Positions 1 through 64,000 of a DNA stretch of 64,000 nt are shown piece by piece. How positions within the stretch are numbered: the stretch's first letter is position 1; each line of letters begins with the position of its first letter. This DNA is from Paracoccus kondratievae (GTDB lineage: Bacteria > Pseudomonadota > Alphaproteobacteria > Rhodobacterales > Rhodobacteraceae), in contig NZ_CP045074.1 in the NCBI RefSeq assembly GCF_009301415.1, positions 186,001-250,000 of the forward strand, given 5' to 3'. The position numbers and the translations under genes are program-made. The notes below the pieces were generated by a model. The model searched no databases, had not been told where the DNA came from, and saw nothing but the letters and a program-made list of their open reading frames with translations.

Positions 1-413
1 CATGGCCCGAGGTGATCGGCGCGCTTGAACAAGGCGCCATCGACGGGCAGGAAAACCCGCTGTCGGTGATCGTATCGGCCAAGCTTGACGAGGTGCAGAA
101 GTTCCTGACCCTCGACGGCCATGTCTATTCCTCGACGATCATCCTTGTTTCGCCTTCGCTGTGGAACGGGCTGGACGACACGCAGAAAGCCGCCTTTGAC
201 AAGGCCGCTCGCGATGCGGTGACGGCGATGCGCGCCTATGTGGACGATGTCGATGCCTCGGGCGTCGAGGCGATGAAACAGGCCGGCATGCAGATCAACG
301 AGCTGTCGCCCGAAGAAAAAGCCGCCTTCCGCGACGCGCTGGCCGGGCCTTACAAGCAATATGAGACCCAGTTCGGCAAAGAGCTGATGGACCGCATCCA
401 GGCGGTCGAATAA
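1..413 (+). CDS. dctP: TRAP transporter substrate-binding protein, DctP family (C-terminal part)
   Basis: This is the C-terminal ~137 residues of a periplasmic solute-binding protein of a TRAP (tripartite ATP-independent periplasmic) transporter. The reading frame is open to the first base, so the start lies upstream of the window. The fragment carries the DctP-family signature of a Gly-Ala-Leu-Glu-Gln-Gly-Ala-Ile-Asp-Gly-Gln-Glu-Asn-Pro block near residue 10, followed by the usual helical tail. It is followed after 3 bases by the small permease and then the large permease, so the three form one operon. The substrate cannot be read from this fragment; C4-dicarboxylates and other organic acids are typical for the family. 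Confidence 0.9.
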   Translation, partial: WPEVIGALEQGAIDGQENPLSVIVSAKLDEVQKFLTLDGHVYSSTIILVSPSLWNGLDDTQKAAFDKAARDAVTAMRAYVDDVDASGVEAMKQAGMQINELSPEEKAAFRDALAGPYKQYETQFGKELMDRIQAVE

Positions 414-416
414 CCG

Positions 417-911
417 ATGCGCCGGATCGAACACGCCTTTGTCGCGCTGAACGGTGCCGTTCTGGTTCTTGGACTTGCCGCCATGGCGGGGATCCTTGGC
501 TGGAACGTCGCCGGTCGCTACCTGACCGGCAATTCGCTGACCTGGGCCGATGAGGTCGCGCGTTACTCGATGATCTGGCTGACCTTTCTGGGCTGCGGGC
601 TGGCGCTGCGCCACGGCGCCCACGCCGCCATCACCAATGCGCAGGACGCCCTGCCCGCCAGGGGTCAGCTTGTCCTGCGCGGCGTGATCCTGTTGATCCT
701 GTTCGGCTTTTTCGCCTTCATGGTCTGGGTCGGCATCGACTACATGAACCGGACCTCGATCCAGCGGTCGGCGGCACTGCAGGTGCCGATGAAGTGGATC
801 TATGCCGCAATGCCCGTCGGTTTCCTGCTGATGATCCTGCATCTGGCGCTGGTCGCACCACAATATCTGCGGGCGGGCCTGCAGCAATCTGACGAGGCCC
901 CAGTTGGTTGA
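417..911 (+). CDS. dctQ: TRAP transporter small permease, DctQ family
   Basis: A 164-residue inner-membrane protein with four predicted hydrophobic helices (about residues 10-30, 47-67, 86-110 and 128-150), the size and topology of DctQ subunits. The Trp-Ala-Asp-Glu-Val-Ala-Arg motif after helix 1 is typical of the family. DctQ pairs with the large permease DctM and helps dock the binding protein. The ATG lies 3 bases after the dctP stop, and the end overlaps the dctM start by 8 bases, so translation is probably coupled. Confidence 0.92.
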   Translation: MRRIEHAFVALNGAVLVLGLAAMAGILGWNVAGRYLTGNSLTWADEVARYSMIWLTFLGCGLALRHGAHAAITNAQDALPARGQLVLRGVILLILFGFFAFMVWVGIDYMNRTSIQRSAALQVPMKWIYAAMPVGFLLMILHLALVAPQYLRAGLQQSDEAPVG

Positions 912-2193
912 GATTCTGATTGTCGCATTTCTGATCCTGATGATCATGGGGGTGCCCATCGCCTTTGCGCTGGCCATGGCCGCCTTTGCCGCGGTCGGCC
1001 TTTCAGGCCGCTATCCGCTGGTCGTGGTGGTGAAAGAGATGTTCACCGGTCTTGACAGCTTTCCGCTGCTGGCTGTGCCCTTTTTCATCCTCGCGGCCGA
1101 GATCATGTCCACGGGCGCGATCTCGCGCATGCTGCTGCGTTTTGCCTCGCAATTCGTCGGGCATCTGCGCGGCGGGCTTGGCTATGCCAATATCCTGACC
1201 GGGACGCTGTTTGCCGGGATCTCGGGCTCGGCGCTGGCCTCGGCTGCCGGCCCCGGCGCAATGATGGCACGGATGATGGAGCGCAGCGGCTATTCCAAAG
1301 CCTATGCCGGGGCGCTGACCATCTCGGTCGCGGTCATCGACCCGATCATTCCGCCTTCGATCACCATGATCATCTATGCGCTGCAGGATCGCAATACCTC
1401 GGTCGGCTCGCTGTTCATGGCAGGCATCCTGCCCGGCATCCTGATCGCCGGCCTTTTGGCCGCCGTGAACTGGTGGATCAGCCGCAAACGCAACTATCGC
1501 AGCGGAGAGCCGCGCCCGCCGCTGGGCGATATGCTGCGCAACACCGGTGCTGCGCTGCCCGCGCTTTTGTTGATCGTGCTGATCGTCGGCGGCATTCGCG
1601 GCGGGGTCTTTACCCCGACCGAAGCCTCGGTCGTCGCAGTTTTCTACGCGATCCTGACCAGCGCCTTTATCTATCGCGGCTTTACGCTAAGCGATCTTTG
1701 GGGGGCTTTCCTGCGCTCGGCTATCATGTCGGTCGCGGTGCTGATGATCCTGGCTGCCGCACGTGCCTTTGCCTGGGTGCTGATCATCGAGGGCGTGCCG
1801 CAGGCCATGGCTGACGCGGTCATCGCCATGGACCTGTCACCCATAGCGTTTCTGCTGATGGTGAACCTGCTGCTGCTGGTGTTTGGCATGTTCATGGACC
1901 CGCTGCCCGGGGTGATGATCCTTGTGCCGATTCTTGCGCCCATCGCGCATAACCTTGGCATTGCAGCAGACCATTTCGCCATCATCGTCATCGTCAACCT
2001 GACCTTCGGGCTGATGACGCCGCCGGTCGGAGGGCTGATTTTTGTCGTCGCCTCGGCGACACGGCAAAAACCCTCGGCGCTGATCCGCGAATTGCCGCCG
2101 TTCTTTCTTGCGGCGCTGGCATCATTGCTGATCCTGACCTTTGTGCCTGCGCTTTCAACCTGGCTGCCCCAGATCAGCGGCTTTGCGCGCTAA
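904..2193 (+). CDS. dctM: TRAP transporter large permease, DctM family
   Basis: A 429-residue, highly hydrophobic protein, the normal length for DctM, the sodium- or proton-coupled transport channel of TRAP systems. The family block with Gly-Ser-Ala-Leu-Ala-Ser-Ala-Ala-Gly-Pro-Gly is visible near residues 105-115, and the Asp-Pro-Ile-Ile-Pro-Pro-Ser segment near 145-152. Translation appears to start at a TTG codon that overlaps the end of dctQ by 8 bases; no better ATG exists upstream in frame. It is the last gene of the operon; a 9-bp-stem hairpin follows the stop codon. Confidence 0.93.
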   Translation: MVEILIVAFLILMIMGVPIAFALAMAAFAAVGLSGRYPLVVVVKEMFTGLDSFPLLAVPFFILAAEIMSTGAISRMLLRFASQFVGHLRGGLGYANILTGTLFAGISGSALASAAGPGAMMARMMERSGYSKAYAGALTISVAVIDPIIPPSITMIIYALQDRNTSVGSLFMAGILPGILIAGLLAAVNWWISRKRNYRSGEPRPPLGDMLRNTGAALPALLLIVLIVGGIRGGVFTPTEASVVAVFYAILTSAFIYRGFTLSDLWGAFLRSAIMSVAVLMILAAARAFAWVLIIEGVPQAMADAVIAMDLSPIAFLLMVNLLLLVFGMFMDPLPGVMILVPILAPIAHNLGIAADHFAIIVIVNLTFGLMTPPVGGLIFVVASATRQKPSALIRELPPFFLAALASLLILTFVPALSTWLPQISGFAR

Positions 2194-2200
2194 GATATCG

Positions 2201-2231
2201 CGGCAAGGCGCAGACCTCTGTTGCCTTGCCG
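2201..2231. terminator. Hairpin between convergent genes
   Basis: A perfect 9-bp inverted repeat (CGGCAAGGC at 2201-2209 and GCCTTGCCG at 2223-2231, 13-base loop) fills the 44-base gap between dctM and the convergent DUF454 gene. There is no clear T tract, so its terminator role is inferred from stem strength and position. Confidence 0.55.
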
Positions 2232-2237
2232 AATTCC

Positions 2238-2624
2238 TTATGCCGAAGGGCGGGTAAAGACATAGCCGAGCCCCAGCCCCATCAGCCCGGCCACCGCCAG
2301 TACCAGCGGCCAGCCCGGGTGGCTGAAGAATAAAAACAGCCCAAAACCTGTCAGCGTCCCGATGAGCGCCGCCCATTTGGCCCGCATCGGGATCGCCCCG
2401 CGCTCACGCCAGTCCGAAAGCAGCGGGCCGAATTGCGGATGTGAAAGCAGCCAGCTCTCCAGCCGCTCGGACGAGCGGGCAAAGCAGGCGGCGGCAAGGA
2501 TCAGAAAGGGCACCGTCGGCAGCAGCGGCAGAAATATCCCGACAAAGCCCAGACCGGTAAAGCCAAGGCCAAGCGCAAGAAACAGCGCCCGCATCACGGC
2601 AGAATGGCGCTCAGGCCCGGGCAT
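2238..2624 (-). CDS. DUF454/YbaN-family inner-membrane protein
   Basis: A 128-residue protein with the YbaN/DUF454 layout. An N-terminal hydrophobic helix carries Gly-Leu-Gly-Phe-Val-Gly-Ile-Phe-Leu-Pro-Leu-Leu-Pro-Thr-Val-Pro-Phe (about residues 23-40), followed by an Ala-Cys-Phe-Ala-Arg-Ser-Ser-Glu-Arg motif and two C-terminal membrane helices. The biochemical role of the family is unknown. A GAGG ribosome-binding site 7 bases before the ATG supports the start. It lies 23 bases downstream of the monooxygenase gene and is probably co-transcribed with it. Confidence 0.85.
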   Translation of the reverse strand: MPGPERHSAVMRALFLALGLGFTGLGFVGIFLPLLPTVPFLILAAACFARSSERLESWLLSHPQFGPLLSDWRERGAIPMRAKWAALIGTLTGFGLFLFFSHPGWPLVLAVAGLMGLGLGYVFTRPSA

Positions 2625-2647
2625 GGCCGACCTCGCGCCACCCGGCG

Positions 2648-3865
2648 TCAGTCCACGCCATGGCCTGGCACCTTTTTTACATGTTCGGGCCGGAACCCCA
2701 TGCCGATCAGCCGGCCCATGGCATGGGCAAGCAGCGGAAAGCGGGCGATTGCACGGATAAAGCCCGGCGGGCGCGGCGCGGCCTCGCCCTTTTCGTTACG
2801 CTTGCGACGCATCATGCGCTGCAATCCCTGCGTGGCCTTGGTCGGGAAACGGCGGCGGGCCTCGACCCGGGCCAGATCGGCATCCTGCAACCGCCCCTCG
2901 CGCAAAGGGCGGGCAAGGATATTTGCCGCCGCCACCGCGTCCTGAATGGCAAGGTTGACGCCGAACCCCCCGACCGGCGACATGGCATGTGCCGCATCGC
3001 CGATGCACAACACCCCCGGCGCCCACCAGCGTTTCAGCCGGTCCATGCGGATCGAAAGCAGGTGCACCTGATCCCAGCCCTGTATTTCGTCAAACCGCCC
3101 GGCAGGCAGGGGCGCCAGCGCAGCCAGCGCGGCGCGAAATGCGGGCAGGCCGCGCGCCTTGAGGTCATCGAAACTGCCCTTGCGGATGACATAGCCGCAT
3201 TGCCAGAAATCGCCGCGGTCGATCAGCACCAGCCCTTGCTGCGGGCCGGCATGGCTCATCGCAGGGACCGGATCGTCGGGCAGGCGCGTCAGCCGCAGCC
3301 ACAGCACATCAACCGCTGAGCCAAAGTCCTGAACCTCCAGCCCTGCCTTGGTACGCACTACCGAATGCCGACCGTCCGCACCAATGACCAGCGGCGCGCG
3401 GATCTCGCCTTTCGCGCCGCTTGTGTCCTGCCAGATCACGCCGTGGATGCGCCCGTTTTCGCGTAAAAGGCCGCTGACGCCATGGCCCATACGCAGCGAA
3501 AAACCCGGCAGCTCCTGCGCCTTTTCCGCCAGAAAATTCAGGAAATCCCATTGCGGCATAAAGACGATATAGCGACAGTCGAGCGGCAGGCGGCTGAAAT
3601 CGGCGATGGTGACCTGCTGGCCCGCGATCTCGGCATGCAGGTCGGGCGCCTTTTGATGCGGCAGGCGCAGGAATTCGTCCAGCCAGCCCAGTTCGGCCAT
3701 CAGTTGCAGGGTGGCTGGATGGATGGTGTCGCCGCGAAAATCATGCAGGAAATCGGGATGCCGCTCCAGGACCGTGACGCGGGCACCCGCCCGCGCCAAC
3801 AGCAGCCCCGCCATCATCCCCGCCGGTCCGCCGCCCGCGATCACGCAATCCCGTTCCTCGGCCAT
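2648..3865 (-). CDS. FAD-dependent monooxygenase/oxidoreductase
   Basis: A 405-residue flavoprotein of the PheA/TfdB/UbiH-like class A monooxygenase superfamily. The N-terminal dinucleotide-binding motif Gly-Gly-Gly-Pro-Ala-Gly-Met-Met-Ala-Gly lies at about residues 11-20. The second FAD motif, Gly-Ala-Asp-Gly-Arg-His-Ser, is near residue 160, and the Gly-Asp-Ala-Ala-His-Ala-Met-Ser-Pro motif that binds the FAD phosphates and ribose is near 290. The start was set at the ATG preceded by GGAGG (3872-3876) with normal spacing; a longer frame begins 40 codons upstream but has no comparable signal. The substrate cannot be read; aromatic or quinone-like compounds are usual. Confidence 0.87.
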   Translation of the reverse strand: MAEERDCVIAGGGPAGMMAGLLLARAGARVTVLERHPDFLHDFRGDTIHPATLQLMAELGWLDEFLRLPHQKAPDLHAEIAGQQVTIADFSRLPLDCRYIVFMPQWDFLNFLAEKAQELPGFSLRMGHGVSGLLRENGRIHGVIWQDTSGAKGEIRAPLVIGADGRHSVVRTKAGLEVQDFGSAVDVLWLRLTRLPDDPVPAMSHAGPQQGLVLIDRGDFWQCGYVIRKGSFDDLKARGLPAFRAALAALAPLPAGRFDEIQGWDQVHLLSIRMDRLKRWWAPGVLCIGDAAHAMSPVGGFGVNLAIQDAVAAANILARPLREGRLQDADLARVEARRRFPTKATQGLQRMMRRKRNEKGEAAPRPPGFIRAIARFPLLAHAMGRLIGMGFRPEHVKKVPGHGVD

Positions 3866-4030
3866 GTCAGTCCTCCGATCTTGCTGAGAGCCGCCTGGCA
3901 GGACGCCCCCCGAAAGTGCCGGAGGGGCCAGAGGGGCTGGACGGCCATGCCCGGTGTTGTCACTCACCGCCAGTATAGCCATCACCGCGGCCCTGCCGCG
4001 CTTGGGCCAATTGACGCAGAAAAGGCGCCG

Positions 4031-4711
4031 TCAGCCCGCCACCGGACCGGGGGCATAGACGGCCAGAAAACGTGCGACGCGGCGGCGGATAAAGGCCTCG
4101 ATCTCATCATCGCTCAGCGGAGGCATCATCAAAAGCGCGCGGCGCTGCAAACCGCCCAGCAACAGGTCGACGAATTCGGCCCCCGCCTCAAGGCAGTCGC
4201 TCATTACCAGATCGCCCTGGGCCACGCGGCGCTCAAAATACTCTGCCAAAGCCTTGATCGAGCGGGTGGGACCGGCCTGATAGATCAACCGAGCCAGTTC
4301 GGGGAATTTCTCACCCGCGCCGATCATCATGCGCATCGCGGCCAGCACCTCACGCTGTAGCAGCGTGCCGATCATGCGTCGGGCGATCTGGCACAGCTCA
4401 TGCCCGACATCCTCCGTACCCGATCCGATCTGGCGGATGGTCTGTTGCAGGCGACCGCATTCGGTCGAGACCAGCGCCTGAAACATCGCCTCTTTGCTGT
4501 CGAAATACACATAGAGCGTACCCTTCGACACCCCCGCCGCCTTGGCGATATCCTGTACCGAGGCGGCCTCGAACCCATGCGTCAGGAACATCCGCCGCGC
4601 GCCATCAAGGATCTGGCGGCGTTTGGGATTGTCCTCGGGCTGCATCGTCAGGTCGCAGGGATCACCCTGATCACCCTTGTCAGATGCCGTCTTGCCGCCG
4701 GGTTGGTTCAA
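4031..4711 (-). CDS. TetR-family transcriptional repressor
   Basis: A TetR/AcrR-type regulator of about 226 residues. The N-terminal helix-turn-helix reads Arg-Arg-Gln-Ile-Leu-Asp-Gly-Ala-Arg-Arg-Met-Phe onward, with the recognition region Val-Gln-Asp-Ile-Ala-Lys-Ala-Ala-Gly-Val-Ser-Lys-Gly-Thr and the family Tyr-Val-Tyr-Phe motif. The most convincing start is a TTG at 4711, 5 bases after a perfect AAGGAGG; a GTG at 4732 and an ATG at 4645 are alternatives. The gene is divergent from the efflux pair, and the palindrome in the shared promoter region is its likely operator. It therefore probably represses the pump and itself, with relief by a pump substrate. Confidence 0.9.
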   Translation of the reverse strand: MNQPGGKTASDKGDQGDPCDLTMQPEDNPKRRQILDGARRMFLTHGFEAASVQDIAKAAGVSKGTLYVYFDSKEAMFQALVSTECGRLQQTIRQIGSGTEDVGHELCQIARRMIGTLLQREVLAAMRMMIGAGEKFPELARLIYQAGPTRSIKALAEYFERRVAQGDLVMSDCLEAGAEFVDLLLGGLQRRALLMMPPLSDDEIEAFIRRRVARFLAVYAPGPVAG

Positions 4712-4811
4712 ACCTGCCTCCTTTTCCTGCACGCTGCGGATGTCGTGCGGCAGGATATGCCACCCCGTCAGGAAAAGTCATTCCCTATCCCGCAGGGTCC
4801 CTTAATATGTA

Positions 4812-4836
4812 TATTGACCGAACGGTTCGGTCAATA
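4812..4836. promoter_or_regulatory. TetR operator palindrome overlapping the efflux-operon promoter
   Basis: Two perfect 12-base arms, TATTGACCGAAC and GTTCGGTCAATA, flank a single central G. The left arm holds a TTGACC that can serve as -35 (4814-4819), and TATAAG at 4838-4843 lies 18 bases further on as -10. The symmetrical arm supplies a TTGACC on the other strand towards the tetR gene. The site lies between divergent tetR and pump genes, so bound repressor would block both promoters. Confidence 0.8.
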
Positions 4837-4935
4837 CTATAAGCAGCCTGACCGCGACTCGAATCCCCCCTCCTCCACCGGGGCTGGCTCTTCGATCTGC
4901 TGGCAGCGGTCACTATCGGAAAGGCGCGATATACC

Positions 4936-6165
4936 ATGGCTTCGACGCACGAAGATTCGTCTGCGGCAACCGGCCCCTCGCCCGGGGCACAGCCGGCGGC
5001 GAAAAAACCCGGCAAGGCCAAACGCATCCTTGGCGCGCTGGCGCTTATCCTGCTGGCGGTGGTCGCTTACGAGGGCTGGCAATGGTTCACCTCTGGCCGC
5101 TTTCACGAAAAAACCGACGACGCCTATCTGCAAGCCGATCTGGTGACGCTGCAGGCGCGCGAAAGTGGCTATATCGCCGAGATCCTTGTCGCGGCCAACG
5201 CGCCCGTCCGCAAGGGTGAGGTCATCGCCCGCATCGACCCCGAGGATTATGAACTGGCGCTGGAAAGCAGCCGCAACGGCCTGGCCGTCGCCGAAAGCAA
5301 CGTGCGTCAGCTTGAGGCGCAGATCACCGCCGGAGAGGCCGCAATCCGCCAGGCCCACGCCGCAGTGACCGCCGCCGAGGCAACCAGCGACGGTGCACAA
5401 CGGGCCTATCGCCGGGCGCGCGAGCTAAAGACCACTTCCGCCGGCACGCAGGCCGCATTGGATGCAGCCGAGGCGAATGCGAAATCCTCGGCCGCGCAGG
5501 TTGAAAGCGCACGCGGCGCGCTGGCCCAGGCCGAGGCCGAGCTGGTGTTGTTCAAGGCCCGGCTGGACACCGCCCGGCTTGAGGTACAATCGGCCCGCAC
5601 GGATCTGAGCAAGGCACAGCGCGATCTGGACTTTACACAGATCCGCGCCCCTTTTGATGGCATCCTGACCGAACGGCGGGTCGAGGTCGGCTCATACGTC
5701 GGCCCGGGCAGCCCGATCGGGACGCTGGTGCCGGTGCAGGAGGTCTATGTGGATGCCAATTTCAAGGAAACCCAGATCGCCGATATCCATCCCGGCGCCA
5801 AGGTTTCGATCCGCGTCGACGCCTGGCCCAAAGAGGTTCTGCATGGCACGGTGGACAGCCTTGCCGCCGGTACGGGACAGGTGTTCAGCATATTGCCCTC
5901 GTCGAATGCCACGGGCAATTTCACCAAGGTCGTGCAGCGCGTTCCGGTGCGGATCCAGATCGACGCACAGGACCGCGCTCGCCTGCCCCTGCGCCCCGGC
6001 TTGTCGGTCATTGCCGAGATCGACACCCGCACCGGTGCCAGTCAGCAGCTGATGCCGCCCACGACCACGCCCGAAGAAGCCGCTCCGGATATCGCCGCCA
6101 CCTCTGCCGCGCCCGAAGCTGCGGCCAAGGACGCCGCCCTGCCCGACAGCCACAACAGGGGCTAG
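4936..6165 (+). CDS. HlyD/EmrA-family membrane-fusion protein
   Basis: A 409-residue periplasmic adaptor of a multidrug efflux pump. A single membrane anchor lies at about residues 30-50, followed by the Thr-Asp-Asp-Ala-Tyr-Leu motif characteristic of EmrA proteins. Two biotinyl-lipoyl-like halves (near residues 68-100 and 235-260) bracket an Ala/Glu-rich coiled-coil hairpin (about 105-230). The Ile-Arg-Ala-Pro-Phe-Asp-Gly motif that closes the hairpin is present near 236. The C-terminal 45 residues are low-complexity Ala/Pro/Thr. It lies 3 bases upstream of the DHA2 transporter and joins it to an outer-membrane TolC-type channel, which is not encoded here. Confidence 0.92.
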   Translation: MASTHEDSSAATGPSPGAQPAAKKPGKAKRILGALALILLAVVAYEGWQWFTSGRFHEKTDDAYLQADLVTLQARESGYIAEILVAANAPVRKGEVIARIDPEDYELALESSRNGLAVAESNVRQLEAQITAGEAAIRQAHAAVTAAEATSDGAQRAYRRARELKTTSAGTQAALDAAEANAKSSAAQVESARGALAQAEAELVLFKARLDTARLEVQSARTDLSKAQRDLDFTQIRAPFDGILTERRVEVGSYVGPGSPIGTLVPVQEVYVDANFKETQIADIHPGAKVSIRVDAWPKEVLHGTVDSLAAGTGQVFSILPSSNATGNFTKVVQRVPVRIQIDAQDRARLPLRPGLSVIAEIDTRTGASQQLMPPTTTPEEAAPDIAATSAAPEAAAKDAALPDSHNRG

Positions 6166-6168
6166 ACC

Positions 6169-7773
6169 ATGGCTGCCAACGGCACCGCCGAAGTGACCGC
6201 CGCGCCCGTCGTAATGACTGCCGCGGTGGATGAGGACCGGATCGACCCACGCCGCCTCATCACCTTTCTGCTGATGGTGCTGGGCATGTTCATGGCGATT
6301 CTGGACATCCAGATCGTCTCGGCCTCGCTCTCTGAAATTCAGGCCGGGCTTGCGGCATCAAGCGATGAGATCCCGTGGATCCAGACCTCGTATCTGATCG
6401 CCGAGGTCATCATGATTCCGCTGTCAGGCTATCTGTCGCGGATGCTGTCGACGCGCTGGCTGTTCACCATCTCGGCGGGCGGCTTTACATTGATGAGCCT
6501 GATGTGCGGCCTGTCAAACTCGATGACCGAGATGATCATCTGGCGCGCGCTTCAGGGTTTCATCGGCGGGGCAATGATCCCCACGGTCTTTGCCTGCGCC
6601 TTCACGATCTTTCCGCGATCAAAGATGCATATCGTCTCACCCATGATCGGGCTGGTGGCGACGCTAGCCCCAACGATCGGGCCGACGCTTGGCGGCTATC
6701 TGACGGAATACCTTAGCTGGCACTGGTTGTTTTTCATCAACGTCATTCCCGGCATCATCGTCACCAGCGCGGCTTTTCTGATGATCGACTTTGACAAGCC
6801 GGACATGAGCCTGCTGCGCCGCTTTGACTGGTGGGGTTTTCTGGGCCTTGCGCTGTTTCTTGGCGCAATGGAATATGTGCTGGAAGAAGGCGCGGCAGAC
6901 GACTGGTTCGCCGACGAACTCATCGTCGCCATGACCGCAGTGATGGCGGTTGGCGGTTTTCTTTTCTTCTGGCGCGCATTCACGGCCCAAGAACCTATCG
7001 TGCGGCTCGACGCCTTTGCCGACCGCAACTTTGCCATGGGCTCGCTGTTTTCCTTTGGCCTTGGGATCGGGCTTTATGGGCTGATCTATATCTTTCCGCT
7101 CTATCTGTCGGGGGTACGCGGCTATAATTCGCTACAGATCGGCGAAGCGATGATGGTGTCGGGCGTGTCGATGTTTCTGACCGCCCCTATCGCCGGACGG
7201 CTGTCGCAAAGCGTCGACCCCCGGCTGATGATGGGTATCGGGTTCGGGATCTTTGCCTTTAGCTGCTGGATGATGACCGGGCTGACCGAGGATTGGGACT
7301 ATTGGGAAATCTTCCTGCCTCAGATCCTGCGCGGTGTCTCGCTGATGCTCTGCATGGTGCCGGTATCGAACATCGCACTGGGGATGCTGCCACCTGAAAA
7401 AGTCAAGAACGCCTCGGGCCTGTTCAACCTGACGCGCAACCTTGGCGGCGCGGTCGGGCTGGCGCTTATCAACACCGTGCTGCGCAACCGCGAGGATCTG
7501 CATTATGCCCGCATCGCCGAAAGCGTCAGCGGCACCAACCATGCCGCGCAAGAGACGATGCGGATGCTGGAACAGGTTTATTCCAGCCTTAGCGAGGCAG
7601 CCGATACCGCGGCGCTGGCGACACTGACCCAGATGGCGCGTCTGCAATCAATGCTTATGTCGCTGGCCGATATCTTTGTGCTGCTGACCGCTCTTTTCGC
7701 CTCTCTCGCGCTGCTTTTGATATTTGTCGAACGCCCCGCGTCCGGCGGCGGCGGTGGCGGCGGCGGGCATTAG
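6169..7773 (+). CDS. DHA2-family MFS multidrug transporter (EmrB/QacA type)
   Basis: A 534-residue, 14-helix major facilitator of the drug:proton antiporter-2 family. The first helix carries Leu-Asp-Ile-Gln-Ile-Val-Ser-Ala-Ser-Leu (about residues 45-54), matching the DHA2 motif in which the Asp is conserved. Motif C, with Gly-Pro-Thr-Leu-Gly-Gly-Tyr, lies near residue 170. Together with the adaptor it would export hydrophobic or toxic compounds under TetR control. The C-terminus ends in eight glycines and a histidine, encoded by a GGC/GGT run at 7746-7770; this tail is unusual and may be length-variable. Confidence 0.93.
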   Translation: MAANGTAEVTAAPVVMTAAVDEDRIDPRRLITFLLMVLGMFMAILDIQIVSASLSEIQAGLAASSDEIPWIQTSYLIAEVIMIPLSGYLSRMLSTRWLFTISAGGFTLMSLMCGLSNSMTEMIIWRALQGFIGGAMIPTVFACAFTIFPRSKMHIVSPMIGLVATLAPTIGPTLGGYLTEYLSWHWLFFINVIPGIIVTSAAFLMIDFDKPDMSLLRRFDWWGFLGLALFLGAMEYVLEEGAADDWFADELIVAMTAVMAVGGFLFFWRAFTAQEPIVRLDAFADRNFAMGSLFSFGLGIGLYGLIYIFPLYLSGVRGYNSLQIGEAMMVSGVSMFLTAPIAGRLSQSVDPRLMMGIGFGIFAFSCWMMTGLTEDWDYWEIFLPQILRGVSLMLCMVPVSNIALGMLPPEKVKNASGLFNLTRNLGGAVGLALINTVLRNREDLHYARIAESVSGTNHAAQETMRMLEQVYSSLSEAADTAALATLTQMARLQSMLMSLADIFVLLTALFASLALLLIFVERPASGGGGGGGGH

Positions 7774-7867
7774 ACCGACCACATTGCCCTGCCCTCACGG
7801 GAATGATGCTATGGCCCGGTCGTGGGCCCCACACCCCCGATTCGACCCCGCGCGACAGGAGGAGAGC

Positions 7868-9319
7868 ATGGGTTTCGTCAGCATGAAGATCGGTGGAAAG
7901 GCACGCCCTGCCAGCGACGGGCGCAGCTTTCACCGCCGCAACCCGGTCACCGGCGCGATTGCCAGCGAAGCCGCCGCCGCAAGCCCGGCCGATGCAATCG
8001 CGGCGGCTGACGCGGCCGCCGCAGCCTTTCCCACCTGGGCCGCACTTGGCCCCAACGCCCGGCGCGCAGCGTTGCTTGGTGCGGCCGATGCGCTTGCCGC
8101 CCGCGCCGATGCTTTCGTCGCCGCCATGGCTGATGAGATCGGTGCGACCGAACCCTGGGCACGTTTCAACACCATGCTGGCTGCCTCGATCCTGCGCGAA
8201 GCGGCAGCGCTGACCACGCAGGTCGCGGGCGAGGTCATCCCGTCAGACAAGCCGGGCTGTCTTGCCATGGCCAGCCGTGAGCCGGTCGGGGTGGTGCTTG
8301 GCATCGCACCCTGGAATGCGCCGGTGATCCTGGGTGTCCGGGCTCTGGCGACCCCTCTGGCCTGCGGAAATGCCGTGGTCTTCAAAGCGTCCGAGACCTG
8401 CCCGCGCACCCATTCGCTGATCGTCGAGGCCCTTGAGGAAGGCGGGGTGCCCCGCGGCCTTGTCAGCCTTGTCACTAACGCCCCCGAGGACGCAGCCGAT
8501 ATCGTCGGAACGCTGATCGATCATCCTGCGGTGCGGCGGATCAACTTTACCGGATCGACCAAGGTCGGCCGCATCATTGCCGAACGCGCCGCACGGCAGC
8601 TTAAACCCTGCCTGCTTGAATTGGGCGGCAAGGCCCCGTTTATGGTGCTGCACGACGCCGATCTGGAAGAGGCGGTGAATGCCGCGATCTTTGGTGCCTT
8701 TTTCAATCAGGGCCAGATCTGCATGTCGACCGAACGTATCATCCTTGCCCCCGGGGTTGCCGAGGATTTCGTTGCACGGTTTATCGCCCGTGCTGCTGCA
8801 CTGAAGGCCGGAGATCCTCGCGAGGGCAAGGCCCCTCTGGGCGCAGTGGTCGATGTCCAGACCGTCACCAAAGTCACGGCTCTGATCGAGGACGCCCGCC
8901 AGAAAGGCGCAACCCTGCATTCTGCCGGAACGGCCGAGGGTGTGCTGATGCCGGCGCAGGTGGTCGATCACGTCACAACCGATATGCGCATCGCCAACGA
9001 AGAGAGCTTTGGTCCAGTGGTCGCCATTTTCCGCGCCCGTGACGAAGAGGACATGATCCGCCTTGCCAACCACGGGGAATACGGGCTGTCAGCAGCAATA
9101 TTTACCCGCGACGTGGCGCGCGGGCTGACGGTGGCACGCCAGATCAGGTCAGGCATTTGCCACATCAACGGCCCGACCGTGCATGACGAGGCACAGATGC
9201 CCTTCGGCGGGACCGCCAGTTCCGGTTATGGCCGCTTTGGAGGCAAGGCGGGTATTGCCGAATTCACCGAGCTGCGCTGGATCACCGTGGAAACCCAGCC
9301 CGGCCAATATCCACTGTAG
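7868..9319 (+). CDS. NAD(P)-dependent aldehyde dehydrogenase
   Basis: A 483-residue aldehyde dehydrogenase, normal family length. The catalytic cysteine is Cys285 in Asn-Gln-Gly-Gln-Ile-Cys-Met-Ser, the general-base glutamate is Glu251 in Leu-Glu-Leu-Gly-Gly-Lys-Ala-Pro, and the cofactor motif Phe-Thr-Gly-Ser-Thr-Lys-Val-Gly precedes it. The profile resembles salicylaldehyde/vanillin-type aromatic aldehyde dehydrogenases, but the substrate is an inference. The ATG at 7868 has an AGGAGGAGAG ribosome-binding site; the frame runs upstream into the end of the MFS gene, which I reject as coding. It stands alone between the efflux pair and the IS region. Confidence 0.9.
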   Translation: MGFVSMKIGGKARPASDGRSFHRRNPVTGAIASEAAAASPADAIAAADAAAAAFPTWAALGPNARRAALLGAADALAARADAFVAAMADEIGATEPWARFNTMLAASILREAAALTTQVAGEVIPSDKPGCLAMASREPVGVVLGIAPWNAPVILGVRALATPLACGNAVVFKASETCPRTHSLIVEALEEGGVPRGLVSLVTNAPEDAADIVGTLIDHPAVRRINFTGSTKVGRIIAERAARQLKPCLLELGGKAPFMVLHDADLEEAVNAAIFGAFFNQGQICMSTERIILAPGVAEDFVARFIARAAALKAGDPREGKAPLGAVVDVQTVTKVTALIEDARQKGATLHSAGTAEGVLMPAQVVDHVTTDMRIANEESFGPVVAIFRARDEEDMIRLANHGEYGLSAAIFTRDVARGLTVARQIRSGICHINGPTVHDEAQMPFGGTASSGYGRFGGKAGIAEFTELRWITVETQPGQYPL

Positions 9320-9375
9320 GATCACAGCCCCAAGCCACCAGATGGCGCGGAATTGCACATCATTAGCGGCAGCAC

Positions 9376-10333
9376 CTAGTTGCTCAGTCCCGGTATCTGA
9401 TGGACCGGGTTCAGGATGAATCTGTCGGGCTCTGATGTCGAGATCTCGCAGATGTATTCGTAAGGCGTGAGACCACCGGGGATCTTTAGCTTTCGTGCGA
9501 AGTTGTAGGCCGCCATGAAGTCTGCGAGGTGCGTTCGCAGTTGGTCGTGGGTTTCGTAGTGGAAGCGTTTGACGGTGGCGTCCTTGATCGTGCGGTTCAT
9601 CCGTTCGACCTGGCCGTTGGTCCAGGGATGGTTGGGCTTGGTCAGCCGGTGCTCAATCCCGTTTGCCTCACAGATCATGTCGAAGCGCATCAGCCGGGAG
9701 TAGAGGGTGTTCCGGTTCCACGGCTGCTCTGCGAACTGGGTTCCGTTGTCCGTGAGAACAGTGTGAACCTGGTAAGGCACGGCTTCAAGCATATGCTGAA
9801 GGAATTCCCAGGCTGTCTTCATGTCGGCTTTATCGACGAGTTGGGTCACGGCGAACTTGCTCGTGCGGTCGATGCCGACGAACAAATATTGCTTACCTTC
9901 AGCTGTCTGCACCTCAGCTATGTCGATGTGGAAGAAGCCGATCGGGTAGCGTTTGAATTCCGACCGCTCCGGCTTGTCACTCTCCATATCAGGCAGGCGC
10001 GAGATGCCATGTCGCTGCAGACAGCTGATGGCGTCAGGTGGGGGATCGAAGGCTGCAGAGCGTAGAGACAATCGTCTAAGGGCAGAAGTGTATGACGTCT
10101 GAACGCAACGGTCATCGCCTCCCCGGCCTCGGACAAAGCTGTCGAACGGAGCTCTGCCGGCCCTGTCTTCATGTCTTCGGCCGTCGCGCGCTTGCGCCAC
10201 TTCGCGACGGTCTTGGTGTTAATCCCCAGTTCGCGGCCCAACTGCGCGAGCGAAGCTTGCGATCGCTGTATTGTTGTATTGTTGTTCGGACAGCGTGCGT
10301 GATCGTGGCGCTGCCATGGCGAATTTGTCCCAT
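9376..10333 (-). pseudogene. IS481-family transposase, broken by two frameshifts
   Basis: The intact gene would start at the ATG at 10333 (Met-Gly-Gln-Ile-Arg-His-Gly). Its helix-turn-helix segment (Leu-Gly-Ile-Asn-Thr-Lys-Thr-Val-Ala-Lys-Trp-Arg-Lys-Arg) is encoded in a second frame, and the integrase core in a third. The core holds the DDE residues in His-Ile-Asp-Ile-Ala-Glu, Leu-Thr-Asp-Asn-Gly-Thr-Gln and Asn-Gly-Gln-Val-Glu-Arg. The first shift is caused by a visible 8-bp tandem duplication at 10269-10284. The second, near 10030-10045, fits loss of about 10 bases by comparison with remembered relatives (deletion size is inferred). The element should therefore be unable to move by itself. 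I could not recognise its terminal repeats with confidence. Confidence 0.85.
10269..10284. repeat. 8-bp tandem duplication disrupting the IS481-type transposase
   Basis: The + strand reads TATTGTTG twice in a row. Removing one copy restores the frame between the Met-Gly-Gln-Ile start at 10333 and the helix-turn-helix segment. It looks like a slippage or footprint-like insertion. Confidence 0.8.
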
Positions 10334-10393
10334 AGGGCATCCTTCCATTCCAAAGAAAAGATCGCACCATCAAACCGTGGGATCAAACACCTA

Positions 10394-11211
10394 CGGTCAG
10401 GACTCATAACCAGCAAATGACGGTAGCTGCCAGGGCGAAGGCGGAGAGAGACAGGATGGGGAGCGATCGTAGCGGGTTGCGATCCGACGCCAGTCCTTCA
10501 ACCTGGCGAACATGTTCTCGACCTTGTGGCGTTGGCGGCAGAGGTCGGCGTTGTGTGGGATCGGAACATTCCGGGCCTTCCGGGGCGGGATGCAGGGTGA
10601 AATGCCTATTCCGATCAGTTCGTTACGGAACCATGCGGCGTCATATTCCCGGTCGGCCAGCAATGAGGCCGCCTGCGAGAGCAGCGCCCGCGCACCGATG
10701 TAGTCCGGGGTCTGGTCTGCCGACAGAAACAGCCTGATCGCGCGACCCTTGGCATCGGCCAGAACATGCAGCTTCGAGTTCAGCCGACCCTGGGAGCGCC
10801 CGATCAGCCGTCCGCGTTCCTCTTTTGGAGCGCCAGGCTCGACGCCGTCCGGTGCGTTTTCAGATGTGTCGCATCGATCATCATCATATCGGTTTCCTGC
10901 GCCTGCCCGCCAGTTCGGTCATGCTGGTAGCGAACACTGCCATTCGGCTCCAGCACTTCCAGCGGTTGTAGAGCGTCTTCGCGGGACCAGAGGCGGCAGG
11001 TGCGTGTTTCCGCATCAACCCGTTGCGCTGAATAAAGATCATACCGCTCAGCACGCGTCAGTCGTCAAGGCGAGACCTGCCTCGTGACTTTGGAAAAAAC
11101 TGTCGCAGACGCTCCATCTGCTCATCGGTCAACCAGTATGATCCCTCCCTGAGGTGGGAACGTCAATCACAGCATAGCACGCTCATCAGCCGCGTTTACG
11201 GGGCCTGACCT
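10394..11211. mobile_element. IS5-family element (IS427-like), 818 bp
   Basis: The element is bounded by imperfect terminal inverted repeats. The left end reads GGTCAGGACTCATAAC from 10395; the right end, read on the opposite strand, is GGTCAGGCCCCGTAAAC, ending at 11210. Both ends abut a TA dinucleotide (10392-10393 and 11212-11213), the expected target duplication. The size fits the IS427 group of the IS5 family. It lies within a few bases of the promoter-side end of the IS481-type gene. The transposase inside is decayed. Family and ends are read from sequence; the group name is from memory of the family. Confidence 0.78.
10397..11150 (-). pseudogene. IS5-family transposase, broken
   Basis: Conceptual fragments on the minus strand match an IS5-type DDE transposase. 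An N-terminal Tyr-Trp-Leu-Thr-Asp-Glu-Gln-Met-Glu-Arg-Leu block lies near 11140. The first catalytic Asp is in Met-Ile-Asp-Ala-Thr-His-Leu-Lys, the second in Leu-Leu-Ala-Asp-Arg-Glu-Tyr-Asp, and the Glu in Arg-His-Lys-Val-Glu-Asn-Met-Phe. The frame is interrupted by an in-frame TGA at 11058-11060, where relatives have an arginine codon, and by at least one frameshift upstream of the Gly-Arg-Leu-Ile-Gly-Arg segment. No usable start codon precedes the Tyr-Trp block. Only the last 88 codons (10397-10663) remain open with a start. Confidence 0.8.
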
Positions 11212-11426
11212 TAGGGCCAAAGGCCGAGGCAGGCTGCACGGTTACAAAACCTGCAAGCCCGCGCCGGGCGGATACGGCAAGCCGGGCCGCGCTGCATCTC
11301 CAAGCCCGGCGCAGCCGCCAGGCAGTTCGTTCTATCCCTCGGCCGCCCTTTTGCAGCACCCATCGTGCGGGTGCCGCACCGGGCCTTTCAGCTCTGCCTG
11401 TTTAGCCCGCGTTTCTGTTGGGCAGA
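11212..11426. other. Non-coding gap after the IS element
   Basis: About 215 bases with no supported gene. A hairpin (GCACCC / GGGTGC, 7-base loop) lies around 11357-11375. It has no T tract and I assign no function. Confidence 0.4.
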
Positions 11427-12065
11427 TCAGTGCCGGATCACGCTCATCGGTGAAAAAAGGCTGACGACATGTTCCAGCGAAACAATGTCATCCTCGCTCC
11501 AGCCGACGCGAGACAGGCACTGGCGACTTGCCCCGGTGCCAGAAAGACCGTGGAGAATCTGCCAGACATGTTCCAGCGCTGCCGCGACACGGTCATTCAG
11601 CCTTTCGCGCAGACGATCCCCGACCCGGTAACGGTCAAGCGGCATAGTACTGGCAAGGCGATGCGCCTCGGCCAGAACCGCCTGGCTCAGATCACCGACG
11701 CGCTCGCCCGTGTCATTATGGCTGTCGGCCAACAGACCAACATATTTTGCCTGATGGACGTTTCCGGTCAGGATTGAGGCAAAGGCAGCAACGGCCCGGC
11801 GCTCCCAAAGGCTGAAAACCCCGGGGTCGGCGGGCGAAAGCAGGGCCGCGGCCGACGGCCGGTGGCGCGGTCGCACATCACCCCGGTCCCGGGTCAGCAG
11901 CAGACGGCTGCCAAGCTTTCTCAGCTGCGCCAGAACGCCGTGATGGCCCGCAAGCTCATCCACAACGGGCGAATGGTGCTCGAAACCCATGCGGGGGCCG
12001 AGGTCGAATTCGAGGACATCGGAAATTCGACGCGACGGGGCACGCTCGGTGATCTTCATATACAC
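11427..12065 (-). CDS. Carboxymuconolactone-decarboxylase-like (CMD) protein, tentative
   Basis: A 212-residue protein starting at a GTG with a perfect AGGAGG 8 bases upstream, so it is very probably translated. The central block Phe-Ser-Leu-Trp-Glu-Arg-Arg-Ala-Val-Ala-Ala-Phe (about residues 84-95) and the end Val-Gly-Trp-Ser-Glu-Asp-Asp-Ile-Val-Ser-Leu resemble the CMD-domain family that accompanies alkylhydroperoxidase-like proteins. This is a recognition from memory and is weak. The Cys-x-x-Cys pair of AhpD-type enzymes is absent. It could also be a degraded gene, because the expected tail after the Ile-Val motif looks short. It stands alone between the IS5 element and the glucan gene. 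Confidence 0.5.
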   Translation of the reverse strand: MYMKITERAPSRRISDVLEFDLGPRMGFEHHSPVVDELAGHHGVLAQLRKLGSRLLLTRDRGDVRPRHRPSAAALLSPADPGVFSLWERRAVAAFASILTGNVHQAKYVGLLADSHNDTGERVGDLSQAVLAEAHRLASTMPLDRYRVGDRLRERLNDRVAAALEHVWQILHGLSGTGASRQCLSRVGWSEDDIVSLEHVVSLFSPMSVIRH

Positions 12066-12267
12066 GGCCGCAACCTCCTGCTGCTTTCGTCTGCATGCAG
12101 GCTAACCCGAAAAGGATTAAAAAACGATGAAATTGGTCGTTTTAAATTTCCTTCCGCACGACTTAATTATTCCCGCATCGCAAACTCTACGGGAAATTTC
12201 TTCTGCAACGCGAAAGGAAAGGCCGGCTCACAGGATTGACCGCGAATCCGGGGGCCGACTCTGTGCG

Positions 12268-13866
12268 TTACGGCTTGCGGGCCAGCATGGCGCGCAGTTG
12301 CGTGGGGAATAGCTGCAACAGCAAAGTCTCGGTCACCGCCTCATCCCCCTTGGCTACAAAGGCGCGCAGGTCGATGGGGCTGTCGTCGCGCCCGACCAGC
12401 TCTTCCGGGCCGCCAAAGCCCAGATCGAACATGGCTCGCCAAGCCGACTGGCCAACGATGGGATAGACCGCGTCGTTCGAAACCACCCCGCGCGAACTGG
12501 TGATGTTGAAATAGGGCTTGTCGCCCGCCCCAAGGTCATGAGGGGTAAAATCGCAGACAATTTTAACCGTATCCTGCGGGCGCGGTTGTCCCGGCACGCC
12601 CCCCGCGCCCAGTCGGACGGCGGTGAACTGGCCGGTGCTGCCGGTCAGCGGGCTGTCCTTGAGCCAGGACAGGGTATAACTAAGCTCATGACTGTCGCCC
12701 GGTTTGACCGCCCCGGCGGGCTGCCAGAAGGCGACGATATTGTCGTGAATCTCATCATCGGTGCTGATCTCGACCAAGGTGACGGTGCCCTGACCCCAAT
12801 CCTGCCCCGGGACGACCCAGGCGCCGGCGCGACGGTCGTAGAATACGCCATCATCCTGATATTGCTCAAAATCCCTTTCGCGCTGCATCAGGCCAAACCC
12901 TTTGACCGAGGGCGCGCTGAACGTGTTCACCATCGTATGGGGCGGGTTGTTCAACGGCCGCCAGATGCGCTCTCCGCTGCCCGTCAGAATTTCCAGCCCG
13001 TCTGAATCATGTACCTCTGGCCGCCAGTCGGGCGAGACATGGGGGGTATTCTTGGCAAACCAGAACATCGAGGTCAGCGGCGCAAGGCCCAGACGTTCAA
13101 CCGTGTCGCGCATAAAGATGCGGGCGGTCACGTCCTGCACCACCCCGTCGCCCCGGCGCGAAACGATGCGATAGGCCCCGGTGGCACGCGGACTGTCAAG
13201 CAGCGCATAGGCGGTCAGGCCGTTTTCGTTCTCGGGCTCAAGCCAGAACTGGGTAAACATGGGAAATTCCTCGGGGCCGCCGGCAATAGCGGTGTCGATC
13301 GCCAGCCCCCGCGCCGAAAGGCCGAATTGCCCGCTATAGCCCGAGGTTCGCCAATAGGACGCGCCAAGGAACGCCATCCAGTCGATCCCGGTCTTGGCGT
13401 CCATGGCGCTGAACCCGGCAAACCCTTCGGTACGGACCAGTCGCCTGGCGGGGTTGTCCTCGGGGATGTCAAAGAAATCGACCGAGAAGGGGATTTCGCG
13501 GGCCATACCGTCCTCGACCGTATGAAGGCGGACGGGCTGTTTGAAATAGCGGCCGGGAAAGAAAAAACGCACCTGCGAAGGGCTGGGCTTGTCGCCCCAC
13601 AACGCCCGCTCTTTGCGAAAGCGGATCTCGTTGTGGCGGTCGTAATCGACCTCTTCAAGGATATCCGCCTCTTCGACCACCGGAGGCTGATAGTCGTGTT
13701 CGGCAAGCTCGCGCGCCTGCCCGGTCAGCCACTCAAACGAAAAAGGGACGGGCTCACCGCCGTCGGCCCCATCGGCCGCACGGGCGAGCTGTGGCAATAG
13801 AAAGAAGGCGCCGCCTCCTAGAGCGGCCTGCAAAAGAGTGCGGCGGGCGATTTGGGACGAATGCAT
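12268..13866 (-). CDS. Periplasmic glucan biosynthesis protein, MdoG/OpgD family
   Basis: A 532-residue exported protein of the MdoG family, which modifies or builds the backbone of osmoregulated periplasmic glucans. It begins with a Tat signal peptide (Arg-Arg-Thr-Leu-Leu-Gln-Ala-Ala-Leu, about residues 8-16, then a hydrophobic stretch ending in Ala-Arg-Ala). This favours the OpgD type, since OpgG uses the Sec route. Family blocks visible are Phe-Phe-Pro-Gly-Arg-Tyr-Phe (about residue 105), Gly-Ala-Ser-Tyr-Trp-Arg (about 170), Gly-Leu-Ser-Ala-Arg-Gly-Leu-Ala-Ile-Asp-Thr (about 185) and Thr-Ser-Met-Phe-Trp-Phe (about 265). No glucosyltransferase partner (opgH) lies next to it. A GGAG precedes the ATG. 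Confidence 0.88.
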   Translation of the reverse strand: MHSSQIARRTLLQAALGGGAFFLLPQLARAADGADGGEPVPFSFEWLTGQARELAEHDYQPPVVEEADILEEVDYDRHNEIRFRKERALWGDKPSPSQVRFFFPGRYFKQPVRLHTVEDGMAREIPFSVDFFDIPEDNPARRLVRTEGFAGFSAMDAKTGIDWMAFLGASYWRTSGYSGQFGLSARGLAIDTAIAGGPEEFPMFTQFWLEPENENGLTAYALLDSPRATGAYRIVSRRGDGVVQDVTARIFMRDTVERLGLAPLTSMFWFAKNTPHVSPDWRPEVHDSDGLEILTGSGERIWRPLNNPPHTMVNTFSAPSVKGFGLMQRERDFEQYQDDGVFYDRRAGAWVVPGQDWGQGTVTLVEISTDDEIHDNIVAFWQPAGAVKPGDSHELSYTLSWLKDSPLTGSTGQFTAVRLGAGGVPGQPRPQDTVKIVCDFTPHDLGAGDKPYFNITSSRGVVSNDAVYPIVGQSAWRAMFDLGFGGPEELVGRDDSPIDLRAFVAKGDEAVTETLLLQLFPTQLRAMLARKP

Positions 13867-14270
13867 GATGCTCCGGGGGGTGGGCGAGTCGGTCGGGCAG
13901 TATCCAGCAGCAATATAAACGTTTTTTCAACTGGTTGAACGTATATCGGCCGGGGGCTGCCATTCTTGTTAGCGTTATCGGCATTTTGCTGCCGGCAGGC
14001 GGCGCAACAAGGGGCATCCCGGCCATCCACATGGACGGGACGGTCTCGACTCTGCGGATTTTCATGGATAGGCTGGAATGATGTTGTTCTGCGCGCCGTC
14101 ATCTCAGGCCCGGTATTACGCCGGTGTGCTGCTATTCCGCTCTCTGCCCCCGGCAGAGCGGCGTTTGCGCTGATCTCTCGCCCCGGGGGCTTTCCGATCC
14201 CACCCATCCTGATCTTCGGCCGGCCATGACCGGGCGATCCCTGTGCATGACAATCAATTGAGGACGAAAC
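13867..14270. other. 404-base intergenic region between the glucan gene and rnk
   Basis: I see no convincing gene here. It holds an imperfectly nested palindrome with arms TTCAAC and GTTGAA at 13926-13939, about 60 bases upstream of the glucan gene. It also holds a strong GC hairpin at 14137-14161 (CCGC...GCGG around CTGCC/GGCAG) that is not followed by T residues. An 87-codon frame at 13966-14229 has no family resemblance and is left uncalled. Confidence 0.45.
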
Positions 14271-14684
14271 ATGACCAGAACCTCTCACCCGCCGGTTATC
14301 ATCGCCAGCGAAACGCTGGAGCGGCTCGAGCGGCTGGCCGAGGCCGCAATGGCGCGCAACCCGGACCTCGCCGACCGGCTGCTGACCGAGCTGTCGCGTG
14401 CCAAGGTCCTGCCGCTTGAGCGCCTGCCCGAGGATGTGGCGGCAATCGGCAGCAGTGTTACCTTTCGCGATGAAACCATGGGCCGCGATCAGACCGTTGT
14501 CCTGACCTGGCCCGAGGATGCCGATATCGCCCAGGGGCGTGCCTCAGTCCTGACCCCGATTGGCGTCGCGCTGATCGGGCTGAAGGCGGGCGCGCAGTTC
14601 TCGTGGGATACCCGCGCGGGCGAGACGCGCGAAATGACGATCCTGTCGGTCAGCCGCGCCGATCCGGTGACCCCGGCGGCGTGA
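14271..14684 (+). CDS. rnk: Rnk-type nucleoside diphosphate kinase regulator / GreA-GreB-fold protein
   Basis: A 137-residue protein with an N-terminal segment (Pro-Val-Ile-Ile-Ala-Ser-Glu-Thr-Leu-Glu-Arg-Leu) and a C-terminal GreA/GreB FKBP-like domain. That domain carries Val-Thr-Phe-Arg-Asp-Glu near residue 63 and the signature Ser-Val-Leu-Thr-Pro-Ile-Gly-Val-Ala-Leu-Ile-Gly-Leu near 97-109. Rnk proteins bind RNA polymerase like Gre factors but have a short N-terminal coiled coil and do not stimulate transcript cleavage. A GAGGA site lies 6 bases before the ATG. It lies upstream of phoX but is separated from it by 123 bases carrying a PHO-box-like site. Confidence 0.85.
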   Translation: MTRTSHPPVIIASETLERLERLAEAAMARNPDLADRLLTELSRAKVLPLERLPEDVAAIGSSVTFRDETMGRDQTVVLTWPEDADIAQGRASVLTPIGVALIGLKAGAQFSWDTRAGETREMTILSVSRADPVTPAA

Positions 14685-14719
14685 CGCCCCGTGGCTGACG
14701 GTTCTGCTGAAACGTGGCA

Positions 14720-14737
14720 CTGTCACCTTTCGGTCAT
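14720..14737 (+). promoter_or_regulatory. Putative PHO box (PhoB site) upstream of phoX
   Basis: Two direct repeats, CTGTCAC (14720-14726) and CGGTCAT (14731-14737), are separated by 4 bases, which gives the 11-base period of PhoB sites (consensus half CTGTCAT). The site lies 71 bases before the phoX ATG, which fits phosphate-starvation control of a phosphatase. Confidence 0.65.
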
Positions 14738-14807
14738 GCTGGCGGGCTAAAGGGGGCGCCGAAAGCGGCCCCGCCCTTTGGGCCGCCCAAGCAGCCAGGA
14801 GCGTCTG

Positions 14808-16799
14808 ATGACCGAGCAAAAGCCTTCCCGTCACCTATTCCGCACCAGCCAGCTGGAGGAAGCCGACGGCCCCGGCCATAACCCCACCGCCAACCCGACC
14901 ATGGGCGAGATCATCGCAGCCCGCTTTTCGCGTCGCGGCTTTCTGCGTGGCTCGCTTGCCGCCACGGCCATTTCGGCGACCGTAAGCCCCCTGGCCCTGC
15001 TGGCCGCCGATGAGGCGCGCGCCGAAGGCACGGTCGAAGGCTCGGCCTTTGACTTCCCCGAGGTCGATGCCGGAGTCGATGCCAATCACCACGTTGCCCA
15101 GGGCTATGACGCCGATGTCCTGCTGCGCTGGGGCGACAAGGTTTTTGCCGATGCGCCCGAATTCGATCCCAAGAACCAGTCCGAGGCAGCGCAGGAACGC
15201 CAGTTCGGCTATAACAACGACTTCGTCGGCTTCATCCCGCTTGAGGGTGCCGATGACCGCGGCCTGTTGGTCGTCAACCACGAATACACCAATGAACATC
15301 TGATGTTCCCCGGTATCGTCACCCTCAAGGATGGCGAGATCTCGGTTGCCGATGCCACCGAGGATCGGGTGAATATCGAAATGGCAGCCCATGGCGGCAC
15401 CATTATCGAGATCCGCCGCGTGGACGGCAAATGGCAGCCGGTGCTGGAAGGCGCGCTGAACCGCCGCATCACCGCCAAGACTCCGATGCAGATCAGTGGC
15501 CCCGCCGCCGGCCATCCACGCCTGCAGACCGTTGCTGATCCGACCGGCACCAAGGTGCTTGGCACGATCAACAACTGTGCCGGCGGTGTCACGCCCTGGG
15601 GCACCTACATCATGGCCGAAGAGAACATCCACGGCTATTTCATGGGCGCCCTGCCCGAAGGTCACGCCGAGGCCCGCAACTATGAACGTATGGGCATCCC
15701 CGAGGAAAGCTATGCCTGGGGCAAGTTCCATGACCGTTTCGACATCTCGAAAGAACCAAACGAGCCCAACCGCTTTGGCTGGATCGTCGAAGTCGATGTG
15801 ATGGACCCGAATTCGGTGCCCAGGAAACGCACGGCGCTTGGCCGTTTCAAGCACGAGGGGGCGGAAAGCGCGCTGGCCCCTGATGGGCGCGTTGTCTTCT
15901 ATCTCGGCGATGATGAGCGATTCGACTATGTCTACAAGTTCGTGACCAGCGGCCGCTATAACCCCGATGACCGCGCCGCCAATATGGACCTGCTGGATGA
16001 GGGCACGCTGTATGTCGCCCGTTTCCACGAGGATGGCTCGCTTGAGTGGCTGCCTCTGACCCATGGCGAGGGGCCGTTGACCGCCGGGAACGGCTTTGAA
16101 AGCCAGGCCGATGTGCTGATCGAGACCCGCCGTGCCGCCGACCTGCTGGGCGCAACCCCGATGGACCGCCCCGAGGATATCCAGCCCAATCCCGAAACCG
16201 GTCGCGCCTATGTCATGCTGACCAACAACACCAAGCGCAAAGAGGTAAACGCCGCTAACCCCCGCGCCGAGAATGCCTTTGGCCATATCATCGAGATCAT
16301 CGAGGATGGCGGCGATCTGGCTGCGACCAAGGGTCGGTGGGAGATCGTGGTGAAATGCGGCGACCCTTCGATTGCCGAGGTCGGCGCCACCTTCTCGACC
16401 GCGACGACCGAAAACGGCTGGTTCGGCATGCCCGACAACTGCGCCGTCGATGCCGAGGGGCGGCTGTGGGTTTCCACCGATGGCAACTCGCCCTCGGACA
16501 CCGGGCGCACCGACGGTCTGTGGGCGGTGGATGTTGACGGACCGGCGCGCGGCACCTCGCGGCTGTTCTATCGCGTGCCCGTCGGGGCCGAGCTTTGCGG
16601 CCCCTGCCCGACGCCCGATCTGACGACCTTCTTTGTCGCGGTCCAGCACCCCGGCGACGGCGGCGAGGATTGGGAGGGTCACGGCCGCCCGTCCTATTAC
16701 GAGGACCTCTCGACCCGCTGGCCGGATTTCCGCGATGACATGCCGGTCCGCCCGGCAGTTGTCGCCATCAGCAAACAGGGCGGCGGCAAGATCGGCTGA
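14808..16799 (+). CDS. phoX: PhoX-family (DUF839) alkaline phosphatase, Tat-exported
   Basis: A 663-residue protein. After about 42 residues comes a Tat signal (Ser-Arg-Arg-Gly-Phe-Leu-Arg-Gly, then a hydrophobic stretch ending in Ala-Arg-Ala). The mature part carries PhoX/DUF839 blocks: Asn-Asn-Asp-Phe-Val-Gly-Phe near residue 138, Val-Asn-His-Glu-Tyr-Thr near 155, Asn-Asn-Cys-Ala-Gly-Gly-Val-Thr-Pro-Trp-Gly-Thr near 253-264, and Pro-Asp-Asn-Cys near 542. PhoX enzymes are calcium- and iron-dependent periplasmic phosphomonoesterases. The start is the ATG with AGGAG upstream; a frame beginning 10 codons earlier lacks one. The PHO-like repeat upstream supports phosphate regulation. Confidence 0.92.
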   Translation: MTEQKPSRHLFRTSQLEEADGPGHNPTANPTMGEIIAARFSRRGFLRGSLAATAISATVSPLALLAADEARAEGTVEGSAFDFPEVDAGVDANHHVAQGYDADVLLRWGDKVFADAPEFDPKNQSEAAQERQFGYNNDFVGFIPLEGADDRGLLVVNHEYTNEHLMFPGIVTLKDGEISVADATEDRVNIEMAAHGGTIIEIRRVDGKWQPVLEGALNRRITAKTPMQISGPAAGHPRLQTVADPTGTKVLGTINNCAGGVTPWGTYIMAEENIHGYFMGALPEGHAEARNYERMGIPEESYAWGKFHDRFDISKEPNEPNRFGWIVEVDVMDPNSVPRKRTALGRFKHEGAESALAPDGRVVFYLGDDERFDYVYKFVTSGRYNPDDRAANMDLLDEGTLYVARFHEDGSLEWLPLTHGEGPLTAGNGFESQADVLIETRRAADLLGATPMDRPEDIQPNPETGRAYVMLTNNTKRKEVNAANPRAENAFGHIIEIIEDGGDLAATKGRWEIVVKCGDPSIAEVGATFSTATTENGWFGMPDNCAVDAEGRLWVSTDGNSPSDTGRTDGLWAVDVDGPARGTSRLFYRVPVGAELCGPCPTPDLTTFFVAVQHPGDGGEDWEGHGRPSYYEDLSTRWPDFRDDMPVRPAVVAISKQGGGKIG

Positions 16800-16813
16800 C
16801 CGGCGCAACCAGG

Positions 16814-16837
16814 GGCGGCCGCTTTACGGCGGTCGCC
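16814..16837. terminator. Hairpin between convergent phoX and SRPBCC genes
   Basis: A 9-bp stem (GGCGGCCGC at 16814-16822 with GCGGTCGCC at 16829-16837, one G-T pair, 6-base loop) occupies the short gap between two converging genes. No strong T tract is present. Confidence 0.5.
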
Positions 16838-16847
16838 ATCCCGCCTG

Positions 16848-17291
16848 TTACTGGTTGATCTCTGGCTCGACCAGCCGCTTGAGCTTGTGCAGCGAATCCT
16901 GCCAGCCCAGATAACAGGCCTCGGCAGGGATCAGGTCGGGAACACCGTCTTGTTCCACATGCATCTCGGTCCCGACGGTGACCGGCGTCAGCACCACCGT
17001 TACCCGCATTTCCCCCGGCATGGCCGGGTCGTCGAAACCGTCAGTATAGACCAGTCTCTCGCCCGGAACGAGTTCAAGATAGGTGCCGCCAAAGGAATGG
17101 CTTTGACCGGTGGTAAAGTTGCGAAACGACATCCGGTGCCGCCCGCCGACCCGTGCATCCAGTTCATGCACGGTGCAAAGAAAACCATAGGGCGGCAGCC
17201 AGCTTGCGATGGCATCCGGCTCGGTAAAGGCGCGATAGATCTTGTCGGGGCTGGCCGCGATCACACGGTGCAGGCGGATGGTGCTGGGCAT
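16848..17291 (-). CDS. SRPBCC / AHSA1-family protein
   Basis: A 147-residue START-like (SRPBCC) domain protein. It begins with Arg-Val-Ile-Ala-Ala-Ser-Pro-Asp-Lys-Ile-Tyr-Arg-Ala-Phe-Thr, the typical first strand and helix of AHSA1 proteins, followed by Trp-Leu-Pro-Pro-Tyr-Gly-Phe. It ends with Gly-Trp-Gln-Asp-Ser-Leu-His-Lys-Leu, the long C-terminal helix. The fold binds hydrophobic ligands or partners; the function here is unknown. The start is the ATG with AAGGAAG 5 bases upstream; the open frame extends 105 codons further but overlaps the next gene. It lies 16 bases after the DJ-1 gene and is probably co-transcribed with it. Confidence 0.85.
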   Translation of the reverse strand: MPSTIRLHRVIAASPDKIYRAFTEPDAIASWLPPYGFLCTVHELDARVGGRHRMSFRNFTTGQSHSFGGTYLELVPGERLVYTDGFDDPAMPGEMRVTVVLTPVTVGTEMHVEQDGVPDLIPAEACYLGWQDSLHKLKRLVEPEINQ

Positions 17292-17307
17292 CGGTTCTTC
17301 CTTTCGT

Positions 17308-18462
17308 TTAACGGCTAAGCAGGTCACTGTCCCATCGGGGATATTCCAGCTGCATGGCGACAATGTCGGCGGTCGCTTTGTCATAACGCGCCAGAACCGC
17401 CTCCAGTGCCCGGTCAAGAGCTTGCAGGGGCGGTCCCTTTGGCAAGGTGATGCGGCTCTGTTGCGGCCAGTCAGGGGCGGCAAGATCGGGAATGACCCGG
17501 ATACCACCCCGGGTCGGCACCGGATCGGTGGTCTTTGCATAGCTTTGGACGCGCGACAGATATGTGCGCGACCAGATATCGGCGGCAAACGCCAAGGCCA
17601 GCTCATCCATACCCGGGGTCAGCCGCAGCCCAAGGCTTTCCCGCCGCCACAGGGACAGGCGGTTTTTCAGAACCGTTGTGGCAAAAGGCCGGGTCAGTTG
17701 AAACGCGCCGCTTGCATGGCGGGCATCCCACGGCAGCACACCAAGCTCGCGCGCTAAGGCATCGGCCCGCCCGGAACCGGCAATCGCCTGCACCATGGCC
17801 AGCGCCGTCGGCACCGAGGCAGTAATTCCGGTCGTCGTCACCACGCCCCGATCAGCAACCATCCTGCGATCCGGCACATATTGAATGGTCGGGCTGCGCG
17901 ACAACAGCGTGTCCAGATAATACCAATGCGTAGTGGCCCTTCGACCATTCAGCAGACCCGCCGCCGCAACCACCTTGGCCCCCGCACAGACGCCGATGAT
18001 TGTCGCCCCCTTTCTGGCCTGTTGGCGCAGCCAGTCCAGAATTGCGGGGTCGTCATCAACACGCATGGCAGGGACGATCACATAATCCGCACCGCCAGGA
18101 TATGCGGCGTCAAACCCGGCAAAGGTCGCGTCCGGTTGAACCCGCAACGCCGGATATAGCTGTACCGGACCGGGGGCGGCGGCAAGTAGGCGAACCTCAG
18201 CCACATCGGCGCGGCGCAGGATGCTTGCAGGCAGCAGGTAATCGGTAGTCTCGGTCCCTGCATTCAGCCCCGGTACGGCGATGACGGGCCGGGCGCGACG
18301 GGGCTCTAGCGTCGTCAGCAGCGCGTCGACCTCGGCCTGTGGCACCGGGGTGGCGGTCAGCGCGGATGGGGTGCCGGGCAGTCTGGCCATCCAGACACCA
18401 AACCCCGCCAGCGCCAGAAGCGCGAGCGCAATCACGGCGTAAAGCATGCGGGCTCTGGTCAT
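17308..18462 (-). CDS. Membrane-anchored DJ-1/PfpI-family protein
   Basis: A 384-residue protein with one N-terminal membrane helix (about residues 7-27). A DJ-1/PfpI (class I glutamine amidotransferase-like) domain follows at about 55-235. The nucleophile elbow reads Ile-Ile-Gly-Val-Cys-Ala-Gly-Ala, with the expected Cys. The C-terminal ~140 residues are not part of the DJ-1 fold and match nothing I recognise. Unlike the related AraC-type fusions, I see no helix-turn-helix. The ATG has GGAGG 7 bases upstream. It may act on a periplasmic substrate, which is inference from the anchor. Confidence 0.82.
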   Translation of the reverse strand: MTRARMLYAVIALALLALAGFGVWMARLPGTPSALTATPVPQAEVDALLTTLEPRRARPVIAVPGLNAGTETTDYLLPASILRRADVAEVRLLAAAPGPVQLYPALRVQPDATFAGFDAAYPGGADYVIVPAMRVDDDPAILDWLRQQARKGATIIGVCAGAKVVAAAGLLNGRRATTHWYYLDTLLSRSPTIQYVPDRRMVADRGVVTTTGITASVPTALAMVQAIAGSGRADALARELGVLPWDARHASGAFQLTRPFATTVLKNRLSLWRRESLGLRLTPGMDELALAFAADIWSRTYLSRVQSYAKTTDPVPTRGGIRVIPDLAAPDWPQQSRITLPKGPPLQALDRALEAVLARYDKATADIVAMQLEYPRWDSDLLSR

Positions 18463-18540
18463 GGCGGGTCCTCCCTCCGCCCTGGGGACGCCTTTGATCC
18501 AGCCTAGCAGGCCGGGCGCATGGGACAAACAGGATCTGGG

Positions 18541-19578
18541 TCAGGGCAGCGCCGGCCCGCCGTTCTGGGGCAGCGGGGCCATCTGCCTTTCAACGCGTAC
18601 CGACTGGACATGGCGCAGCTTTTCGGGCTCTTCGCCCTCGATGCGGCGCAAAAGGAAACCTGCCATCAGATAGCCTGTCTCGACCAGATCTTCGTAAAAG
18701 CTGCTGATTCGCGGGCGGATCATGTCAAAAACGCCCGAAGTCTGTTTCACCGCCAGATGCACATCCTGCCCCGGCCGCAGCCCCGCATCATGGATCGCGG
18801 CCATGGCGGCAAGACCCGAAATCTCGCCCGGCAGGACCAGCCCATCCGGCGGATCAGGGCCGCGCAGGATCTTGCCGATCACCGCCGCAAAGGCCCCGCC
18901 CTCGGTATCCAGCGTGACCCCCGGCAGCACCCGCCCCGCCGTGCCAGTCGCCACCCGAAACCCTTCGAGCAGATGGCCGCCAAAGGTAAAGCGCGGATCA
19001 GGCAACAAGATTGCGGGACGCCGCGCCCCTGCCTCAAGAAGCGACAGCGCCGCGCAGCGGGCGAATTCGTGATTGTCGAAATCGACAAAGGGATGGACAA
19101 AGGGCAGCTCGGTCCGGCCATGGCTGACAAAGGGAAAGCGGATCTCGGTCAGATAGCGCACCCGGATGTCCTGCGGCTCGGTACGCGAAAAAATCACCCC
19201 GTCGGCAAGACGGTTGCGCACGATCTTGCGAATCAGCCCGTCGCGCTGGCCCTCGAAATCGGGCAGCACCAACAGGTGATACGAGGTACCGTGCAGCGCG
19301 CGGGTGATGCCCCGGATGATCGAGGTGCTGAAACCCAGAACCTCATCATGCGGGTTCAGGACCAGAATGATCGTGCCCGTCCGCCCGGTGCGCAGGCTGC
19401 GCGCGGCCCGGTCGGGCGTATAGCCCAGCTGCTCGGCCGTGGCCCGCACCTTTTCCCGTGTTTCGCGCGCGATCAGGGGATCGTCTGACAGGGCGCGCGA
19501 TACCGTTCCCAGCGACACGCCCAGATGGCTGGCGATGGTGCGCAGGGTCGGTCTGGGCCGCACGTCCTTTCCCGTCAT
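18541..19578 (-). CDS. LacI-family transcriptional regulator of the adjacent sugar operon
   Basis: A 345-residue LacI/GalR regulator. The N-terminal helix-turn-helix reads Thr-Leu-Arg-Thr-Ile-Ala-Ser-His-Leu-Gly-Val-Ser-Leu-Gly-Thr-Val-Ser-Arg-Ala-Leu, followed by the hinge helix and a periplasmic-binding-protein-like sensor domain. The ATG at 19578 has a perfect AGGAGG 6 bases upstream; the frame runs 49 codons further without signal. It is divergent from the sugar ABC operon, and an AACGTT-centred site lies in the shared region. It probably represses that operon until its sugar is present. Confidence 0.92.
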   Translation of the reverse strand: MTGKDVRPRPTLRTIASHLGVSLGTVSRALSDDPLIARETREKVRATAEQLGYTPDRAARSLRTGRTGTIILVLNPHDEVLGFSTSIIRGITRALHGTSYHLLVLPDFEGQRDGLIRKIVRNRLADGVIFSRTEPQDIRVRYLTEIRFPFVSHGRTELPFVHPFVDFDNHEFARCAALSLLEAGARRPAILLPDPRFTFGGHLLEGFRVATGTAGRVLPGVTLDTEGGAFAAVIGKILRGPDPPDGLVLPGEISGLAAMAAIHDAGLRPGQDVHLAVKQTSGVFDMIRPRISSFYEDLVETGYLMAGFLLRRIEGEEPEKLRHVQSVRVERQMAPLPQNGGPALP

Positions 19579-19714
19579 TGTGTTCCTCCTTGCCCGGGCG
19601 GGCGTCCTCCATCTGCGCCCTTTACCCCTTGCCTGCAATGCCGCATCCGCCCTCTGGCGCGACAGAGGGTCATGATAGCAGGGCTTTGCCGATGCCGTCA
19701 CGCATGAGGAGTGC

Positions 19715-19743
19715 TTGACTCGCAATAATTTAAAACGTTAAAA
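19715..19743 (+). promoter_or_regulatory. Promoter and LacI-type half-palindrome for the sugar ABC operon
   Basis: TTGACT at 19715-19720 can serve as -35, with TAAAAA at 19739-19744 as a weak -10 after 18 bases. Between them is AAAACGTT, a CG-centred core of the kind bound by LacI-family proteins, with AT-rich imperfect arms. It lies between the divergent regulator and binding-protein genes. Confidence 0.45.
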
Positions 19744-19779
19744 ATTTTGCACCGGAACTTCCGGTCAAGGGAGGTAATC

Positions 19780-21033
19780 ATGCTCAAGCAAATGCTTCGG
19801 GGCGTCGCCCCGATCGCGGTCATGGCGGGCCTGGCCACGCCGGTCATGGCTGAGGATGTCGAGGTTTTGCACTGGTGGACTGCGGGTGGTGAGGCTGCGG
19901 CGCTGAACGTGCTCAAGGAAGATCTGGCTGCCAAGGGCATTGGGTGGGTGGATATGCCTGTTGCGGGCGGCGGGGGCGAGGCCGCGATGACCGCGCTGCG
20001 CGCCCGTGTAACCGCCGGTGATCCGCCGACCGCGGTGCAGATGCTGGGCTTTGACATTCAGGACTGGGCGGCCGAGGGCGCGCTTGGCAACCTCGACGAA
20101 GTTGCTGCCGCCGAAGGCTGGGACAAAGTGATCCCCGAGGCGCTGCAGCGTTTCTCGAAATACGACGGCCACTGGATTGCCGCCCCGGTGAACGTGCATT
20201 CGACGAACTGGGTCTGGATCAGCAAACCCGCGCTGGAGGCGACCGGCCTGGGCGAGCCGACCTCGTGGGATGAACTGGTCGCCGTTCTGGACAAGATGAA
20301 GGAAAACGGGATCACCCCCGTCGCGCATGGCGGTCAGCCCTGGCAGGATGCCACTATCTTTGATGCGCTGCTGCTGGCCGAAGGACCCGAGTTCTACAAG
20401 GCGGCCTTTGTCGATCTGGACCCCGAGGCGCTTGGCGGCGCCAAAATGGCGTCGGCCTTTGACCGGCTGATCAAGCTGCGCGGCTATATGGACGACAACT
20501 TTTCGGGCCGCGACTGGAACCTGGCCTCTGCCATGGTCATCAACGGCGAGGCCGGGATGCAATTCATGGGCGACTGGGCCAAGGGGGAATTTCTGAAAGC
20601 CGGCAAGGTGCCGGGCACCGATTTCGTCTGCATCCGCTTCCCCGGTACACAGGGCTCGGTCACCTTCAATTCGGACCAGTTCGCCATGTTCAACGTCAAG
20701 AGCGAGGGCGAGCTTGAGGCGCAAAAGGCCATGGCTTCGGCCATAGAAAGCCCTGCATTCCAGGCGGCTTTCAACACCGTCAAGGGCTCGGTCCCTGCCC
20801 GTACCGACGTGCCTGACACCGATTTCGACGATTGCGGCAAAAAGGGCATGAAGGATCTGGCCGAAGCCAGCGCGAATGGCACGCTGTTTGGCTCGATGGC
20901 GCATGGCCATGGCGCGCCGACCGCGGTGAAAAACGCCACCTATGACGTCATCACCGCCGCGCTGAACGGCGAATATGCCGATGGCGCAACCGCTGCAAAG
21001 GCTTTGGCCGACGCGGTGGCCGCTGCCCAGTAA
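19780..21033 (+). CDS. Sugar ABC transporter substrate-binding protein (family 1)
   Basis: A 417-residue extracellular solute-binding protein with a Sec signal peptide (about residues 1-23, ending in Val-Met-Ala). The start of the mature chain, [13 protein letters not shown], is typical of the glucose/mannose-type binding proteins of proteobacterial GtsA-like systems. The start is the ATG after GGGAGG at 19769-19774. It is the first gene of an operon with two permeases, an ATPase and an AGE-family enzyme. Glucose or mannose is the likely ligand by family and context, not proven. Confidence 0.92.
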
Positions 21034-21048
21034 ACACCATCCATGGAC

Positions 21049-21070
21049 GGAAGGCGGTGCGCCGCCTTCC
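21049..21070 (+). terminator. Intercistronic hairpin after the sugar-binding-protein gene
   Basis: A perfect 9-bp stem (GGAAGGCGG / CCGCCTTCC) with a 4-base loop lies 16 bases after the binding-protein stop and 80 bases before the permease. With no T run it is more likely an mRNA stabiliser or attenuator that keeps binding protein above permease level. Confidence 0.6.
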
Positions 21071-21150
21071 CTTCGCGCGCCCGGTTCAAGGCGCATTCCA
21101 ACACCGACAGGAACACGACCGCGCCAGCCAAGCGCGGCAGGAGGAATGGC

Positions 21151-22044
21151 ATGTCTCCGCCGACTTCTGCGGATTTCCGCACCCGCTTGCAGGACTGGCT
21201 GCCCCGGCTGGTGCTGGCCCCGTCCTTTGCCACGACCCTGATCTTTGTTTACGGGTTTATCCTTTTCACGGTGCTGCTGTCGTTTACCGGGTCAAAGATG
21301 CTGCCGAACTGGTCCTTTATCGGGCTGGATAACTATGTCCGGCTGTTCAAGCTTCAGCACTGGCATATCGCGCTGAAAAACATCGCCGTTTTTGCATCGC
21401 TTTACATCGTGATCTGCACGGCGATCGGCCTCGCTCTGGCGATCTTTCTGGATCAGAAGATCCGGGGCGAGGGGATGTTGCGCCCGATCTATCTTTATCC
21501 GATGGCGCTGTCTTTCATCGTCACCGGGACGGCCTGGAAATGGTTCCTCGACCCCGGGATCGGGCTTGAACATGTCATGCACCTGTGGGGCTGGGAAAGC
21601 TTCAGCTTTGGCTGGATCAAGAACAGCAACATGGCGATCTATTGCATCGTCATTGCGGCGGTCTGGCAGACCTCGGGCTTTGTCATGGCGATGTTTCTGG
21701 CCGGGCTGCGCGGGATCGACAATGAGATCCTGAAGGCCGCCCAGATCGACGGCGCCTCGAACTGGCAGCTTTACCGGCGCATCGTCATTCCGCTTTTGCG
21801 GCCCGCATTCCTGTCGGCCTTCGTGATCCTCAGCCACCTTGCGATCAAAAGCTACGACCTTGTCGTGGCACTGACGGGCGGAGGTCCCGGCCGTGCGACC
21901 GAGATGCCGGCGACATTCATGTACTCCTATACCTTCACCCGCAACCAGATGGGTGTGGGCGCAGCCTCGGCGGTGATCATGCTGATGACCATCGCAGCGA
22001 TCATGGTGCCCTATCTTTATGCCGAACTAAGGGAGAAACGCTGA
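21151..22044 (+). CDS. Sugar ABC transporter permease 1 (MalF-like)
   Basis: A 297-residue inner-membrane protein with six predicted helices. The EAA loop that contacts the ATPase reads Glu-Ile-Leu-Lys-Ala-Ala-Gln-Ile-Asp-Gly-Ala-Ser near residue 195. The start is the ATG after AGGAGG at 21139-21144; the longer frame starting at 21043 would run through the hairpin and is rejected. It overlaps the next permease by 1 base. Confidence 0.92.
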   Translation: MSPPTSADFRTRLQDWLPRLVLAPSFATTLIFVYGFILFTVLLSFTGSKMLPNWSFIGLDNYVRLFKLQHWHIALKNIAVFASLYIVICTAIGLALAIFLDQKIRGEGMLRPIYLYPMALSFIVTGTAWKWFLDPGIGLEHVMHLWGWESFSFGWIKNSNMAIYCIVIAAVWQTSGFVMAMFLAGLRGIDNEILKAAQIDGASNWQLYRRIVIPLLRPAFLSAFVILSHLAIKSYDLVVALTGGGPGRATEMPATFMYSYTFTRNQMGVGAASAVIMLMTIAAIMVPYLYAELREKR

Positions 22045-22922
22045 TGTCCGCGATCCGCCACGAGACTGCCGTCTCGACCGGCCGCACGGCACGGGTGTTT
22101 CTGTATCTGGTGCTGGTGCTTTTTGCGCTGTTCTACCTGCTGCCGCTTTACGTCATGGGCGTCAACTCGGTCAAACCCCTGCCCGAGATCACCGGCGGGA
22201 ACATGATGGCCCTGCCCAGGGCCTGGACGCTTGAGCCATGGCGCGCGGCCTGGTCCAGCGCCCAGATCGGGGTGCAGCCGACCGGCCTTAAGCCCTATTT
22301 TCTGAACTCGATCCTGATGGTGGTGCCTGCCGTGGCCATCTCGACCATCGTCGGGGCGCTGAACGGCTATATTCTGACCAAATGGCGCTTTCGCGGTGCG
22401 GACTGGGTCTTTGGGCTGATGCTGTTTTCCTGCTTTATCCCGTTCCAGATCGTGCTGATCCCGATGGCGCTGATCCTTGGCAAGCTGGGACTTGCAGGCA
22501 GCATCCCGGGGCTTGTCCTTGTCCATGTGGTCTACGGCATCGGCTTTACCACGCTGTATTTCCGTAACTATTACGCCGCCTTCCCGACCGAGCTTGTGCG
22601 CGCGGCGATGATCGACGGGGCAGGGTTTTTCCGCATCTTCTGGCGTATCCTACTGCCCGTTTCCGGCCCGATCGCGGTGGTTTCGGTGATCTGGCAATTC
22701 ACCAATATCTGGAACGACTTTCTGTTCGGCGCCTCATTCGGGGGCACCTCGCAGCCGATGACAGTGGCGCTCAACAACCTCGTGCAATCCTCGACCGGGG
22801 TTAAGGAATACAACGTCCATTTCGCCGCCGCGATCCTCGCGGCCCTGCCGACGCTGGCCGTCTATGTAGTGGCGGGGCGCTATTTCGTGCGTGGCCTGAT
22901 GGCCGGTTCAGTCAAGGGATAA
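22044..22922 (+). CDS. Sugar ABC transporter permease 2 (MalG-like)
   Basis: A 292-residue inner-membrane protein with six helices and the EAA motif Glu-Leu-Val-Arg-Ala-Ala-Met-Ile-Asp-Gly-Ala-Gly near residue 187. Its ATG overlaps the stop of permease 1 (TGATG), giving coupled translation. It forms the heterodimeric channel with permease 1. Confidence 0.93.
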   Translation: MSAIRHETAVSTGRTARVFLYLVLVLFALFYLLPLYVMGVNSVKPLPEITGGNMMALPRAWTLEPWRAAWSSAQIGVQPTGLKPYFLNSILMVVPAVAISTIVGALNGYILTKWRFRGADWVFGLMLFSCFIPFQIVLIPMALILGKLGLAGSIPGLVLVHVVYGIGFTTLYFRNYYAAFPTELVRAAMIDGAGFFRIFWRILLPVSGPIAVVSVIWQFTNIWNDFLFGASFGGTSQPMTVALNNLVQSSTGVKEYNVHFAAAILAALPTLAVYVVAGRYFVRGLMAGSVKG

Positions 22923-22927
22923 GAGCC

Positions 22928-24040
22928 ATGGGCTTTCTGGAAATCCGCAATACCACCAAATCCTATGGCCCGGTCGAAATCCTGCACGATATCGACATCA
23001 GCGTCGAAGAGGGCGAATTCCTCGTGCTGGTCGGCCCCTCGGGCTGCGGCAAATCCACGCTGCTGAACATGATCGCCGGGCTTGAGGACATCACCTCAGG
23101 CGAAATCAGCATCAAGGGCCGGGTGATGAACGGCGTTCACCCGTCGAAACGCAACATCGCCATGGTGTTCCAAAGCTATGCGCTTTACCCCAACATGACG
23201 GTTGGCCAGAACATCACCTTCGGTCTTGAAATGCACGGCACCCCCAGGGCCGAGCGGGAAAAGGCGCTGGCCGAGGTCGCCAGGCTTTTGCAGATCGACC
23301 ACCTGCTTGACCGCAAGCCGGGCCAGCTTTCGGGCGGCCAGCGTCAGCGCGTCGCCATGGGCCGGGCGCTGGTGCGCGACCCCGATGTGTTCCTGTTCGA
23401 CGAGCCTTTGTCGAACCTGGACGCCAAGCTGCGCGTCGACATGCGCACCGAGATCAAGAAGCTGCACCAGAAGCTGAAGACGACCATCGTCTATGTGACC
23501 CATGACCAGATCGAGGCGATGACGCTCTCGACCCGGATTGCGGTGATGTATCAGGGTTATGTCCAGCAGCTCGGCACGCCGAAAGAGATCTATGACACGC
23601 CCGCCAATGTCTTTGTGGCGACCTTCATGGGGTCTCCGGCGATGAATATCATCCCGGCGCATGTGGTGATGCGTGAAGGCGTTCCCCATGCGAAAATCAC
23701 CGACGCCGATGGCAATGAGGTTCTTTTGCGCTTCAGCCAGCCGAACCTTGCTGAATGGGACGGTCGCGAGATCCTGCTGGGCATCCGCCCCGAGGCGATG
23801 ACCGATCCCGAAGGCGCCGACCGGCAGTCCGCGAACATCCAGACCCTGACCAACCGCGTCAGCGTGACCGAGCCGGCGGGTTCGGACACATTTGTCACCA
23901 TGGTCCTGGGCGGCAAAGAGGTCGTCGCACGGATGCGCGCCGATGCGCTGGTCCGACCGGGACAACGCTTCGACTTCGCCGCCAACATGGAAAAAGCCAT
24001 CGCCTTCGACCCAAAAACAGAAAAACGGATCGCGCCGTAA
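22928..24040 (+). CDS. Sugar ABC transporter ATPase (UgpC/MsmK type)
   Basis: A 370-residue ATP-binding protein of the carbohydrate-uptake CUT1 family. Visible motifs are Walker A (Gly-Pro-Ser-Gly-Cys-Gly-Lys-Ser-Thr, about residues 38-46), the Q-loop (Met-Val-Phe-Gln-Ser-Tyr-Ala-Leu-Tyr-Pro), the signature Leu-Ser-Gly-Gly-Gln-Arg-Gln-Arg, Walker B with Leu-Phe-Asp-Glu-Pro-Leu-Ser-Asn-Leu-Asp, and the switch His. A C-terminal TOBE/OB region of about 130 residues follows. It is the fourth gene of the operon and energises the two permeases. Confidence 0.94.
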   Translation: MGFLEIRNTTKSYGPVEILHDIDISVEEGEFLVLVGPSGCGKSTLLNMIAGLEDITSGEISIKGRVMNGVHPSKRNIAMVFQSYALYPNMTVGQNITFGLEMHGTPRAEREKALAEVARLLQIDHLLDRKPGQLSGGQRQRVAMGRALVRDPDVFLFDEPLSNLDAKLRVDMRTEIKKLHQKLKTTIVYVTHDQIEAMTLSTRIAVMYQGYVQQLGTPKEIYDTPANVFVATFMGSPAMNIIPAHVVMREGVPHAKITDADGNEVLLRFSQPNLAEWDGREILLGIRPEAMTDPEGADRQSANIQTLTNRVSVTEPAGSDTFVTMVLGGKEVVARMRADALVRPGQRFDFAANMEKAIAFDPKTEKRIAP

Positions 24041-24089
24041 CGGACGCTGCCTCATTCCCGAATGCCCCACAGAGATGACAAGGACCGAC

Positions 24090-25328
24090 ATGCCCGCCAA
24101 CGCCCTGCCGCAGGACGACACCGACCAATCCCCGTGGCTAAAGGACCCGCGCCATCGCGACTGGCTGCTGGCCGATGCGCGGCGGCAGTTTCAGTTCTTT
24201 GACGCCAGCGTGAACCCCAAAGGCGGGTTCTTTACCCTTGATCTTGACGGCCGCCCCCTGCCCGACCGGCTGCAAGAGCTGCATACGACAACAAGGCTGA
24301 TCCACTCTTACGCATTGGGGATGCGGCTGGGCCAACCCGGCGCAGACAAGATCGTCGATCAGGGCATGCGCTATCTGTGGTCCCATCACCGCGACCCCGT
24401 CCATGGCGGCTATGTCTGGGGGGTCAAGGACGATGCCGTCGCCGACGGGCGCAAGCTGGCCTATGGACATGTCTTTGTGCTGCTTGCTGCCTCAAGCGCG
24501 CTGGAGGTCGGTCATCCCGATGCGAGAAGGCTGTATGAGGACGTCAGCGAGGTACTTGAGCAGCACTTCTGGGAAGAGGACCCCGGCCTGTTCTGCGACG
24601 AATGGAACCGCGACTGGACGCCGTTTTCCAGCTATCGCGGCATGAACGCCAATATGCACGGGGTCGAGGCGCTGCTGGCCGCCCATGAGGCCACAAATGA
24701 TGCACAGCCCCTTGCCCGCGCCGGCCGCATCCTTGAGATGTTCACCCAGCGGATGGCCGCGACGCATGGCTGGCGCATCCCCGAACACTACACCGCATCA
24801 TGGCTGGTCGATCCCGATTATGCGGGCGACCCGATGTTTCGCCCTTCAGGCACGACCCCTGGCCATTCCTGCGAATTCGGGCGGCTGTTGCTGCAATGGT
24901 GGGATCTTTCGGGCCGGCCTCAGGGTGACGCGCCTGAACGCGCCCGCCGCCTGATCGCCCGCGCGCTGTCCGATGCCTGGGATAAGGCGCGGGGCGGTAT
25001 GGTCTATACGCTGGACCTTGACGGGAAGGTGGCGATTGACGCGCGCTACTGGTGGCCGGTGACCGAGGCGATCGGGGCGCTTTCCATGCTGATCAAGCTG
25101 GACCCGCGCCCCGAAGATGAGCTTTGGTATCGCCGCCTGTGGCGCTTTGCCGATGAAAAGCTGATCGACCACCGCCGCGGCGGCTGGTTCCCCGAGCTTG
25201 ATGGAAACGACCGTCCGGCAATGACCCAGTTCAAGGGTAAGCCCGACATCTATCACTCCGTGCAAGCAGCCCTGTTTCCGCTGACGCCGGGCCTGTCCCG
25301 TCACATGCACGAACTTGGGGCGCTATAA
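24090..25328 (+). CDS. AGE-family (N-acylglucosamine 2-epimerase-like) sugar isomerase
   Basis: A 412-residue protein of the AGE superfamily, an (alpha/alpha)6-barrel that epimerises or isomerises aldoses and ketoses. Visible blocks are Thr-Arg-Leu-Ile-His-Ser-Tyr-Ala (about residue 70), Gly-Gly-Tyr-Val-Trp-Gly, Asn-Ala-Asn-Met-His-Gly-Val-Glu-Ala-Leu (about 187-196), Pro-Gly-His-Ser-Cys-Glu-Phe-Gly-Arg-Leu (about 256-265) and Tyr-Trp-Trp-Pro-Val-Thr-Glu. The conserved histidines expected for the general acid/base are in these blocks. Two ATGs are possible; the one at 24090 has AAGGA upstream, the one at 24075 does not. With the upstream transporter, mannose-to-fructose isomerisation is a plausible role. 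Confidence 0.88.
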   Translation: MPANALPQDDTDQSPWLKDPRHRDWLLADARRQFQFFDASVNPKGGFFTLDLDGRPLPDRLQELHTTTRLIHSYALGMRLGQPGADKIVDQGMRYLWSHHRDPVHGGYVWGVKDDAVADGRKLAYGHVFVLLAASSALEVGHPDARRLYEDVSEVLEQHFWEEDPGLFCDEWNRDWTPFSSYRGMNANMHGVEALLAAHEATNDAQPLARAGRILEMFTQRMAATHGWRIPEHYTASWLVDPDYAGDPMFRPSGTTPGHSCEFGRLLLQWWDLSGRPQGDAPERARRLIARALSDAWDKARGGMVYTLDLDGKVAIDARYWWPVTEAIGALSMLIKLDPRPEDELWYRRLWRFADEKLIDHRRGGWFPELDGNDRPAMTQFKGKPDIYHSVQAALFPLTPGLSRHMHELGAL

Positions 25329-25336
25329 CTGCAGGG

Positions 25337-25374
25337 GCTGGGGCTAAGTTCTGTTTGTCGCGCTAAGCCCCAGC
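25337..25374. terminator. Inverted repeat between convergent genes
   Basis: GCTGGGGCT (25337-25345) and AGCCCCAGC (25366-25374) form a 9-bp stem with a 20-base loop. It overlaps the last codons of the response regulator, lies between two converging genes and lacks a T tract, so the terminator role is uncertain. Confidence 0.35.
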
Positions 25375-25982
25375 GAAATAGCGATCCGGGCGGCATCGGC
25401 GCGGTTGTTGATCCCAAGCTTGCGGTACAGCTCTTTGATGTAATGGCTGACCGTGTGTTCGGAAATCTCAAGCCGCGCGGCGATGGCTCCGGTTCGCGCG
25501 CCCTGCCCCAAAAGCGACAGCACCTGCTCTTCGCGCCGTGACAGGTGAACGTCCAGAGGTTCACCCAGCGGCACCATGCCTTCGCGCAGGCGATGGGCAA
25601 AGGCCAGCGTATTCTCGATCTTGAGATGCAGCAGATCCAGATCGACCGGCTTGGTCAGGTAATCGACCGCCCCGGCACGCAGCCCCTCCAGATGAGGTTC
25701 GCGGTCCGACAGTGCGGTCAGAAAGATGAAAGCCGTCGTTTCGGCCAGTCTGTCACCGTCGCGCAGGTCGTTCAAAAGCTCAAACCCGCTGCGCCCGGGC
25801 AGCATCACATCGCATAGGACAATGTCGGGACGGTACTCGGCCAGAATCGCCTCGGCCTCGTCGCTGTTCGTCGCTGTCAGGACGTTATGCCCTTTGGACG
25901 ACAGCTCTTCTTGCAATTCCTCAAGGAGGAACTCTTCATCCTCGACACAAAGAATGGTCGCTGGTATGCGACTCCGCCCCAT
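25344..25982 (-). CDS. LuxR/NarL-type response regulator
   Basis: A 212-residue two-domain regulator. The receiver domain has the acidic pair in Cys-Val-Glu-Asp-Glu (residues 12-16), phosphoacceptor Asp58 in Leu-Cys-Asp-Val-Met-Leu-Pro-Gly and Lys111 in Leu-Thr-Lys-Pro. The C-terminal LuxR-type helix-turn-helix (about 148-205) contains Leu-Ser-Arg-Arg-Glu-Glu-Gln-Val-Leu and Ile-Ser-Glu-His-Thr-Val-Ser-His-Tyr-Ile-Lys. The start at 25982 (another ATG is at 26012) lies inside the kinase gene, a 47-base overlap in a different frame, so the two are translated together. A Gly-rich shoulder of the kinase supplies the ribosome-binding site. Confidence 0.9.
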   Translation of the reverse strand: MGRSRIPATILCVEDEEFLLEELQEELSSKGHNVLTATNSDEAEAILAEYRPDIVLCDVMLPGRSGFELLNDLRDGDRLAETTAFIFLTALSDREPHLEGLRAGAVDYLTKPVDLDLLHLKIENTLAFAHRLREGMVPLGEPLDVHLSRREEQVLSLLGQGARTGAIAARLEISEHTVSHYIKELYRKLGINNRADAARIAISLGLSATNRT

Positions 25983-27363
25983 CCGCCTGACCCCCCGCAG
26001 CAGGCACGGCAATGATGAACTCGGACCCCTCGCCCACCTGCGAAGTAAAGGTTACTTCGCCACCGTGTAGCGAGACTATATCACGCACAAGACTAAGGCC
26101 AACCCCGACTCCGGGCAGGCGATGCACATTTGGCGCACGGTAAAACTTGTCGAACACGACCGCCTGCGCCTCGTGCGGGATACCGACGCCGCTGTCTTTC
26201 ACCCGGCACAGAACGCGGCCGTTCCTGCACGATGTCTCAAGCCGGACCGGAGCGGGGGCTTCAGAGTATTTGATCGCGTTTGACAGCAGGTTCAGCACCG
26301 CTTGTTCAAGCAGCACCGGGTCGGCGTCAATCAGCAGCGCCGTTTCGGCCAGCGATACCTCAATCCGGCGCGCAGGGTTCGCCTGCCGGATCTGATCGGC
26401 AGCAACTGCGGCGATTTCATTGAAATCTATCAGGCGGCGGGACAGCGAGATGTCCTTGCCCTCGACACTGGCCGAGGCAAGAAAGCTGCTCAGCAACCGC
26501 TCAAGCCGCTCGGCTGCGTCAAGGATACGGCTGAACTTGCGCCGCAGCGCATCCGAAAGCGGCGCCGAATCGTCACGCAACTGGCGCTGCGCGATCATGT
26601 GAATGATCGACACCGGGGTGCGGAACTGGTGCGAGACGGTGACGATAAAGCTGCGATAGACGTCCTTGGCGCGGCGCTCGACCTCCAGCGCCTCTTGCAG
26701 CTCGAAGGTGCGGGCAATGACGGTTTTTTCCAGCTCTGCGCGATGGGCCTGCAATTCCTGTTGCGCACGTATTGATCGCCGCATGTTGCGCCACAACAGG
26801 CCGGCCATGACCACGCCCGAAACAAAGGTGCCAAGCGCAGCGAAGCTTAGCAGTTGAAACATACGCTGCAGGGATTCCCGGCGGGCCTGACGCTCGATCC
26901 GCTCTTTCAGGACCAGGGCATTGGTGATGTCGCGCAGGATCGACGACAGCGCGGAGAAACGCGGAATCAGTGTCCCGATCTCCGCAAGGTCAAAGTCGCT
27001 GGCCGAGATGACCGCGTCGATGTCGTCCAGCATCGCCTTGACCTCGGTCACCTGCGGGCCCGCGCCGATGGAACGGAAATATTCGAACTGCGGCCTGTCG
27101 GTCATCAGCGCGATGCGGCTGTAGAGAATGTCAAACCGCAGCATCACCTCGTCGTAGTCGGCTTTCAGCCCATAGCGATAGAGGGTGACCAACATGTTCT
27201 GGGCCTCGCGGTCCGCCTGAGTCGCGACCCACATGTTGCCTTCGGTGATCTCGCTGCGGAATGCGCGGTCGATATTGACGATCTGCGTCAGAGAATAGAT
27301 GAACAGCACCACGAAGCTTGCAATGGTCACCAGCGCGAAATGGGAACCGCGCAGGCGCATCAC
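25936..27363 (-). CDS. Membrane sensor histidine kinase
   Basis: A 475-residue kinase with two membrane helices (about residues 8-30 and 170-192). They enclose a ~135-residue periplasmic domain that looks all-helical, resembling a four-helix-bundle sensor. A coiled coil follows (about 197-235), then the HisKA box with His245 in Val-Ser-His-Gln-Phe-Arg-Thr-Pro. The HATPase domain has N box Asn-Leu-Leu-Ser-Asn-Ala-Ile-Lys (about 358), G1 Asp-Ser-Gly-Val-Gly-Ile-Pro (about 390) and G2 Gly-Val-Gly-Val-Gly-Leu-Ser. It overlaps the exported protein upstream by 4 bases and the regulator downstream by 47. Confidence 0.9.
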   Translation of the reverse strand: MMRLRGSHFALVTIASFVVLFIYSLTQIVNIDRAFRSEITEGNMWVATQADREAQNMLVTLYRYGLKADYDEVMLRFDILYSRIALMTDRPQFEYFRSIGAGPQVTEVKAMLDDIDAVISASDFDLAEIGTLIPRFSALSSILRDITNALVLKERIERQARRESLQRMFQLLSFAALGTFVSGVVMAGLLWRNMRRSIRAQQELQAHRAELEKTVIARTFELQEALEVERRAKDVYRSFIVTVSHQFRTPVSIIHMIAQRQLRDDSAPLSDALRRKFSRILDAAERLERLLSSFLASASVEGKDISLSRRLIDFNEIAAVAADQIRQANPARRIEVSLAETALLIDADPVLLEQAVLNLLSNAIKYSEAPAPVRLETSCRNGRVLCRVKDSGVGIPHEAQAVVFDKFYRAPNVHRLPGVGVGLSLVRDIVSLHGGEVTFTSQVGEGSEFIIAVPAAGGQADGAESHTSDHSLCRG

Positions 27364-27878
27364 AGCACGATGATCTCGGACAGTTGCCAGATCCAGCGTT
27401 CGTCAACGACGGCGTTTTGCAGCTCGAGGTACTGGTCGCGGGGATAGATCAGCCACAACGGGCCCTTGTCGCGCACCCGCATCAGCTTGCCATTCATCTC
27501 GCGCGCGATGATGAGGTTGTAATCCCAGGCGTCGCTGGCAGGAACCACAATGCCAAAATCGTTCAGCGCCTTCATCAGCAGGTTGCGGCTGATCAGGTCC
27601 GAACGGGTCATGCCGCCCTGGGTCAGCACATCCTTTAACCGGGGACCCCGAAAGGTCTGGACGCCGTCTGTCCAGCGCGTTCGGGTCGCAATCTCGTGCC
27701 AGGCCAGATCGGCAATATCCTGTTCGGAAAGCTCTCGCACCTTGCCGGCAGGTTCGGTGATGGTCAGCATCGGCCGGTTTTCGGATGCGCGCAGCGGCGA
27801 TCCGGGCAAAAGAGCTGCCGCAGCACCGGAAAGAATAACGGATCTTCTGCTGGGACGCGGCGCGGGCGGGTGATGCAT
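27360..27878 (-). CDS. Exported molybdopterin-binding-fold-like protein linked to a two-component system
   Basis: A 172-residue protein with a twin-arginine-like signal (Ser-Arg-Arg-Ser-Val-Ile-Leu-Ser-Gly-Ala-Ala-Ala-Ala, about residues 8-20). The remainder resembles the small oxidoreductase molybdopterin-binding domain seen in sulfite-oxidase-like proteins: Thr-Phe-Arg-Gly-Pro-Arg-Leu-Lys-Asp-Val-Leu, then Ala-Leu-Asn-Asp-Phe-Gly-Ile-Val-Val-Pro, then Pro-Leu-Trp-Leu-Ile-Tyr-Pro-Arg-Asp. No cysteine that could ligate molybdenum is present, so it may bind a ligand rather than catalyse. The start is the ATG after GGAG. A 4-base ATGA-type overlap with the kinase indicates one operon, and it could present a periplasmic signal to the kinase. 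That role is inference. Confidence 0.75.
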   Translation of the reverse strand: MHHPPAPRPSRRSVILSGAAAALLPGSPLRASENRPMLTITEPAGKVRELSEQDIADLAWHEIATRTRWTDGVQTFRGPRLKDVLTQGGMTRSDLISRNLLMKALNDFGIVVPASDAWDYNLIIAREMNGKLMRVRDKGPLWLIYPRDQYLELQNAVVDERWIWQLSEIIVL

Positions 27879-28176
27879 TCGAGCCATCTCCGAAGCCAGG
27901 AACATAACAGATGAAGATATGGCATGCGCGGGTCGGGGTACAACCCACGCATGCCATTTCATCACATTCGGCACCAAAGGCCGACACTCATTACGGCAAT
28001 GACTATCTAAAATAGCGTCCCGCCGGTTTGCTCGTGTAAATGACACGACCTGAGCAGGCAGGATCATCTCTGCCAGTTGTTCGCGCATCTCGCTATTCCC
28101 CAAAATAGGGGGGTGCGCGTTCGCAATCGGCGTGATTCCGCCACTGAGGCAGCAAACAGGGGCAGGCTCGCACCGC
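27879..28176. other. Intergenic region upstream of the three-gene signalling unit
   Basis: About 300 bases between the flavoprotein gene end and the signalling operon, which is transcribed leftwards. It should hold the operon promoter. I see a CCCC-AAAATA-GGGG-type inverted repeat around 28095-28110 but no clear promoter hexamers and no gene. Confidence 0.4.
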
Positions 28177-30621
28177 CTAGATCATTCGCGCGCCCGTCGG
28201 GTCGTATAGCGGCTTAAGGCTGGCCCTGGCGGTGACCGGGCGGCCCGCAACCTCGATCTGCCAAACCGAGCCAAGCAGCTCTGCCACGCTTTCATCCCCG
28301 CAGCAGGGCACATAGCCAAGGCCGACCGCCGCGCCAAGCGCATGACCATAAGCCCCCGAGGTAAGTTGCCCGACGATACGCCCGTTGCGCAGGATCGGTT
28401 CATTATGGAACAACAGCGGCTCGGGGTCGCACAGGCAGAACTGCAAAAGCCGGCGCGACAACCCCTCATCGCGTTTGCGCAAAACCGCCTCGCGCCCGAT
28501 GAAATCGCCTTTGCCAGTCTTGACGGCAAAACCCAGTCCCGCCTCCAGCACATGATCTTCGTCAGTGATGTCGTGACCGAAATGGCGATAGGCTTTTTCG
28601 ATCCGGCAGCTGTCCATCGCATGTAACCCGCAAAGACGCAGGCCCAGATCCTCGCCTGCCTCGGTCAGCTCTTCAAAGACATGGGCGGCCTGATCGGCGC
28701 TGACGTAAACTTCCCAACCCAGTTCACCGACATATGAGATGCGATGGGCGCGGGCGAGACCAAGGCCGATCTCAATTTCACGCGCAGTGCCAAAGGGATG
28801 GGCAGCGTCCGAAAAATCGTCGGGCGAGACGCGGGACATAAGGGCACGGGCGCGCGGCCCCATGACCAGCAGCACCGCCTCCGCCGCGCTCATATCGGTG
28901 ATCGTCACCCATGCCTCACCCAGATGCCGACGCAGCCAGGCAAGGTCACGTTGCAGGGTCGCCCCGGGCACAACCAGCAGAAAGGCCGTTTCGGACAGGC
29001 GCGTCACCGTCAGATCGCTTTCGATACCGCCCCGCGCGTTCAGCATCTGCGTATAGACAATGCGGCCCGGCGCGACGTCCAGATCATTGCCGCAAAGCCG
29101 CTGCAAAAACGCCAGCGCATCGCGACCCTCGACCCGGATCTTGCCAAAGCTGGACATGTCGATCAGCCCGACGCCCTCGCGCAGCGCCATATGCTCATCC
29201 CGCTGATTGGGAAACCAGTTCTGGCGACCCCAGGAATAACGATATTCGCGCAGCTCTCCGGGGCGCGCGAACCAGTTCGCCCGCTCCCACCCCGAGACCT
29301 CGCCAAAGACCGCGCCGCGCGCCTTCAGATGTTCATGCAGGGGTGAGCGGCGCAACCCGCGCGCCGTCTCGACCTGCCGATAGGGGTAATGATCGGCATA
29401 AAGCAGGCCCAAGGTCTCGCTGACCCGTTCACGCAGATAGCGGCGATTGCGCTGAAAGGGCTGGGCGCGACGGATGTCCACCTCCCACAGGTCAAAGGGG
29501 GGTTCGCCCTTATCCATCCAAGCCGCCAGCGCCATGCCCGCACCGCCCGACGAAACGATGCCGATCGAATTATAACCCGCCGCGACCCAATAGCCCGCGA
29601 CCTCGGGTGCCGCGCCCAGATAATAGCGGTCGTCGGGGGTAAAGCTTTCGGGACCGTTGAAAAAAGTATGGATCCCCGCTTCGGCCAAAAGCGGCATCCG
29701 AGCTACGGCCTTTTCAAAAATCGGTTCGAAATGGTCGAGATCTTCGGGCAGCTGGTCAAAGCAGAAATCCTCGGGGATGCCGGACATGCCCCAGGGCTTG
29801 GCCTTTGGTTCGAACGCGCCCAGCAGGATCTTGCCCGCATCCTCTTTGTAATAGGCGCATTCATCGGGAACGCGCAGCACCGGCAGGCGCTCAAGCCCGG
29901 GGATCGCCTCGGTGACGATATAGAAATGCTCGCAGGCATGCAGCGGCAAGGTAACGCCGTTCTGCGCGGCAAGATCACGGCCCCACATGCCACCGCAATT
30001 GACGACATGGGTGGCGGCGATATGGCCCTGCTCATCCCCTGCCCGCCAATCGACACCGGTCACACTGCCGCGGTCGGTGGTAACGCGGGTTACCTTGACG
30101 CCCTCGATAATGCGGGCGCCCCGCGCACGTGCGCCCTTGGCAAGCGCCAGCGCAATATTTGCGGGATCTGCCTGCCCATCGCCGGGCAGATGAACGCCGG
30201 ATACCACGTCCGACACCTCAAGGTGCGGGTACAAAGCATTGATATCAACAGGTGAAAGCTCGTTCACCTCGACCCCAAAGGCGCGGGCCATCGAGGCCTG
30301 ACGCAAAAGCTCTTCGCGCCGCGCCTCTGTCAAGGCCACGGTGATCGAGCCGCGTTGCGAAAAACCGGTGGCCAGCCCGGTCTCTGCCTCAAGCCTGCGG
30401 TAAAGATCGGCCGAATATTTCGCCAGACGGGTCATATTGCGGCTGGCGCGCAACTGCCCAATCAGCCCGGCAGCATGCCAGGTCGTGCCGCAGGTCAGCT
30501 GCCTGCGCTCAAGCAGCACGATATCGGTCCAGCCGCGTTCGGCCAGATGATAGGCGACCGAACAGCCTGAAATACCACCCCCAATGATGACGACACGGGC
30601 AGAGCTGGGAATATCGGGCAT
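28177..30621 (-). CDS. Sarcosine/dimethylglycine dehydrogenase-like flavoprotein (DAO + GcvT domains)
   Basis: An 814-residue two-part enzyme. The N-terminal ~380 residues form a D-amino-acid-oxidase-type flavin domain with Gly-Gly-Gly-Ile-Ser-Gly-Cys-Ser (about residues 14-21). The motif Thr-Thr-Trp-His-Ala-Ala-Gly-Leu holds His49, the residue that links FAD covalently in dimethylglycine and sarcosine dehydrogenases. The C-terminal ~430 residues are a GcvT-like tetrahydrofolate-binding aminomethyltransferase domain. The enzyme would oxidatively demethylate an N-methylated glycine and pass the one-carbon unit to folate. It is divergent from an XRE-cupin regulator, and no sarcosine-oxidase small subunits are present. 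Which methylamine is used cannot be read. Confidence 0.88.
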   Translation of the reverse strand: MPDIPSSARVVIIGGGISGCSVAYHLAERGWTDIVLLERRQLTCGTTWHAAGLIGQLRASRNMTRLAKYSADLYRRLEAETGLATGFSQRGSITVALTEARREELLRQASMARAFGVEVNELSPVDINALYPHLEVSDVVSGVHLPGDGQADPANIALALAKGARARGARIIEGVKVTRVTTDRGSVTGVDWRAGDEQGHIAATHVVNCGGMWGRDLAAQNGVTLPLHACEHFYIVTEAIPGLERLPVLRVPDECAYYKEDAGKILLGAFEPKAKPWGMSGIPEDFCFDQLPEDLDHFEPIFEKAVARMPLLAEAGIHTFFNGPESFTPDDRYYLGAAPEVAGYWVAAGYNSIGIVSSGGAGMALAAWMDKGEPPFDLWEVDIRRAQPFQRNRRYLRERVSETLGLLYADHYPYRQVETARGLRRSPLHEHLKARGAVFGEVSGWERANWFARPGELREYRYSWGRQNWFPNQRDEHMALREGVGLIDMSSFGKIRVEGRDALAFLQRLCGNDLDVAPGRIVYTQMLNARGGIESDLTVTRLSETAFLLVVPGATLQRDLAWLRRHLGEAWVTITDMSAAEAVLLVMGPRARALMSRVSPDDFSDAAHPFGTAREIEIGLGLARAHRISYVGELGWEVYVSADQAAHVFEELTEAGEDLGLRLCGLHAMDSCRIEKAYRHFGHDITDEDHVLEAGLGFAVKTGKGDFIGREAVLRKRDEGLSRRLLQFCLCDPEPLLFHNEPILRNGRIVGQLTSGAYGHALGAAVGLGYVPCCGDESVAELLGSVWQIEVAGRPVTARASLKPLYDPTGARMI

Positions 30622-30672
30622 GGCGCGGGTCCTCGCAGGGCGAATCCTTTGCGCCAGATTGTCAGCATGATA

Positions 30673-30709
30673 TGAAATTTCAATGCTTCTTTTTCATTTA
30701 TGTGATGAA
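30673..30709. promoter_or_regulatory. AT-rich divergent regulatory region with small palindromes
   Basis: Between the flavoprotein and XRE-cupin genes lie TGAAATTTCA (30673-30682) and TTCAT / ATGAA arms (30693-30709). Both are candidate operators for the XRE-type protein. Short AT-rich palindromes occur easily by chance, so the call is tentative. Confidence 0.35.
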
Positions 30710-30767
30710 CGATAGATATTCGATCAAGTATCTGGTCAACAACCCACCAGTCTTTTAGCAATAAACC

Positions 30768-31319
30768 ATGGACAGGATCGGACAGGACATCCGGGCTTTG
30801 CGTAAGGCGCGCGGCCTGACCATTGTCGATTGCGCCGCCGCGCTTGAGCGTTCGGTCGGCTGGCTCAGCCAGGTCGAGCGCGGCGTGACCACGCCCTCGG
30901 TTCAGGATCTGGGCCGGATCGCGCGGCTGTTTGACCTGAACATCAGTTTCTTTTTCCGCTCGGCCAGCCGCGGACCCGATGAACAGGGTCTGATCGTGCG
31001 CGCCGCCGACCGCAGCCGCATCGGCTCGGTCGATACCGGCCTGTCAGAAGAGCTGCTCTCACCCGGTCTTATGGGGGGGTTCGAAATGATCCGTTCGGTC
31101 TTTGCCCCCCACTCAAAAAGTGAGGGCATCCGCCCCGCGCGCGAGAAAGAGGACGGTGGCGTCGTGATCTCGGGCCGGCTGATCCTGAAAATCGACGCGC
31201 GCCGGTTCGAGCTTGGGCCCGGCGACAGTTTCCAGTTCAAGGGTGCGGCCTATGCGTGGGAAAACCCCGGCGACGAACCCACCGAGGTGATCTGGATCGT
31301 CTCGCCTCCGATCTACTGA
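30768..31319 (+). CDS. XRE-family regulator with C-terminal cupin sensor
   Basis: A 183-residue regulator. An N-terminal Cro/CI-type helix-turn-helix (about residues 5-60) carries Arg-Lys-Ala-Arg-Gly-Leu-Thr-Ile and Val-Gly-Trp-Leu-Ser-Gln-Val-Glu-Arg-Gly. A C-terminal cupin_2 barrel (about 110-180) carries Glu-Asp-Gly-Gly-Val-Val-Ile-Ser-Gly and Gly-Asp-Ser-Phe-Gln-Phe-Lys. Such proteins commonly sense small metabolites and control an adjacent catabolic gene, here most likely the divergent demethylating flavoprotein. No strong ribosome-binding site precedes the ATG. Confidence 0.9.
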   Translation: MDRIGQDIRALRKARGLTIVDCAAALERSVGWLSQVERGVTTPSVQDLGRIARLFDLNISFFFRSASRGPDEQGLIVRAADRSRIGSVDTGLSEELLSPGLMGGFEMIRSVFAPHSKSEGIRPAREKEDGGVVISGRLILKIDARRFELGPGDSFQFKGAAYAWENPGDEPTEVIWIVSPPIY

Positions 31320-31469
31320 CGGCTCCGCCCCATCGGCAGGGCTTTGCCGAAATCACTCCCCCATCGCCCGGTGGCATGCTTGCGGGACCATTATCAGGCC
31401 AGTAACGCGGGAACGAATTCCCTGCCCCGCGCTTATAGGCAGAAGGCATCGTCTTGGAAGGAAAGCATC

Positions 31470-33101
31470 ATGCGTCACCTGTCGCTTCTTTTGGCTGCTC
31501 TGGTCGCTGCAGGGCCGGCATGGGCCGAAAACCGTGGCGTGGTGATCGCCAATGCGAATTACCAGAATGCGCCGAAGCTGGCCGATGCCGACGCCAAAGC
31601 CGCATCCGAGGCAATGAAGGCAGCAGGATTTCGCACCGTCACCGGGGCCGATCTGGTGGTCAAGGATGTGCGGCAGGCGCTGTCGGATCTGCTGCGGCCC
31701 GACGATTCGCCCGGTGCAAGGGTCGTGCTGCTGAACGGGCATTTCCTGCACGGCGGCAGCGACAGCTGGTATATGGGCACCGATGCCAACAAGCCTGATC
31801 TGATCGGCGCGGCGGCGCAGGGCGTGCCGCTGTCGATGGTGCTGGATTTGCTAAAGGATGCCCGCCCCGGCGCGGTGCTGCTGCTTGGCACGGATGAGAC
31901 GGGGATGGAGCCCGCCACCGGTCTGGAGAGCGGCATCGGCCCCCTGACCCCGCCCGAGGGGGTGACGGTGATCTCGGGTCCTCCAGCGGCGACCAGCGCG
32001 GCGGCAGAGGCGCTTTTGCAGCCCGGAGCATCGGTGGACGCAGTGATCCGCGCCGATGACCGGCTGACGCTCGCCGAGGGTGGCAATGCCGATCTGGTGC
32101 TGGTCCCGGCCAGCACAGCTACCGACCCCTCGGGCGATCCGCTGGAGACCGACCGCGATCTGTGGGCCAAGGCCGCAGCCGAGGATTCGGCCGATGCCTA
32201 TCGCAGCTATCTTAGCCAGTACCCCAGCGGGATTTACTCAGCCGCAGCCAAGGCGCGGCTTGATGCGCTGAAAGCGGCGCAGGGCGACCGCGATCTATGG
32301 GCGGATGCCGCCGCAGCCAATACGGTCGAGGCTTATGAGAACTATCTTTCCCGCTACCCCCGGGGCGAATTTGCCGAGGCTGCGCAACGCCGCCTGACCG
32401 AGCTGCGCCCGCCAGAGCCCGCCCCCGCCCCGGCGCCTGCTCCGCAACCGGTGAAACCGCGTGCGCCTGAAATCCAGCAACCGCGCGAGGTCGAGCCGGT
32501 GCGTCAGGCGTCACAGGCGGAACTGGCCGAGAACCGGCTGGGCCTGTCGCGCACGGCACGTATCACCATTCAGCGCCGGCTGAACGTCCTTGGCTATTCG
32601 ACAGGCGGCGCGGATGGCGTCTTTGGCGCGCGCACCCGCTCGGCCATCCGGGGCTGGCAACAGCGTAACGGCTATCCGGTGACTGGCTATCTGACCTCGG
32701 ACCAGATCGCGACCATGCGCGCGCAGGCCGGGACACAAACCTCGACACGCGAACAAGAGGACCGCGCTTATTGGCAAAAGACCGGCGCGATCGGCGGGGT
32801 CAGAAACCTTCGCGCCTATCTCAATCGCTATCCCGACGGGATCTATGCCGAGAATGCGCGGGCCCGCCTTGCCGCAGCACAGGAACGCGAGACCCTGTCG
32901 AGCGATGAGCGCGAGGACCGCGCCTGGAGCCGCGCCCGCCAGATCAACACGGCCGATGCCTATGCCCAGTATCTGCAGGCCTGGCCGCGAGGCGAGCACG
33001 CCGCAGAGGCCCGCCAGCGCCGTCAGCGGCTGTTGAACCAGAACCCCCTGGGCACCGGAAACCCCGGGCTGGATCTGATCATCCGCGAACTGGTCAAGTA
33101 A
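31470..33101 (+). CDS. Exported caspase-like / peptidoglycan-binding repeat protein, cysteine-less
   Basis: A 543-residue protein with a Sec signal (residues 1-19, ending in Ala-Trp-Ala). The N-terminal part (about 20-210) resembles a caspase/metacaspase p20 fold: it opens with Arg-Gly-Val-Val-Ile-Ala-Asn-Ala-Asn-Tyr and has the catalytic-type His91 in Leu-Asn-Gly-His. Where active members have Asp-x-Cys, this has Gly-Thr-Asp-Glu-Thr, and the whole chain contains no cysteine. Four ~38-residue repeats follow, of the form Trp-x-x-Ala...Tyr-Leu-x-x-Tyr-Pro-x-Gly (about 229-267, 273-312, 431-470 and 482-521). They flank a Pro/Ala linker and a PG_binding_1 domain (about 358-416). It is probably a non-catalytic envelope scaffold. 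Confidence 0.8.
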   Translation: MRHLSLLLAALVAAGPAWAENRGVVIANANYQNAPKLADADAKAASEAMKAAGFRTVTGADLVVKDVRQALSDLLRPDDSPGARVVLLNGHFLHGGSDSWYMGTDANKPDLIGAAAQGVPLSMVLDLLKDARPGAVLLLGTDETGMEPATGLESGIGPLTPPEGVTVISGPPAATSAAAEALLQPGASVDAVIRADDRLTLAEGGNADLVLVPASTATDPSGDPLETDRDLWAKAAAEDSADAYRSYLSQYPSGIYSAAAKARLDALKAAQGDRDLWADAAAANTVEAYENYLSRYPRGEFAEAAQRRLTELRPPEPAPAPAPAPQPVKPRAPEIQQPREVEPVRQASQAELAENRLGLSRTARITIQRRLNVLGYSTGGADGVFGARTRSAIRGWQQRNGYPVTGYLTSDQIATMRAQAGTQTSTREQEDRAYWQKTGAIGGVRNLRAYLNRYPDGIYAENARARLAAAQERETLSSDEREDRAWSRARQINTADAYAQYLQAWPRGEHAAEARQRRQRLLNQNPLGTGNPGLDLIIRELVK

Positions 33102-33104
33102 GAA

Positions 33105-34349
33105 TCAGTTCAGCATCACCATGGCAAGGAACGGCCCGGTGTCGGTCAGCATGTCCGCAAAACGATCAAAGCTTTCCGGGCTGACGGGCGGGGCGTCGGT
33201 GAAATAATCCGCCAGCGCCCAGCCCTGGATCACCCCGTCGACCGGCAGCGGCGCGGGGTTTTCCAGCCATGCGCCAAGGTCGATCCCCAGCGGCGCGCGC
33301 CAGAAGATAACGCTGCGCTCACCCTTCAGCAGCGCCTCGCCGTCGGCCAGGACCGCCTGCCATGCCGGACCCGTACCGGGCGGAAAGGCGATGCCCGTGG
33401 CCGAGACCTGACGGTCGTTCGGAATCCACTCTCCGGCATTGTCGCTTTCCTGCCCGACCAGCGTCCAGAAACGCCTGTTCTCGGCAATGGTTTGCTGCCA
33501 ATGGGCACGGGCGGCGCGGGTACGCTTGGCATCAGGCTGACGGCGCAGCATGTCGAAGGCCGCGGCAATAGGGTCGATGGCGCCATCCGCCATGGGCGGC
33601 AGCAACATTCCGTCCGGATCTACATTTAGCCGGGCTTTGTCGATCCGTTCGCGCATCGCAAAGACCCTTTGCAGGCTCGGCGTCGGATCAAAGGCCAAAA
33701 GCAGCTCTGCCCCGCCCGAAACCAGATGCGTATAGGCCGACAGCCAGGCCGCATCGGCGCGATCAAAGCGGATCACCGGAAGTTCGGAAGCGATCGGCGC
33801 GCCCGTTTCCTGATCGAATTCGGTAACGCCGGACCAAAGGACTCCGTCCAGCAACTCGGCCGCGCCCTCGCTCTCGGCGCGTTTGCCGTCGCCATTGATG
33901 TCGAACCACAGATCGCGCATCGAGATGGCCAGACCAAAGTCTTCATCAGGGCCGATCCCGGCAAGCGCGGCGCGGCTGCGTACCATCGCGGCCAGCGTCT
34001 GTTCGGTCAGATCGGCCAAAGCCTCAGGCGGCATCGGCTGCGGCTCCATCCCTTCGGGCAGATCGGTGGAAAAACCAAAAATCATCGGGCCAAGGGGGCG
34101 GACGCCATAGGTCTCACGCCAGTGCCAAGCGGTTTCGACGGCACCCAGAAATTCCAGCCCGGCGATGGCAAAACGCTCGTCGGCGGTCGGCGACGGCAGG
34201 GCGTGCAACCGCTCAAGCACCGGCGCGATGCCCCTTTCGCCGATCTCGCGCGAAAGAGCCGAGGGCTCGACGGGCTGTGGCTCGGCCCATGCAGCACCTA
34301 GCGACAGCAGGGTCAGCCCCGCCGCCGTACAGATCGAAACCAGTTTCAT
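33105..34349 (-). CDS. Exported protein of unknown function with an EF-hand-like loop
   Basis: I do not recognise this 414-residue protein. It has a Sec signal peptide (about residues 1-22) and is otherwise soluble. The segment Asp150-Ile-Asn-Gly-Asp-Gly-Lys-Arg-Ala-Glu-Ser-Glu161 fits the 12-residue calcium loop of an EF-hand (Asp1, Asn3, Asp5, Gly6, Glu12). A second complete loop is not evident. It converges on the caspase-like gene with only 3 bases between the stops. It lies 153 bases downstream of the phytase-like gene on the same strand, so co-expression with that gene is possible. Confidence 0.75.
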   Translation of the reverse strand: MKLVSICTAAGLTLLSLGAAWAEPQPVEPSALSREIGERGIAPVLERLHALPSPTADERFAIAGLEFLGAVETAWHWRETYGVRPLGPMIFGFSTDLPEGMEPQPMPPEALADLTEQTLAAMVRSRAALAGIGPDEDFGLAISMRDLWFDINGDGKRAESEGAAELLDGVLWSGVTEFDQETGAPIASELPVIRFDRADAAWLSAYTHLVSGGAELLLAFDPTPSLQRVFAMRERIDKARLNVDPDGMLLPPMADGAIDPIAAAFDMLRRQPDAKRTRAARAHWQQTIAENRRFWTLVGQESDNAGEWIPNDRQVSATGIAFPPGTGPAWQAVLADGEALLKGERSVIFWRAPLGIDLGAWLENPAPLPVDGVIQGWALADYFTDAPPVSPESFDRFADMLTDTGPFLAMVMLN

Positions 34350-34502
34350 GATCGCCCCTCCGCAATGATGTCACGGAACATGGGCGATCAGCCCCGTTCC
34401 GACCGAAGTTGTAGCCGCAACGCGAAAAGCGGCGCAAGCCGGGACCCGACACGCGCCGCCTGGGCCGGGCAAGGGCAAGGCCCCAGCCCCTGACCATGTG
34501 CC

Positions 34503-35846
34503 TTATTTCGCCGCCAGCAACTCGGGTACCGACAGCAGGATGAATTCATTATCCGCCGCCTGCCCGATCTGGCGCCCGCCCGAAAATGGCAGGTTGTTGT
34601 CGTTGGCCAGCATGATGTGGCTGTCATCGACCCGCGCCACGTCCTCGATGGTAAAGAAGGGGAAGGTGAAATTCCCCTCATCGGGCTTGTGCCCGGGCAA
34701 AGCCTTGCCATCGGGGTCAGCAATATCCAGCAGATCGACATGACCGATGCGGCGCAGATAACCTTCGGCGTCGGTGCTGGCGGTATCGACCAATACCACG
34801 CGCTTGACCCGCGCGGGCAAAGGATAGCAGGCCGACTGATCCGCCGCGCCCTCAGTGCAGGCGCGGGCGGCGTCGCCTTCGCCATTGTCACGTTCGATTA
34901 CCAGCGCCCGGGTCTCGTCGATGAAGTTGAAATCCCCGATCGCCGTCGCGCCCTCGGCCAGTTTGAAACGGTAGCTGTCGCCGGTCCAGTCGCCTTTGGC
35001 GGTGTCAAAGGTCATCACGCGCAGAAAATCGCCCTCGGGCTGGCCGTCATCAGCCAGCAGCGGCTTTTCGAGCATCGCCCAAAGCAGACCCGAACCCGGC
35101 TGCAACGCCATCCCCTCATAACCGCCCGAACGCTGGACACGGAAATCCTTGCCCGGCTGGGCAGGCACGGTCACTCCGGGGGTATCGGGGCCGGCAAGAA
35201 GCTCTCCCTCAAGCATGGTGCGATGGACCGACAGCACCCGCCCGTCCAGCGCGACCCGCAGGATATGAGGGCCGAATTCGTCGCCGATCCAGATTTCTCC
35301 ATCAAGATACTGGATGCTTTCGGGGTCGAAATCGGCACCGGTCAGATAGCGGCTTTCGGTCGTCTCATTGGCGATGCGAAAGGGCACCTTGCGGTCGGGA
35401 TCGCGCAGAAAGACCGTCTCGACCCGTTCAACCCTGCCGGTCTGGAAATCGGGGCGCATACGGTGAAAGAACAGCATCGCATCGGGGCTGTTGACCTTTG
35501 AACCAAAGCCGTTGTCGGTCAGGGTGAACCAGCTGCCATCCTCGGCCCGGTTCATGGCAAAGCCCGACATGCCCTGCACCGGCTGGCCGATGAACGGCAG
35601 GGAAATCCCGGTTGCATGGCTGCCATAGGTCGGGCCGGTGTCGCCCTCGACCGACATGGGCAGATCGTTGCGCGCGGCCCCGGTAAAGCGTCCCGCCAGC
35701 CACAGATCGCGCGGCGCATCGGCGGGCGGTGCGACCAGCGTAAAGGCGGGCAGAACAACATGACCCGCCAGCCGGGCGGGAAAGCTTTCCTCGGCCTGGG
35801 CAGCAGAAGCAAGGGAACAGGCAAGAATGGCAAGGCCAAATCGCAT
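34503..35846 (-). CDS. Esterase-like/phytase-like exported protein
   Basis: A 447-residue protein with a Sec signal (Met-Arg-Phe-Gly-Leu-Ala-Ile-Leu-Ala onward, ending in Ala-Gln-Ala) and a beta-propeller-like body. It matches the 'esterase-like activity of phytase' family. Blocks include Gly-Met-Ser-Gly-Phe-Ala (about residue 92), Thr-Asp-Asn-Gly-Phe-Gly-Ser-Lys (about 107-114), Ile-Gly-Asp-Glu-Phe-Gly-Pro-His and Val-Ile-Glu-Arg-Asp-Asn-Gly. These proteins are secreted and thought to hydrolyse phosphoesters, but few have been tested. The start at 35846 fits the signal peptide; an ATG-less extension upstream is rejected. Confidence 0.85.
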   Translation of the reverse strand: MRFGLAILACSLASAAQAEESFPARLAGHVVLPAFTLVAPPADAPRDLWLAGRFTGAARNDLPMSVEGDTGPTYGSHATGISLPFIGQPVQGMSGFAMNRAEDGSWFTLTDNGFGSKVNSPDAMLFFHRMRPDFQTGRVERVETVFLRDPDRKVPFRIANETTESRYLTGADFDPESIQYLDGEIWIGDEFGPHILRVALDGRVLSVHRTMLEGELLAGPDTPGVTVPAQPGKDFRVQRSGGYEGMALQPGSGLLWAMLEKPLLADDGQPEGDFLRVMTFDTAKGDWTGDSYRFKLAEGATAIGDFNFIDETRALVIERDNGEGDAARACTEGAADQSACYPLPARVKRVVLVDTASTDAEGYLRRIGHVDLLDIADPDGKALPGHKPDEGNFTFPFFTIEDVARVDDSHIMLANDNNLPFSGGRQIGQAADNEFILLSVPELLAAK

Positions 35847-35955
35847 GAGCGGCAATCCTTTTCGCTGTGATACCGCCCCTTTAGGCCCAAGAGATGACAG
35901 CAATGCTGCAAGCAGGTGTCAGATCGGTGATACCGGTCCGTGACGCCTGCCAGCG

Positions 35956-36450
35956 TCAGTCCCCCGCCGCCTCGGGCAGCGCCCAGCCCCGCTCTTTCAG
36001 GCAGCGCAGCGTAAAGATCGAACGCGCGTGGCGTATCCCCGGAACCCGGTAAAGCTTGCGGCGCAAGAATTCCTCGCATCCGCGGGTGCCGCTGACCGTG
36101 ACCTTGAGCAGATAGTCATATTCGCCGGTGGTCAGGTAAATCTCTTGCACCTCGGGCAGGTTGGTCATGGCCCGGCCGAATTCTTCAAGCACGCGGTCGT
36201 CATGGCGATCCAGCGTCACCTCGATCAGCACCGTCTCGGTTCCGCCCAGCCGTGACTGGTCCAGAATGGCAGTATAGCCGCGAATGATGCCCTCGGCCTC
36301 AAGACGGCGGGTGCGCTGCCAGCAGGGACTGGGCGAAAGCCCCACCTCTTCGGCAAGCTGGCTGTTGCTCAGCCGTCCGTCCCGACTCAGCGCGCGCAGG
36401 ATCCTGAGATCAATCGCATCAAGCCGCCGTGATGCAGCAGTTTCATCCAT
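35956..36450 (-). CDS. bkdR: Lrp/AsnC-family regulator of the bkd operon
   Basis: A 164-residue Lrp/AsnC protein. The N-terminal winged helix-turn-helix reads Asp-Ala-Ile-Asp-Leu-Arg-Ile-Leu-Arg-Ala-Leu and Asn-Ser-Gln-Leu-Ala-Glu-Glu-Val-Gly-Leu-Ser-Pro-Ser-Pro-Cys. The C-terminal RAM effector domain carries Val-Gln-Glu-Ile-Tyr-Leu-Thr-Thr-Gly-Glu-Tyr-Asp-Tyr. It is divergent from the keto-acid dehydrogenase genes, the arrangement of BkdR. It probably activates them in response to branched-chain amino acids. Confidence 0.87.
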   Translation of the reverse strand: MDETAASRRLDAIDLRILRALSRDGRLSNSQLAEEVGLSPSPCWQRTRRLEAEGIIRGYTAILDQSRLGGTETVLIEVTLDRHDDRVLEEFGRAMTNLPEVQEIYLTTGEYDYLLKVTVSGTRGCEEFLRRKLYRVPGIRHARSIFTLRCLKERGWALPEAAGD

Positions 36451-36583
36451 GAAAATATCGCCTTGCTGAAAGAATCTTTTTCATCATCGCTATCAGGCGA
36501 AAATAAAGAAAGGAAATTCTGTCGCGATCTGTGGCATGATCTTCCTTAGGGGAGGGACAGGATGCACAGCTTTCTTGTCATGA

Positions 36584-37945
<1,362 letters not shown>

Positions 37946-37946
37946 C

Positions 37947-38963
37947 ATGGCACGTATGACGATGATCGAGGCGATCCGCGACGCGCTGGATGTGGCCATG
38001 GGGGCAGATCCCAGCGTCGTGGTCTTTGGCGAGGACGTGGGCTATTTCGGCGGCGTTTTCCGCTGTACCGCGGGATTGCAGGCGAAATATGGCAAGACGC
38101 GCTGCTTTGACACGCCGATCAACGAATCCGGCATCGTCGGAGCAGCGATCGGCATGGCGGCCTATGGGCTGCGCCCGGTGGTGGAAATCCAGTTCGCCGA
38201 CTATGTATATCCCGCCTATGACCAGATCGTGTCCGAGGCGGCGCGGCTGCGCTATCGCTCGGCCGGACAGTTCACCTGTCCGCTGGTGGTGCGCATGCCT
38301 TCGGGCGGCGGCATCTTTGGCGGCCAGACCCACAGCCAGTCGCCCGAGGCGCTGTTTACCCATGTGACCGGGCTCAAGACCGTGGTGCCCTCGAACCCGC
38401 GTGACGCCAAGGGGCTGTTGCTGGCCGCAATCGAATGCCCAGATCCGGTGATCTTTTTTGAACCGAAGCGCCTTTATAACGGCCCCTTTGACGGCCATCA
38501 CGACCGCCCGGTCACCGCGTGGAAGACCCATGAACTGGGCGAGGTCCCCGAGGGGCATTACACCATCCCGCTGGGCAGGGCCGAGGTGCGGCGTCAGGGC
38601 CGCGCGGCAACGGTGCTCGCCTATGGCACGATGGTCCATGTCGCGCTGGCCGCTGCCGAAGAAGCGGGCGTCGATGCCGAGGTGATCGACCTGCGCACCC
38701 TGCTGCCGCTTGATATGGAGACGATCACCGCATCGGTCTCCAAGACCGGGCGCTGCCTTGTGCTGCATGAGGCGACACTGACCTCGGGCTATGGGGCAGA
38801 GCTGGCGGCGCTGGTGCAGGCGGAATGCTTCTGGCATCTCGAAGCGCCGATCCGCCGGGTCGCAGGATGGGACACGCCCTATCCCCATACGCATGAATGG
38901 AGCTATTTCCCCGGCCCCGCTCGGGTGGCCGAAGCACTGCGTCAACTGGTCGAGGTGGCCTGA
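37947..38963 (+). CDS. bkdA2: Branched-chain 2-oxoacid dehydrogenase E1 beta subunit
   Basis: A 338-residue transketolase-like subunit. Visible blocks are Val-Phe-Gly-Glu-Asp-Val-Gly-Tyr-Phe-Gly-Gly-Val-Phe (about residues 27-39), Asn-Glu-Ser-Gly-Ile-Val-Gly and Gly-Gly-Ile-Phe-Gly-Gly-Gln-Thr-His-Ser-Gln-Ser-Pro-Glu, plus Glu-Pro-Lys-Arg-Leu-Tyr. It begins 1 base after the alpha subunit stop. The two form the alpha2beta2 E1 that loads the decarboxylated acyl group onto the lipoyl domain of E2. Confidence 0.95.
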   Translation: MARMTMIEAIRDALDVAMGADPSVVVFGEDVGYFGGVFRCTAGLQAKYGKTRCFDTPINESGIVGAAIGMAAYGLRPVVEIQFADYVYPAYDQIVSEAARLRYRSAGQFTCPLVVRMPSGGGIFGGQTHSQSPEALFTHVTGLKTVVPSNPRDAKGLLLAAIECPDPVIFFEPKRLYNGPFDGHHDRPVTAWKTHELGEVPEGHYTIPLGRAEVRRQGRAATVLAYGTMVHVALAAAEEAGVDAEVIDLRTLLPLDMETITASVSKTGRCLVLHEATLTSGYGAELAALVQAECFWHLEAPIRRVAGWDTPYPHTHEWSYFPGPARVAEALRQLVEVA

Positions 38964-38964
38964 T

Positions 38965-40266
38965 ATGGGTATTTACGCAATCCGCATGCCAGATATCGGC
39001 GAAGGCATTGCCGAGGCCGAAATCGCTGAATGGCTGGTCAAGCCCGGCGATGTCCTGCGCGAGGACGACCCGATGGTCGCGGTGATGACCGACAAGGCAA
39101 CGGTCGAGATCCCCTCGCCCGTTACCGGCACGGTGATCTGGCAGGCGGGTCAGCCCGGCGATGTGATCGCCGTCGGGGCTGAACTGGTCCGGCTTGAGGT
39201 CGACGGTCCCGGCAATGTCGCCGAAGAGGCCGAGACCCCGCCAACCAGCGCCGGGACCAAGTCTGCTACCCCGGAAAAACCCGCTGCCGCCCCCGTGCCC
39301 GAGCCTGAACCCGCCCCCCGGCAAGAGGCCGCGGCAGAGGTGCAAAAGGCCCCGGCAAGCGCGGCCCCTGCCCCGGCTGCCCCCGCCGCCCCGCTACGGC
39401 CCGAGGGCGAAAAGCCCATTGCCTCGCCCGCGGTCCGGGCACGGGCGCGCGAGGCCGGGGTGGACCTGCGGCTGGTGCGCGGCTCGGGTCCGGGCGGGCG
39501 CATCAGCCACGATGATCTGGACGCCTTTATCGCATCGGGCGGCGTTCCCGCCCCAAGCGGCCCCCGCCCCGACACCAGCGTCGAGGAAATCCGCGTCATC
39601 GGCCTGCGCCGCAAGATCGCTGAACGGATGGAGGCTGCAAACAGCATCCCGCAGATCACCATTGTCGAAGAAGTCGATGCCACCGCGCTGGAGGATCTGC
39701 GCGGGCGGATGAACGCGCAGGGCAAGGGCACGCGCCTGACGATGCTGCCCTTTATCGCCCGGGCCATGGTGCGGGCGCTGCGCGAACAGCCGCTGCTCAA
39801 CGTCCATTACGATGCCGGGGCCGGGGTGATCCGTCGCTTTGGCGGCATCCACATCGGCATCGCGGCGCAGACCCCCACCGGGCTGATGGTGCCGGTCCTG
39901 CGCCATGCCGAGGCGCTGGACCTGCGCAGCACAGCAGCCGAGATCGCGCGCCTTGCCAACGCCGCCAAAGAGGGCACGGCCAGGCGCGACGAGCTGACCG
40001 GATCGACCATCACCATCACCTCGCTCGGGCCGCTCGGGGCGATTGCCTCGACCCCGATCCTGAATGTGCCCGAGGTCGCCATCGTCGGCGTAAACCGCCT
40101 TGCAGTGCGGCCATTCTGGAACGGCACCGCCTTTGAGCCACGCAAGATGATGAACCTGTCCTGCAGCTTTGACCATCGCGTGATCGACGGCTGGGACGCG
40201 GCGGTCTTTGTCGCCAGGCTCAAGGAACTGCTGGAAACCCCGGCGCTGATTTTCGTGGAGGGCTGA
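38965..40266 (+). CDS. bkdB: Branched-chain 2-oxoacid dehydrogenase E2 (dihydrolipoyl acyltransferase)
   Basis: A 433-residue core subunit. The single lipoyl domain (residues 1-78) has the lipoylated Lys44 in Thr-Asp-Lys-Ala-Thr-Val. A Pro/Ala linker (about 90-148) leads to the peripheral-subunit-binding domain (about 150-190, Ser-Pro-Ala-Val-Arg-Ala-Arg-Ala). The catalytic domain ends with Ser-Phe-Asp-His-Arg-Val-Ile-Asp-Gly, which holds the active-site His. It transfers the acyl group to CoA. The ATG follows the bkdA2 stop by 1 base; a longer frame begins inside bkdA2 and is rejected. Confidence 0.95.
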   Translation: MGIYAIRMPDIGEGIAEAEIAEWLVKPGDVLREDDPMVAVMTDKATVEIPSPVTGTVIWQAGQPGDVIAVGAELVRLEVDGPGNVAEEAETPPTSAGTKSATPEKPAAAPVPEPEPAPRQEAAAEVQKAPASAAPAPAAPAAPLRPEGEKPIASPAVRARAREAGVDLRLVRGSGPGGRISHDDLDAFIASGGVPAPSGPRPDTSVEEIRVIGLRRKIAERMEAANSIPQITIVEEVDATALEDLRGRMNAQGKGTRLTMLPFIARAMVRALREQPLLNVHYDAGAGVIRRFGGIHIGIAAQTPTGLMVPVLRHAEALDLRSTAAEIARLANAAKEGTARRDELTGSTITITSLGPLGAIASTPILNVPEVAIVGVNRLAVRPFWNGTAFEPRKMMNLSCSFDHRVIDGWDAAVFVARLKELLETPALIFVEG

Positions 40267-40269
40267 GCA

Positions 40270-41658
40270 ATGCGCGAGATCCAATGCAGACTGCTCATCA
40301 TCGGCGCAGGCCCCGGCGGCTATGTCTGCGCCATCCGCGCCGGACAACTGGGCATCGACACGGTGATCGTCGATGCCGCACCCCCGGGCGGAACCTGCCT
40401 TAATGTGGGCTGCATCCCCTCAAAGGCGCTGATCCATGCGGCCGAAGAATATCATCGCCTTACACAACTTTCCTCAAATTCATCAATGGGAATTTCGGCG
40501 GGCGCCGCACAGCTCGACCTTGCAGAAACTGTGGCGTGGAAAGACGGGATTGTCAGCCGCCTGACCGGCGGTGTGGCAACATTGCTGCGCAAGGCGGGCG
40601 TGCGGCTGGTCAGCGGGAATGCAACCCTGCGCGACGGCAAGACCGCCATTGTCGAGACGCCCGAAGGTCCGGTCCAGATCCGCGCCGAAGTCCTGGTCCT
40701 TGCCACCGGCTCGGAACCGGTCGAGATCCCCGCCCTGCCCTTTGGCGGCAAGGTCATCTCTTCGACCGACGCGCTGTCGCTGACCGAGGTGCCCGCACGG
40801 CTTGCCGTGGTTGGCGGCGGCTATATCGGGCTGGAGCTGGGCATTGCCTATGCCAAGCTTGGCGCCGAGGTCACCATCATCGAGGCCGCGCCGCGCATTC
40901 TGCCGCAATATGACGGCGAGCTGACGCGTCCGGTGGCGCAGCGCCTGACCCAGCTGGGCATCCGCCTGCTGACCGGCGCGCGGGCCGGAGGCCTGTCGGA
41001 TAGCGGCGCGCTGCGTGTCGCCGGCGTGGACGGGGCCGAGGATTTTCATTGCGACAAGGTGCTGGTGACCGTCGGTCGCCGCCCCCGCGCCACCAGCGCC
41101 GGCATCGACAAGCTGCGGCTTGAGATGGCTGGCCCCTTCATCCGCATTGATGAACGCTGCCGCACCTCGATGTCGGGGGTGTTCGCCATCGGCGACGTGA
41201 CCGGAGAGCCGATGCTGGCCCATCGCGCCATGGCGCAGGGCGAAATGGTGGCCGAGATCATCGCCGGACAGCCGCGCAGCTGGGACAAGCGCGCGATCCC
41301 GGCGGTCTGCTTTACCGACCCTGAAATCGTCAGCGTCGGCATCTCTCCGGACGAGGCGGCAACTCAGGGGCATGAGGTCGTGACCGGAACCTTCCCCTTT
41401 GCCGCCAATGGCCGGGCAATGACGGCAGGAGACGAGGCGGGCTTTATCCGTGTCACCGCCCGCGCCGATACCCATGAGGTGCTGGGCATTCAGGGGGTCG
41501 GGGCAGGAATATCGGAAATGGCAGGAGGCTTTGCGCTGGCACTTGAGATGGGCGCGCGGCTTGAGGACATCACCGGCACCATCCACGCCCACCCGACACG
41601 AGGCGAGGCCCTGCACGAAGCCAGCCTGCGCGCGCTGGGTCACGCACTGCATATCTGA
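40270..41658 (+). CDS. lpdA: Dihydrolipoyl dehydrogenase (E3) of the keto-acid complex
   Basis: A 462-residue FAD disulfide oxidoreductase. The first FAD motif Gly-Ala-Gly-Pro-Gly-Gly-Tyr is at residues 12-18. The redox disulfide is Cys43/Cys48 in Gly-Gly-Thr-Cys-Leu-Asn-Val-Gly-Cys. The NAD motif Gly-Gly-Gly-Tyr-Ile-Gly-Leu-Glu lies near 180, and the C-terminal base is His in His-Ala-His-Pro-Thr-Arg-Gly-Glu. It reoxidises the lipoyl group with NAD. It ends the operon and is followed by a rho-independent terminator. Confidence 0.95.
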
Positions 41659-41679
41659 AGCATATATTCACAGACTGCG

Positions 41680-41715
41680 CGCGCCGCTGGCCCTGGCTGG
41701 CGGCGCGTTCTTTTT
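41680..41715 (+). terminator. Rho-independent terminator of the bkd operon
   Basis: CGCGCCGC (41680-41687) pairs with GCGGCGCG (41700-41707), 12-base loop, followed by TTCTTTTTC. It lies 22 bases after the lpdA stop and upstream of phnC, so it separates the two operons. Confidence 0.8.
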
Positions 41716-41744
41716 CCCTGCGGCGCAACGCATCGCCCGCAAAC

Positions 41745-41781
41745 GTCAAGAAAGCTTCACCGAACCTTACCCTTTCCGTCA
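41745..41781 (+). promoter_or_regulatory. Possible degenerate PHO-box array upstream of phnC
   Basis: GTCA, TTCA, TTAC and GTCA occur at exact 11-base steps (41745, 41756, 41767, 41778), the spacing of PhoB half-sites. Each unit is degenerate. The position, about 45-80 bases before phnC, is right for phosphate control of phosphonate uptake. Confidence 0.35.
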
Positions 41782-41825
41782 CGCAGGCCAGATATCAGCC
41801 CCCCAACCGCTCATGGAGGGCAGCA

Positions 41826-42644
41826 TTGCTTGCAGTTCAGAACGTCACCCGCGTCTTTTCCGGACGCCCGGCTGTAGACGATATCAGCTTTACCGTGGAC
41901 GGCCCTGCCTTTGTCGGTATCATCGGCCGCTCGGGTGCGGGGAAATCCACCTTTCTGCGTATGATGAACCGGCTGACGGACGCGACAGCAGGCCGGATCT
42001 GCGTCGAGGGACGCGACATCCTTTCCCTGCGTGGACGCGAGCGCCGCGCCTGGCAGGGCCAATGCGCGATGATCTTTCAGCAGTTCAACCTTGTGCCGCG
42101 CATGGACGTGGTCTCGAACGTGCTGCACGGGCTGTTGAACCGCCGTCCGGTGCTTGCCACCCTGTGCAATCTGTGGTCCCGCGCCGATATCCTGCGCGCG
42201 CTTGAGATACTGAATCGACTTGGTATCGCCGAACAGGCCCAGAAACGCGCCGAGGCGCTGTCGGGCGGTCAGCAACAGCGCGTCGCCATCGCAAGGGCGC
42301 TGATGCAGGACCCGCGGATCATTCTGGCCGACGAACCGATTGCAAGCCTCGACCCGATGAACGCGCAGATCGTGATGGACACGCTCAGGCGTATCAATGT
42401 CGAGGACGGGCGGATGGTGATTGCCAACCTGCACACACTCGACACCGCGCGACGCTATTGCGACCGGGTGATCGGAATGCGCGACGGGCGCATCGTTTTC
42501 GACGGCTCCCCCGCCCAGCTTTCGACCGGTGCCGCACGCGACATCTATGGCGCAGATCACAGTTTCAACGAGGCCGCGACCTCGACCGCCCTGCCCGCCG
42601 ACAGCGCCGCCGATGCGGCCTATGCCGCGCAGCTGATGGCTTGA
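41826..42644 (+). CDS. phnC: Phosphonate ABC transporter ATPase
   Basis: A 272-residue ATPase. Visible motifs are Walker A Gly-Arg-Ser-Gly-Ala-Gly-Lys-Ser-Thr (about residues 36-44), Q-loop [10 protein letters not shown], signature Leu-Ser-Gly-Gly-Gln-Gln-Gln-Arg and Walker B with Ala-Asp-Glu-Pro. The Phe-Asn-Leu-Val-Pro block and the insert after it are typical of PhnC. Translation starts at TTG with GGAGGG 5 bases upstream. It powers phosphonate import with PhnD and the two PhnE permeases. Confidence 0.94.
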
Positions 42645-42677
42645 CAGCCCCCAGATTCCCCAACCCATGGAGAGACC

Positions 42678-43589
42678 ATGAAACCGCTTGCTCTGGCGCT
42701 TGCCGCCGCCACCGCCCTGACCCCCGTTCTTGGCTCGGTCGCCTCTGCCCAGTCGATCACCGGCTTTAACCTTGGCATCATGGGCGGCGAGAACGCGCAG
42801 GACCGCATGACCTCGAACGAATGCTACCGCGCCGCCATCGAGGCCGAGCTGGGCGTACCGGTCAAGGTCTTTACCCCCGCCGATTACGACGGTGTCATTC
42901 AGGGGCTGCTGGGCGGGACGCTGGATATGGCGTGGCTGGGTGCCTCGGGCTATGCGAAAATTTACCTGACCGACCCCGAGGCCGTCGAACCGGTGCTGAC
43001 CAAGCAGAACATGGACGGCTCGACCGGTTATTACTCGATCGGCTTTGCCCGCAAGGACAGCGGCATCACCTCGATCGAGGACGCCAGGGGCAAGGTCTTT
43101 GCCTTTGCCGAGCCGAACTCGACCTCGGGCTATCTGGTGCCGGGTGCGGAACTGACCGAGACCTATGGTCCGCTGAAGGATTTCTTTGGCGAGGTGCGCT
43201 TTTCGGGCGGGCATGAACAGACGATCATCGGCGTCGCCAATGGCGATTTCGCCGCCGGTGTCAGCTGGGCCGACGGGCTGGGCGATTGGGAGGACGGCTA
43301 TAACTCGGGCGCCTTCCGCAAGGCCGCCGATGCCGGTCTGGTCGAAATGAACGACCTGGTCGAGATCTGGAAATCAAAGCTGATCCCCGAAGGCCCGATG
43401 GTGCTGCGCAAGGCCCTGCCGCAAGAGGTCAAGGACAAGGTGACCAAACTGTCCGCCGATCTGCATGAAACGAACAAGGACTGCGCCTATGGCGTCGCCC
43501 ATGGTGAGGCCAAGGATTTCGTTCCCGTCACCCATGACGCCTATCTGGGCGTGATCTCCGCCCGCAAACTGCAGGAAAGCGCGCAGTAA
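42678..43589 (+). CDS. phnD: Phosphonate-binding periplasmic protein
   Basis: A 303-residue binding protein with a Sec signal (about residues 1-25, ending in Ala-Ser-Ala). The mature chain starts Ile-Thr-Gly-Phe-Asn-Leu-Gly-Ile-Met-Gly-Gly-Glu-Asn and has the PhnD motif Trp-Leu-Gly-Ala-Ser-Gly-Tyr and the Glu-Pro-Asn-Ser-Thr-Ser-Gly-Tyr block (about 149-156) that contacts phosphonate in the E. coli protein. A strong hairpin separates it from phnE1. Confidence 0.95.
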   Translation: MKPLALALAAATALTPVLGSVASAQSITGFNLGIMGGENAQDRMTSNECYRAAIEAELGVPVKVFTPADYDGVIQGLLGGTLDMAWLGASGYAKIYLTDPEAVEPVLTKQNMDGSTGYYSIGFARKDSGITSIEDARGKVFAFAEPNSTSGYLVPGAELTETYGPLKDFFGEVRFSGGHEQTIIGVANGDFAAGVSWADGLGDWEDGYNSGAFRKAADAGLVEMNDLVEIWKSKLIPEGPMVLRKALPQEVKDKVTKLSADLHETNKDCAYGVAHGEAKDFVPVTHDAYLGVISARKLQESAQ

Positions 43590-43601
43590 AGCGCCGCCCT
43601 T

Positions 43602-43629
43602 GCCGCGCCCGCCAATGTCCGGGCGCGGC
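43602..43629 (+). terminator. Intercistronic hairpin after phnD
   Basis: A perfect 10-bp stem, GCCGCGCCCG with CGGGCGCGGC, and an 8-base loop, followed by TTT. It lies 12 bases after the phnD stop and before phnE1. It is probably an attenuator or 3'-end stabiliser that raises binding-protein level relative to the permeases. Confidence 0.65.
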
Positions 43630-43655
43630 TTTCGCATTCATCGGACAAGGCTGCA

Positions 43656-44498
43656 ATGGCTGACCTCGCCCCGGCGCATCGTGACGCCTATCTGGAACTG
43701 ACCCGCCGCCGCCGTCTGTATGGCGGTCTGCTGCTCATCATCTTTGTTGCCATGATGGCGGCGGGGTTCCGGCTGGCGGAAAGCCGCAATGCCGGGGGCT
43801 TCATCGACGGACTGCCCATGCTGCTGGCCTTTCCGTCCGAGGTGCTTGCCGAGGCGTGGCAAAAGCGCGCAAACCTGCCAGGCCTCATTGTAGCACATCT
43901 GCCCTCGCTGATCGAAACGCTGAACATCGCCGCCGTCTCGACGATTTTGGGCGGGCTGATCGCGATGATCCTCGCGCTGCTGTCCACGCGCGGACTGGCC
44001 CGCTGGCCAAGGCTGACGGGCGTGTTCCGGCGGCTGATGGACGCGCTGCGCGCCATGCCCGAAATCGTGATCGCGTTGGTGCTGATCTATATCCTTGGCG
44101 GCGGGCCGGTGCCTGCGGTCGCCGCCATCTCGCTGCACACGGCGGGTGCGCTTGGCAAACTGTTCTCGGAAGTGGCCGAAAACGCCGATCTGAAACCGGT
44201 CGAGGGGCTTGCCTCGGTCGGGGGACGGTGGAGCCAGCAGGTCTGGCTGGGCGTGCTGCCACAGGTCGCACCGAACTGGCTGTCCTATGCGCTGATGCGG
44301 TTCGAAATCAACCTGCGCGCCAGTGCCATCCTTGGCTTCGTCGGCTCGGGCGGCATCGGCTATGACCTGAAACTGGCGATGCAATGGGGCGGCGGGCGCT
44401 ATGACGAAGTGGTCGCGATCTTTCTGCTACTCTTTGCCGCCATCGTCACCATCGACCGCATTTCGGACCATGCCCGCAGCCAGCTGGTAAAGGGCTGA
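43656..44498 (+). CDS. phnE: Phosphonate ABC transporter permease 1
   Basis: A 280-residue permease of the PhnE family with helices near residues 22-42, 80-105, 120-150, 215-240 and 250-270. The EAA-type motif is in Glu-Val-Ala-Glu-Asn-Ala-Asp-Leu-Lys-Pro-Val-Glu-Gly-Leu (about 171-184). It is of ordinary PhnE length and pairs with the longer second PhnE that begins 3 bases after its stop. Confidence 0.93.
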   Translation: MADLAPAHRDAYLELTRRRRLYGGLLLIIFVAMMAAGFRLAESRNAGGFIDGLPMLLAFPSEVLAEAWQKRANLPGLIVAHLPSLIETLNIAAVSTILGGLIAMILALLSTRGLARWPRLTGVFRRLMDALRAMPEIVIALVLIYILGGGPVPAVAAISLHTAGALGKLFSEVAENADLKPVEGLASVGGRWSQQVWLGVLPQVAPNWLSYALMRFEINLRASAILGFVGSGGIGYDLKLAMQWGGGRYDEVVAIFLLLFAAIVTIDRISDHARSQLVKG

Positions 44499-44501
44499 AC
44501 C

Positions 44502-45824
44502 ATGACCGACGCAACGCTTTCCCCCGCTTTGACCACCGCCGTTCTAAGCCGTTTCAACCGCCGCAAACTGGTGGCACTGGCAGTGCCGCTGGCGATCATG
44601 ACCTATCTGGCCTATGCCGCCATCGCCTTTGATATCGCAGGTTTGGCGGGGCGCGCACGGATGGATAATGCCGCCGTGCTTCTGTCCGACTTCTGGCAGC
44701 ACAAGACCCATGTGACCCGCGACAACCGCTCGGGCGCGCTGCGCGTCGCCATCGACGGCGAGGCCAAGGGGGTTTATCCGCCCGACCGCTTGCCAGGCTG
44801 GATCACGCATAGCGGCCAGTCGACGCGTATCGACCTTGGCGACGGCCATATCGTCACCTACGACGATGCAGGCGCGCGCTATCAGGTGCCGGGCTATGGG
44901 CTGATCGACATTCGTCCCGAAAATGGCCGGCTGCACCTGACCGCGCCCCAGCCGCTGCCAGACTGGATCAGCGCGTCAGATAACCGTGTCAGCGTCACCA
45001 CTCCCTCAGGACGCTTTGCCTATACCCGTACCAAGGTCGAGACATTGCGCTATCAGCCGGGCTGGGCGCTGTTCTTTTTCACCCTCGACAGCCCGTTTCA
45101 TTACATGAACTGGCCCGAGATCGCGGCAAGCGCCCTATGGGGCCCACGCCTTGACCCCGACATGCCGAACATTGCCGCCATGGCACGCGATTTCTGGACC
45201 AACTCGATGTGGCGGCACGGTGATGTGTTATGGGCCATGTTTGAAACCGTGCTGATGGCGTTTCTGGGGACCTTTGGCGCGGCACTGATCGCACTGCCGC
45301 TGGGCTTTCTTGCCGCGCGGAACATGATGCCGTTTGGCCCGCTGCGCTTTATGCTGCGCCGTATCTTTGACTTTATCCGCGGTGTGGACGGGCTGATCTG
45401 GACCATCGTTCTGGCCCGCGCCTTTGGCCCCGGCCCGATGACCGGATCGCTGGCCATCCTGCTGACTGACACCGGCAGCTTTGGCAAACTGTTCTCGGAA
45501 GCTCTTGAGAACATCGACGAAAAGCAGGTCGAGGGCATCCGCTCGACCGGGGCCGGAGCCCTTCAGCGCGCCCGTTTCGGGGTGATCCCGCAGGTAACGC
45601 CGGTGCTGCTGTCTCAGGTGCTATATTTCCTTGAATCGAACACCCGCGGTGCGACCGTCATCGGCGCGATCGTCGGAGGCGGTATCGGCCTGTTGCTGAC
45701 CCAGGCCATCCAGACCCAGAAGGACTGGGAGGACGTCGCCTATTACGTCGTCCTGATCGTGCTGATGGTCATGGCGATGGACAGCCTGTCAGGCTGGCTG
45801 CGCCGCAGACTGATCAAGGGCTAG
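44502..45824 (+). CDS. phnE: Phosphonate ABC transporter permease 2, with extended N-terminal periplasmic part
   Basis: A 440-residue PhnE homologue. The C-terminal ~260 residues form the standard permease with Glu-Ala-Leu-Glu-Asn-Ile-Asp-Glu-Lys-Gln-Val-Glu-Gly-Ile (about 333-346). The N-terminal ~180 residues are extra. After a first helix (about 25-45), a ~140-residue soluble segment rich in beta-like sequence (Arg-Ile-Asp-Leu-Gly-Asp-Gly-His-Ile-Val-Thr) should lie in the periplasm. Long second PhnE proteins are known in alphaproteobacteria, but the role of this part is not established. Its end overlaps the opposite-strand phnF by 36 bases. Confidence 0.92.
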   Translation: MTDATLSPALTTAVLSRFNRRKLVALAVPLAIMTYLAYAAIAFDIAGLAGRARMDNAAVLLSDFWQHKTHVTRDNRSGALRVAIDGEAKGVYPPDRLPGWITHSGQSTRIDLGDGHIVTYDDAGARYQVPGYGLIDIRPENGRLHLTAPQPLPDWISASDNRVSVTTPSGRFAYTRTKVETLRYQPGWALFFFTLDSPFHYMNWPEIAASALWGPRLDPDMPNIAAMARDFWTNSMWRHGDVLWAMFETVLMAFLGTFGAALIALPLGFLAARNMMPFGPLRFMLRRIFDFIRGVDGLIWTIVLARAFGPGPMTGSLAILLTDTGSFGKLFSEALENIDEKQVEGIRSTGAGALQRARFGVIPQVTPVLLSQVLYFLESNTRGATVIGAIVGGGIGLLLTQAIQTQKDWEDVAYYVVLIVLMVMAMDSLSGWLRRRLIKG

Positions 45825-46538
45825 CGCGTCCTCGGGGCGCAGGGTCAGGGTGACGCGATCACCGGCAAACCAGGTGGTGCCAAATTCGACCGGCACGCCC
45901 TCTCTATCCACGTTCACCCCGACCGAGCGCAGGACCGGCGCCCCCTCGGACACCTGCAAGGCCAGCGCCATCACCGCCGGTGCAAGTTCTGCCGTCAGGC
46001 GGGTCGAGGCGCGGGTGTAATCCCTGAGCCCGCATTGGGCGAGCGCGGCGGTAACCGAAGGGATTTCCACCACATGTCGCAAAAGATCGGGAAAACGTCC
46101 GGCATCAAAGACCGAGCGGAACACCGCGACCGGCTGGCCATCGACCAGCGACACCCCTTCGACCACATGGACCGCGCTGCCGGGGGCAAGGCGCAGCGCC
46201 CCGGCCTCTTCGCGATTGGCGGCACGCGTTTCGGTCAGCGTCAACCGACGCGAGGGGGTCCGTCCCGATGCGGTGATGTTCTGGTGAAACCGCACCCGCA
46301 GACCTAGCGCGTAATCCGTGGGCCGCGAAGCGACAAAGACCCCTGCTCCGCGTCGCGAACGCACGGTGCCCGCCTCGGCCAGCGCAGCCAGCGCATGGCG
46401 CACAGTGTGACGGTTGACGCCGAAACGCGCGGCCAGCACCGCCTCGGATGGCAGCTTGTCACCCGGGTGATACTGGCCCACGGCGATTTCGCCCGCCAGC
46501 GTATCGGCGATGGATTTCCATACCGGACTGCGCGCCAT
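45789..46538 (-). CDS. phnF: PhnF, GntR/HutC-family regulator of phosphonate genes
   Basis: A 249-residue regulator. The N-terminal GntR helix-turn-helix reads Pro-Gly-Asp-Lys-Leu-Pro-Ser-Glu then Phe-Gly-Val-Asn-Arg-His-Thr-Val-Arg-His-Ala-Leu. The C-terminal UTRA effector domain starts near residue 85. Asn-Arg-His-Thr-Val-Arg is typical of PhnF. It is convergent with phnE2, overlapping it by 36 bases, and divergent from phnG. The palindrome before phnG is its likely operator. Confidence 0.92.
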   Translation of the reverse strand: MARSPVWKSIADTLAGEIAVGQYHPGDKLPSEAVLAARFGVNRHTVRHALAALAEAGTVRSRRGAGVFVASRPTDYALGLRVRFHQNITASGRTPSRRLTLTETRAANREEAGALRLAPGSAVHVVEGVSLVDGQPVAVFRSVFDAGRFPDLLRHVVEIPSVTAALAQCGLRDYTRASTRLTAELAPAVMALALQVSEGAPVLRSVGVNVDREGVPVEFGTTWFAGDRVTLTLRPEDALALDQSAAQPA

Positions 46539-46615
46539 CTGCCCTCTCTGGTGGTGGCTGTCATCAAAAATTCACCAAGCCGCCCCTTGAGCGGAATCAC
46601 CGGCCGGGTTATCAC

Positions 46616-46643
46616 TTGTCTAGTTGTATAGTAATCTAGACAA
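46616..46643. promoter_or_regulatory. Candidate PhnF operator between phnF and phnG
   Basis: TTGTCTAG (46616-46623) and CTAGACAA (46636-46643) form perfect 8-base arms around 12 bases that include a good -10-like TATAGT (46627-46632). The site is 27 bases before phnG and about 78 before phnF, so it can control both. Confidence 0.7.
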
Positions 46644-46669
46644 ACCCGCAAGCTTGTCGAGGCCCGGAA

Positions 46670-47122
46670 ATGTCCACCCCTTCTCATCCCGAAACTGCTG
46701 CGCGCCGCGACTGGATATCGGCGCTGGCCAAGGCCCGGCCCGAGCGTCTGGCGGCGCTGATGCCGGATCTGCCCGCGCATGAAATGCTGCGCGCGCCCGA
46801 GATCGGCACCATCATGGTGCAGGGCCGCATCAGCGGCACCGGTGCCCCCTTTAACCTGGGTGAGATGACTGTCACCCGCTGTTCGGTCCAGCTGGCAGGG
46901 GGCGCCGTCGGTCATGCCTGCGTGCAGGGCCGCGACAAGGCACATGCGACCCGCGCCGCCATCGCTGACGCGCTGATGCAAACCGACATAGCACCGCGGA
47001 TCGAGGCCGAGGTCCTGACCCCCCTGCGCGCCGAGGCTGCAAGCACCCGCGCCACCCGCTCGGCCAAAGCAGCGGCAACGCGGGTCGAATTCTTTACCAT
47101 GCTGCGTGGAGAGGACGCATGA
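46670..47122 (+). CDS. phnG: C-P lyase core subunit PhnG
   Basis: A 150-residue protein, the same length as the E. coli subunit, with Glu-Ile-Gly-Thr-Ile-Met-Val-Gln-Gly-Arg-Ile-Ser-Gly-Thr-Gly-Ala-Pro-Phe-Asn-Leu-Gly-Glu (about residues 43-64), the strongest PhnG signature. PhnG is part of the PhnGHIJ core that moves phosphonate onto ribose and cleaves the C-P bond. It overlaps phnH by 4 bases and is preceded by the PhnF-like operator. Confidence 0.94.
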   Translation: MSTPSHPETAARRDWISALAKARPERLAALMPDLPAHEMLRAPEIGTIMVQGRISGTGAPFNLGEMTVTRCSVQLAGGAVGHACVQGRDKAHATRAAIADALMQTDIAPRIEAEVLTPLRAEAASTRATRSAKAAATRVEFFTMLRGEDA

Positions 47123-47685
47123 ACGCCATCCTTGGCGGCGGATTCGCCGACCCCCCGACCCAATCCGCCCATGCCTTTCGTGCGCTGCTTGAGGCCATGG
47201 CCCGTCCGGGCCGCATCCATGAGGTGACCGGGGCAGCACCGCCCGCGCCGATCTCTGTCGCGGCAGGGGTGGCGCTGCTGACCCTGACAGACAGCACCAC
47301 GCCCCTGCATCTGGCAGGCCCGGCGGATTCTGAGGCGCTGCGCGTCTGGATCGGTTTTCACACCGGCGCACCTTTGGTCCCGGCGGATGAGGCACAGTTC
47401 GCCCTTGGGCACTGGCATGATCTGCAGCCGCTAAGCCGTTTTCGCATCGGAGAGCCCGCCTATCCCGACCGTTCGGCAACCCTGATCGTCGAGCTTGATC
47501 AGCTGGAATCCCAAGGCGCGCGCCTGACCGGTCCCGGCATCCGGGACGAAGCGCGGCTCTCCTTGCCCGAGATCGGGGCCTTTCGCTCCAACCGGGCGCT
47601 GTTCCCGCTGGGCCTCGATTTCATCCTGACCTGCGGCTCACGGCTTGCCGCGCTGCCGCGCAGCACGATCGTGGAGGACATCTGA
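47119..47685 (+). CDS. phnH: C-P lyase core subunit PhnH
   Basis: A 188-residue protein of PhnH length. It opens Gly-Gly-Phe-Ala-Asp-Pro-Pro-Thr-Gln-Ser-Ala-His-Ala-Phe-Arg, then Ala-Met-Ala-Arg-Pro-Gly, both PhnH hallmarks, and ends with Phe-Pro-Leu-Gly-Leu-Asp. PhnH is a homodimer with a PLP-transferase-like fold without catalytic residues and bridges the core complex. It overlaps phnG by 4 bases and phnI by 1. Confidence 0.94.
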   Translation: MNAILGGGFADPPTQSAHAFRALLEAMARPGRIHEVTGAAPPAPISVAAGVALLTLTDSTTPLHLAGPADSEALRVWIGFHTGAPLVPADEAQFALGHWHDLQPLSRFRIGEPAYPDRSATLIVELDQLESQGARLTGPGIRDEARLSLPEIGAFRSNRALFPLGLDFILTCGSRLAALPRSTIVEDI

Positions 47686-48767
47686 TGTATGTCGCCGTCA
47701 AAGGGGGCGAACGCGCCATCGACGCCGCCCATGCCTGGCTGGCCGAGGAACGCCGGGGCGACCCCGCAGTCCCCGAACTGACCGTCGCCCAGATCCGCGA
47801 ACAGATGACGCTGGCGGTCAACCGCGTGATGGCCGAGGGCTCGCTTTACGATCCCGACCTTGCCGCGCTGGCGATCAAACAGGCCCGCGGCGATCTGATC
47901 GAGGCAGTGTTCCTGATCCGCGCCTATCGCACCACCCTGCCGCGCTTTGGCCAGTCGCGCCCGGTCGATACGGCAGCGATGGCTGTGGACCGGCGCATCT
48001 CGGCCACTTTCAAGGATCTGCCGGGCGGGCAGGTGCTGGGACCGACTTTCGACTATACCCACCGCCTGCTGGATTTTGCCCTTGCTGCCGAGGGCGCGCC
48101 GCCACCCGCGCCCAAAGCCCCGGTCCGGGATGAGCCGGTGCCCCATGTCACCGCACTGCTTGACCGGGACGGTCTGATCGAGGACCAGCCCACAGACGAC
48201 ACCCCTGCCCCCGACCTGACGCGTCAACCATTGGAGCTGCCTGCCTCGCGCGCGCTGCGGTTGCAGGCGCTGGCCCGCGCTGATGAGGGGTTTGCCCTGT
48301 CGCTGGCCTATTCCACCCAACGTGGTTACGGGCGCACCCATGCCTTTGTCGGTGAATTGCGTATCGGCCGTGTCGCGGTCGAGGTCGATCTGCCCGAGCT
48401 GGGTTTCGCCGTCGAGATCGGAGAGATCGAGCTGACCGAATGCGACACGGTGAACCAGTTCAAAGGGTCAAAGACCGAACCGCCGCAATTCACCCGCGGC
48501 TACGGTCTGGTCATGGGCCAGTCCGAACGCAAGGCGATCTCGATGAGCCTCGTTGACCGCGCATTGCGCTGGCACGAACTGGGCGAGGATTTCACCGGCG
48601 CCCCGGCACAGGACGAGGAATTCGTGCTGAGCCATTGCGACAACATTCAGGCGACCGGGTTTCTCGAACATATCAAGCTGCCGCATTACGTCGATTTTCA
48701 GGCCGAGCTTGAACTGGTCCGGCGCATACGGCGCGAGGCGACGCAGATAAGGGAGGCGGCGGAATGA
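47685..48767 (+). CDS. phnI: C-P lyase core subunit PhnI (nucleosidase)
   Basis: A 360-residue protein opening Met-Tyr-Val-Ala-Val-Lys-Gly-Gly-Glu-Arg-Ala-Ile, the typical PhnI start. The later block Glu-Phe-Val-Leu-Ser-His-Cys-Asp-Asn-Ile-Gln-Ala-Thr-Gly-Phe-Leu-Glu-His-Ile-Lys-Leu-Pro-His-Tyr is also diagnostic. PhnI, with GHL, displaces adenine from ATP with phosphonate. Overlaps with phnH (1 base) and phnJ (4 bases) keep the core genes coupled. Confidence 0.95.
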   Translation: MYVAVKGGERAIDAAHAWLAEERRGDPAVPELTVAQIREQMTLAVNRVMAEGSLYDPDLAALAIKQARGDLIEAVFLIRAYRTTLPRFGQSRPVDTAAMAVDRRISATFKDLPGGQVLGPTFDYTHRLLDFALAAEGAPPPAPKAPVRDEPVPHVTALLDRDGLIEDQPTDDTPAPDLTRQPLELPASRALRLQALARADEGFALSLAYSTQRGYGRTHAFVGELRIGRVAVEVDLPELGFAVEIGEIELTECDTVNQFKGSKTEPPQFTRGYGLVMGQSERKAISMSLVDRALRWHELGEDFTGAPAQDEEFVLSHCDNIQATGFLEHIKLPHYVDFQAELELVRRIRREATQIREAAE

Positions 48768-49636
48768 CCGGCCAAGCCTATAACTTTGCCTATCTGGACG
48801 AACAGACCAAGCGCATGATCCGCCGCGCACTGCTCAAGGCGCTGGCGATCCCCGGCTATCAGGTGCCCTTTGCCAGCCGCGAAATGCCGATGCCATATGG
48901 CTGGGGCACCGGTGGGGTACAGGTGACAGCGGCCTGTCTGACCCCCGATGACCGGCTGAAGGTCATTGATCAGGGGGCCGACGACACCACCAACGCCGTG
49001 TCGATCCGCCGTTTTTTCCAGCGCACCGCCGGGGTCGAAACCACCGAGGCGACCAGCGAGGCGACCGTGATCCAGACCCGCCACCGCATCCCCGAAACGC
49101 CGCTCACCGAGGGGCAGATCCTTGTCTATCAGGTCCCGATCCCCGAACCTTTACGCTTTCTGGAACCGCGCGAGACCGAAACGCGCAAGATGCATGAGCT
49201 TGAGGAATACGGGCTGATGCATGTCAAACTATATGAGGACATCGCCCGGCATGGCGAGATTGCGACCTCTTACGCCTATCCGGTGCGGGTCGGGGGGCGC
49301 TATGTGATGGACCCCTCACCCATCCCGAAATTCGACAACCCCAAGCTGGGCGGCAATCCGGCAATCCAGCTGTTTGGCGCCGGACGCGAGGCACGGATCT
49401 ATGCCCTGCCCCCCTATTCCGACGTCGTCAGCCTGGACTTTGAGGATCATCCATTCACCCCTTCAAAGACCGATCACGAATGCGACCTTTGCGGCGCGGG
49501 CGACAGCTACCTTGATGAGGTGATCACCGACGACCGGGGCGCACGCATGTTCGTCTGTTCAGACACCGATTTCTGTGCCTCGCGCCAGGCGCAGGGCCAT
49601 CGCGGCCGCCTTGCGCCGCAGGGAGATACGCCATGA
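48764..49636 (+). CDS. phnJ: C-P lyase radical-SAM enzyme PhnJ
   Basis: A 290-residue enzyme that cleaves the C-P bond by radical S-adenosylmethionine chemistry. The four expected cysteines are present: Cys240 and Cys243 (Cys-Asp-Leu-Cys), Cys265 and Cys271. They keep the spacing of the E. coli protein, where three ligate the 4Fe-4S cluster and the fourth forms the thiyl radical. It opens Tyr-Asn-Phe-Ala-Tyr-Leu-Asp-Glu-Gln-Thr-Lys. All key residues are intact, so the lyase should be active. It overlaps phnI and phnK by 4 bases each. Confidence 0.96.
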   Translation: MTGQAYNFAYLDEQTKRMIRRALLKALAIPGYQVPFASREMPMPYGWGTGGVQVTAACLTPDDRLKVIDQGADDTTNAVSIRRFFQRTAGVETTEATSEATVIQTRHRIPETPLTEGQILVYQVPIPEPLRFLEPRETETRKMHELEEYGLMHVKLYEDIARHGEIATSYAYPVRVGGRYVMDPSPIPKFDNPKLGGNPAIQLFGAGREARIYALPPYSDVVSLDFEDHPFTPSKTDHECDLCGAGDSYLDEVITDDRGARMFVCSDTDFCASRQAQGHRGRLAPQGDTP

Positions 49637-50415
49637 CGCTGATGCCCAACGCCATCACCGCCGCGCCGCTTTTGTCGGTGCGCGGCCTGACCAGACGTTA
49701 TGGCGCGCGGATCGGCTGCGCCGATGTCAGCTTTGACCTTTACCCCGGCGAGGTCCTGGGGATCGTCGGAGAAAGCGGCTCGGGCAAATCGACCCTGCTG
49801 TCCTGCCTTGCCGGGCTGCAACCGCCTGATCAGGGGAAGATCCTCTTTGACGGCACCGACGTGCTGACCCTGCCCGAGGCCGAGCGGCGGCGCCTGCTTC
49901 GCGGGGACTGGGCCTATGTCCACCAAAACCCGCGCGACGGATTGCGTATGGGCGTTTCGGCCGGGGGCAATGTCGGCGAAAGGCTGATGGCCGTCGGCGC
50001 GCGCAACTATGGGGCCATTCGCGCCACTGCGACCGACTGGCTTGGCCGGGTCGAGATCGCAGCAGATCGCATCGACGACCGCCCCTCGGCCTTTTCCGGG
50101 GGGATGCAGCAGCGCCTGCAAATTGCCCGCAATCTGGTGACTGGGCCTCGGCTTGTTTTCATGGATGAACCGACCGGAGGTCTTGATGTCAGCGTGCAGG
50201 CGCGGCTTTTGGACCTGTTGCGCGGGCTGGTGCGCGATCTGGGCCTGTCGGTGGTGATCGTGACCCATGATCTTGCGGTGGTGCGTCTGTTGGCCGACCG
50301 GCTGATGGTGATGAAATCGGGCCGGGTGGTCGAAACCGGCCTGACCGATCAGGTGCTGGACGATCCCCAGCACGCCTATACCCAGCTTCTTGTTTCCTCT
50401 GTCCTGCAGGTGTGA
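49633..50415 (+). CDS. phnK: C-P lyase-associated ABC-type protein PhnK
   Basis: A 260-residue ATP-binding protein. Visible motifs are Walker A Gly-Glu-Ser-Gly-Ser-Gly-Lys-Ser-Thr (about residues 46-54), Tyr-Val-His-Gln-Asn-Pro-Arg-Asp-Gly-Leu-Arg (typical of PhnK), signature Phe-Ser-Gly-Gly-Met-Gln-Gln-Arg and Walker B Phe-Met-Asp-Glu-Pro-Thr-Gly-Gly. PhnK docks on the PhnGHIJ core rather than on a membrane permease, and no permease is associated with it. Confidence 0.94.
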   Translation: MTLMPNAITAAPLLSVRGLTRRYGARIGCADVSFDLYPGEVLGIVGESGSGKSTLLSCLAGLQPPDQGKILFDGTDVLTLPEAERRRLLRGDWAYVHQNPRDGLRMGVSAGGNVGERLMAVGARNYGAIRATATDWLGRVEIAADRIDDRPSAFSGGMQQRLQIARNLVTGPRLVFMDEPTGGLDVSVQARLLDLLRGLVRDLGLSVVIVTHDLAVVRLLADRLMVMKSGRVVETGLTDQVLDDPQHAYTQLLVSSVLQV

Positions 50416-50418
50416 GCC

Positions 50419-51102
50419 ATGATTGAGATCCGCAATCTTTCCAAAAGCTTTACCCTGCATAATCAGGGCAGCGCAGCCATCCCGGTCATGGCGGACGCGC
50501 ATCTTGAGGTCGCCCCCGGCGAATGCGTCGGGCTGATCGGCCGTTCGGGTGCGGGGAAATCGACACTGATGCGCATGGTCTATGGCAATTACCTTGCCCA
50601 GGAGGGCTCGATCCGGGTCGGGGATCTGGATGTCGTCAGCGCCGAACCGCGCCAGATCATCGCCCTGCGCCGCGCGGTGCTGGGCCATGTCAGCCAGTTT
50701 CTGCGCGTCGTGCCGCGGGTTCCAACGCTGGAGGTCGTGGCCGAGCCGCTGTTGCGCCTTGGCGTGCCGGCGGATCAGGCCCGCGCCCGGGCAGCCCGGC
50801 TGCTTACCCGTTTAAACATCCCCGAACGGCTGTGGACGCTGTCGCCGACCACATTCTCGGGCGGCGAACAACAGCGGGTGAACATCGCCCGCGGCTTTGT
50901 CCACGACTACCCGGCGCTGCTGCTGGACGAGCCGACGGCAAGCCTTGACGCCCGCAACCGCGAAGAGGTCCTGCGCCTGATCGAAGAGGCCAAGGCCCGG
51001 GGTGCGGCCATCCTTGGCATTTTCCACGATGAGGCAGCGCGCGACCGCGTTTGTGACCGCCTGGTCGATGTGACCGCCTTTACCCCGGGACTGGCGGCAT
51101 GA
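50419..51102 (+). CDS. phnL: C-P lyase-associated ABC-type protein PhnL
   Basis: A 227-residue ATP-binding protein. Motifs are Walker A Gly-Arg-Ser-Gly-Ala-Gly-Lys-Ser-Thr (about residues 43-51), [12 protein letters not shown] (PhnL hallmark), signature Phe-Ser-Gly-Gly-Glu-Gln-Gln-Arg and Leu-Asp-Glu-Pro-Thr-Ala-Ser-Leu-Asp. It forms an ATPase pair with PhnK on the core complex and overlaps phnN by 4 bases. Confidence 0.94.
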
Positions 51103-51632
51103 GCCGGCATCTGGTCGCGGTAGTCGGCCCCTCGGGCGCGGGCAAGGATCTGCTGATGGTGCTGGCCTGCAAGGCGCGGCCCGATCTGCGGGCCGCGCGC
51201 CGCGTGATTACCCGCCCCAGCGAGGCAGGAGGCGAAGATTTCGAAGGCGTCAGCGATGCCGAATTCACCGCCCGGGCACAGGCCGGAGCTTTTGCGCTGC
51301 ATTGGCGCGCGCATGGGCTGGGCTACGGCATCCCGGTCGAGGCGCTGTCGGGCGATGGCACGCTGCTGTTTAACGCAAGCCGCGCGGTTCTGGCCGAGGC
51401 GCAGGCACGCTTTCCCGACCTTGCCGTGGTGCTGGTCACCGCCCCGCCCGAGGTGCTGGCGCGCAGGCTGGCCGGGCGCGGACGCGAAAGCGGTCCCGAT
51501 CAGGCGGCACGGCTGGCGCGGGCGGATTTCCCGCTACCGCCCGGCATCACCCCGCGTATCGTGATAAACGACTCTACCCCCGCTGAGGGGCTGGCGCGGT
51601 TTCTTGCCGCGCTTCAGCCCGAAAGGGCATAG
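51099..51632 (+). CDS. phnN: Ribose 1,5-bisphosphokinase
   Basis: A 177-residue guanylate-kinase-like enzyme with P-loop Gly-Pro-Ser-Gly-Ala-Gly-Lys-Asp (residues 10-17) and Ala-Arg-Arg-Val-Ile-Thr-Arg-Pro near residue 33. It phosphorylates ribose 1,5-bisphosphate to PRPP, salvaging the product of phosphonate breakdown. The last 19 bases overlap the opposite-strand DUF1045 gene. Confidence 0.93.
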
Positions 51633-52294
51633 CGATGCAGCAGGCGGAAACGCCCATCCTCGCCCTCGCCAAAAAGGCACAGTTCGGCCAGCCGGAATGG
51701 TCTGGGCAGGACCGGGGCGAAATGCGCATCAAGGACCCGCGCCGCCTCGCTTGCCAGCGGTTCATCCAGCCGGTCCGAGAGGGTCAGGTGAAAGCGGAAC
51801 TCGTCCATCACATAGGGATAGCCCCAAAGGTCCAGCAGCTCACGCTGGCGCGGCGTCAGAAGGTCGGGGCGGCGGCGGGCAATCTCGGCCTCGGTCAGGG
51901 GTGCGCGAAACCCGTCAAGCGCGGCAACCACCGTCGCAGCAAGGGTTTGCAGGGGGGTCGTGTCGCCCTGCGGGATCAGCGCCAGAAAACCGCCAAGGCT
52001 TGCCAGTTTCAGCCCGGACAGGGTTACGGGGGCAAGCTGCGCGGCAAGCCGGCTCAGCGCGTCATGCAAGCCCCCGGCATCGCGGCCCTCGGCCAGCCGG
52101 AAAGGCGGCTTCAACGTGCCGTGAAAACCGTATCTGCGCGGATCGCGCGTGATGTCAGCCGCAGGCAGGCCCAGATCGGGCTGTTCAACGGCTTGACCAG
52201 TGGCGGCATCCCAGCCCAGCCACGCGCTGGCATGACGGGCAAAGGCACCCTCGGGCGGGGCGTAATAGATGGCGTAACGCTTCATATCTTCCAT
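51614..52294 (-). CDS. DUF1045 protein with 2H-phosphoesterase motifs, in the phn cluster
   Basis: A 226-residue protein of the DUF1045 family often found in phosphonate operons. Two His-x-Thr motifs, Phe-His58-Gly-Thr60 and Phe-His169-Leu-Thr171, match the paired catalytic motifs of 2H phosphoesterases. That superfamily opens cyclic phosphates or RNA 2',3' links. The phn set here has no PhnP, the enzyme that opens ribose cyclic phosphate in E. coli, so this protein is a candidate to do that step; this is inference. It runs opposite to the phn genes, overlapping phnN by 19 bases. The ATG at 52294 or the one 3 codons later may be used. Confidence 0.85.
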   Translation of the reverse strand: MEDMKRYAIYYAPPEGAFARHASAWLGWDAATGQAVEQPDLGLPAADITRDPRRYGFHGTLKPPFRLAEGRDAGGLHDALSRLAAQLAPVTLSGLKLASLGGFLALIPQGDTTPLQTLAATVVAALDGFRAPLTEAEIARRRPDLLTPRQRELLDLWGYPYVMDEFRFHLTLSDRLDEPLASEAARVLDAHFAPVLPRPFRLAELCLFGEGEDGRFRLLHRYALSG

Positions 52295-52316
52295 GCGCAG
52301 GCTCTTAGCGGTCGTG

Positions 52317-52334
52317 TGTCACAGCACTGTGACA
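52317..52334. promoter_or_regulatory. Palindrome / possible PHO box between DUF1045 gene and phnM
   Basis: TGTCACAG and CTGTGACA form perfect 8-base arms around CA. The same stretch reads as two units, GTGTCAC and CTGTGAC, 11 bases apart, as in PhoB sites. It lies 56 bases before phnM and 23 before the divergent DUF1045 gene, so it could serve both. Confidence 0.55.
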
Positions 52335-52389
52335 TGCCGGTGGCATTCAGCCCGCCCATCTACCCGGACGCAAGACAGGACGAAAGACG

Positions 52390-53532
52390 ATGACCGAAAC
52401 CATCCTTGCCAATGCCACTCTGATCCTGCCCGATGAGGTGATCCGGGGCACGCTGCGCATGACCGAAGGCCGCATCTCTGCCATCGACCATGGCAGCGCC
52501 GTGCCCGCGGGCGCGATCGACTGCCAGGGCGATCTGGTCCTGCCCGGCCTGATCGAACTGCACACCGACAACCTGGAGCGCCACATCCAGCCGCGTCCCA
52601 AGGTGAACTGGCCACATCAGGCCGCAATCCTTGCCCATGACAGCGAACTGGCAAGCGTCGGCATCACCACGGTATTCGATGCGCTGCGCGTCGGTTCGGC
52701 CGTGTCAGGCGGCGGGTCGGAACACGGCGAATACGCCCGCGCCATGGCCGATGAGATCCTTGAACTGCGCGCGATGGGCGCGCTCAAGATCAGTCATTTC
52801 CTGCATCTGCGCGCCGAGGTCTGCTCGGAAACGCTGGTGACCGAGATGGCAAAATTCGGGCCGGGTGACCGCATCGGTATCGTCAGCCTGATGGACCACA
52901 CCCCGGGAGAACGCCAGTTCCGCGATCTTGAAAAGCTCAGGGAATATGTCTGCGGCAAGCATGGCCTGTCGGACGAAGGCTTTGCCGATCACGTCGCCAG
53001 CCAGCGCGCCCTGCGCGAACGCGTGGGCCCGCTGCATGAGGCAACGGCGGTGGCCGAGGCGCGGCGCTATGGCGCGGTGCTGGCCAGCCATGACGACACC
53101 ACTGCGGGACAGGTCGCGGTCTCGGCCGGGCATGGCGCGCATTTCGCCGAATTCCCCACCACACCCGAGGCCGCCCGCGCCTGCCGTGACCATGGCATCC
53201 GGGTGATGATGGGGGCGCCGAACCTGATCCGGGGCGGCAGCCATTCCGGCAATGTCGCCGCAGCCGAACTGGCCGAGGCAGGTTTGCTTGACATTCTGTC
53301 CTCGGATTACGTGCCCTCGTCGCTGCTATCCGGGGCGCTGCTTCTGGGCGATCTGTGGGGCGACATGGCACGGGGTATCTCCACAGTTACCCGCGCGCCC
53401 GCCGAGGCGACCGGCCTTGACGACCGTGGCCGGCTTGAGCCGGGCGCGCGGGCCGATGTGATCCGCGTCGCCCGTATCGGTAAGGGCGCAGCACTGCGGG
53501 GTGCCTGGGTTCAGGCCAACCGCGTCGCCTAA
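52390..53532 (+). CDS. phnM: Alpha-D-ribose 1-methylphosphonate 5-triphosphate diphosphatase
   Basis: A 380-residue amidohydrolase. Metal-ligand motifs visible are Gly-Leu-Ile-Glu-Leu-His-Thr-Asp-Asn (about residues 53-61, with the Thr-Asp-Asn variation typical of PhnM), Leu-Met-Asp-His-Thr-Pro-Gly and Ala-Ser-His-Asp-Asp-Thr. It removes pyrophosphate before PhnJ acts. It is separated from phnN by the DUF1045 gene and must have its own promoter. Confidence 0.95.
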   Translation: MTETILANATLILPDEVIRGTLRMTEGRISAIDHGSAVPAGAIDCQGDLVLPGLIELHTDNLERHIQPRPKVNWPHQAAILAHDSELASVGITTVFDALRVGSAVSGGGSEHGEYARAMADEILELRAMGALKISHFLHLRAEVCSETLVTEMAKFGPGDRIGIVSLMDHTPGERQFRDLEKLREYVCGKHGLSDEGFADHVASQRALRERVGPLHEATAVAEARRYGAVLASHDDTTAGQVAVSAGHGAHFAEFPTTPEAARACRDHGIRVMMGAPNLIRGGSHSGNVAAAELAEAGLLDILSSDYVPSSLLSGALLLGDLWGDMARGISTVTRAPAEATGLDDRGRLEPGARADVIRVARIGKGAALRGAWVQANRVA

Positions 53533-53547
53533 GCGCCCCTGGCGGAT

Positions 53548-53570
53548 GGTCCCGCCCTGACGGCGGGACC
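53548..53570. terminator. Bidirectional terminator-like hairpin between phnM and the next operon
   Basis: GGTCCCGCC and GGCGGGACC form a perfect 9-bp stem with a 5-base loop in the 48-base gap between two converging operons. There is no T tract. Confidence 0.6.
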
Positions 53571-53580
53571 GAACGGCCGC

Positions 53581-54540
53581 TTAGAACGGGCTGTCAGGAT
53601 AATAGAACTGTCCGGCGTTCTCGGGCGTGATCAGCCGGCTGCTGATGATAAAGCGGCCGGTCATCGGCGAGTTTGAGACAAAATTCAGCGCCGTCATTTC
53701 AATCGCGGCGGAAATAAGCGCCGGAGGATAGGTCACATTGACCGGCAGCTGCTTGTCACCATCCATGATGCGCTTGACGATTTCCTTCATCCCGGCGCCG
53801 CCGATCACCCACATCTCATCCTGGCGGTTCGCGGCGGAAATCGCCTCGAGCACGCCCAGGGCCATGTCGTCATCAGCCGCCCAGACCGCGTCGATCCTGG
53901 GGTATTTGGCCAGATAGTCCTGCATCACCGCAAAGGCGTCGTCACGGTTCCAGTTGCCATGCTGCATGTCGAGGATTTCTACCTCGGAACCCTCCAGCGC
54001 CTTTTGGAAGGCCTCGACCCGCTCATTATCAAGCGTGGTTGGAATGCCGCGCAGGACGACGACCTTGGAACCCGGCTCAAGATGTTCACGGAAATATTCG
54101 CCCGCGACACGGCCAAAGGCGGTGTTGTCTCCCGCGACATACAGATCCTCGATCCCCTCCTGGCTAAGGCCCCGGTCAACCACGGTCACGAACTTGCCCG
54201 CGTCCTTGACGGCCTTGACCGGTGCGGTCAGCGGCTCGGATTCAAAGGGCAGGACCACCAGCGCGTCGATATTGCGGGTGGCCATCATGTCTTCGATGTC
54301 ATTGACCTGTTTGGCCGCATCGCCAGCCGTCGACAGCACGAATTCAAGGTTCGGATAGGTCTCGCCCAGCCGTTTGATCGTGTCCTGAGCATGCCAGTTC
54401 AGCCCGCCCATGAACCCATGCGTCGCCGACGGGATCGACACGCCGATGATCTTTTTCTCGCCGTCCTGCGCAAAGGCGGCGCTACCCATTCCCATGGCCG
54501 CGACCAGCGCGGCGGCCTTCATCAGGCTTCTGCGTTTCAT
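53581..54540 (-). CDS. Sugar/polyol ABC transporter binding protein (ribose type)
   Basis: A 319-residue periplasmic binding protein of the RbsB-like type 1 fold with a Sec signal (about residues 1-25, ending in Phe-Ala). The mature chain starts Ile-Ile-Gly-Val-Ser-Ile-Pro-Ser-Ala-Thr-His-Gly-Phe-Met-Gly-Gly, and the middle has Val-Val-Leu-Pro-Phe-Glu-Ser-Glu-Pro-Leu. The ligand is unknown. It is the last gene of a leftward operon with permease, double ATPase, oxidoreductase and isomerase. Confidence 0.92.
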   Translation of the reverse strand: MKRRSLMKAAALVAAMGMGSAAFAQDGEKKIIGVSIPSATHGFMGGLNWHAQDTIKRLGETYPNLEFVLSTAGDAAKQVNDIEDMMATRNIDALVVLPFESEPLTAPVKAVKDAGKFVTVVDRGLSQEGIEDLYVAGDNTAFGRVAGEYFREHLEPGSKVVVLRGIPTTLDNERVEAFQKALEGSEVEILDMQHGNWNRDDAFAVMQDYLAKYPRIDAVWAADDDMALGVLEAISAANRQDEMWVIGGAGMKEIVKRIMDGDKQLPVNVTYPPALISAAIEMTALNFVSNSPMTGRFIISSRLITPENAGQFYYPDSPF

Positions 54541-54558
54541 CTGTTCTTTCCTCCCCAG

Positions 54559-55527
54559 TCACCGCTCCTCGGCGGCGCGTTTTTCCCGCTGCAGCACCAC
54601 AGCAAGAACGATGATGACCCCCTGGATCGCCCCATTCAGATAGGGGCTGACCAGATCGGCCAAATTCAGGATGTTGTCGATCAGCGACAGGATCAGCACG
54701 CCGACCACCGTACCCCAGACCCGGCCGCGACCACCCTTTAACGCCGTGCCGCCGATGATCACGGCGGCAATCGCCTCAAGCTCCCACAGCACCCCGGTCG
54801 AGCCCGAGGCCGAACCGAGGCGCGGCACGTAAAGGACGACCGCGATCCCGACCAGTGCGCCCAGCAGCACATAGGTCAGCAGCCGCACCCGATTCACGTC
54901 GATGGCCGAATAACGCGCCACCCGGTCGTTTGAGCCGATCGCTTCGACATGGCGGCCAAAGCGCGAATGGCGCATGATCCATTCGCCCAGCACCGCGACC
55001 ATGGCAAAGGCGATGATCGGCCAGGTGATCCAGCCGATGCCGCCATAATAGACGGGCCGGTAAAGCGTGCGCAGCCCATAATCGAGCGACAGCGTGCCCC
55101 CGTCAGCAAGCCATGTCACCAGTGAGCGGAATATGCCCATGGTGCCAAGCGTGACGATGAAAGGCTCGATCCGCGCCTTGGTGATCAGCGCACCGTTAAG
55201 GTAACCGGCAACGATACCGCCAAGGACCGCCACCGCCATGCCAAGCAGAATAGTCCCCCAATTGCTGCCCAGACCCGGCAGGGCAGCGTTCATGGCAATG
55301 ATCGCAACCCCCGCCAGAAAGGCGGCCATCGAGCCCACCGACAGATCAAGTCCACCCGCCGTGATCACGAAGGTCATGCCCACCGCGATCAGCCCGATAA
55401 AGGCCGAGCGCGCCAGCACATTGGTGATATTGGCCGGCGCCAGAAACGAGCTGTTCAGCGCCGCCCCCAGGATCACAAGGGCGATCAGCGCAACAAGCGG
55501 GCCAAGGGTATGCAGGTCGATCTTCAT
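54559..55527 (-). CDS. Sugar/polyol ABC transporter permease (RbsC type)
   Basis: A 322-residue membrane protein with about eight to ten helices. The RbsC-family blocks Thr-Ala-Gly-Gly-Leu-Asp-Leu-Ser-Val-Gly-Ser-Met (about residues 60-71) and Gly-Gly-Thr-Ala-Leu-Lys-Gly-Gly-Arg-Gly (about 262-271) are clear. It overlaps the ATPase by 4 bases and works as a homodimer with it. Confidence 0.93.
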   Translation of the reverse strand: MKIDLHTLGPLVALIALVILGAALNSSFLAPANITNVLARSAFIGLIAVGMTFVITAGGLDLSVGSMAAFLAGVAIIAMNAALPGLGSNWGTILLGMAVAVLGGIVAGYLNGALITKARIEPFIVTLGTMGIFRSLVTWLADGGTLSLDYGLRTLYRPVYYGGIGWITWPIIAFAMVAVLGEWIMRHSRFGRHVEAIGSNDRVARYSAIDVNRVRLLTYVLLGALVGIAVVLYVPRLGSASGSTGVLWELEAIAAVIIGGTALKGGRGRVWGTVVGVLILSLIDNILNLADLVSPYLNGAIQGVIIVLAVVLQREKRAAEER

Positions 55528-57008
55528 GCGGCTTCTCCGGTCACGCCCATGGCAAGGCGGACGATACGGTCTTCGGTCATCTCGCTGCCGGACAATTCTC
55601 CGGCCAGCCGCCCCTCGCGCATGACCAGCACGCGGTCGGCCAGACCGATCACTTCGGTCATCTCGCTGCTGATAACGATAAGGCTGCGGCCCTCGGCGGC
55701 AAGTTTGCGGATAAAGGCGTAGATCTGGCTTTTCGTGCCCACATCAATGCCACGCGTCGGCTCGTCGATCAGGATGATCCGCGGGTCCGACAGCATCACC
55801 TTGGCCATCAGCAGCTTTTGCTGGTTGCCGCCCGACAGTTTGCCCGCCGCAATATCGCGGCGTGGGGCACGGATATCGAATTCGCGTGTCGCCTGTTCCA
55901 GCGCCGCATCCTCGGCCCGCGTGTCGATCCGCCAGCCACCAAAACGTTCAAGCGTCGCAAGCGTCAAATTCTCACGCAGCCCTTTGTCAAGCAGCAGCCC
56001 CGCCTCTTTGCGGTCCTCGGTCAGATAGGCAAGGCCCGCGGCAAAGGCGTCGCGCAGGCTGCGGATGGCGACGGGCCTGCCCGCAACGCAGATTTCGCCG
56101 CCAGCGGGGCGCAGACCGACCAGCCCCTCGGCCAGTTCGGTGCGTCCTGAACCGATCAGCCCGGCAATGCCCAGCACCTCACCCCGACGCAGGGTGAATG
56201 AGACGTCGCGCACCCGGCCCGGCACGGTCAGACCCCGAACCTCAAGCGCGGGCTCATCACCGGACTGGCCTTTCGGCGGGTAGAAGTCCTGCAACTCACG
56301 ACCGACCATAGCGGCGGCCATGCCATCCTCGCTCAGATCACCGCGCATGGCGCGGCGCACCACGCGACCATCGCGCAGTACGGTGATGCGGTCGGCCAGA
56401 TGCGCCACCTCGTCCAGGCGGTGCGAACAGTAAAGGATCGCCACCCCCTCGGCCCTCAGGCGGTCGATCTGACGGTAAAGCGCGCCGACCTCGCGATGGG
56501 TCAGGACCGCGCTTGGCTCGTCCATGATCAGCACCCGCGCCTTGCGTGACAGGGCCTTGGCGATCTCGACCATCTGGCGGTCGGGAACCGACAGGTCGCG
56601 GATCAGCGCCCCGGGATCGACCCGGGTATCCAGTCGCGCCAGCAGCGCCGCCGTCGCCTCATGCATGGCAGCATGATCAAGCCGCCAGCCGCCAATTTCG
56701 CGCCCCAGAAACACATTCGCCGCCACCGTCAGATCGGGGGCAAGGTTGAATTCCTGATGGATGACGACAATGCCCCGGGCCTCGGCCTCGGGACCGCTGG
56801 TCAGCCGGACGGGCTGGCCGTCCAGCAGCACCTGCCCCAAAGTCGGATCCAGAAAACCGCCGAGGATCTTCATGATCGTCGATTTTCCGGCCCCGTTTTC
56901 ACCGATCAGGGCATGAACTTCGCCCGGTTCCAGCGCCAGATCGACGCCGTGCAGCACCTCGACCGGGCCAAAGCTTTTCGAGACGTTATCAAGCGCGAGT
57001 ACGGTCAT
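55524..57008 (-). CDS. Sugar/polyol ABC transporter ATPase with two ATP-binding cassettes (RbsA type)
   Basis: A 494-residue protein with two cassettes. The first has Walker A Gly-Glu-Asn-Gly-Ala-Gly-Lys-Ser-Thr (about residues 36-44) and Met-Asp-Glu-Pro-Ser-Ala. The second has the degenerate Walker A Gly-Leu-Ile-Gly-Ser-Gly-Arg-Thr-Glu and the signature Leu-Ser-Gly-Gly-Asn-Gln-Gln-Lys, as in RbsA/XylG proteins. The ATG at 57008 overlaps the stop of the oxidoreductase gene by 4 bases; a frame beginning six codons earlier has no better support. Confidence 0.93.
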   Translation of the reverse strand: MTVLALDNVSKSFGPVEVLHGVDLALEPGEVHALIGENGAGKSTIMKILGGFLDPTLGQVLLDGQPVRLTSGPEAEARGIVVIHQEFNLAPDLTVAANVFLGREIGGWRLDHAAMHEATAALLARLDTRVDPGALIRDLSVPDRQMVEIAKALSRKARVLIMDEPSAVLTHREVGALYRQIDRLRAEGVAILYCSHRLDEVAHLADRITVLRDGRVVRRAMRGDLSEDGMAAAMVGRELQDFYPPKGQSGDEPALEVRGLTVPGRVRDVSFTLRRGEVLGIAGLIGSGRTELAEGLVGLRPAGGEICVAGRPVAIRSLRDAFAAGLAYLTEDRKEAGLLLDKGLRENLTLATLERFGGWRIDTRAEDAALEQATREFDIRAPRRDIAAGKLSGGNQQKLLMAKVMLSDPRIILIDEPTRGIDVGTKSQIYAFIRKLAAEGRSLIVISSEMTEVIGLADRVLVMREGRLAGELSGSEMTEDRIVRLAMGVTGEAA

Positions 57009-58099
57009 GACCCGACCTCGACCCATGCGCCGTCCCGCGCGGCCGAGGCCTGCGTCGCGGCGATAAACGCCATGCCGGAAAGCCCGGCCTCAAGCCCCGG
57101 AACACGGTCAGCAAGGCTGGAATCACCGCGAATGATCGCCGCGATATCGCTGTAAATATTGGCGAAACCTTCCAGATACCCCTCGGGATGGCCGGGCGGG
57201 GTACGGAAAGAGGTGCTGCGGTCCTGCGCACGGGTCAGGATGCGGGCCGGACCATCCTTGGGCGACAGGATCAGTCGCTCGGGGTCGGGCAGACGCCATT
57301 CCAGCGCGGCTTGCGTCCCAAAGATACGCAGAGACAGGCCGTTTTCCTGCCCGACCGCGACCTGACTGACCCAAATGCCGCCTTTCGCGCCCGAAGCATA
57401 GCGCATAGCAATGCGGGCATCGTCATCGACCGTGCGGCCCGGAACCATGCTCGACAGATCCACCGAAAGCGCCACGGGGGTTTGCCCGGTGACGAATTGC
57501 GCCAGTTGCCAGGCATGGGTACCGATGTCGCCGATGGCACCCGCCCCGGCGCGGGCCGGATCGGTGCGCCATTCGGCCTGTTTGCTGTCTGCCTGATCAG
57601 CCAGCCAGCCTTGCAGATATTCGGCCTGTACCAGCCGGATATCCCCCAGCGCGCCTTCAGCCACAAGCGCCCGTGCCTCGCGCACCATGGGCATAGCACA
57701 ATAGTTATGGGTCAGGAAAAAGCGCGCGCCGCTGGCCTGTGCAGCCTCGGCAATCTCGCGCGCTTGTTCGGGCGTCGCGGCCAAGGGTTTATCACAGATC
57801 ACGTGAATCCCCGCGCGCAGAAAGGCTGCGGCAGGCGCGGCGTGCAGATGGTTGGGGGTGACGATGCTGACAGCCTCGATCCCGTCTTCGCGCGCGGCCT
57901 CGGCCCGGGCCATGTCGGCGAAATCGCCATAGCTGCGGATGCCCAGCCCGGCGGCGCTGGCCGCCGCCCGTTCAGGGTCCGAAGACAGCGCCCCCGCGAC
58001 CAACTGAAACCGCCCGTCCATGCGCGCAGCGATGCGGTGAATGGCGCCGATAAAAGCACCGCTGCCGCCGCCGACCATGCCCAGACGAACCGGCCTCAT
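57005..58099 (-). CDS. Gfo/Idh/MocA-family sugar or polyol oxidoreductase
   Basis: A 364-residue NAD(P)-dependent oxidoreductase. The Rossmann motif Leu-Gly-Met-Val-Gly-Gly-Gly-Ser-Gly-Ala-Phe-Ile-Gly (residues 6-18) and the Glu-Ala-Val-Ser-Ile-Val-Thr-Pro-Asn-His-Leu-His block (about 75-86) are typical. The catalytic-type Cys-Asp-Lys-Pro-Leu-Ala follows near residue 98. It resembles inositol-dehydrogenase-like enzymes; the substrate is unknown. It overlaps both neighbours by 4 bases, so it is firmly in the transporter operon. Confidence 0.92.
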   Translation of the reverse strand: MRPVRLGMVGGGSGAFIGAIHRIAARMDGRFQLVAGALSSDPERAAASAAGLGIRSYGDFADMARAEAAREDGIEAVSIVTPNHLHAAPAAAFLRAGIHVICDKPLAATPEQAREIAEAAQASGARFFLTHNYCAMPMVREARALVAEGALGDIRLVQAEYLQGWLADQADSKQAEWRTDPARAGAGAIGDIGTHAWQLAQFVTGQTPVALSVDLSSMVPGRTVDDDARIAMRYASGAKGGIWVSQVAVGQENGLSLRIFGTQAALEWRLPDPERLILSPKDGPARILTRAQDRSTSFRTPPGHPEGYLEGFANIYSDIAAIIRGDSSLADRVPGLEAGLSGMAFIAATQASAARDGAWVEVGS

Positions 58100-59148
58100 A
58101 GCCCCAGCGCCTTGTTTATGGCCGCGCGATCTACCTCGCTGGCGGCGAAATCGTCAAAAGCATGTGGCGTGACGCGAATGATGTGATCACGCACGAAACG
58201 CGCCCCCTCGCGCGCGCCGTCCTCGGGGTGTTTGAGCGCGCATTCCCACTCGACCACCGCCCAGCCGTCGAAATCATATTGCGTCAGCTTCGAAAAGATC
58301 GCGCCGAAATCCACCTGCCCATCCCCCGGGCTGCGAAAGCGGCCGGCCCGGTCGGCCCAGGGCTGATAGCCGCCATAAACACCCTGCCGCCCCGAGGGGC
58401 GGAACTCGGCATCCTTGACGTGGAACATGCGGATGCGGTCGTGATAGATGTCTATATGTTGCAGGTAATCAAGCTGTTGCAGGACATAATGCGACGGATC
58501 ATACAGCATGTTTGCCCGCGCATGACCGCCGAGACGGTCCAGAAACATCTCGAACGTCACGCCGTCGTGCAGATCCTCGCCGGGGTGGATCTCGTAACAC
58601 AGATCAACGCCCTGCTCATCAGCCAGATCCAGCAAAGGACGCCAGCGCGCAGCAAGCGTGTCAAAGGCCGTCTCAACCAGCCCCGGCGCACGCTGCGGCC
58701 AAGGATAGAGATAGGGCCAGGCAAGCGCCCCCGAAAATGTCGCCATCCGGTCAAGACCCAGCAGCCGACTGACCCGCAGCGCCCGACCAACCTGATTGAC
58801 TGCCCATTCCTGCCGCGCACGGGGATTGCCGCGCAGCGCAGGCGGCGCAAATGCATCAAAAGCCGCGTCATAGGCTGGATGAACGGCGACAAGCTGGCCT
58901 TGCAGATGGGTCGAAAGCTCGGTCACCTCGACGCCGTTCTGACGGGCGATGCCCAGAAATTCGTCCCGGTAATCGCGCGACTGCCCGGCCAGCGACAGAT
59001 CCAGCATGCGCGAATCGGTCGTCGGCACCTGCACCCCGCGATAGCCGCAATCGGCGGCCCAGCGGGTGATACCATCCCAGCTGTCAAAAGGCGCCTTGTC
59101 TGCGATGAATTGCGCCAGAAACAGCGCCGGTCCCTTGATGGTCCGCAT
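58096..59148 (-). CDS. TIM-barrel sugar phosphate isomerase/epimerase
   Basis: A 350-residue protein of the AP-endonuclease-2/xylose-isomerase-like TIM-barrel superfamily. Metal-site blocks are Cys-Tyr-Glu-Ile-His-Pro-Gly-Glu-Asp-Leu-His (about residues 184-194), Tyr-Asp-Pro-Ser-His-Tyr and Phe-His-Val-Lys-Asp-Ala-Glu (about 242-248). It is the first gene of the operon and pairs with the oxidoreductase as in inositol or erythritol-like catabolism. The compound is not identifiable. Confidence 0.9.
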   Translation of the reverse strand: MRTIKGPALFLAQFIADKAPFDSWDGITRWAADCGYRGVQVPTTDSRMLDLSLAGQSRDYRDEFLGIARQNGVEVTELSTHLQGQLVAVHPAYDAAFDAFAPPALRGNPRARQEWAVNQVGRALRVSRLLGLDRMATFSGALAWPYLYPWPQRAPGLVETAFDTLAARWRPLLDLADEQGVDLCYEIHPGEDLHDGVTFEMFLDRLGGHARANMLYDPSHYVLQQLDYLQHIDIYHDRIRMFHVKDAEFRPSGRQGVYGGYQPWADRAGRFRSPGDGQVDFGAIFSKLTQYDFDGWAVVEWECALKHPEDGAREGARFVRDHIIRVTPHAFDDFAASEVDRAAINKALGL

Positions 59149-59185
59149 GTTCCCCCTCTCTCCTCATGTGCAGGCTGCCTTGCCC

Positions 59186-59221
59186 TGCAATCGATTGCAA
59201 ACATTTTCTTGCACCCTGCAA
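59186..59221. promoter_or_regulatory. LacI-type operator pair between divergent genes
   Basis: TGCAATCGATTGCA (59186-59199) is a perfect 14-base palindrome with central CG, the classic LacI/GalR form. A second inverted repeat, TTGCA-CCC-TGCAA (59209-59221), lies 9 bases further. Both fall in the gap between the isomerase operon and the LacI gene. Confidence 0.75.
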
Positions 59222-59244
59222 GAGCGCAGGCGTAATCTTGGGTG

Positions 59245-60258
59245 ATGAGGAACCAAAGCCCGCCCGGAAGGGCCAGATTGTCGGATGTCGCGCGGCGCGC
59301 CGGTGTGTCTGCCGCCACCGTCAGCCGTGTGCTGTCCCGCCCCGGGCTTGTTGCCGAGGCCACACGTGAGGCGGTGCTGAAGGCCGTCTCGGAAACCGGC
59401 TATCGGATCAATCACGCCGCCCGCAACCTGCGCAAGCAAAGGACAGGATGCGTGGTGGCGCTGCTGCCCAATCTGGCCAATTCCTTTTTCGCCAAGATCC
59501 TTGACGGCATGGGCCGTGAACTGGCCAGGGCGGGCTATGACCTGCTGGTCGCCGACACGCTTGAGGACAGCGGGCGCCACACCCGGCTTGACCGTTTCCT
59601 GGATCCTTCGCGCGCAGACGGGATCGTGCTGATGGACGGACTTGCGCCCTTTGACGATCTGGCCGGACGGCCCGACCTGCCCCCGGTCATCACCGCCTGC
59701 GAATGGATCGAGGGCGTGGAACTGCCGCGCGTCATGCTTGATAACCGCAAGGGCGCGGAACTGGCCGTTACCCATTTGCGCGATCTTGGCCATGACCATA
59801 TCGGCCTGATCGGCGGACCGCCCGACAATGTGCTGCACAAGGACCGGCTTGCGGGTGCGCAGACGGCGGCAGGATCGGCGCGCATCACGGGGTTTCCCGG
59901 GGATTTCACCATGCAGTCAGGCCAGCGCGCAGCCGAGGCCTGGCTCGCCCTGCCCGCACGCGACCGGCCCGGCGCGGTCTTTGCCTTTTCCGATGAGATG
60001 GCCTGCGCCTTTATGTCCGGGCTGCGGCGCGCAGGCATTAGCGTGCCTCAGGATCTGTCGATCATCGGCTTTGACGATATCGAACTGGTCTCGCACCTGA
60101 CCCCGGCGCTGACCACGATCCGCCAGCCCAAGCGCGAGATCGGGCGCAAGGCGGCGCAGATCATCCTTGACCGGATCGCGGGGCAGGAAATCCCCACCGT
60201 AACCCTGCTTGAGCCCGAACTGATGCTGCGCGAAACAACAGCCGCGCCGCAACGCTGA
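59245..60258 (+). CDS. LacI-family regulator of the sugar/polyol operon
   Basis: A 337-residue LacI/GalR regulator. The helix-turn-helix reads Arg-Leu-Ser-Asp-Val-Ala-Arg-Arg-Ala-Gly-Val-Ser-Ala-Ala-Thr-Val-Ser-Arg-Val-Leu, followed by a hinge and an effector domain. Translation may begin at this ATG or at the GTG one codon earlier; no strong ribosome-binding site is seen. It is divergent from the transporter operon, with two operator-like palindromes between, and is followed by a terminator. Confidence 0.92.
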   Translation: MRNQSPPGRARLSDVARRAGVSAATVSRVLSRPGLVAEATREAVLKAVSETGYRINHAARNLRKQRTGCVVALLPNLANSFFAKILDGMGRELARAGYDLLVADTLEDSGRHTRLDRFLDPSRADGIVLMDGLAPFDDLAGRPDLPPVITACEWIEGVELPRVMLDNRKGAELAVTHLRDLGHDHIGLIGGPPDNVLHKDRLAGAQTAAGSARITGFPGDFTMQSGQRAAEAWLALPARDRPGAVFAFSDEMACAFMSGLRRAGISVPQDLSIIGFDDIELVSHLTPALTTIRQPKREIGRKAAQIILDRIAGQEIPTVTLLEPELMLRETTAAPQR

Positions 60259-60264
60259 ACGAAA

Positions 60265-60291
60265 AAAGGGCACCCTGGTGGGACGCCCTTT
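60265..60291. terminator. Bidirectional terminator between lacI-type gene and dctA
   Basis: AAAGGGC (60265-60271) and GCCCTTT (60285-60291) form the outer stem, with CCC/GGG pairing inside. A-rich sequence on the left and T on the right suit termination from both sides. Confidence 0.7.
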
Positions 60292-60330
60292 CAGAACCGT
60301 TCAACAAGGAACCATTCCCCGGAACCGGAA

Positions 60331-61698
60331 TCAGTCGGCGCTGGCCTCGTTCAGTTGCAGGCCAGCCGGGGCGCCATGCAGATCATGGATCGGCTGGACA
60401 TCGCCGCGCAGATCTCCGGCAAGGGCGCGGTCGAACTGGTCGCGGTCAAACGCGCCTTCCCAACGGCTGACGACAACGGTCGCCACCGCATTGCCGATAA
60501 AGTTGGTGATCGAGCGGCATTCCGACATGAAACGGTCCACACCCAGGATCAGCGCCATACCCGCGACAGGCACCGTGGGCACGACCGAAAGCGTCGCGGC
60601 CAGGGTGATGAAGCCCGCCCCGGTCACACCCGCCGCGCCTTTCGACGACAGCATCGCCACCAAAAGCAGCAGAATCTGCTGTTGCAGCGTCAGATCGGTG
60701 TTGGTCGCCTGCGCAATGAACAGCGCCGCCAGCGTCATGTAGATATTGGTCCCGTCGAGGTTGAAGCTGTAGCCCGTCGGCACGACCAGCCCCACGACCG
60801 AGCGGCGGCAGCCTGCACGCTCCATCTTCTCCATCAGCGAGGGCAGCGCCGATTCCGAGGACGAGGTGCCCAGCACCAGCAGGATCTCGGCCTTGAGATA
60901 GGCCATCAGCCGAAAGATGGAAAACCCGTTCACCATGCAGACCGTGCCGAGCACCACGATCACAAACAGCGCCGAGGTCAGGTAAAAGGTCCCGACCAGC
61001 GTCGCCAGATTGATCACCGAAGCGATGCCGTATTTGCCGATGGTAAAGGCAAAGGCTCCAAAAGCCCCGATGGGCGCGGCCTTCATCAGGATATCGACCA
61101 TACGAAAGACGGCGTGGCTGATCGCCTCGAACAGGGTGACGACCGGCTTGCCCTTGTCGCCGATCAGGATCAGACCGATCCCGAACAGGATGGCGACAAA
61201 CAGCACCTGCAGGATATTGCCATCGACAAAGGCCGAGGTGATCGTCGTCGGAATGATGTCCATGACGAACCCGGTCAGCGAGGTCTCATGCGCCTTGGTG
61301 GCGTAATCGGCGACCTTGCTGCTGTCGAGCGTCGCGGGATCGATGTTCATGCCAGCACCGGGGCGGATGACATTGGCCGTGATCAGCCCGACGATCAGGG
61401 CAAGCGTCGAAAAGGTCAGGAAATAGCCAAAGGCCTTGCCGACGACCGAACCCACGCCCCTGAGCGTACCCATACCGGCCAGCCCGGTGACGATGGTCAG
61501 GAAAATCACCGGGGCGATGATCATCTTGACCAGTTTGATGAACGCATCGCCAAAAGGCTTCAGCGCCTCGCCCGTCTCGGGGTAGAAATGTCCGATCAGC
61601 GCACCGGCGAAGATGGCGCAAAGAACCTGAAAATATAGATGCCTGTAAAATGGCCGCGGTGCGTGAGCGACCGTCGCGGCCGTGGTGTCGATGTGCAT
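60331..61698 (-). CDS. dctA: C4-dicarboxylate:cation symporter DctA
   Basis: A 455-residue transporter of the DAACS family for succinate, fumarate and malate. Blocks include Lys-Met-Ile-Ile-Ala-Pro-Val-Ile-Phe (about residues 48-56), the serine-rich hairpin [10 protein letters not shown], and [11 protein letters not shown]. The ATG has GGAGGAGG upstream; a frame extending 35 codons further is rejected. It is divergent from dctB-dctD, with a sigma-54-type promoter and an inverted repeat between them. Confidence 0.95.
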
Positions 61699-61724
61699 GG
61701 GGCCTCCTCCAACCTGCGTATGAC

Positions 61725-61740
61725 GGCAATGTGACGGCCA
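61725..61740 (-). promoter_or_regulatory. Sigma-54-type promoter of dctA
   Basis: On the minus strand the site reads TGGCCGTCACATTGCC. This has the -24 GG and -12 GC with exactly 10 bases between, matching TGGCAC-N5-TTGC well. Transcription would start about 12 bases on, near 61714, with a leader of roughly 16 bases to the dctA ATG. Confidence 0.7.
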
Positions 61741-61833
61741 TGATAAATTCGCAGGCGGCGGCGCCCAAAAATCGCGCGCATGACAGCAATGCATTGTAAT
61801 CATGGCTTTTTACGCAGATCACTCCGGCGCATA

Positions 61834-61862
61834 TGTGTGGTTTTCCGCACAGATCTGATCTG
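61834..61862. promoter_or_regulatory. Upstream inverted repeats, candidate DctD sites
   Basis: TGTGTGG-TTTT-CCGCACA (61834-61851, 6 of 7 pairs) is followed by CAGATC-T-GATCTG (61850-61862). They lie about 95-135 bases upstream of the sigma-54 promoter, where DctD-type enhancer proteins bind. Confidence 0.6.
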
Positions 61863-61903
61863 TTAGTGTGGGAATCGGCACAAGCCTGATTCCCGGGAAA
61901 ACC

Positions 61904-63592
61904 ATGGTCGCCACCGTCGATTCGCATAGCGAAAGCCCCCGCCTGACATTGCGGCGGGTGATGGTTGTGGCGGCGCTTGTTCTGGTGCTTGTCCTGCTGC
62001 TTGCCCTGACCTTTCGCATTGCGCAGGCCAGTGCCACGCGCGAACTGACCGGGCGGCTGGCAATCAGCGCCCAAAGCCGGGTGCAGACGCTGGAAAGCGT
62101 TCTTGCCAAACAGCGTGTGGTGGCAACCGTGCTTGCAGATGACGCGGCGGTGCGGCAGGCTTTGATGGACCCTTCGCGCGCGAATGTCGCCCGGGTTTCG
62201 CAAAAGCTTGGGCGGCTGAAGGAACAGACCAGCAGCGCGGTGATCTACCTGCTGAACCGCGACGGGATCGCGATCGCCGCCTCGAACTGGCATGAACCGG
62301 ACAGTTTCGTCGGCTCGGACTATAGTTTCCGCAGCTATTTCACCGATGCGCTGGACCACGGTGAAGCAACGCAATTCGCGCTTGGCACGGTCAGCAACCG
62401 CCCGGGCCTTTATCTGTCGCATGACATACCGCAGGCGGGACACGCCCTTGGCGTCATCGTGGTTAAGGTCGAGTTCGAGCCGATGGAGAAAGGCTGGGCT
62501 GAGGCCGAGGAAACCACGCTTGTCACTGACAGCTCCGGTCAGGTGATCCTGACAAGCCAGCCCGCGCTGCGCTTCATGCCGATGCCGCCCCAGCCCGCTG
62601 GTCAGGTTTCGGCCCGGCTGGCGGTGCCGGGTGCGGATTGGGTGCTTTGGTTACGGGCGTCTGCGGCCGAGGCATCGCGGGCGGCCCTGCTGGCGGCGGG
62701 GACCTTTGGCTTTCTCTTTACCCTCTTTGCCGGCGCGGGGTTCTGGGCGCTGCGCATCCGTAGCCGCACCGCCCGCCGGATCGAGGCCGAGCGCCGCTAT
62801 CGCGCCGATCTGGAGCGCGCCGTGGCCGAGCGTACCCGTGACCTGACCACCGAAATGCGCGAACGCCGCACCGCCGAACAGCGGCTGTCGCAATTGCAGG
62901 GCGAGATGGTGCAGGCCAACAAGCTGGCAACCCTTGGCCAGATCGCAGCCGGCGTCGCGCATGAGGTGAACACGCCGCTGGCCACGATCCGTCTGCTGGC
63001 CGAAAACGGTCGTCAGATGCTGGGCGAAAAGGACGCGCCCGAGGTCAGCCGCAACCTGTCGCAGGTGCTGCGCATGACCGACCGCATCGCCCAGATCACC
63101 ACCGAATTGCGCGGCTTTTCCCGCAAGGCCACTGGCACGCTTGGCCCGGTTGCGATCAAAGAGGCGCTGGATGCGGCATTGTTGCTGACTGCCAGCGGGC
63201 GGCGCGCTCAGGATATCCGGCTGATCCTGCCCGAGATCCCCCCGGGCCTGCGTGCGATGGCCGAAACGGTAAGACTGGAGCAGATCCTTGTGAACCTGCT
63301 GCAAAACGCCCAAGAGGCGCTTATCGGCCGTCCCGGTCCCGAAATCCGGGTCACTCTGCGGGATGACGGGGCGATGCTGCGGATCAGTATTTCAGACAAC
63401 GGGCCCGGCCTTGCGCCCCAGATCGCGGCCAGCCTGTTCACCCCCTTTGCCACCAACAAACCCGAGGGGCTGGGCCTTGGTCTGGTCATCTCGCAAGAAA
63501 TCGCGCGCGATCTGGGCGGCAGCCTGACCGCCGAGCCACCGCGCGAAGGCGAAGGCGCAACCTTTCATCTGGACCTGCCGAAAGCTCAATGA
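61904..63592 (+). CDS. dctB: C4-dicarboxylate sensor histidine kinase DctB
   Basis: A 562-residue kinase. Helix 1 (about residues 18-40) and helix 2 (about 262-285) enclose a ~220-residue periplasmic double-PAS (dCACHE) domain with Arg-Asp-Gly-Ile-Ala-Ile-Ala-Ala-Ser-Asn-Trp and Ser-Asp-Tyr-Ser-Phe-Arg-Ser-Tyr-Phe blocks typical of DctB. A coiled coil follows, then His353 in Gly-Val-Ala-His-Glu-Val-Asn-Thr-Pro and the HATPase with Asn-Leu-Leu-Gln-Asn-Ala and Asp-Asn-Gly-Pro-Gly. A GTG 12 codons earlier is an alternative start. It overlaps dctD by 4 bases. Confidence 0.93.
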   Translation: MVATVDSHSESPRLTLRRVMVVAALVLVLVLLLALTFRIAQASATRELTGRLAISAQSRVQTLESVLAKQRVVATVLADDAAVRQALMDPSRANVARVSQKLGRLKEQTSSAVIYLLNRDGIAIAASNWHEPDSFVGSDYSFRSYFTDALDHGEATQFALGTVSNRPGLYLSHDIPQAGHALGVIVVKVEFEPMEKGWAEAEETTLVTDSSGQVILTSQPALRFMPMPPQPAGQVSARLAVPGADWVLWLRASAAEASRAALLAAGTFGFLFTLFAGAGFWALRIRSRTARRIEAERRYRADLERAVAERTRDLTTEMRERRTAEQRLSQLQGEMVQANKLATLGQIAAGVAHEVNTPLATIRLLAENGRQMLGEKDAPEVSRNLSQVLRMTDRIAQITTELRGFSRKATGTLGPVAIKEALDAALLLTASGRRAQDIRLILPEIPPGLRAMAETVRLEQILVNLLQNAQEALIGRPGPEIRVTLRDDGAMLRISISDNGPGLAPQIAASLFTPFATNKPEGLGLGLVISQEIARDLGGSLTAEPPREGEGATFHLDLPKAQ

Positions 63593-64000
63593 CCGACGCT
63601 CCACTTGTCCGCCTTGTCGATGACGATCCCGACCTGCTTGAGGCGCAGGCGCAGGCGCTGCATCTGGCCGGCTTTCGCGCCGAAACCTTTACCGATGCGG
63701 CAAGCGCGCTGGACGGGCTGGGTCGCGACTGGCCGGGGGTGGTGCTGTCAGATGTGCGCATGCCCGGCATGGACGGGTTTCAGTTGTTCCAGCGCATCCA
63801 TGCGCTTGACCCCGATCTGCCGGTGATCCTGCTGACCGGACATGGCGATGTGCCGATGGCAGTCGCGGCCCTGAAACAGGGGGTCTATGACTTTCTGACC
63901 AAACCGGTTGGCGGCGACACGCTGGCTGCGGCGCTGACGCGGGCGGCCTCGAACCGGGCGCTGGTGCTGGAAAACCGGGCGCTGCGCCGCCAGCAACAGG
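63589..64000 (+). CDS. dctD: C4-dicarboxylate response regulator DctD (5' part)
   Basis: The first ~137 residues of an NtrC-type regulator, open to the window end. The receiver domain has Val-Asp-Asp-Asp-Pro-Asp (acidic pair), phosphoacceptor Asp in Leu-Ser-Asp-Val-Arg-Met-Pro-Gly-Met-Asp-Gly, and Lys in Phe-Leu-Thr-Lys-Pro-Val. The AAA+ domain that would contact sigma-54 lies beyond the window. The ATG overlaps the dctB stop (ATGA). It should activate the sigma-54 dctA promoter. Confidence 0.93.
   Translation, partial: MTDAPLVRLVDDDPDLLEAQAQALHLAGFRAETFTDAASALDGLGRDWPGVVLSDVRMPGMDGFQLFQRIHALDPDLPVILLTGHGDVPMAVAALKQGVYDFLTKPVGGDTLAAALTRAASNRALVLENRALRRQQQ

Follow-up and report, generated by a model that had tools for sequence, protein, structure and literature searches.

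On the minus strand of the window, by which we mean the whole stretch of 64,000 nucleotides from Paracoccus kondratievae that was analysed, three overlapping genes run from 27878 to 25344 and encode in turn an exported PruR-type protein, a sensor kinase and a response regulator (Table 1). The window lies on a contig of 459,592 bases, one of three that make up a genome of 4.23 Mb, and the best plasmid matches of the window PruR are Paracoccus megaplasmids. A preliminary description of this DNA gave the overlap between the kinase and regulator genes as 47 bases, which is correct (25936-25982), and the same overlap is annotated in P. methylovorus, P. denitrificans PD1222 and P. versutus. The 4-base overlap that it gave for the PruR and kinase genes holds if the kinase starts with the GTG at 27363 and shrinks to 1 base if it starts with the ATG at 27360; both starts are annotated among related records.

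Table 1 Features of the PruR, kinase and regulator locus (positions in the window)
Feature	Position	Strand	Description
PruR-type (putative pterin-binding) protein gene	27360..27878	-	172 aa, twin-arginine leader, no cysteine; assigned by sequence and predicted-fold matches
DTB-type sensor histidine kinase gene (predicted)	25936..27363	-	475 aa; helical periplasmic domain with W45-X7-E53, HisKA, HATPase_c; no receiver domain
Response regulator gene	25344..25982	-	212 aa; receiver (Response_reg) and GerE/LuxR-type DNA-binding domain
Candidate operator, window copy of ATTCCCC-N6-GGGGAAT	28095..28114	.	2 mismatches, one arm degenerate; 217-236 bases 5' of the PruR start codon
Dyad or leader hairpin upstream of pruR	27912..27964	-	22-nt arms, 86% complementary; conserved

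Downstream of the triad, a convergent N-acylglucosamine 2-epimerase gene ends at 25328, and upstream, on the same strand and 298 bases off, lies a gene for a folate-domain FAD oxidoreductase; the neighbours on both sides thus fit the earlier statement that no target gene adjoins the triad. Between 28177 and 33101, the FAD oxidoreductase gene (DAO, GCV_T) and a divergent cupin-HTH regulator separate the triad from a gene for a peptidoglycan-binding protein. The gene order is the same in P. methylovorus, and in P. denitrificans, P. pantotrophus and P. versutus the peptidoglycan-binding gene directly adjoins the triad. On plasmid 1 of P. denitrificans PD1222 (L048), where its genes are PDEN_RS23605 to PDEN_RS23595, the triad also adjoins yjdM, which is followed by the methylamine-utilisation (mau) cluster.

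Identity of the exported protein

Sequence and predicted fold agree in identifying the exported protein as PruR. Against four solved PruR-type proteins, phmmer gave E values from 3.8e-20 to 5.9e-15, and when the AlphaFold2 model (mean pLDDT 88.2) was searched with Foldseek, the same PruR crystals ranked first (E 2.3e-13 to 8.7e-13, TM-score normalised by target 0.82-0.87), with sulfite oxidases coming after them from E 1.9e-7. For the exported protein, the structure prediction proposed in the preliminary description returned a match to PruR crystals, which have a truncated SUOX fold.

The sulfite-oxidase-like, pterin-binding look without a cysteine ligand that had been noted in this protein is borne out by the homology to PruR and by the composition of the protein, as its 172 residues include no cysteine anywhere and hence not the molybdenum-ligand cysteine of the SUOX family. 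It is very improbable that the protein is an ordinary small molybdoenzyme of the sulfite-oxidase or MsrP type that neighbours a two-component system by chance, the outcome which the preliminary description had named as fatal to its own reading. Pfam PF00174 does match, narrowly over its cut-off (24.5 vs 24 bits), and most of the plasmid records listed call the relative a molybdopterin-dependent oxidoreductase, but the highest-ranked molybdoenzyme among the fold matches trails the PruR proteins by five orders of magnitude (8.7e-13 vs 1.9e-7), and of the 94 de-duplicated loci with a readable partner, 93 have a kinase gene in that place. This explanation was rejected on the missing cysteine and on the PruR matches, which are the best ones both by sequence and by fold.

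The cleft of Agrobacterium tumefaciens PruR includes Asn102, Tyr104 and Trp160, and of these Tyr104 is said to facilitate pterin binding, with Phe as a conservative replacement in some PruR proteins (available text of the review PMC13259868). In the alignment with 7kos, the window PruR has Asn, Phe and Trp at the three positions. Across 98 de-duplicated PruR loci, the position of Trp160 is always Trp (98/98) and that of Asn102 is Asn in 95, while that of Tyr104 is divided between Tyr (84) and Phe (14). Phe is found in 11 of the 16 PruR proteins of window type vs 3 of the 82 others, and its presence in the window PruR means that ligand or affinity may differ.

The sensor kinase

By sequence, the window kinase is a PruR partner of the DTB type. 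Its W45-X7-E53 fits the WX7E motif, W45 is invariant in two sets of aligned kinases (30/30 and 17/17), and WX7E occurs within the first 110 residues of 78 of 93 partner kinases, where shuffling would give 9.8; in the other 15 the motif was not found in that stretch. A profile of the periplasmic part, which was built from PruR-linked kinases and includes the transmembrane helices, matches two GGDEF (DcpA-like) proteins that are partners to other PruR proteins at E 2e-13 each (about 46 bits); one of the two, from Sinorhizobium chiapasense, carries the annotation diguanylate cyclase/phosphodiesterase. At E 1e-3, the profile matched none of five kinases that lack a PruR, though the catalytic domains of these match strongly.

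The structural model of the kinase is weak overall (mean pLDDT 76.5, pTM 0.40) and makes the periplasmic region all helical. Its best 50 Foldseek matches listed are all histidine-kinase entries with alignments of 215-250 columns, and the periplasmic fold has no separate match among them. The cytoplasmic part of PruR-DTB kinases is described as generally most similar to TorS/BaeS (available text of PMC13259868); for the window kinase, the TorS model of NCBIfam comes fifth (E 1.2e-35), and no BaeS model is among the best 25 listed. The phospho-acceptor motif reads HQFRT, and the partner kinases have HE in 56 and HQ in 33 of 93 cases. The homology to PruR and to the DTB kinases supports the earlier suggestion that a catalytic fold has been reused as a periplasmic ligand sensor for a helical kinase domain.

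The regulator and the partners of other PruR proteins

In the regulator, D58 and K111 are invariant among 21 aligned sequences, and its features place it in the NarL/FixJ (LuxR-type) group. Fourteen regulators of window type share 47-85% identity with it, and the one from Nitratireductor 43%. Similar regulators (37-41%) also adjoin kinases without PruR in Cupriavidus, Methylobacterium, Microvirga and Indioceanicola, so the regulator family is not confined to PruR.

After removal of six loci that duplicated others, the arrangement downstream of PruR was a hybrid kinase alone in 40 of the 98 loci, a kinase with a receiver-GerE gene in 30, a hybrid with a receiver-GerE gene in 7, a kinase with another receiver gene in 7 and a kinase alone in 8; one locus has a fused frame, one has no recognised kinase and four are ended by contig ends. 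These frequencies lean towards the kin of the window PruR, as the loci were mostly chosen as best matches to it. A receiver gene comes next downstream for 37 of the 45 de-duplicated partner kinases that have no receiver of their own. Partner architecture tracks the PruR tree, with 13 changes vs a mean of 47.0 after shuffling and none of 200 shuffles as low; in this tree the window-type loci are split between a clade of 13 rows, supported at 100/98, and three rows that group apart from it. The regulator is part of the PruR-kinase unit.

The output of PruR kinases varies, since in Rhizobium brockwellii (L177) the genes for PruR and kinase are followed by a third gene annotated as an HD-domain phosphohydrolase, and that kinase may feed c-di-GMP breakdown through a phosphorelay. 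In P. pantotrophus DSM 2944 (L049), kinase and regulator are annotated as one frame of 671 aa. The fusion is probably strain-specific or a sequencing artefact, as the two genes are unfused in two other P. pantotrophus plasmid records and L049 differs from P. versutus by a shorter G run, and it was dropped as an argument for linkage. In a plasmid collection, the window PruR has matches in 627 records (E up to 1e-5), 392 of them typed as conjugative and 263 from Klebsiella, and in one Klebsiella stretch (L176) a hybrid kinase gene comes after that for PruR, with an Rpn-family gene and then traI behind it.

Inverted repeats upstream of pruR

An alignment of upstream DNA from eight Paracoccus loci yielded a palindrome with the consensus CATTCCCC-N6-GGGGAATG, one side of which is degenerate in the window; the preliminary description had not noted it. 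With at most 2 mismatches, ATTCCCC-N6-GGGGAAT occurs upstream of pruR in 15 of the 16 window-type loci vs none of the 82 others, and a control that shuffled two-base blocks gave an expectation of 0.045 of the 16. These are not 16 separate events, since 13 of the loci form one PruR clade, and eight of the 16 were the discovery alignment; with those eight set aside, the palindrome is present in 7 of 9 window-type loci. On the PruR tree it is found in all 13 rows of the main clade and in two of the three rows of the separate group (L051 and L110), being absent upstream of pruR in L109 and also in a seventeenth window-type locus from Nitratireductor (L234).

Exact copies were found in 9 of 125 Paracoccus genomes. 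Eight of these have the copy a short way upstream of a pruR of window type, and the ninth genome is outside the 44 with a PruR match. Four genomes with a window-type triad have no exact copy, namely the window's own (2 mismatches), G306 and G406 (1 each) and G345, in which no copy was found up to 4 mismatches. The CCCC and GGGG arms are 10 bases apart from centre to centre, about one helical turn, a spacing that would suit a dimer of helix-turn-helix domains.

In the window itself, the pattern at 3 mismatches has 1 match vs a mean of 3.89 in shuffled sequence, and as this is fewer than in the shuffles, the case for the palindrome rests on its conservation. The whole genome holds 15 sites with at most 2 mismatches vs 4 for the reversed pattern. 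The list is uninformative for a regulon, since all 15, the pruR site included, fall inside stop-free frames of at least 100 aa. With at most 1 mismatch, a search of nine genomes with the triad gave no site in the window's genome. The remaining eight each have a single pruR site, and two of them share an additional site; in L225 this additional site lies inside a 694-aa frame, which we take to be of the aryl-AMP-ligase type. The palindrome searches of the window's own genome and of the nine triad genomes found no regulon beyond the pruR operon.

We consider it somewhat likely that the regulator tunes its own operon through this palindrome, which is therefore listed as a candidate operator. It is rather unlikely that the palindrome belongs to another regulator while the LuxR-type protein acts elsewhere in the genome: the distance of more than 200 bases from the start codon and the decay of the window copy beside an intact regulator frame would agree with such a division, but the palindrome follows the regulator subfamily, being present in the full main clade and in L051 and L110, though not L109, and absent at the 82 other PruR loci, and its exact copies lie almost always just upstream of a window-type pruR.

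Nearer to the gene, the dyad at 27912-27964 has a predicted folding energy of -37.6 kcal/mol (z -7.45) and is kept in eight Paracoccus loci, where 4 of its 14 pairs have both partners changed in one or more of the 8 sequences. At almost this distance from pruR, L108 has a perfect but unrelated dyad of 12 bases, and L056 a weaker one. A riboswitch was considered and rejected, as the sole Rfam match is far below the gathering score and lies inside the kinase gene.

The twin-arginine leader and the source of the pterin

In the leader of the window PruR, a twin arginine (SRRSVIL) precedes a hydrophobic stretch, which by its motif reads as a secretion signal. A twin-arginine motif precedes PruR in 14 of the 16 window-type loci vs 4 of the 82 others, and in 4 of 32 in a wider set, by an ad hoc motif that misses some cases, such as the twin arginine of L161, scored as lacking. 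The Tat pathway exports folded proteins, so a window-type PruR could bind its pterin inside the cell; the window's own genome encodes TatC.

As for a maker of the pterin, the genome encodes an SDR protein that is over the NF006597 cut-off (370.9 vs 281 bits) and has the motifs TGGARRLG and YSLAK, which fit TGX3RXG and YX3K, the PruA signatures in the available text of the review (PMC13259868). The protein is PruA-like with the qualification that the model it passes is named only 'SDR family oxidoreductase', and that with the 'pteridine reductase' model it reaches 182.9 bits, below the cut-off of 288.

The Phe in place of Tyr and the twin-arginine leader, both concentrated in window-type loci, could mark a subfamily whose relay works as set out below with a ligand that is not tetrahydromonapterin-like, or with a different reading of pterin redox state. 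We regard this as unlikely, because the exchange to Phe is described as conservative and as present in some PruR proteins (available text of PMC13259868), the Asn102 and Trp160 positions are kept and a PruA-type protein is present in the genome.

The leader invites a more speculative idea, to which we give little credence: PruR of the window-type subfamily, now exported by Tat, would fold and load its pterin in the cytoplasm and carry it across the membrane, the kinase would thus read the redox-dependent cytoplasmic pterin pool directly, and the dedicated regulator would feed back on the PruR operon. The route of pterins to the periplasm is called unknown in the available text of the review (PMC13259868), and a Tat-borne pterin, if true, would answer for the window-type group how they get there. 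If the twin-arginine leader means cytoplasmic loading, it also offers a direct handle on how pterin signals exit the cell.

Proposed mechanism

What was observed comprises the order of the genes, their homology and predicted fold, the conservation of residues and of the palindrome, and the joint inheritance of the parts. The simplest reading is a two-component system that responds to a pterin and controls its own operon. That the three proteins form a pterin-responsive relay from PruR through the kinase to the regulator we hold to be probable. In a cleft that goes back to the sulfite-oxidase fold, the exported PruR would bind a small pterin, which is probably reduced and supplied by the PruA-like reductase of the cell, and the complex would dock close to WX7E on the kinase's helical periplasmic domain; this binding and contact are proposed by analogy with the homologues. 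Docking would shift the balance between autokinase and phosphatase activities, and the kinase would hand phosphate to the overlapping LuxR/NarL-type regulator, which would bind ATTCCCC-N6-GGGGAAT upstream of pruR and tune its own operon. For phosphotransfer to the regulator and for DNA binding by it, linkage is the argument.

No output is given for kinase-type PruR systems in the available text of the review (PMC13259868). The relay would link pterin sensing to transcription, in a compact two-component system with a candidate operator and in tractable bacteria such as P. denitrificans.

Comparison with known systems

The primary paper on PruR-DTB systems is reportedly that of Greenwich et al. 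2024. The view of the preliminary description that no system of this form had been described is wrong, since PruR-DTB sensor kinases are already in print: PruR versions with a kinase partner, a periplasmic domain of the DcpA type and WX7E are so named, with Ruegeria pomeroyi as an example in the legend of Figure 5 (available text of PMC13259868). As in these systems, pruR in the window is coupled to a downstream kinase gene whose product has WX7E and a DcpA-type periplasmic domain, and the window PruR has no molybdenum-ligating cysteine. Unlike the two-gene operons in the available text of the review, in which neither 'response regulator' nor 'LuxR' was found (PMC13259868), the window has a LuxR-type regulator gene that overlaps a receiver-less kinase gene, and the twin-arginine leader and the Phe at the Tyr104 position set it apart further. 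Our literature search found no publication on PruR with twin-arginine export, and none on pterin-linked two-component or LuxR systems with a molybdopterin-dependent oxidoreductase or in Paracoccus.

With PruR-DcpA of A. tumefaciens (PDB 7KOS, 7KOU), the window shares the PruR fold, and the likeness of the periplasmic domain of its kinase was seen through the two GGDEF partners of other PruR proteins, not through A. tumefaciens DcpA itself. The A. tumefaciens protein is reported to bind pterin and to interact with DcpA at the periplasmic part of the latter (available text of PMC13259868). The output of that system is c-di-GMP turnover by DcpA, whereas the window has a kinase and a DNA-binding regulator.

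A further likeness is that to MsrPQ with HprSR, in which a sulfite-oxidase-fold protein also stands beside a two-component system. MsrP is a cysteine-ligated molybdoenzyme and HprR is of the OmpR type, whereas the window protein has no cysteine and the window regulator is of the GerE type. The window triad is a variant of a described pterin-signalling system rather than a wholly new one, and what looks new in it is the added LuxR/NarL-type regulator, the twin-arginine leader, the mostly Phe for Tyr replacement and the palindrome.
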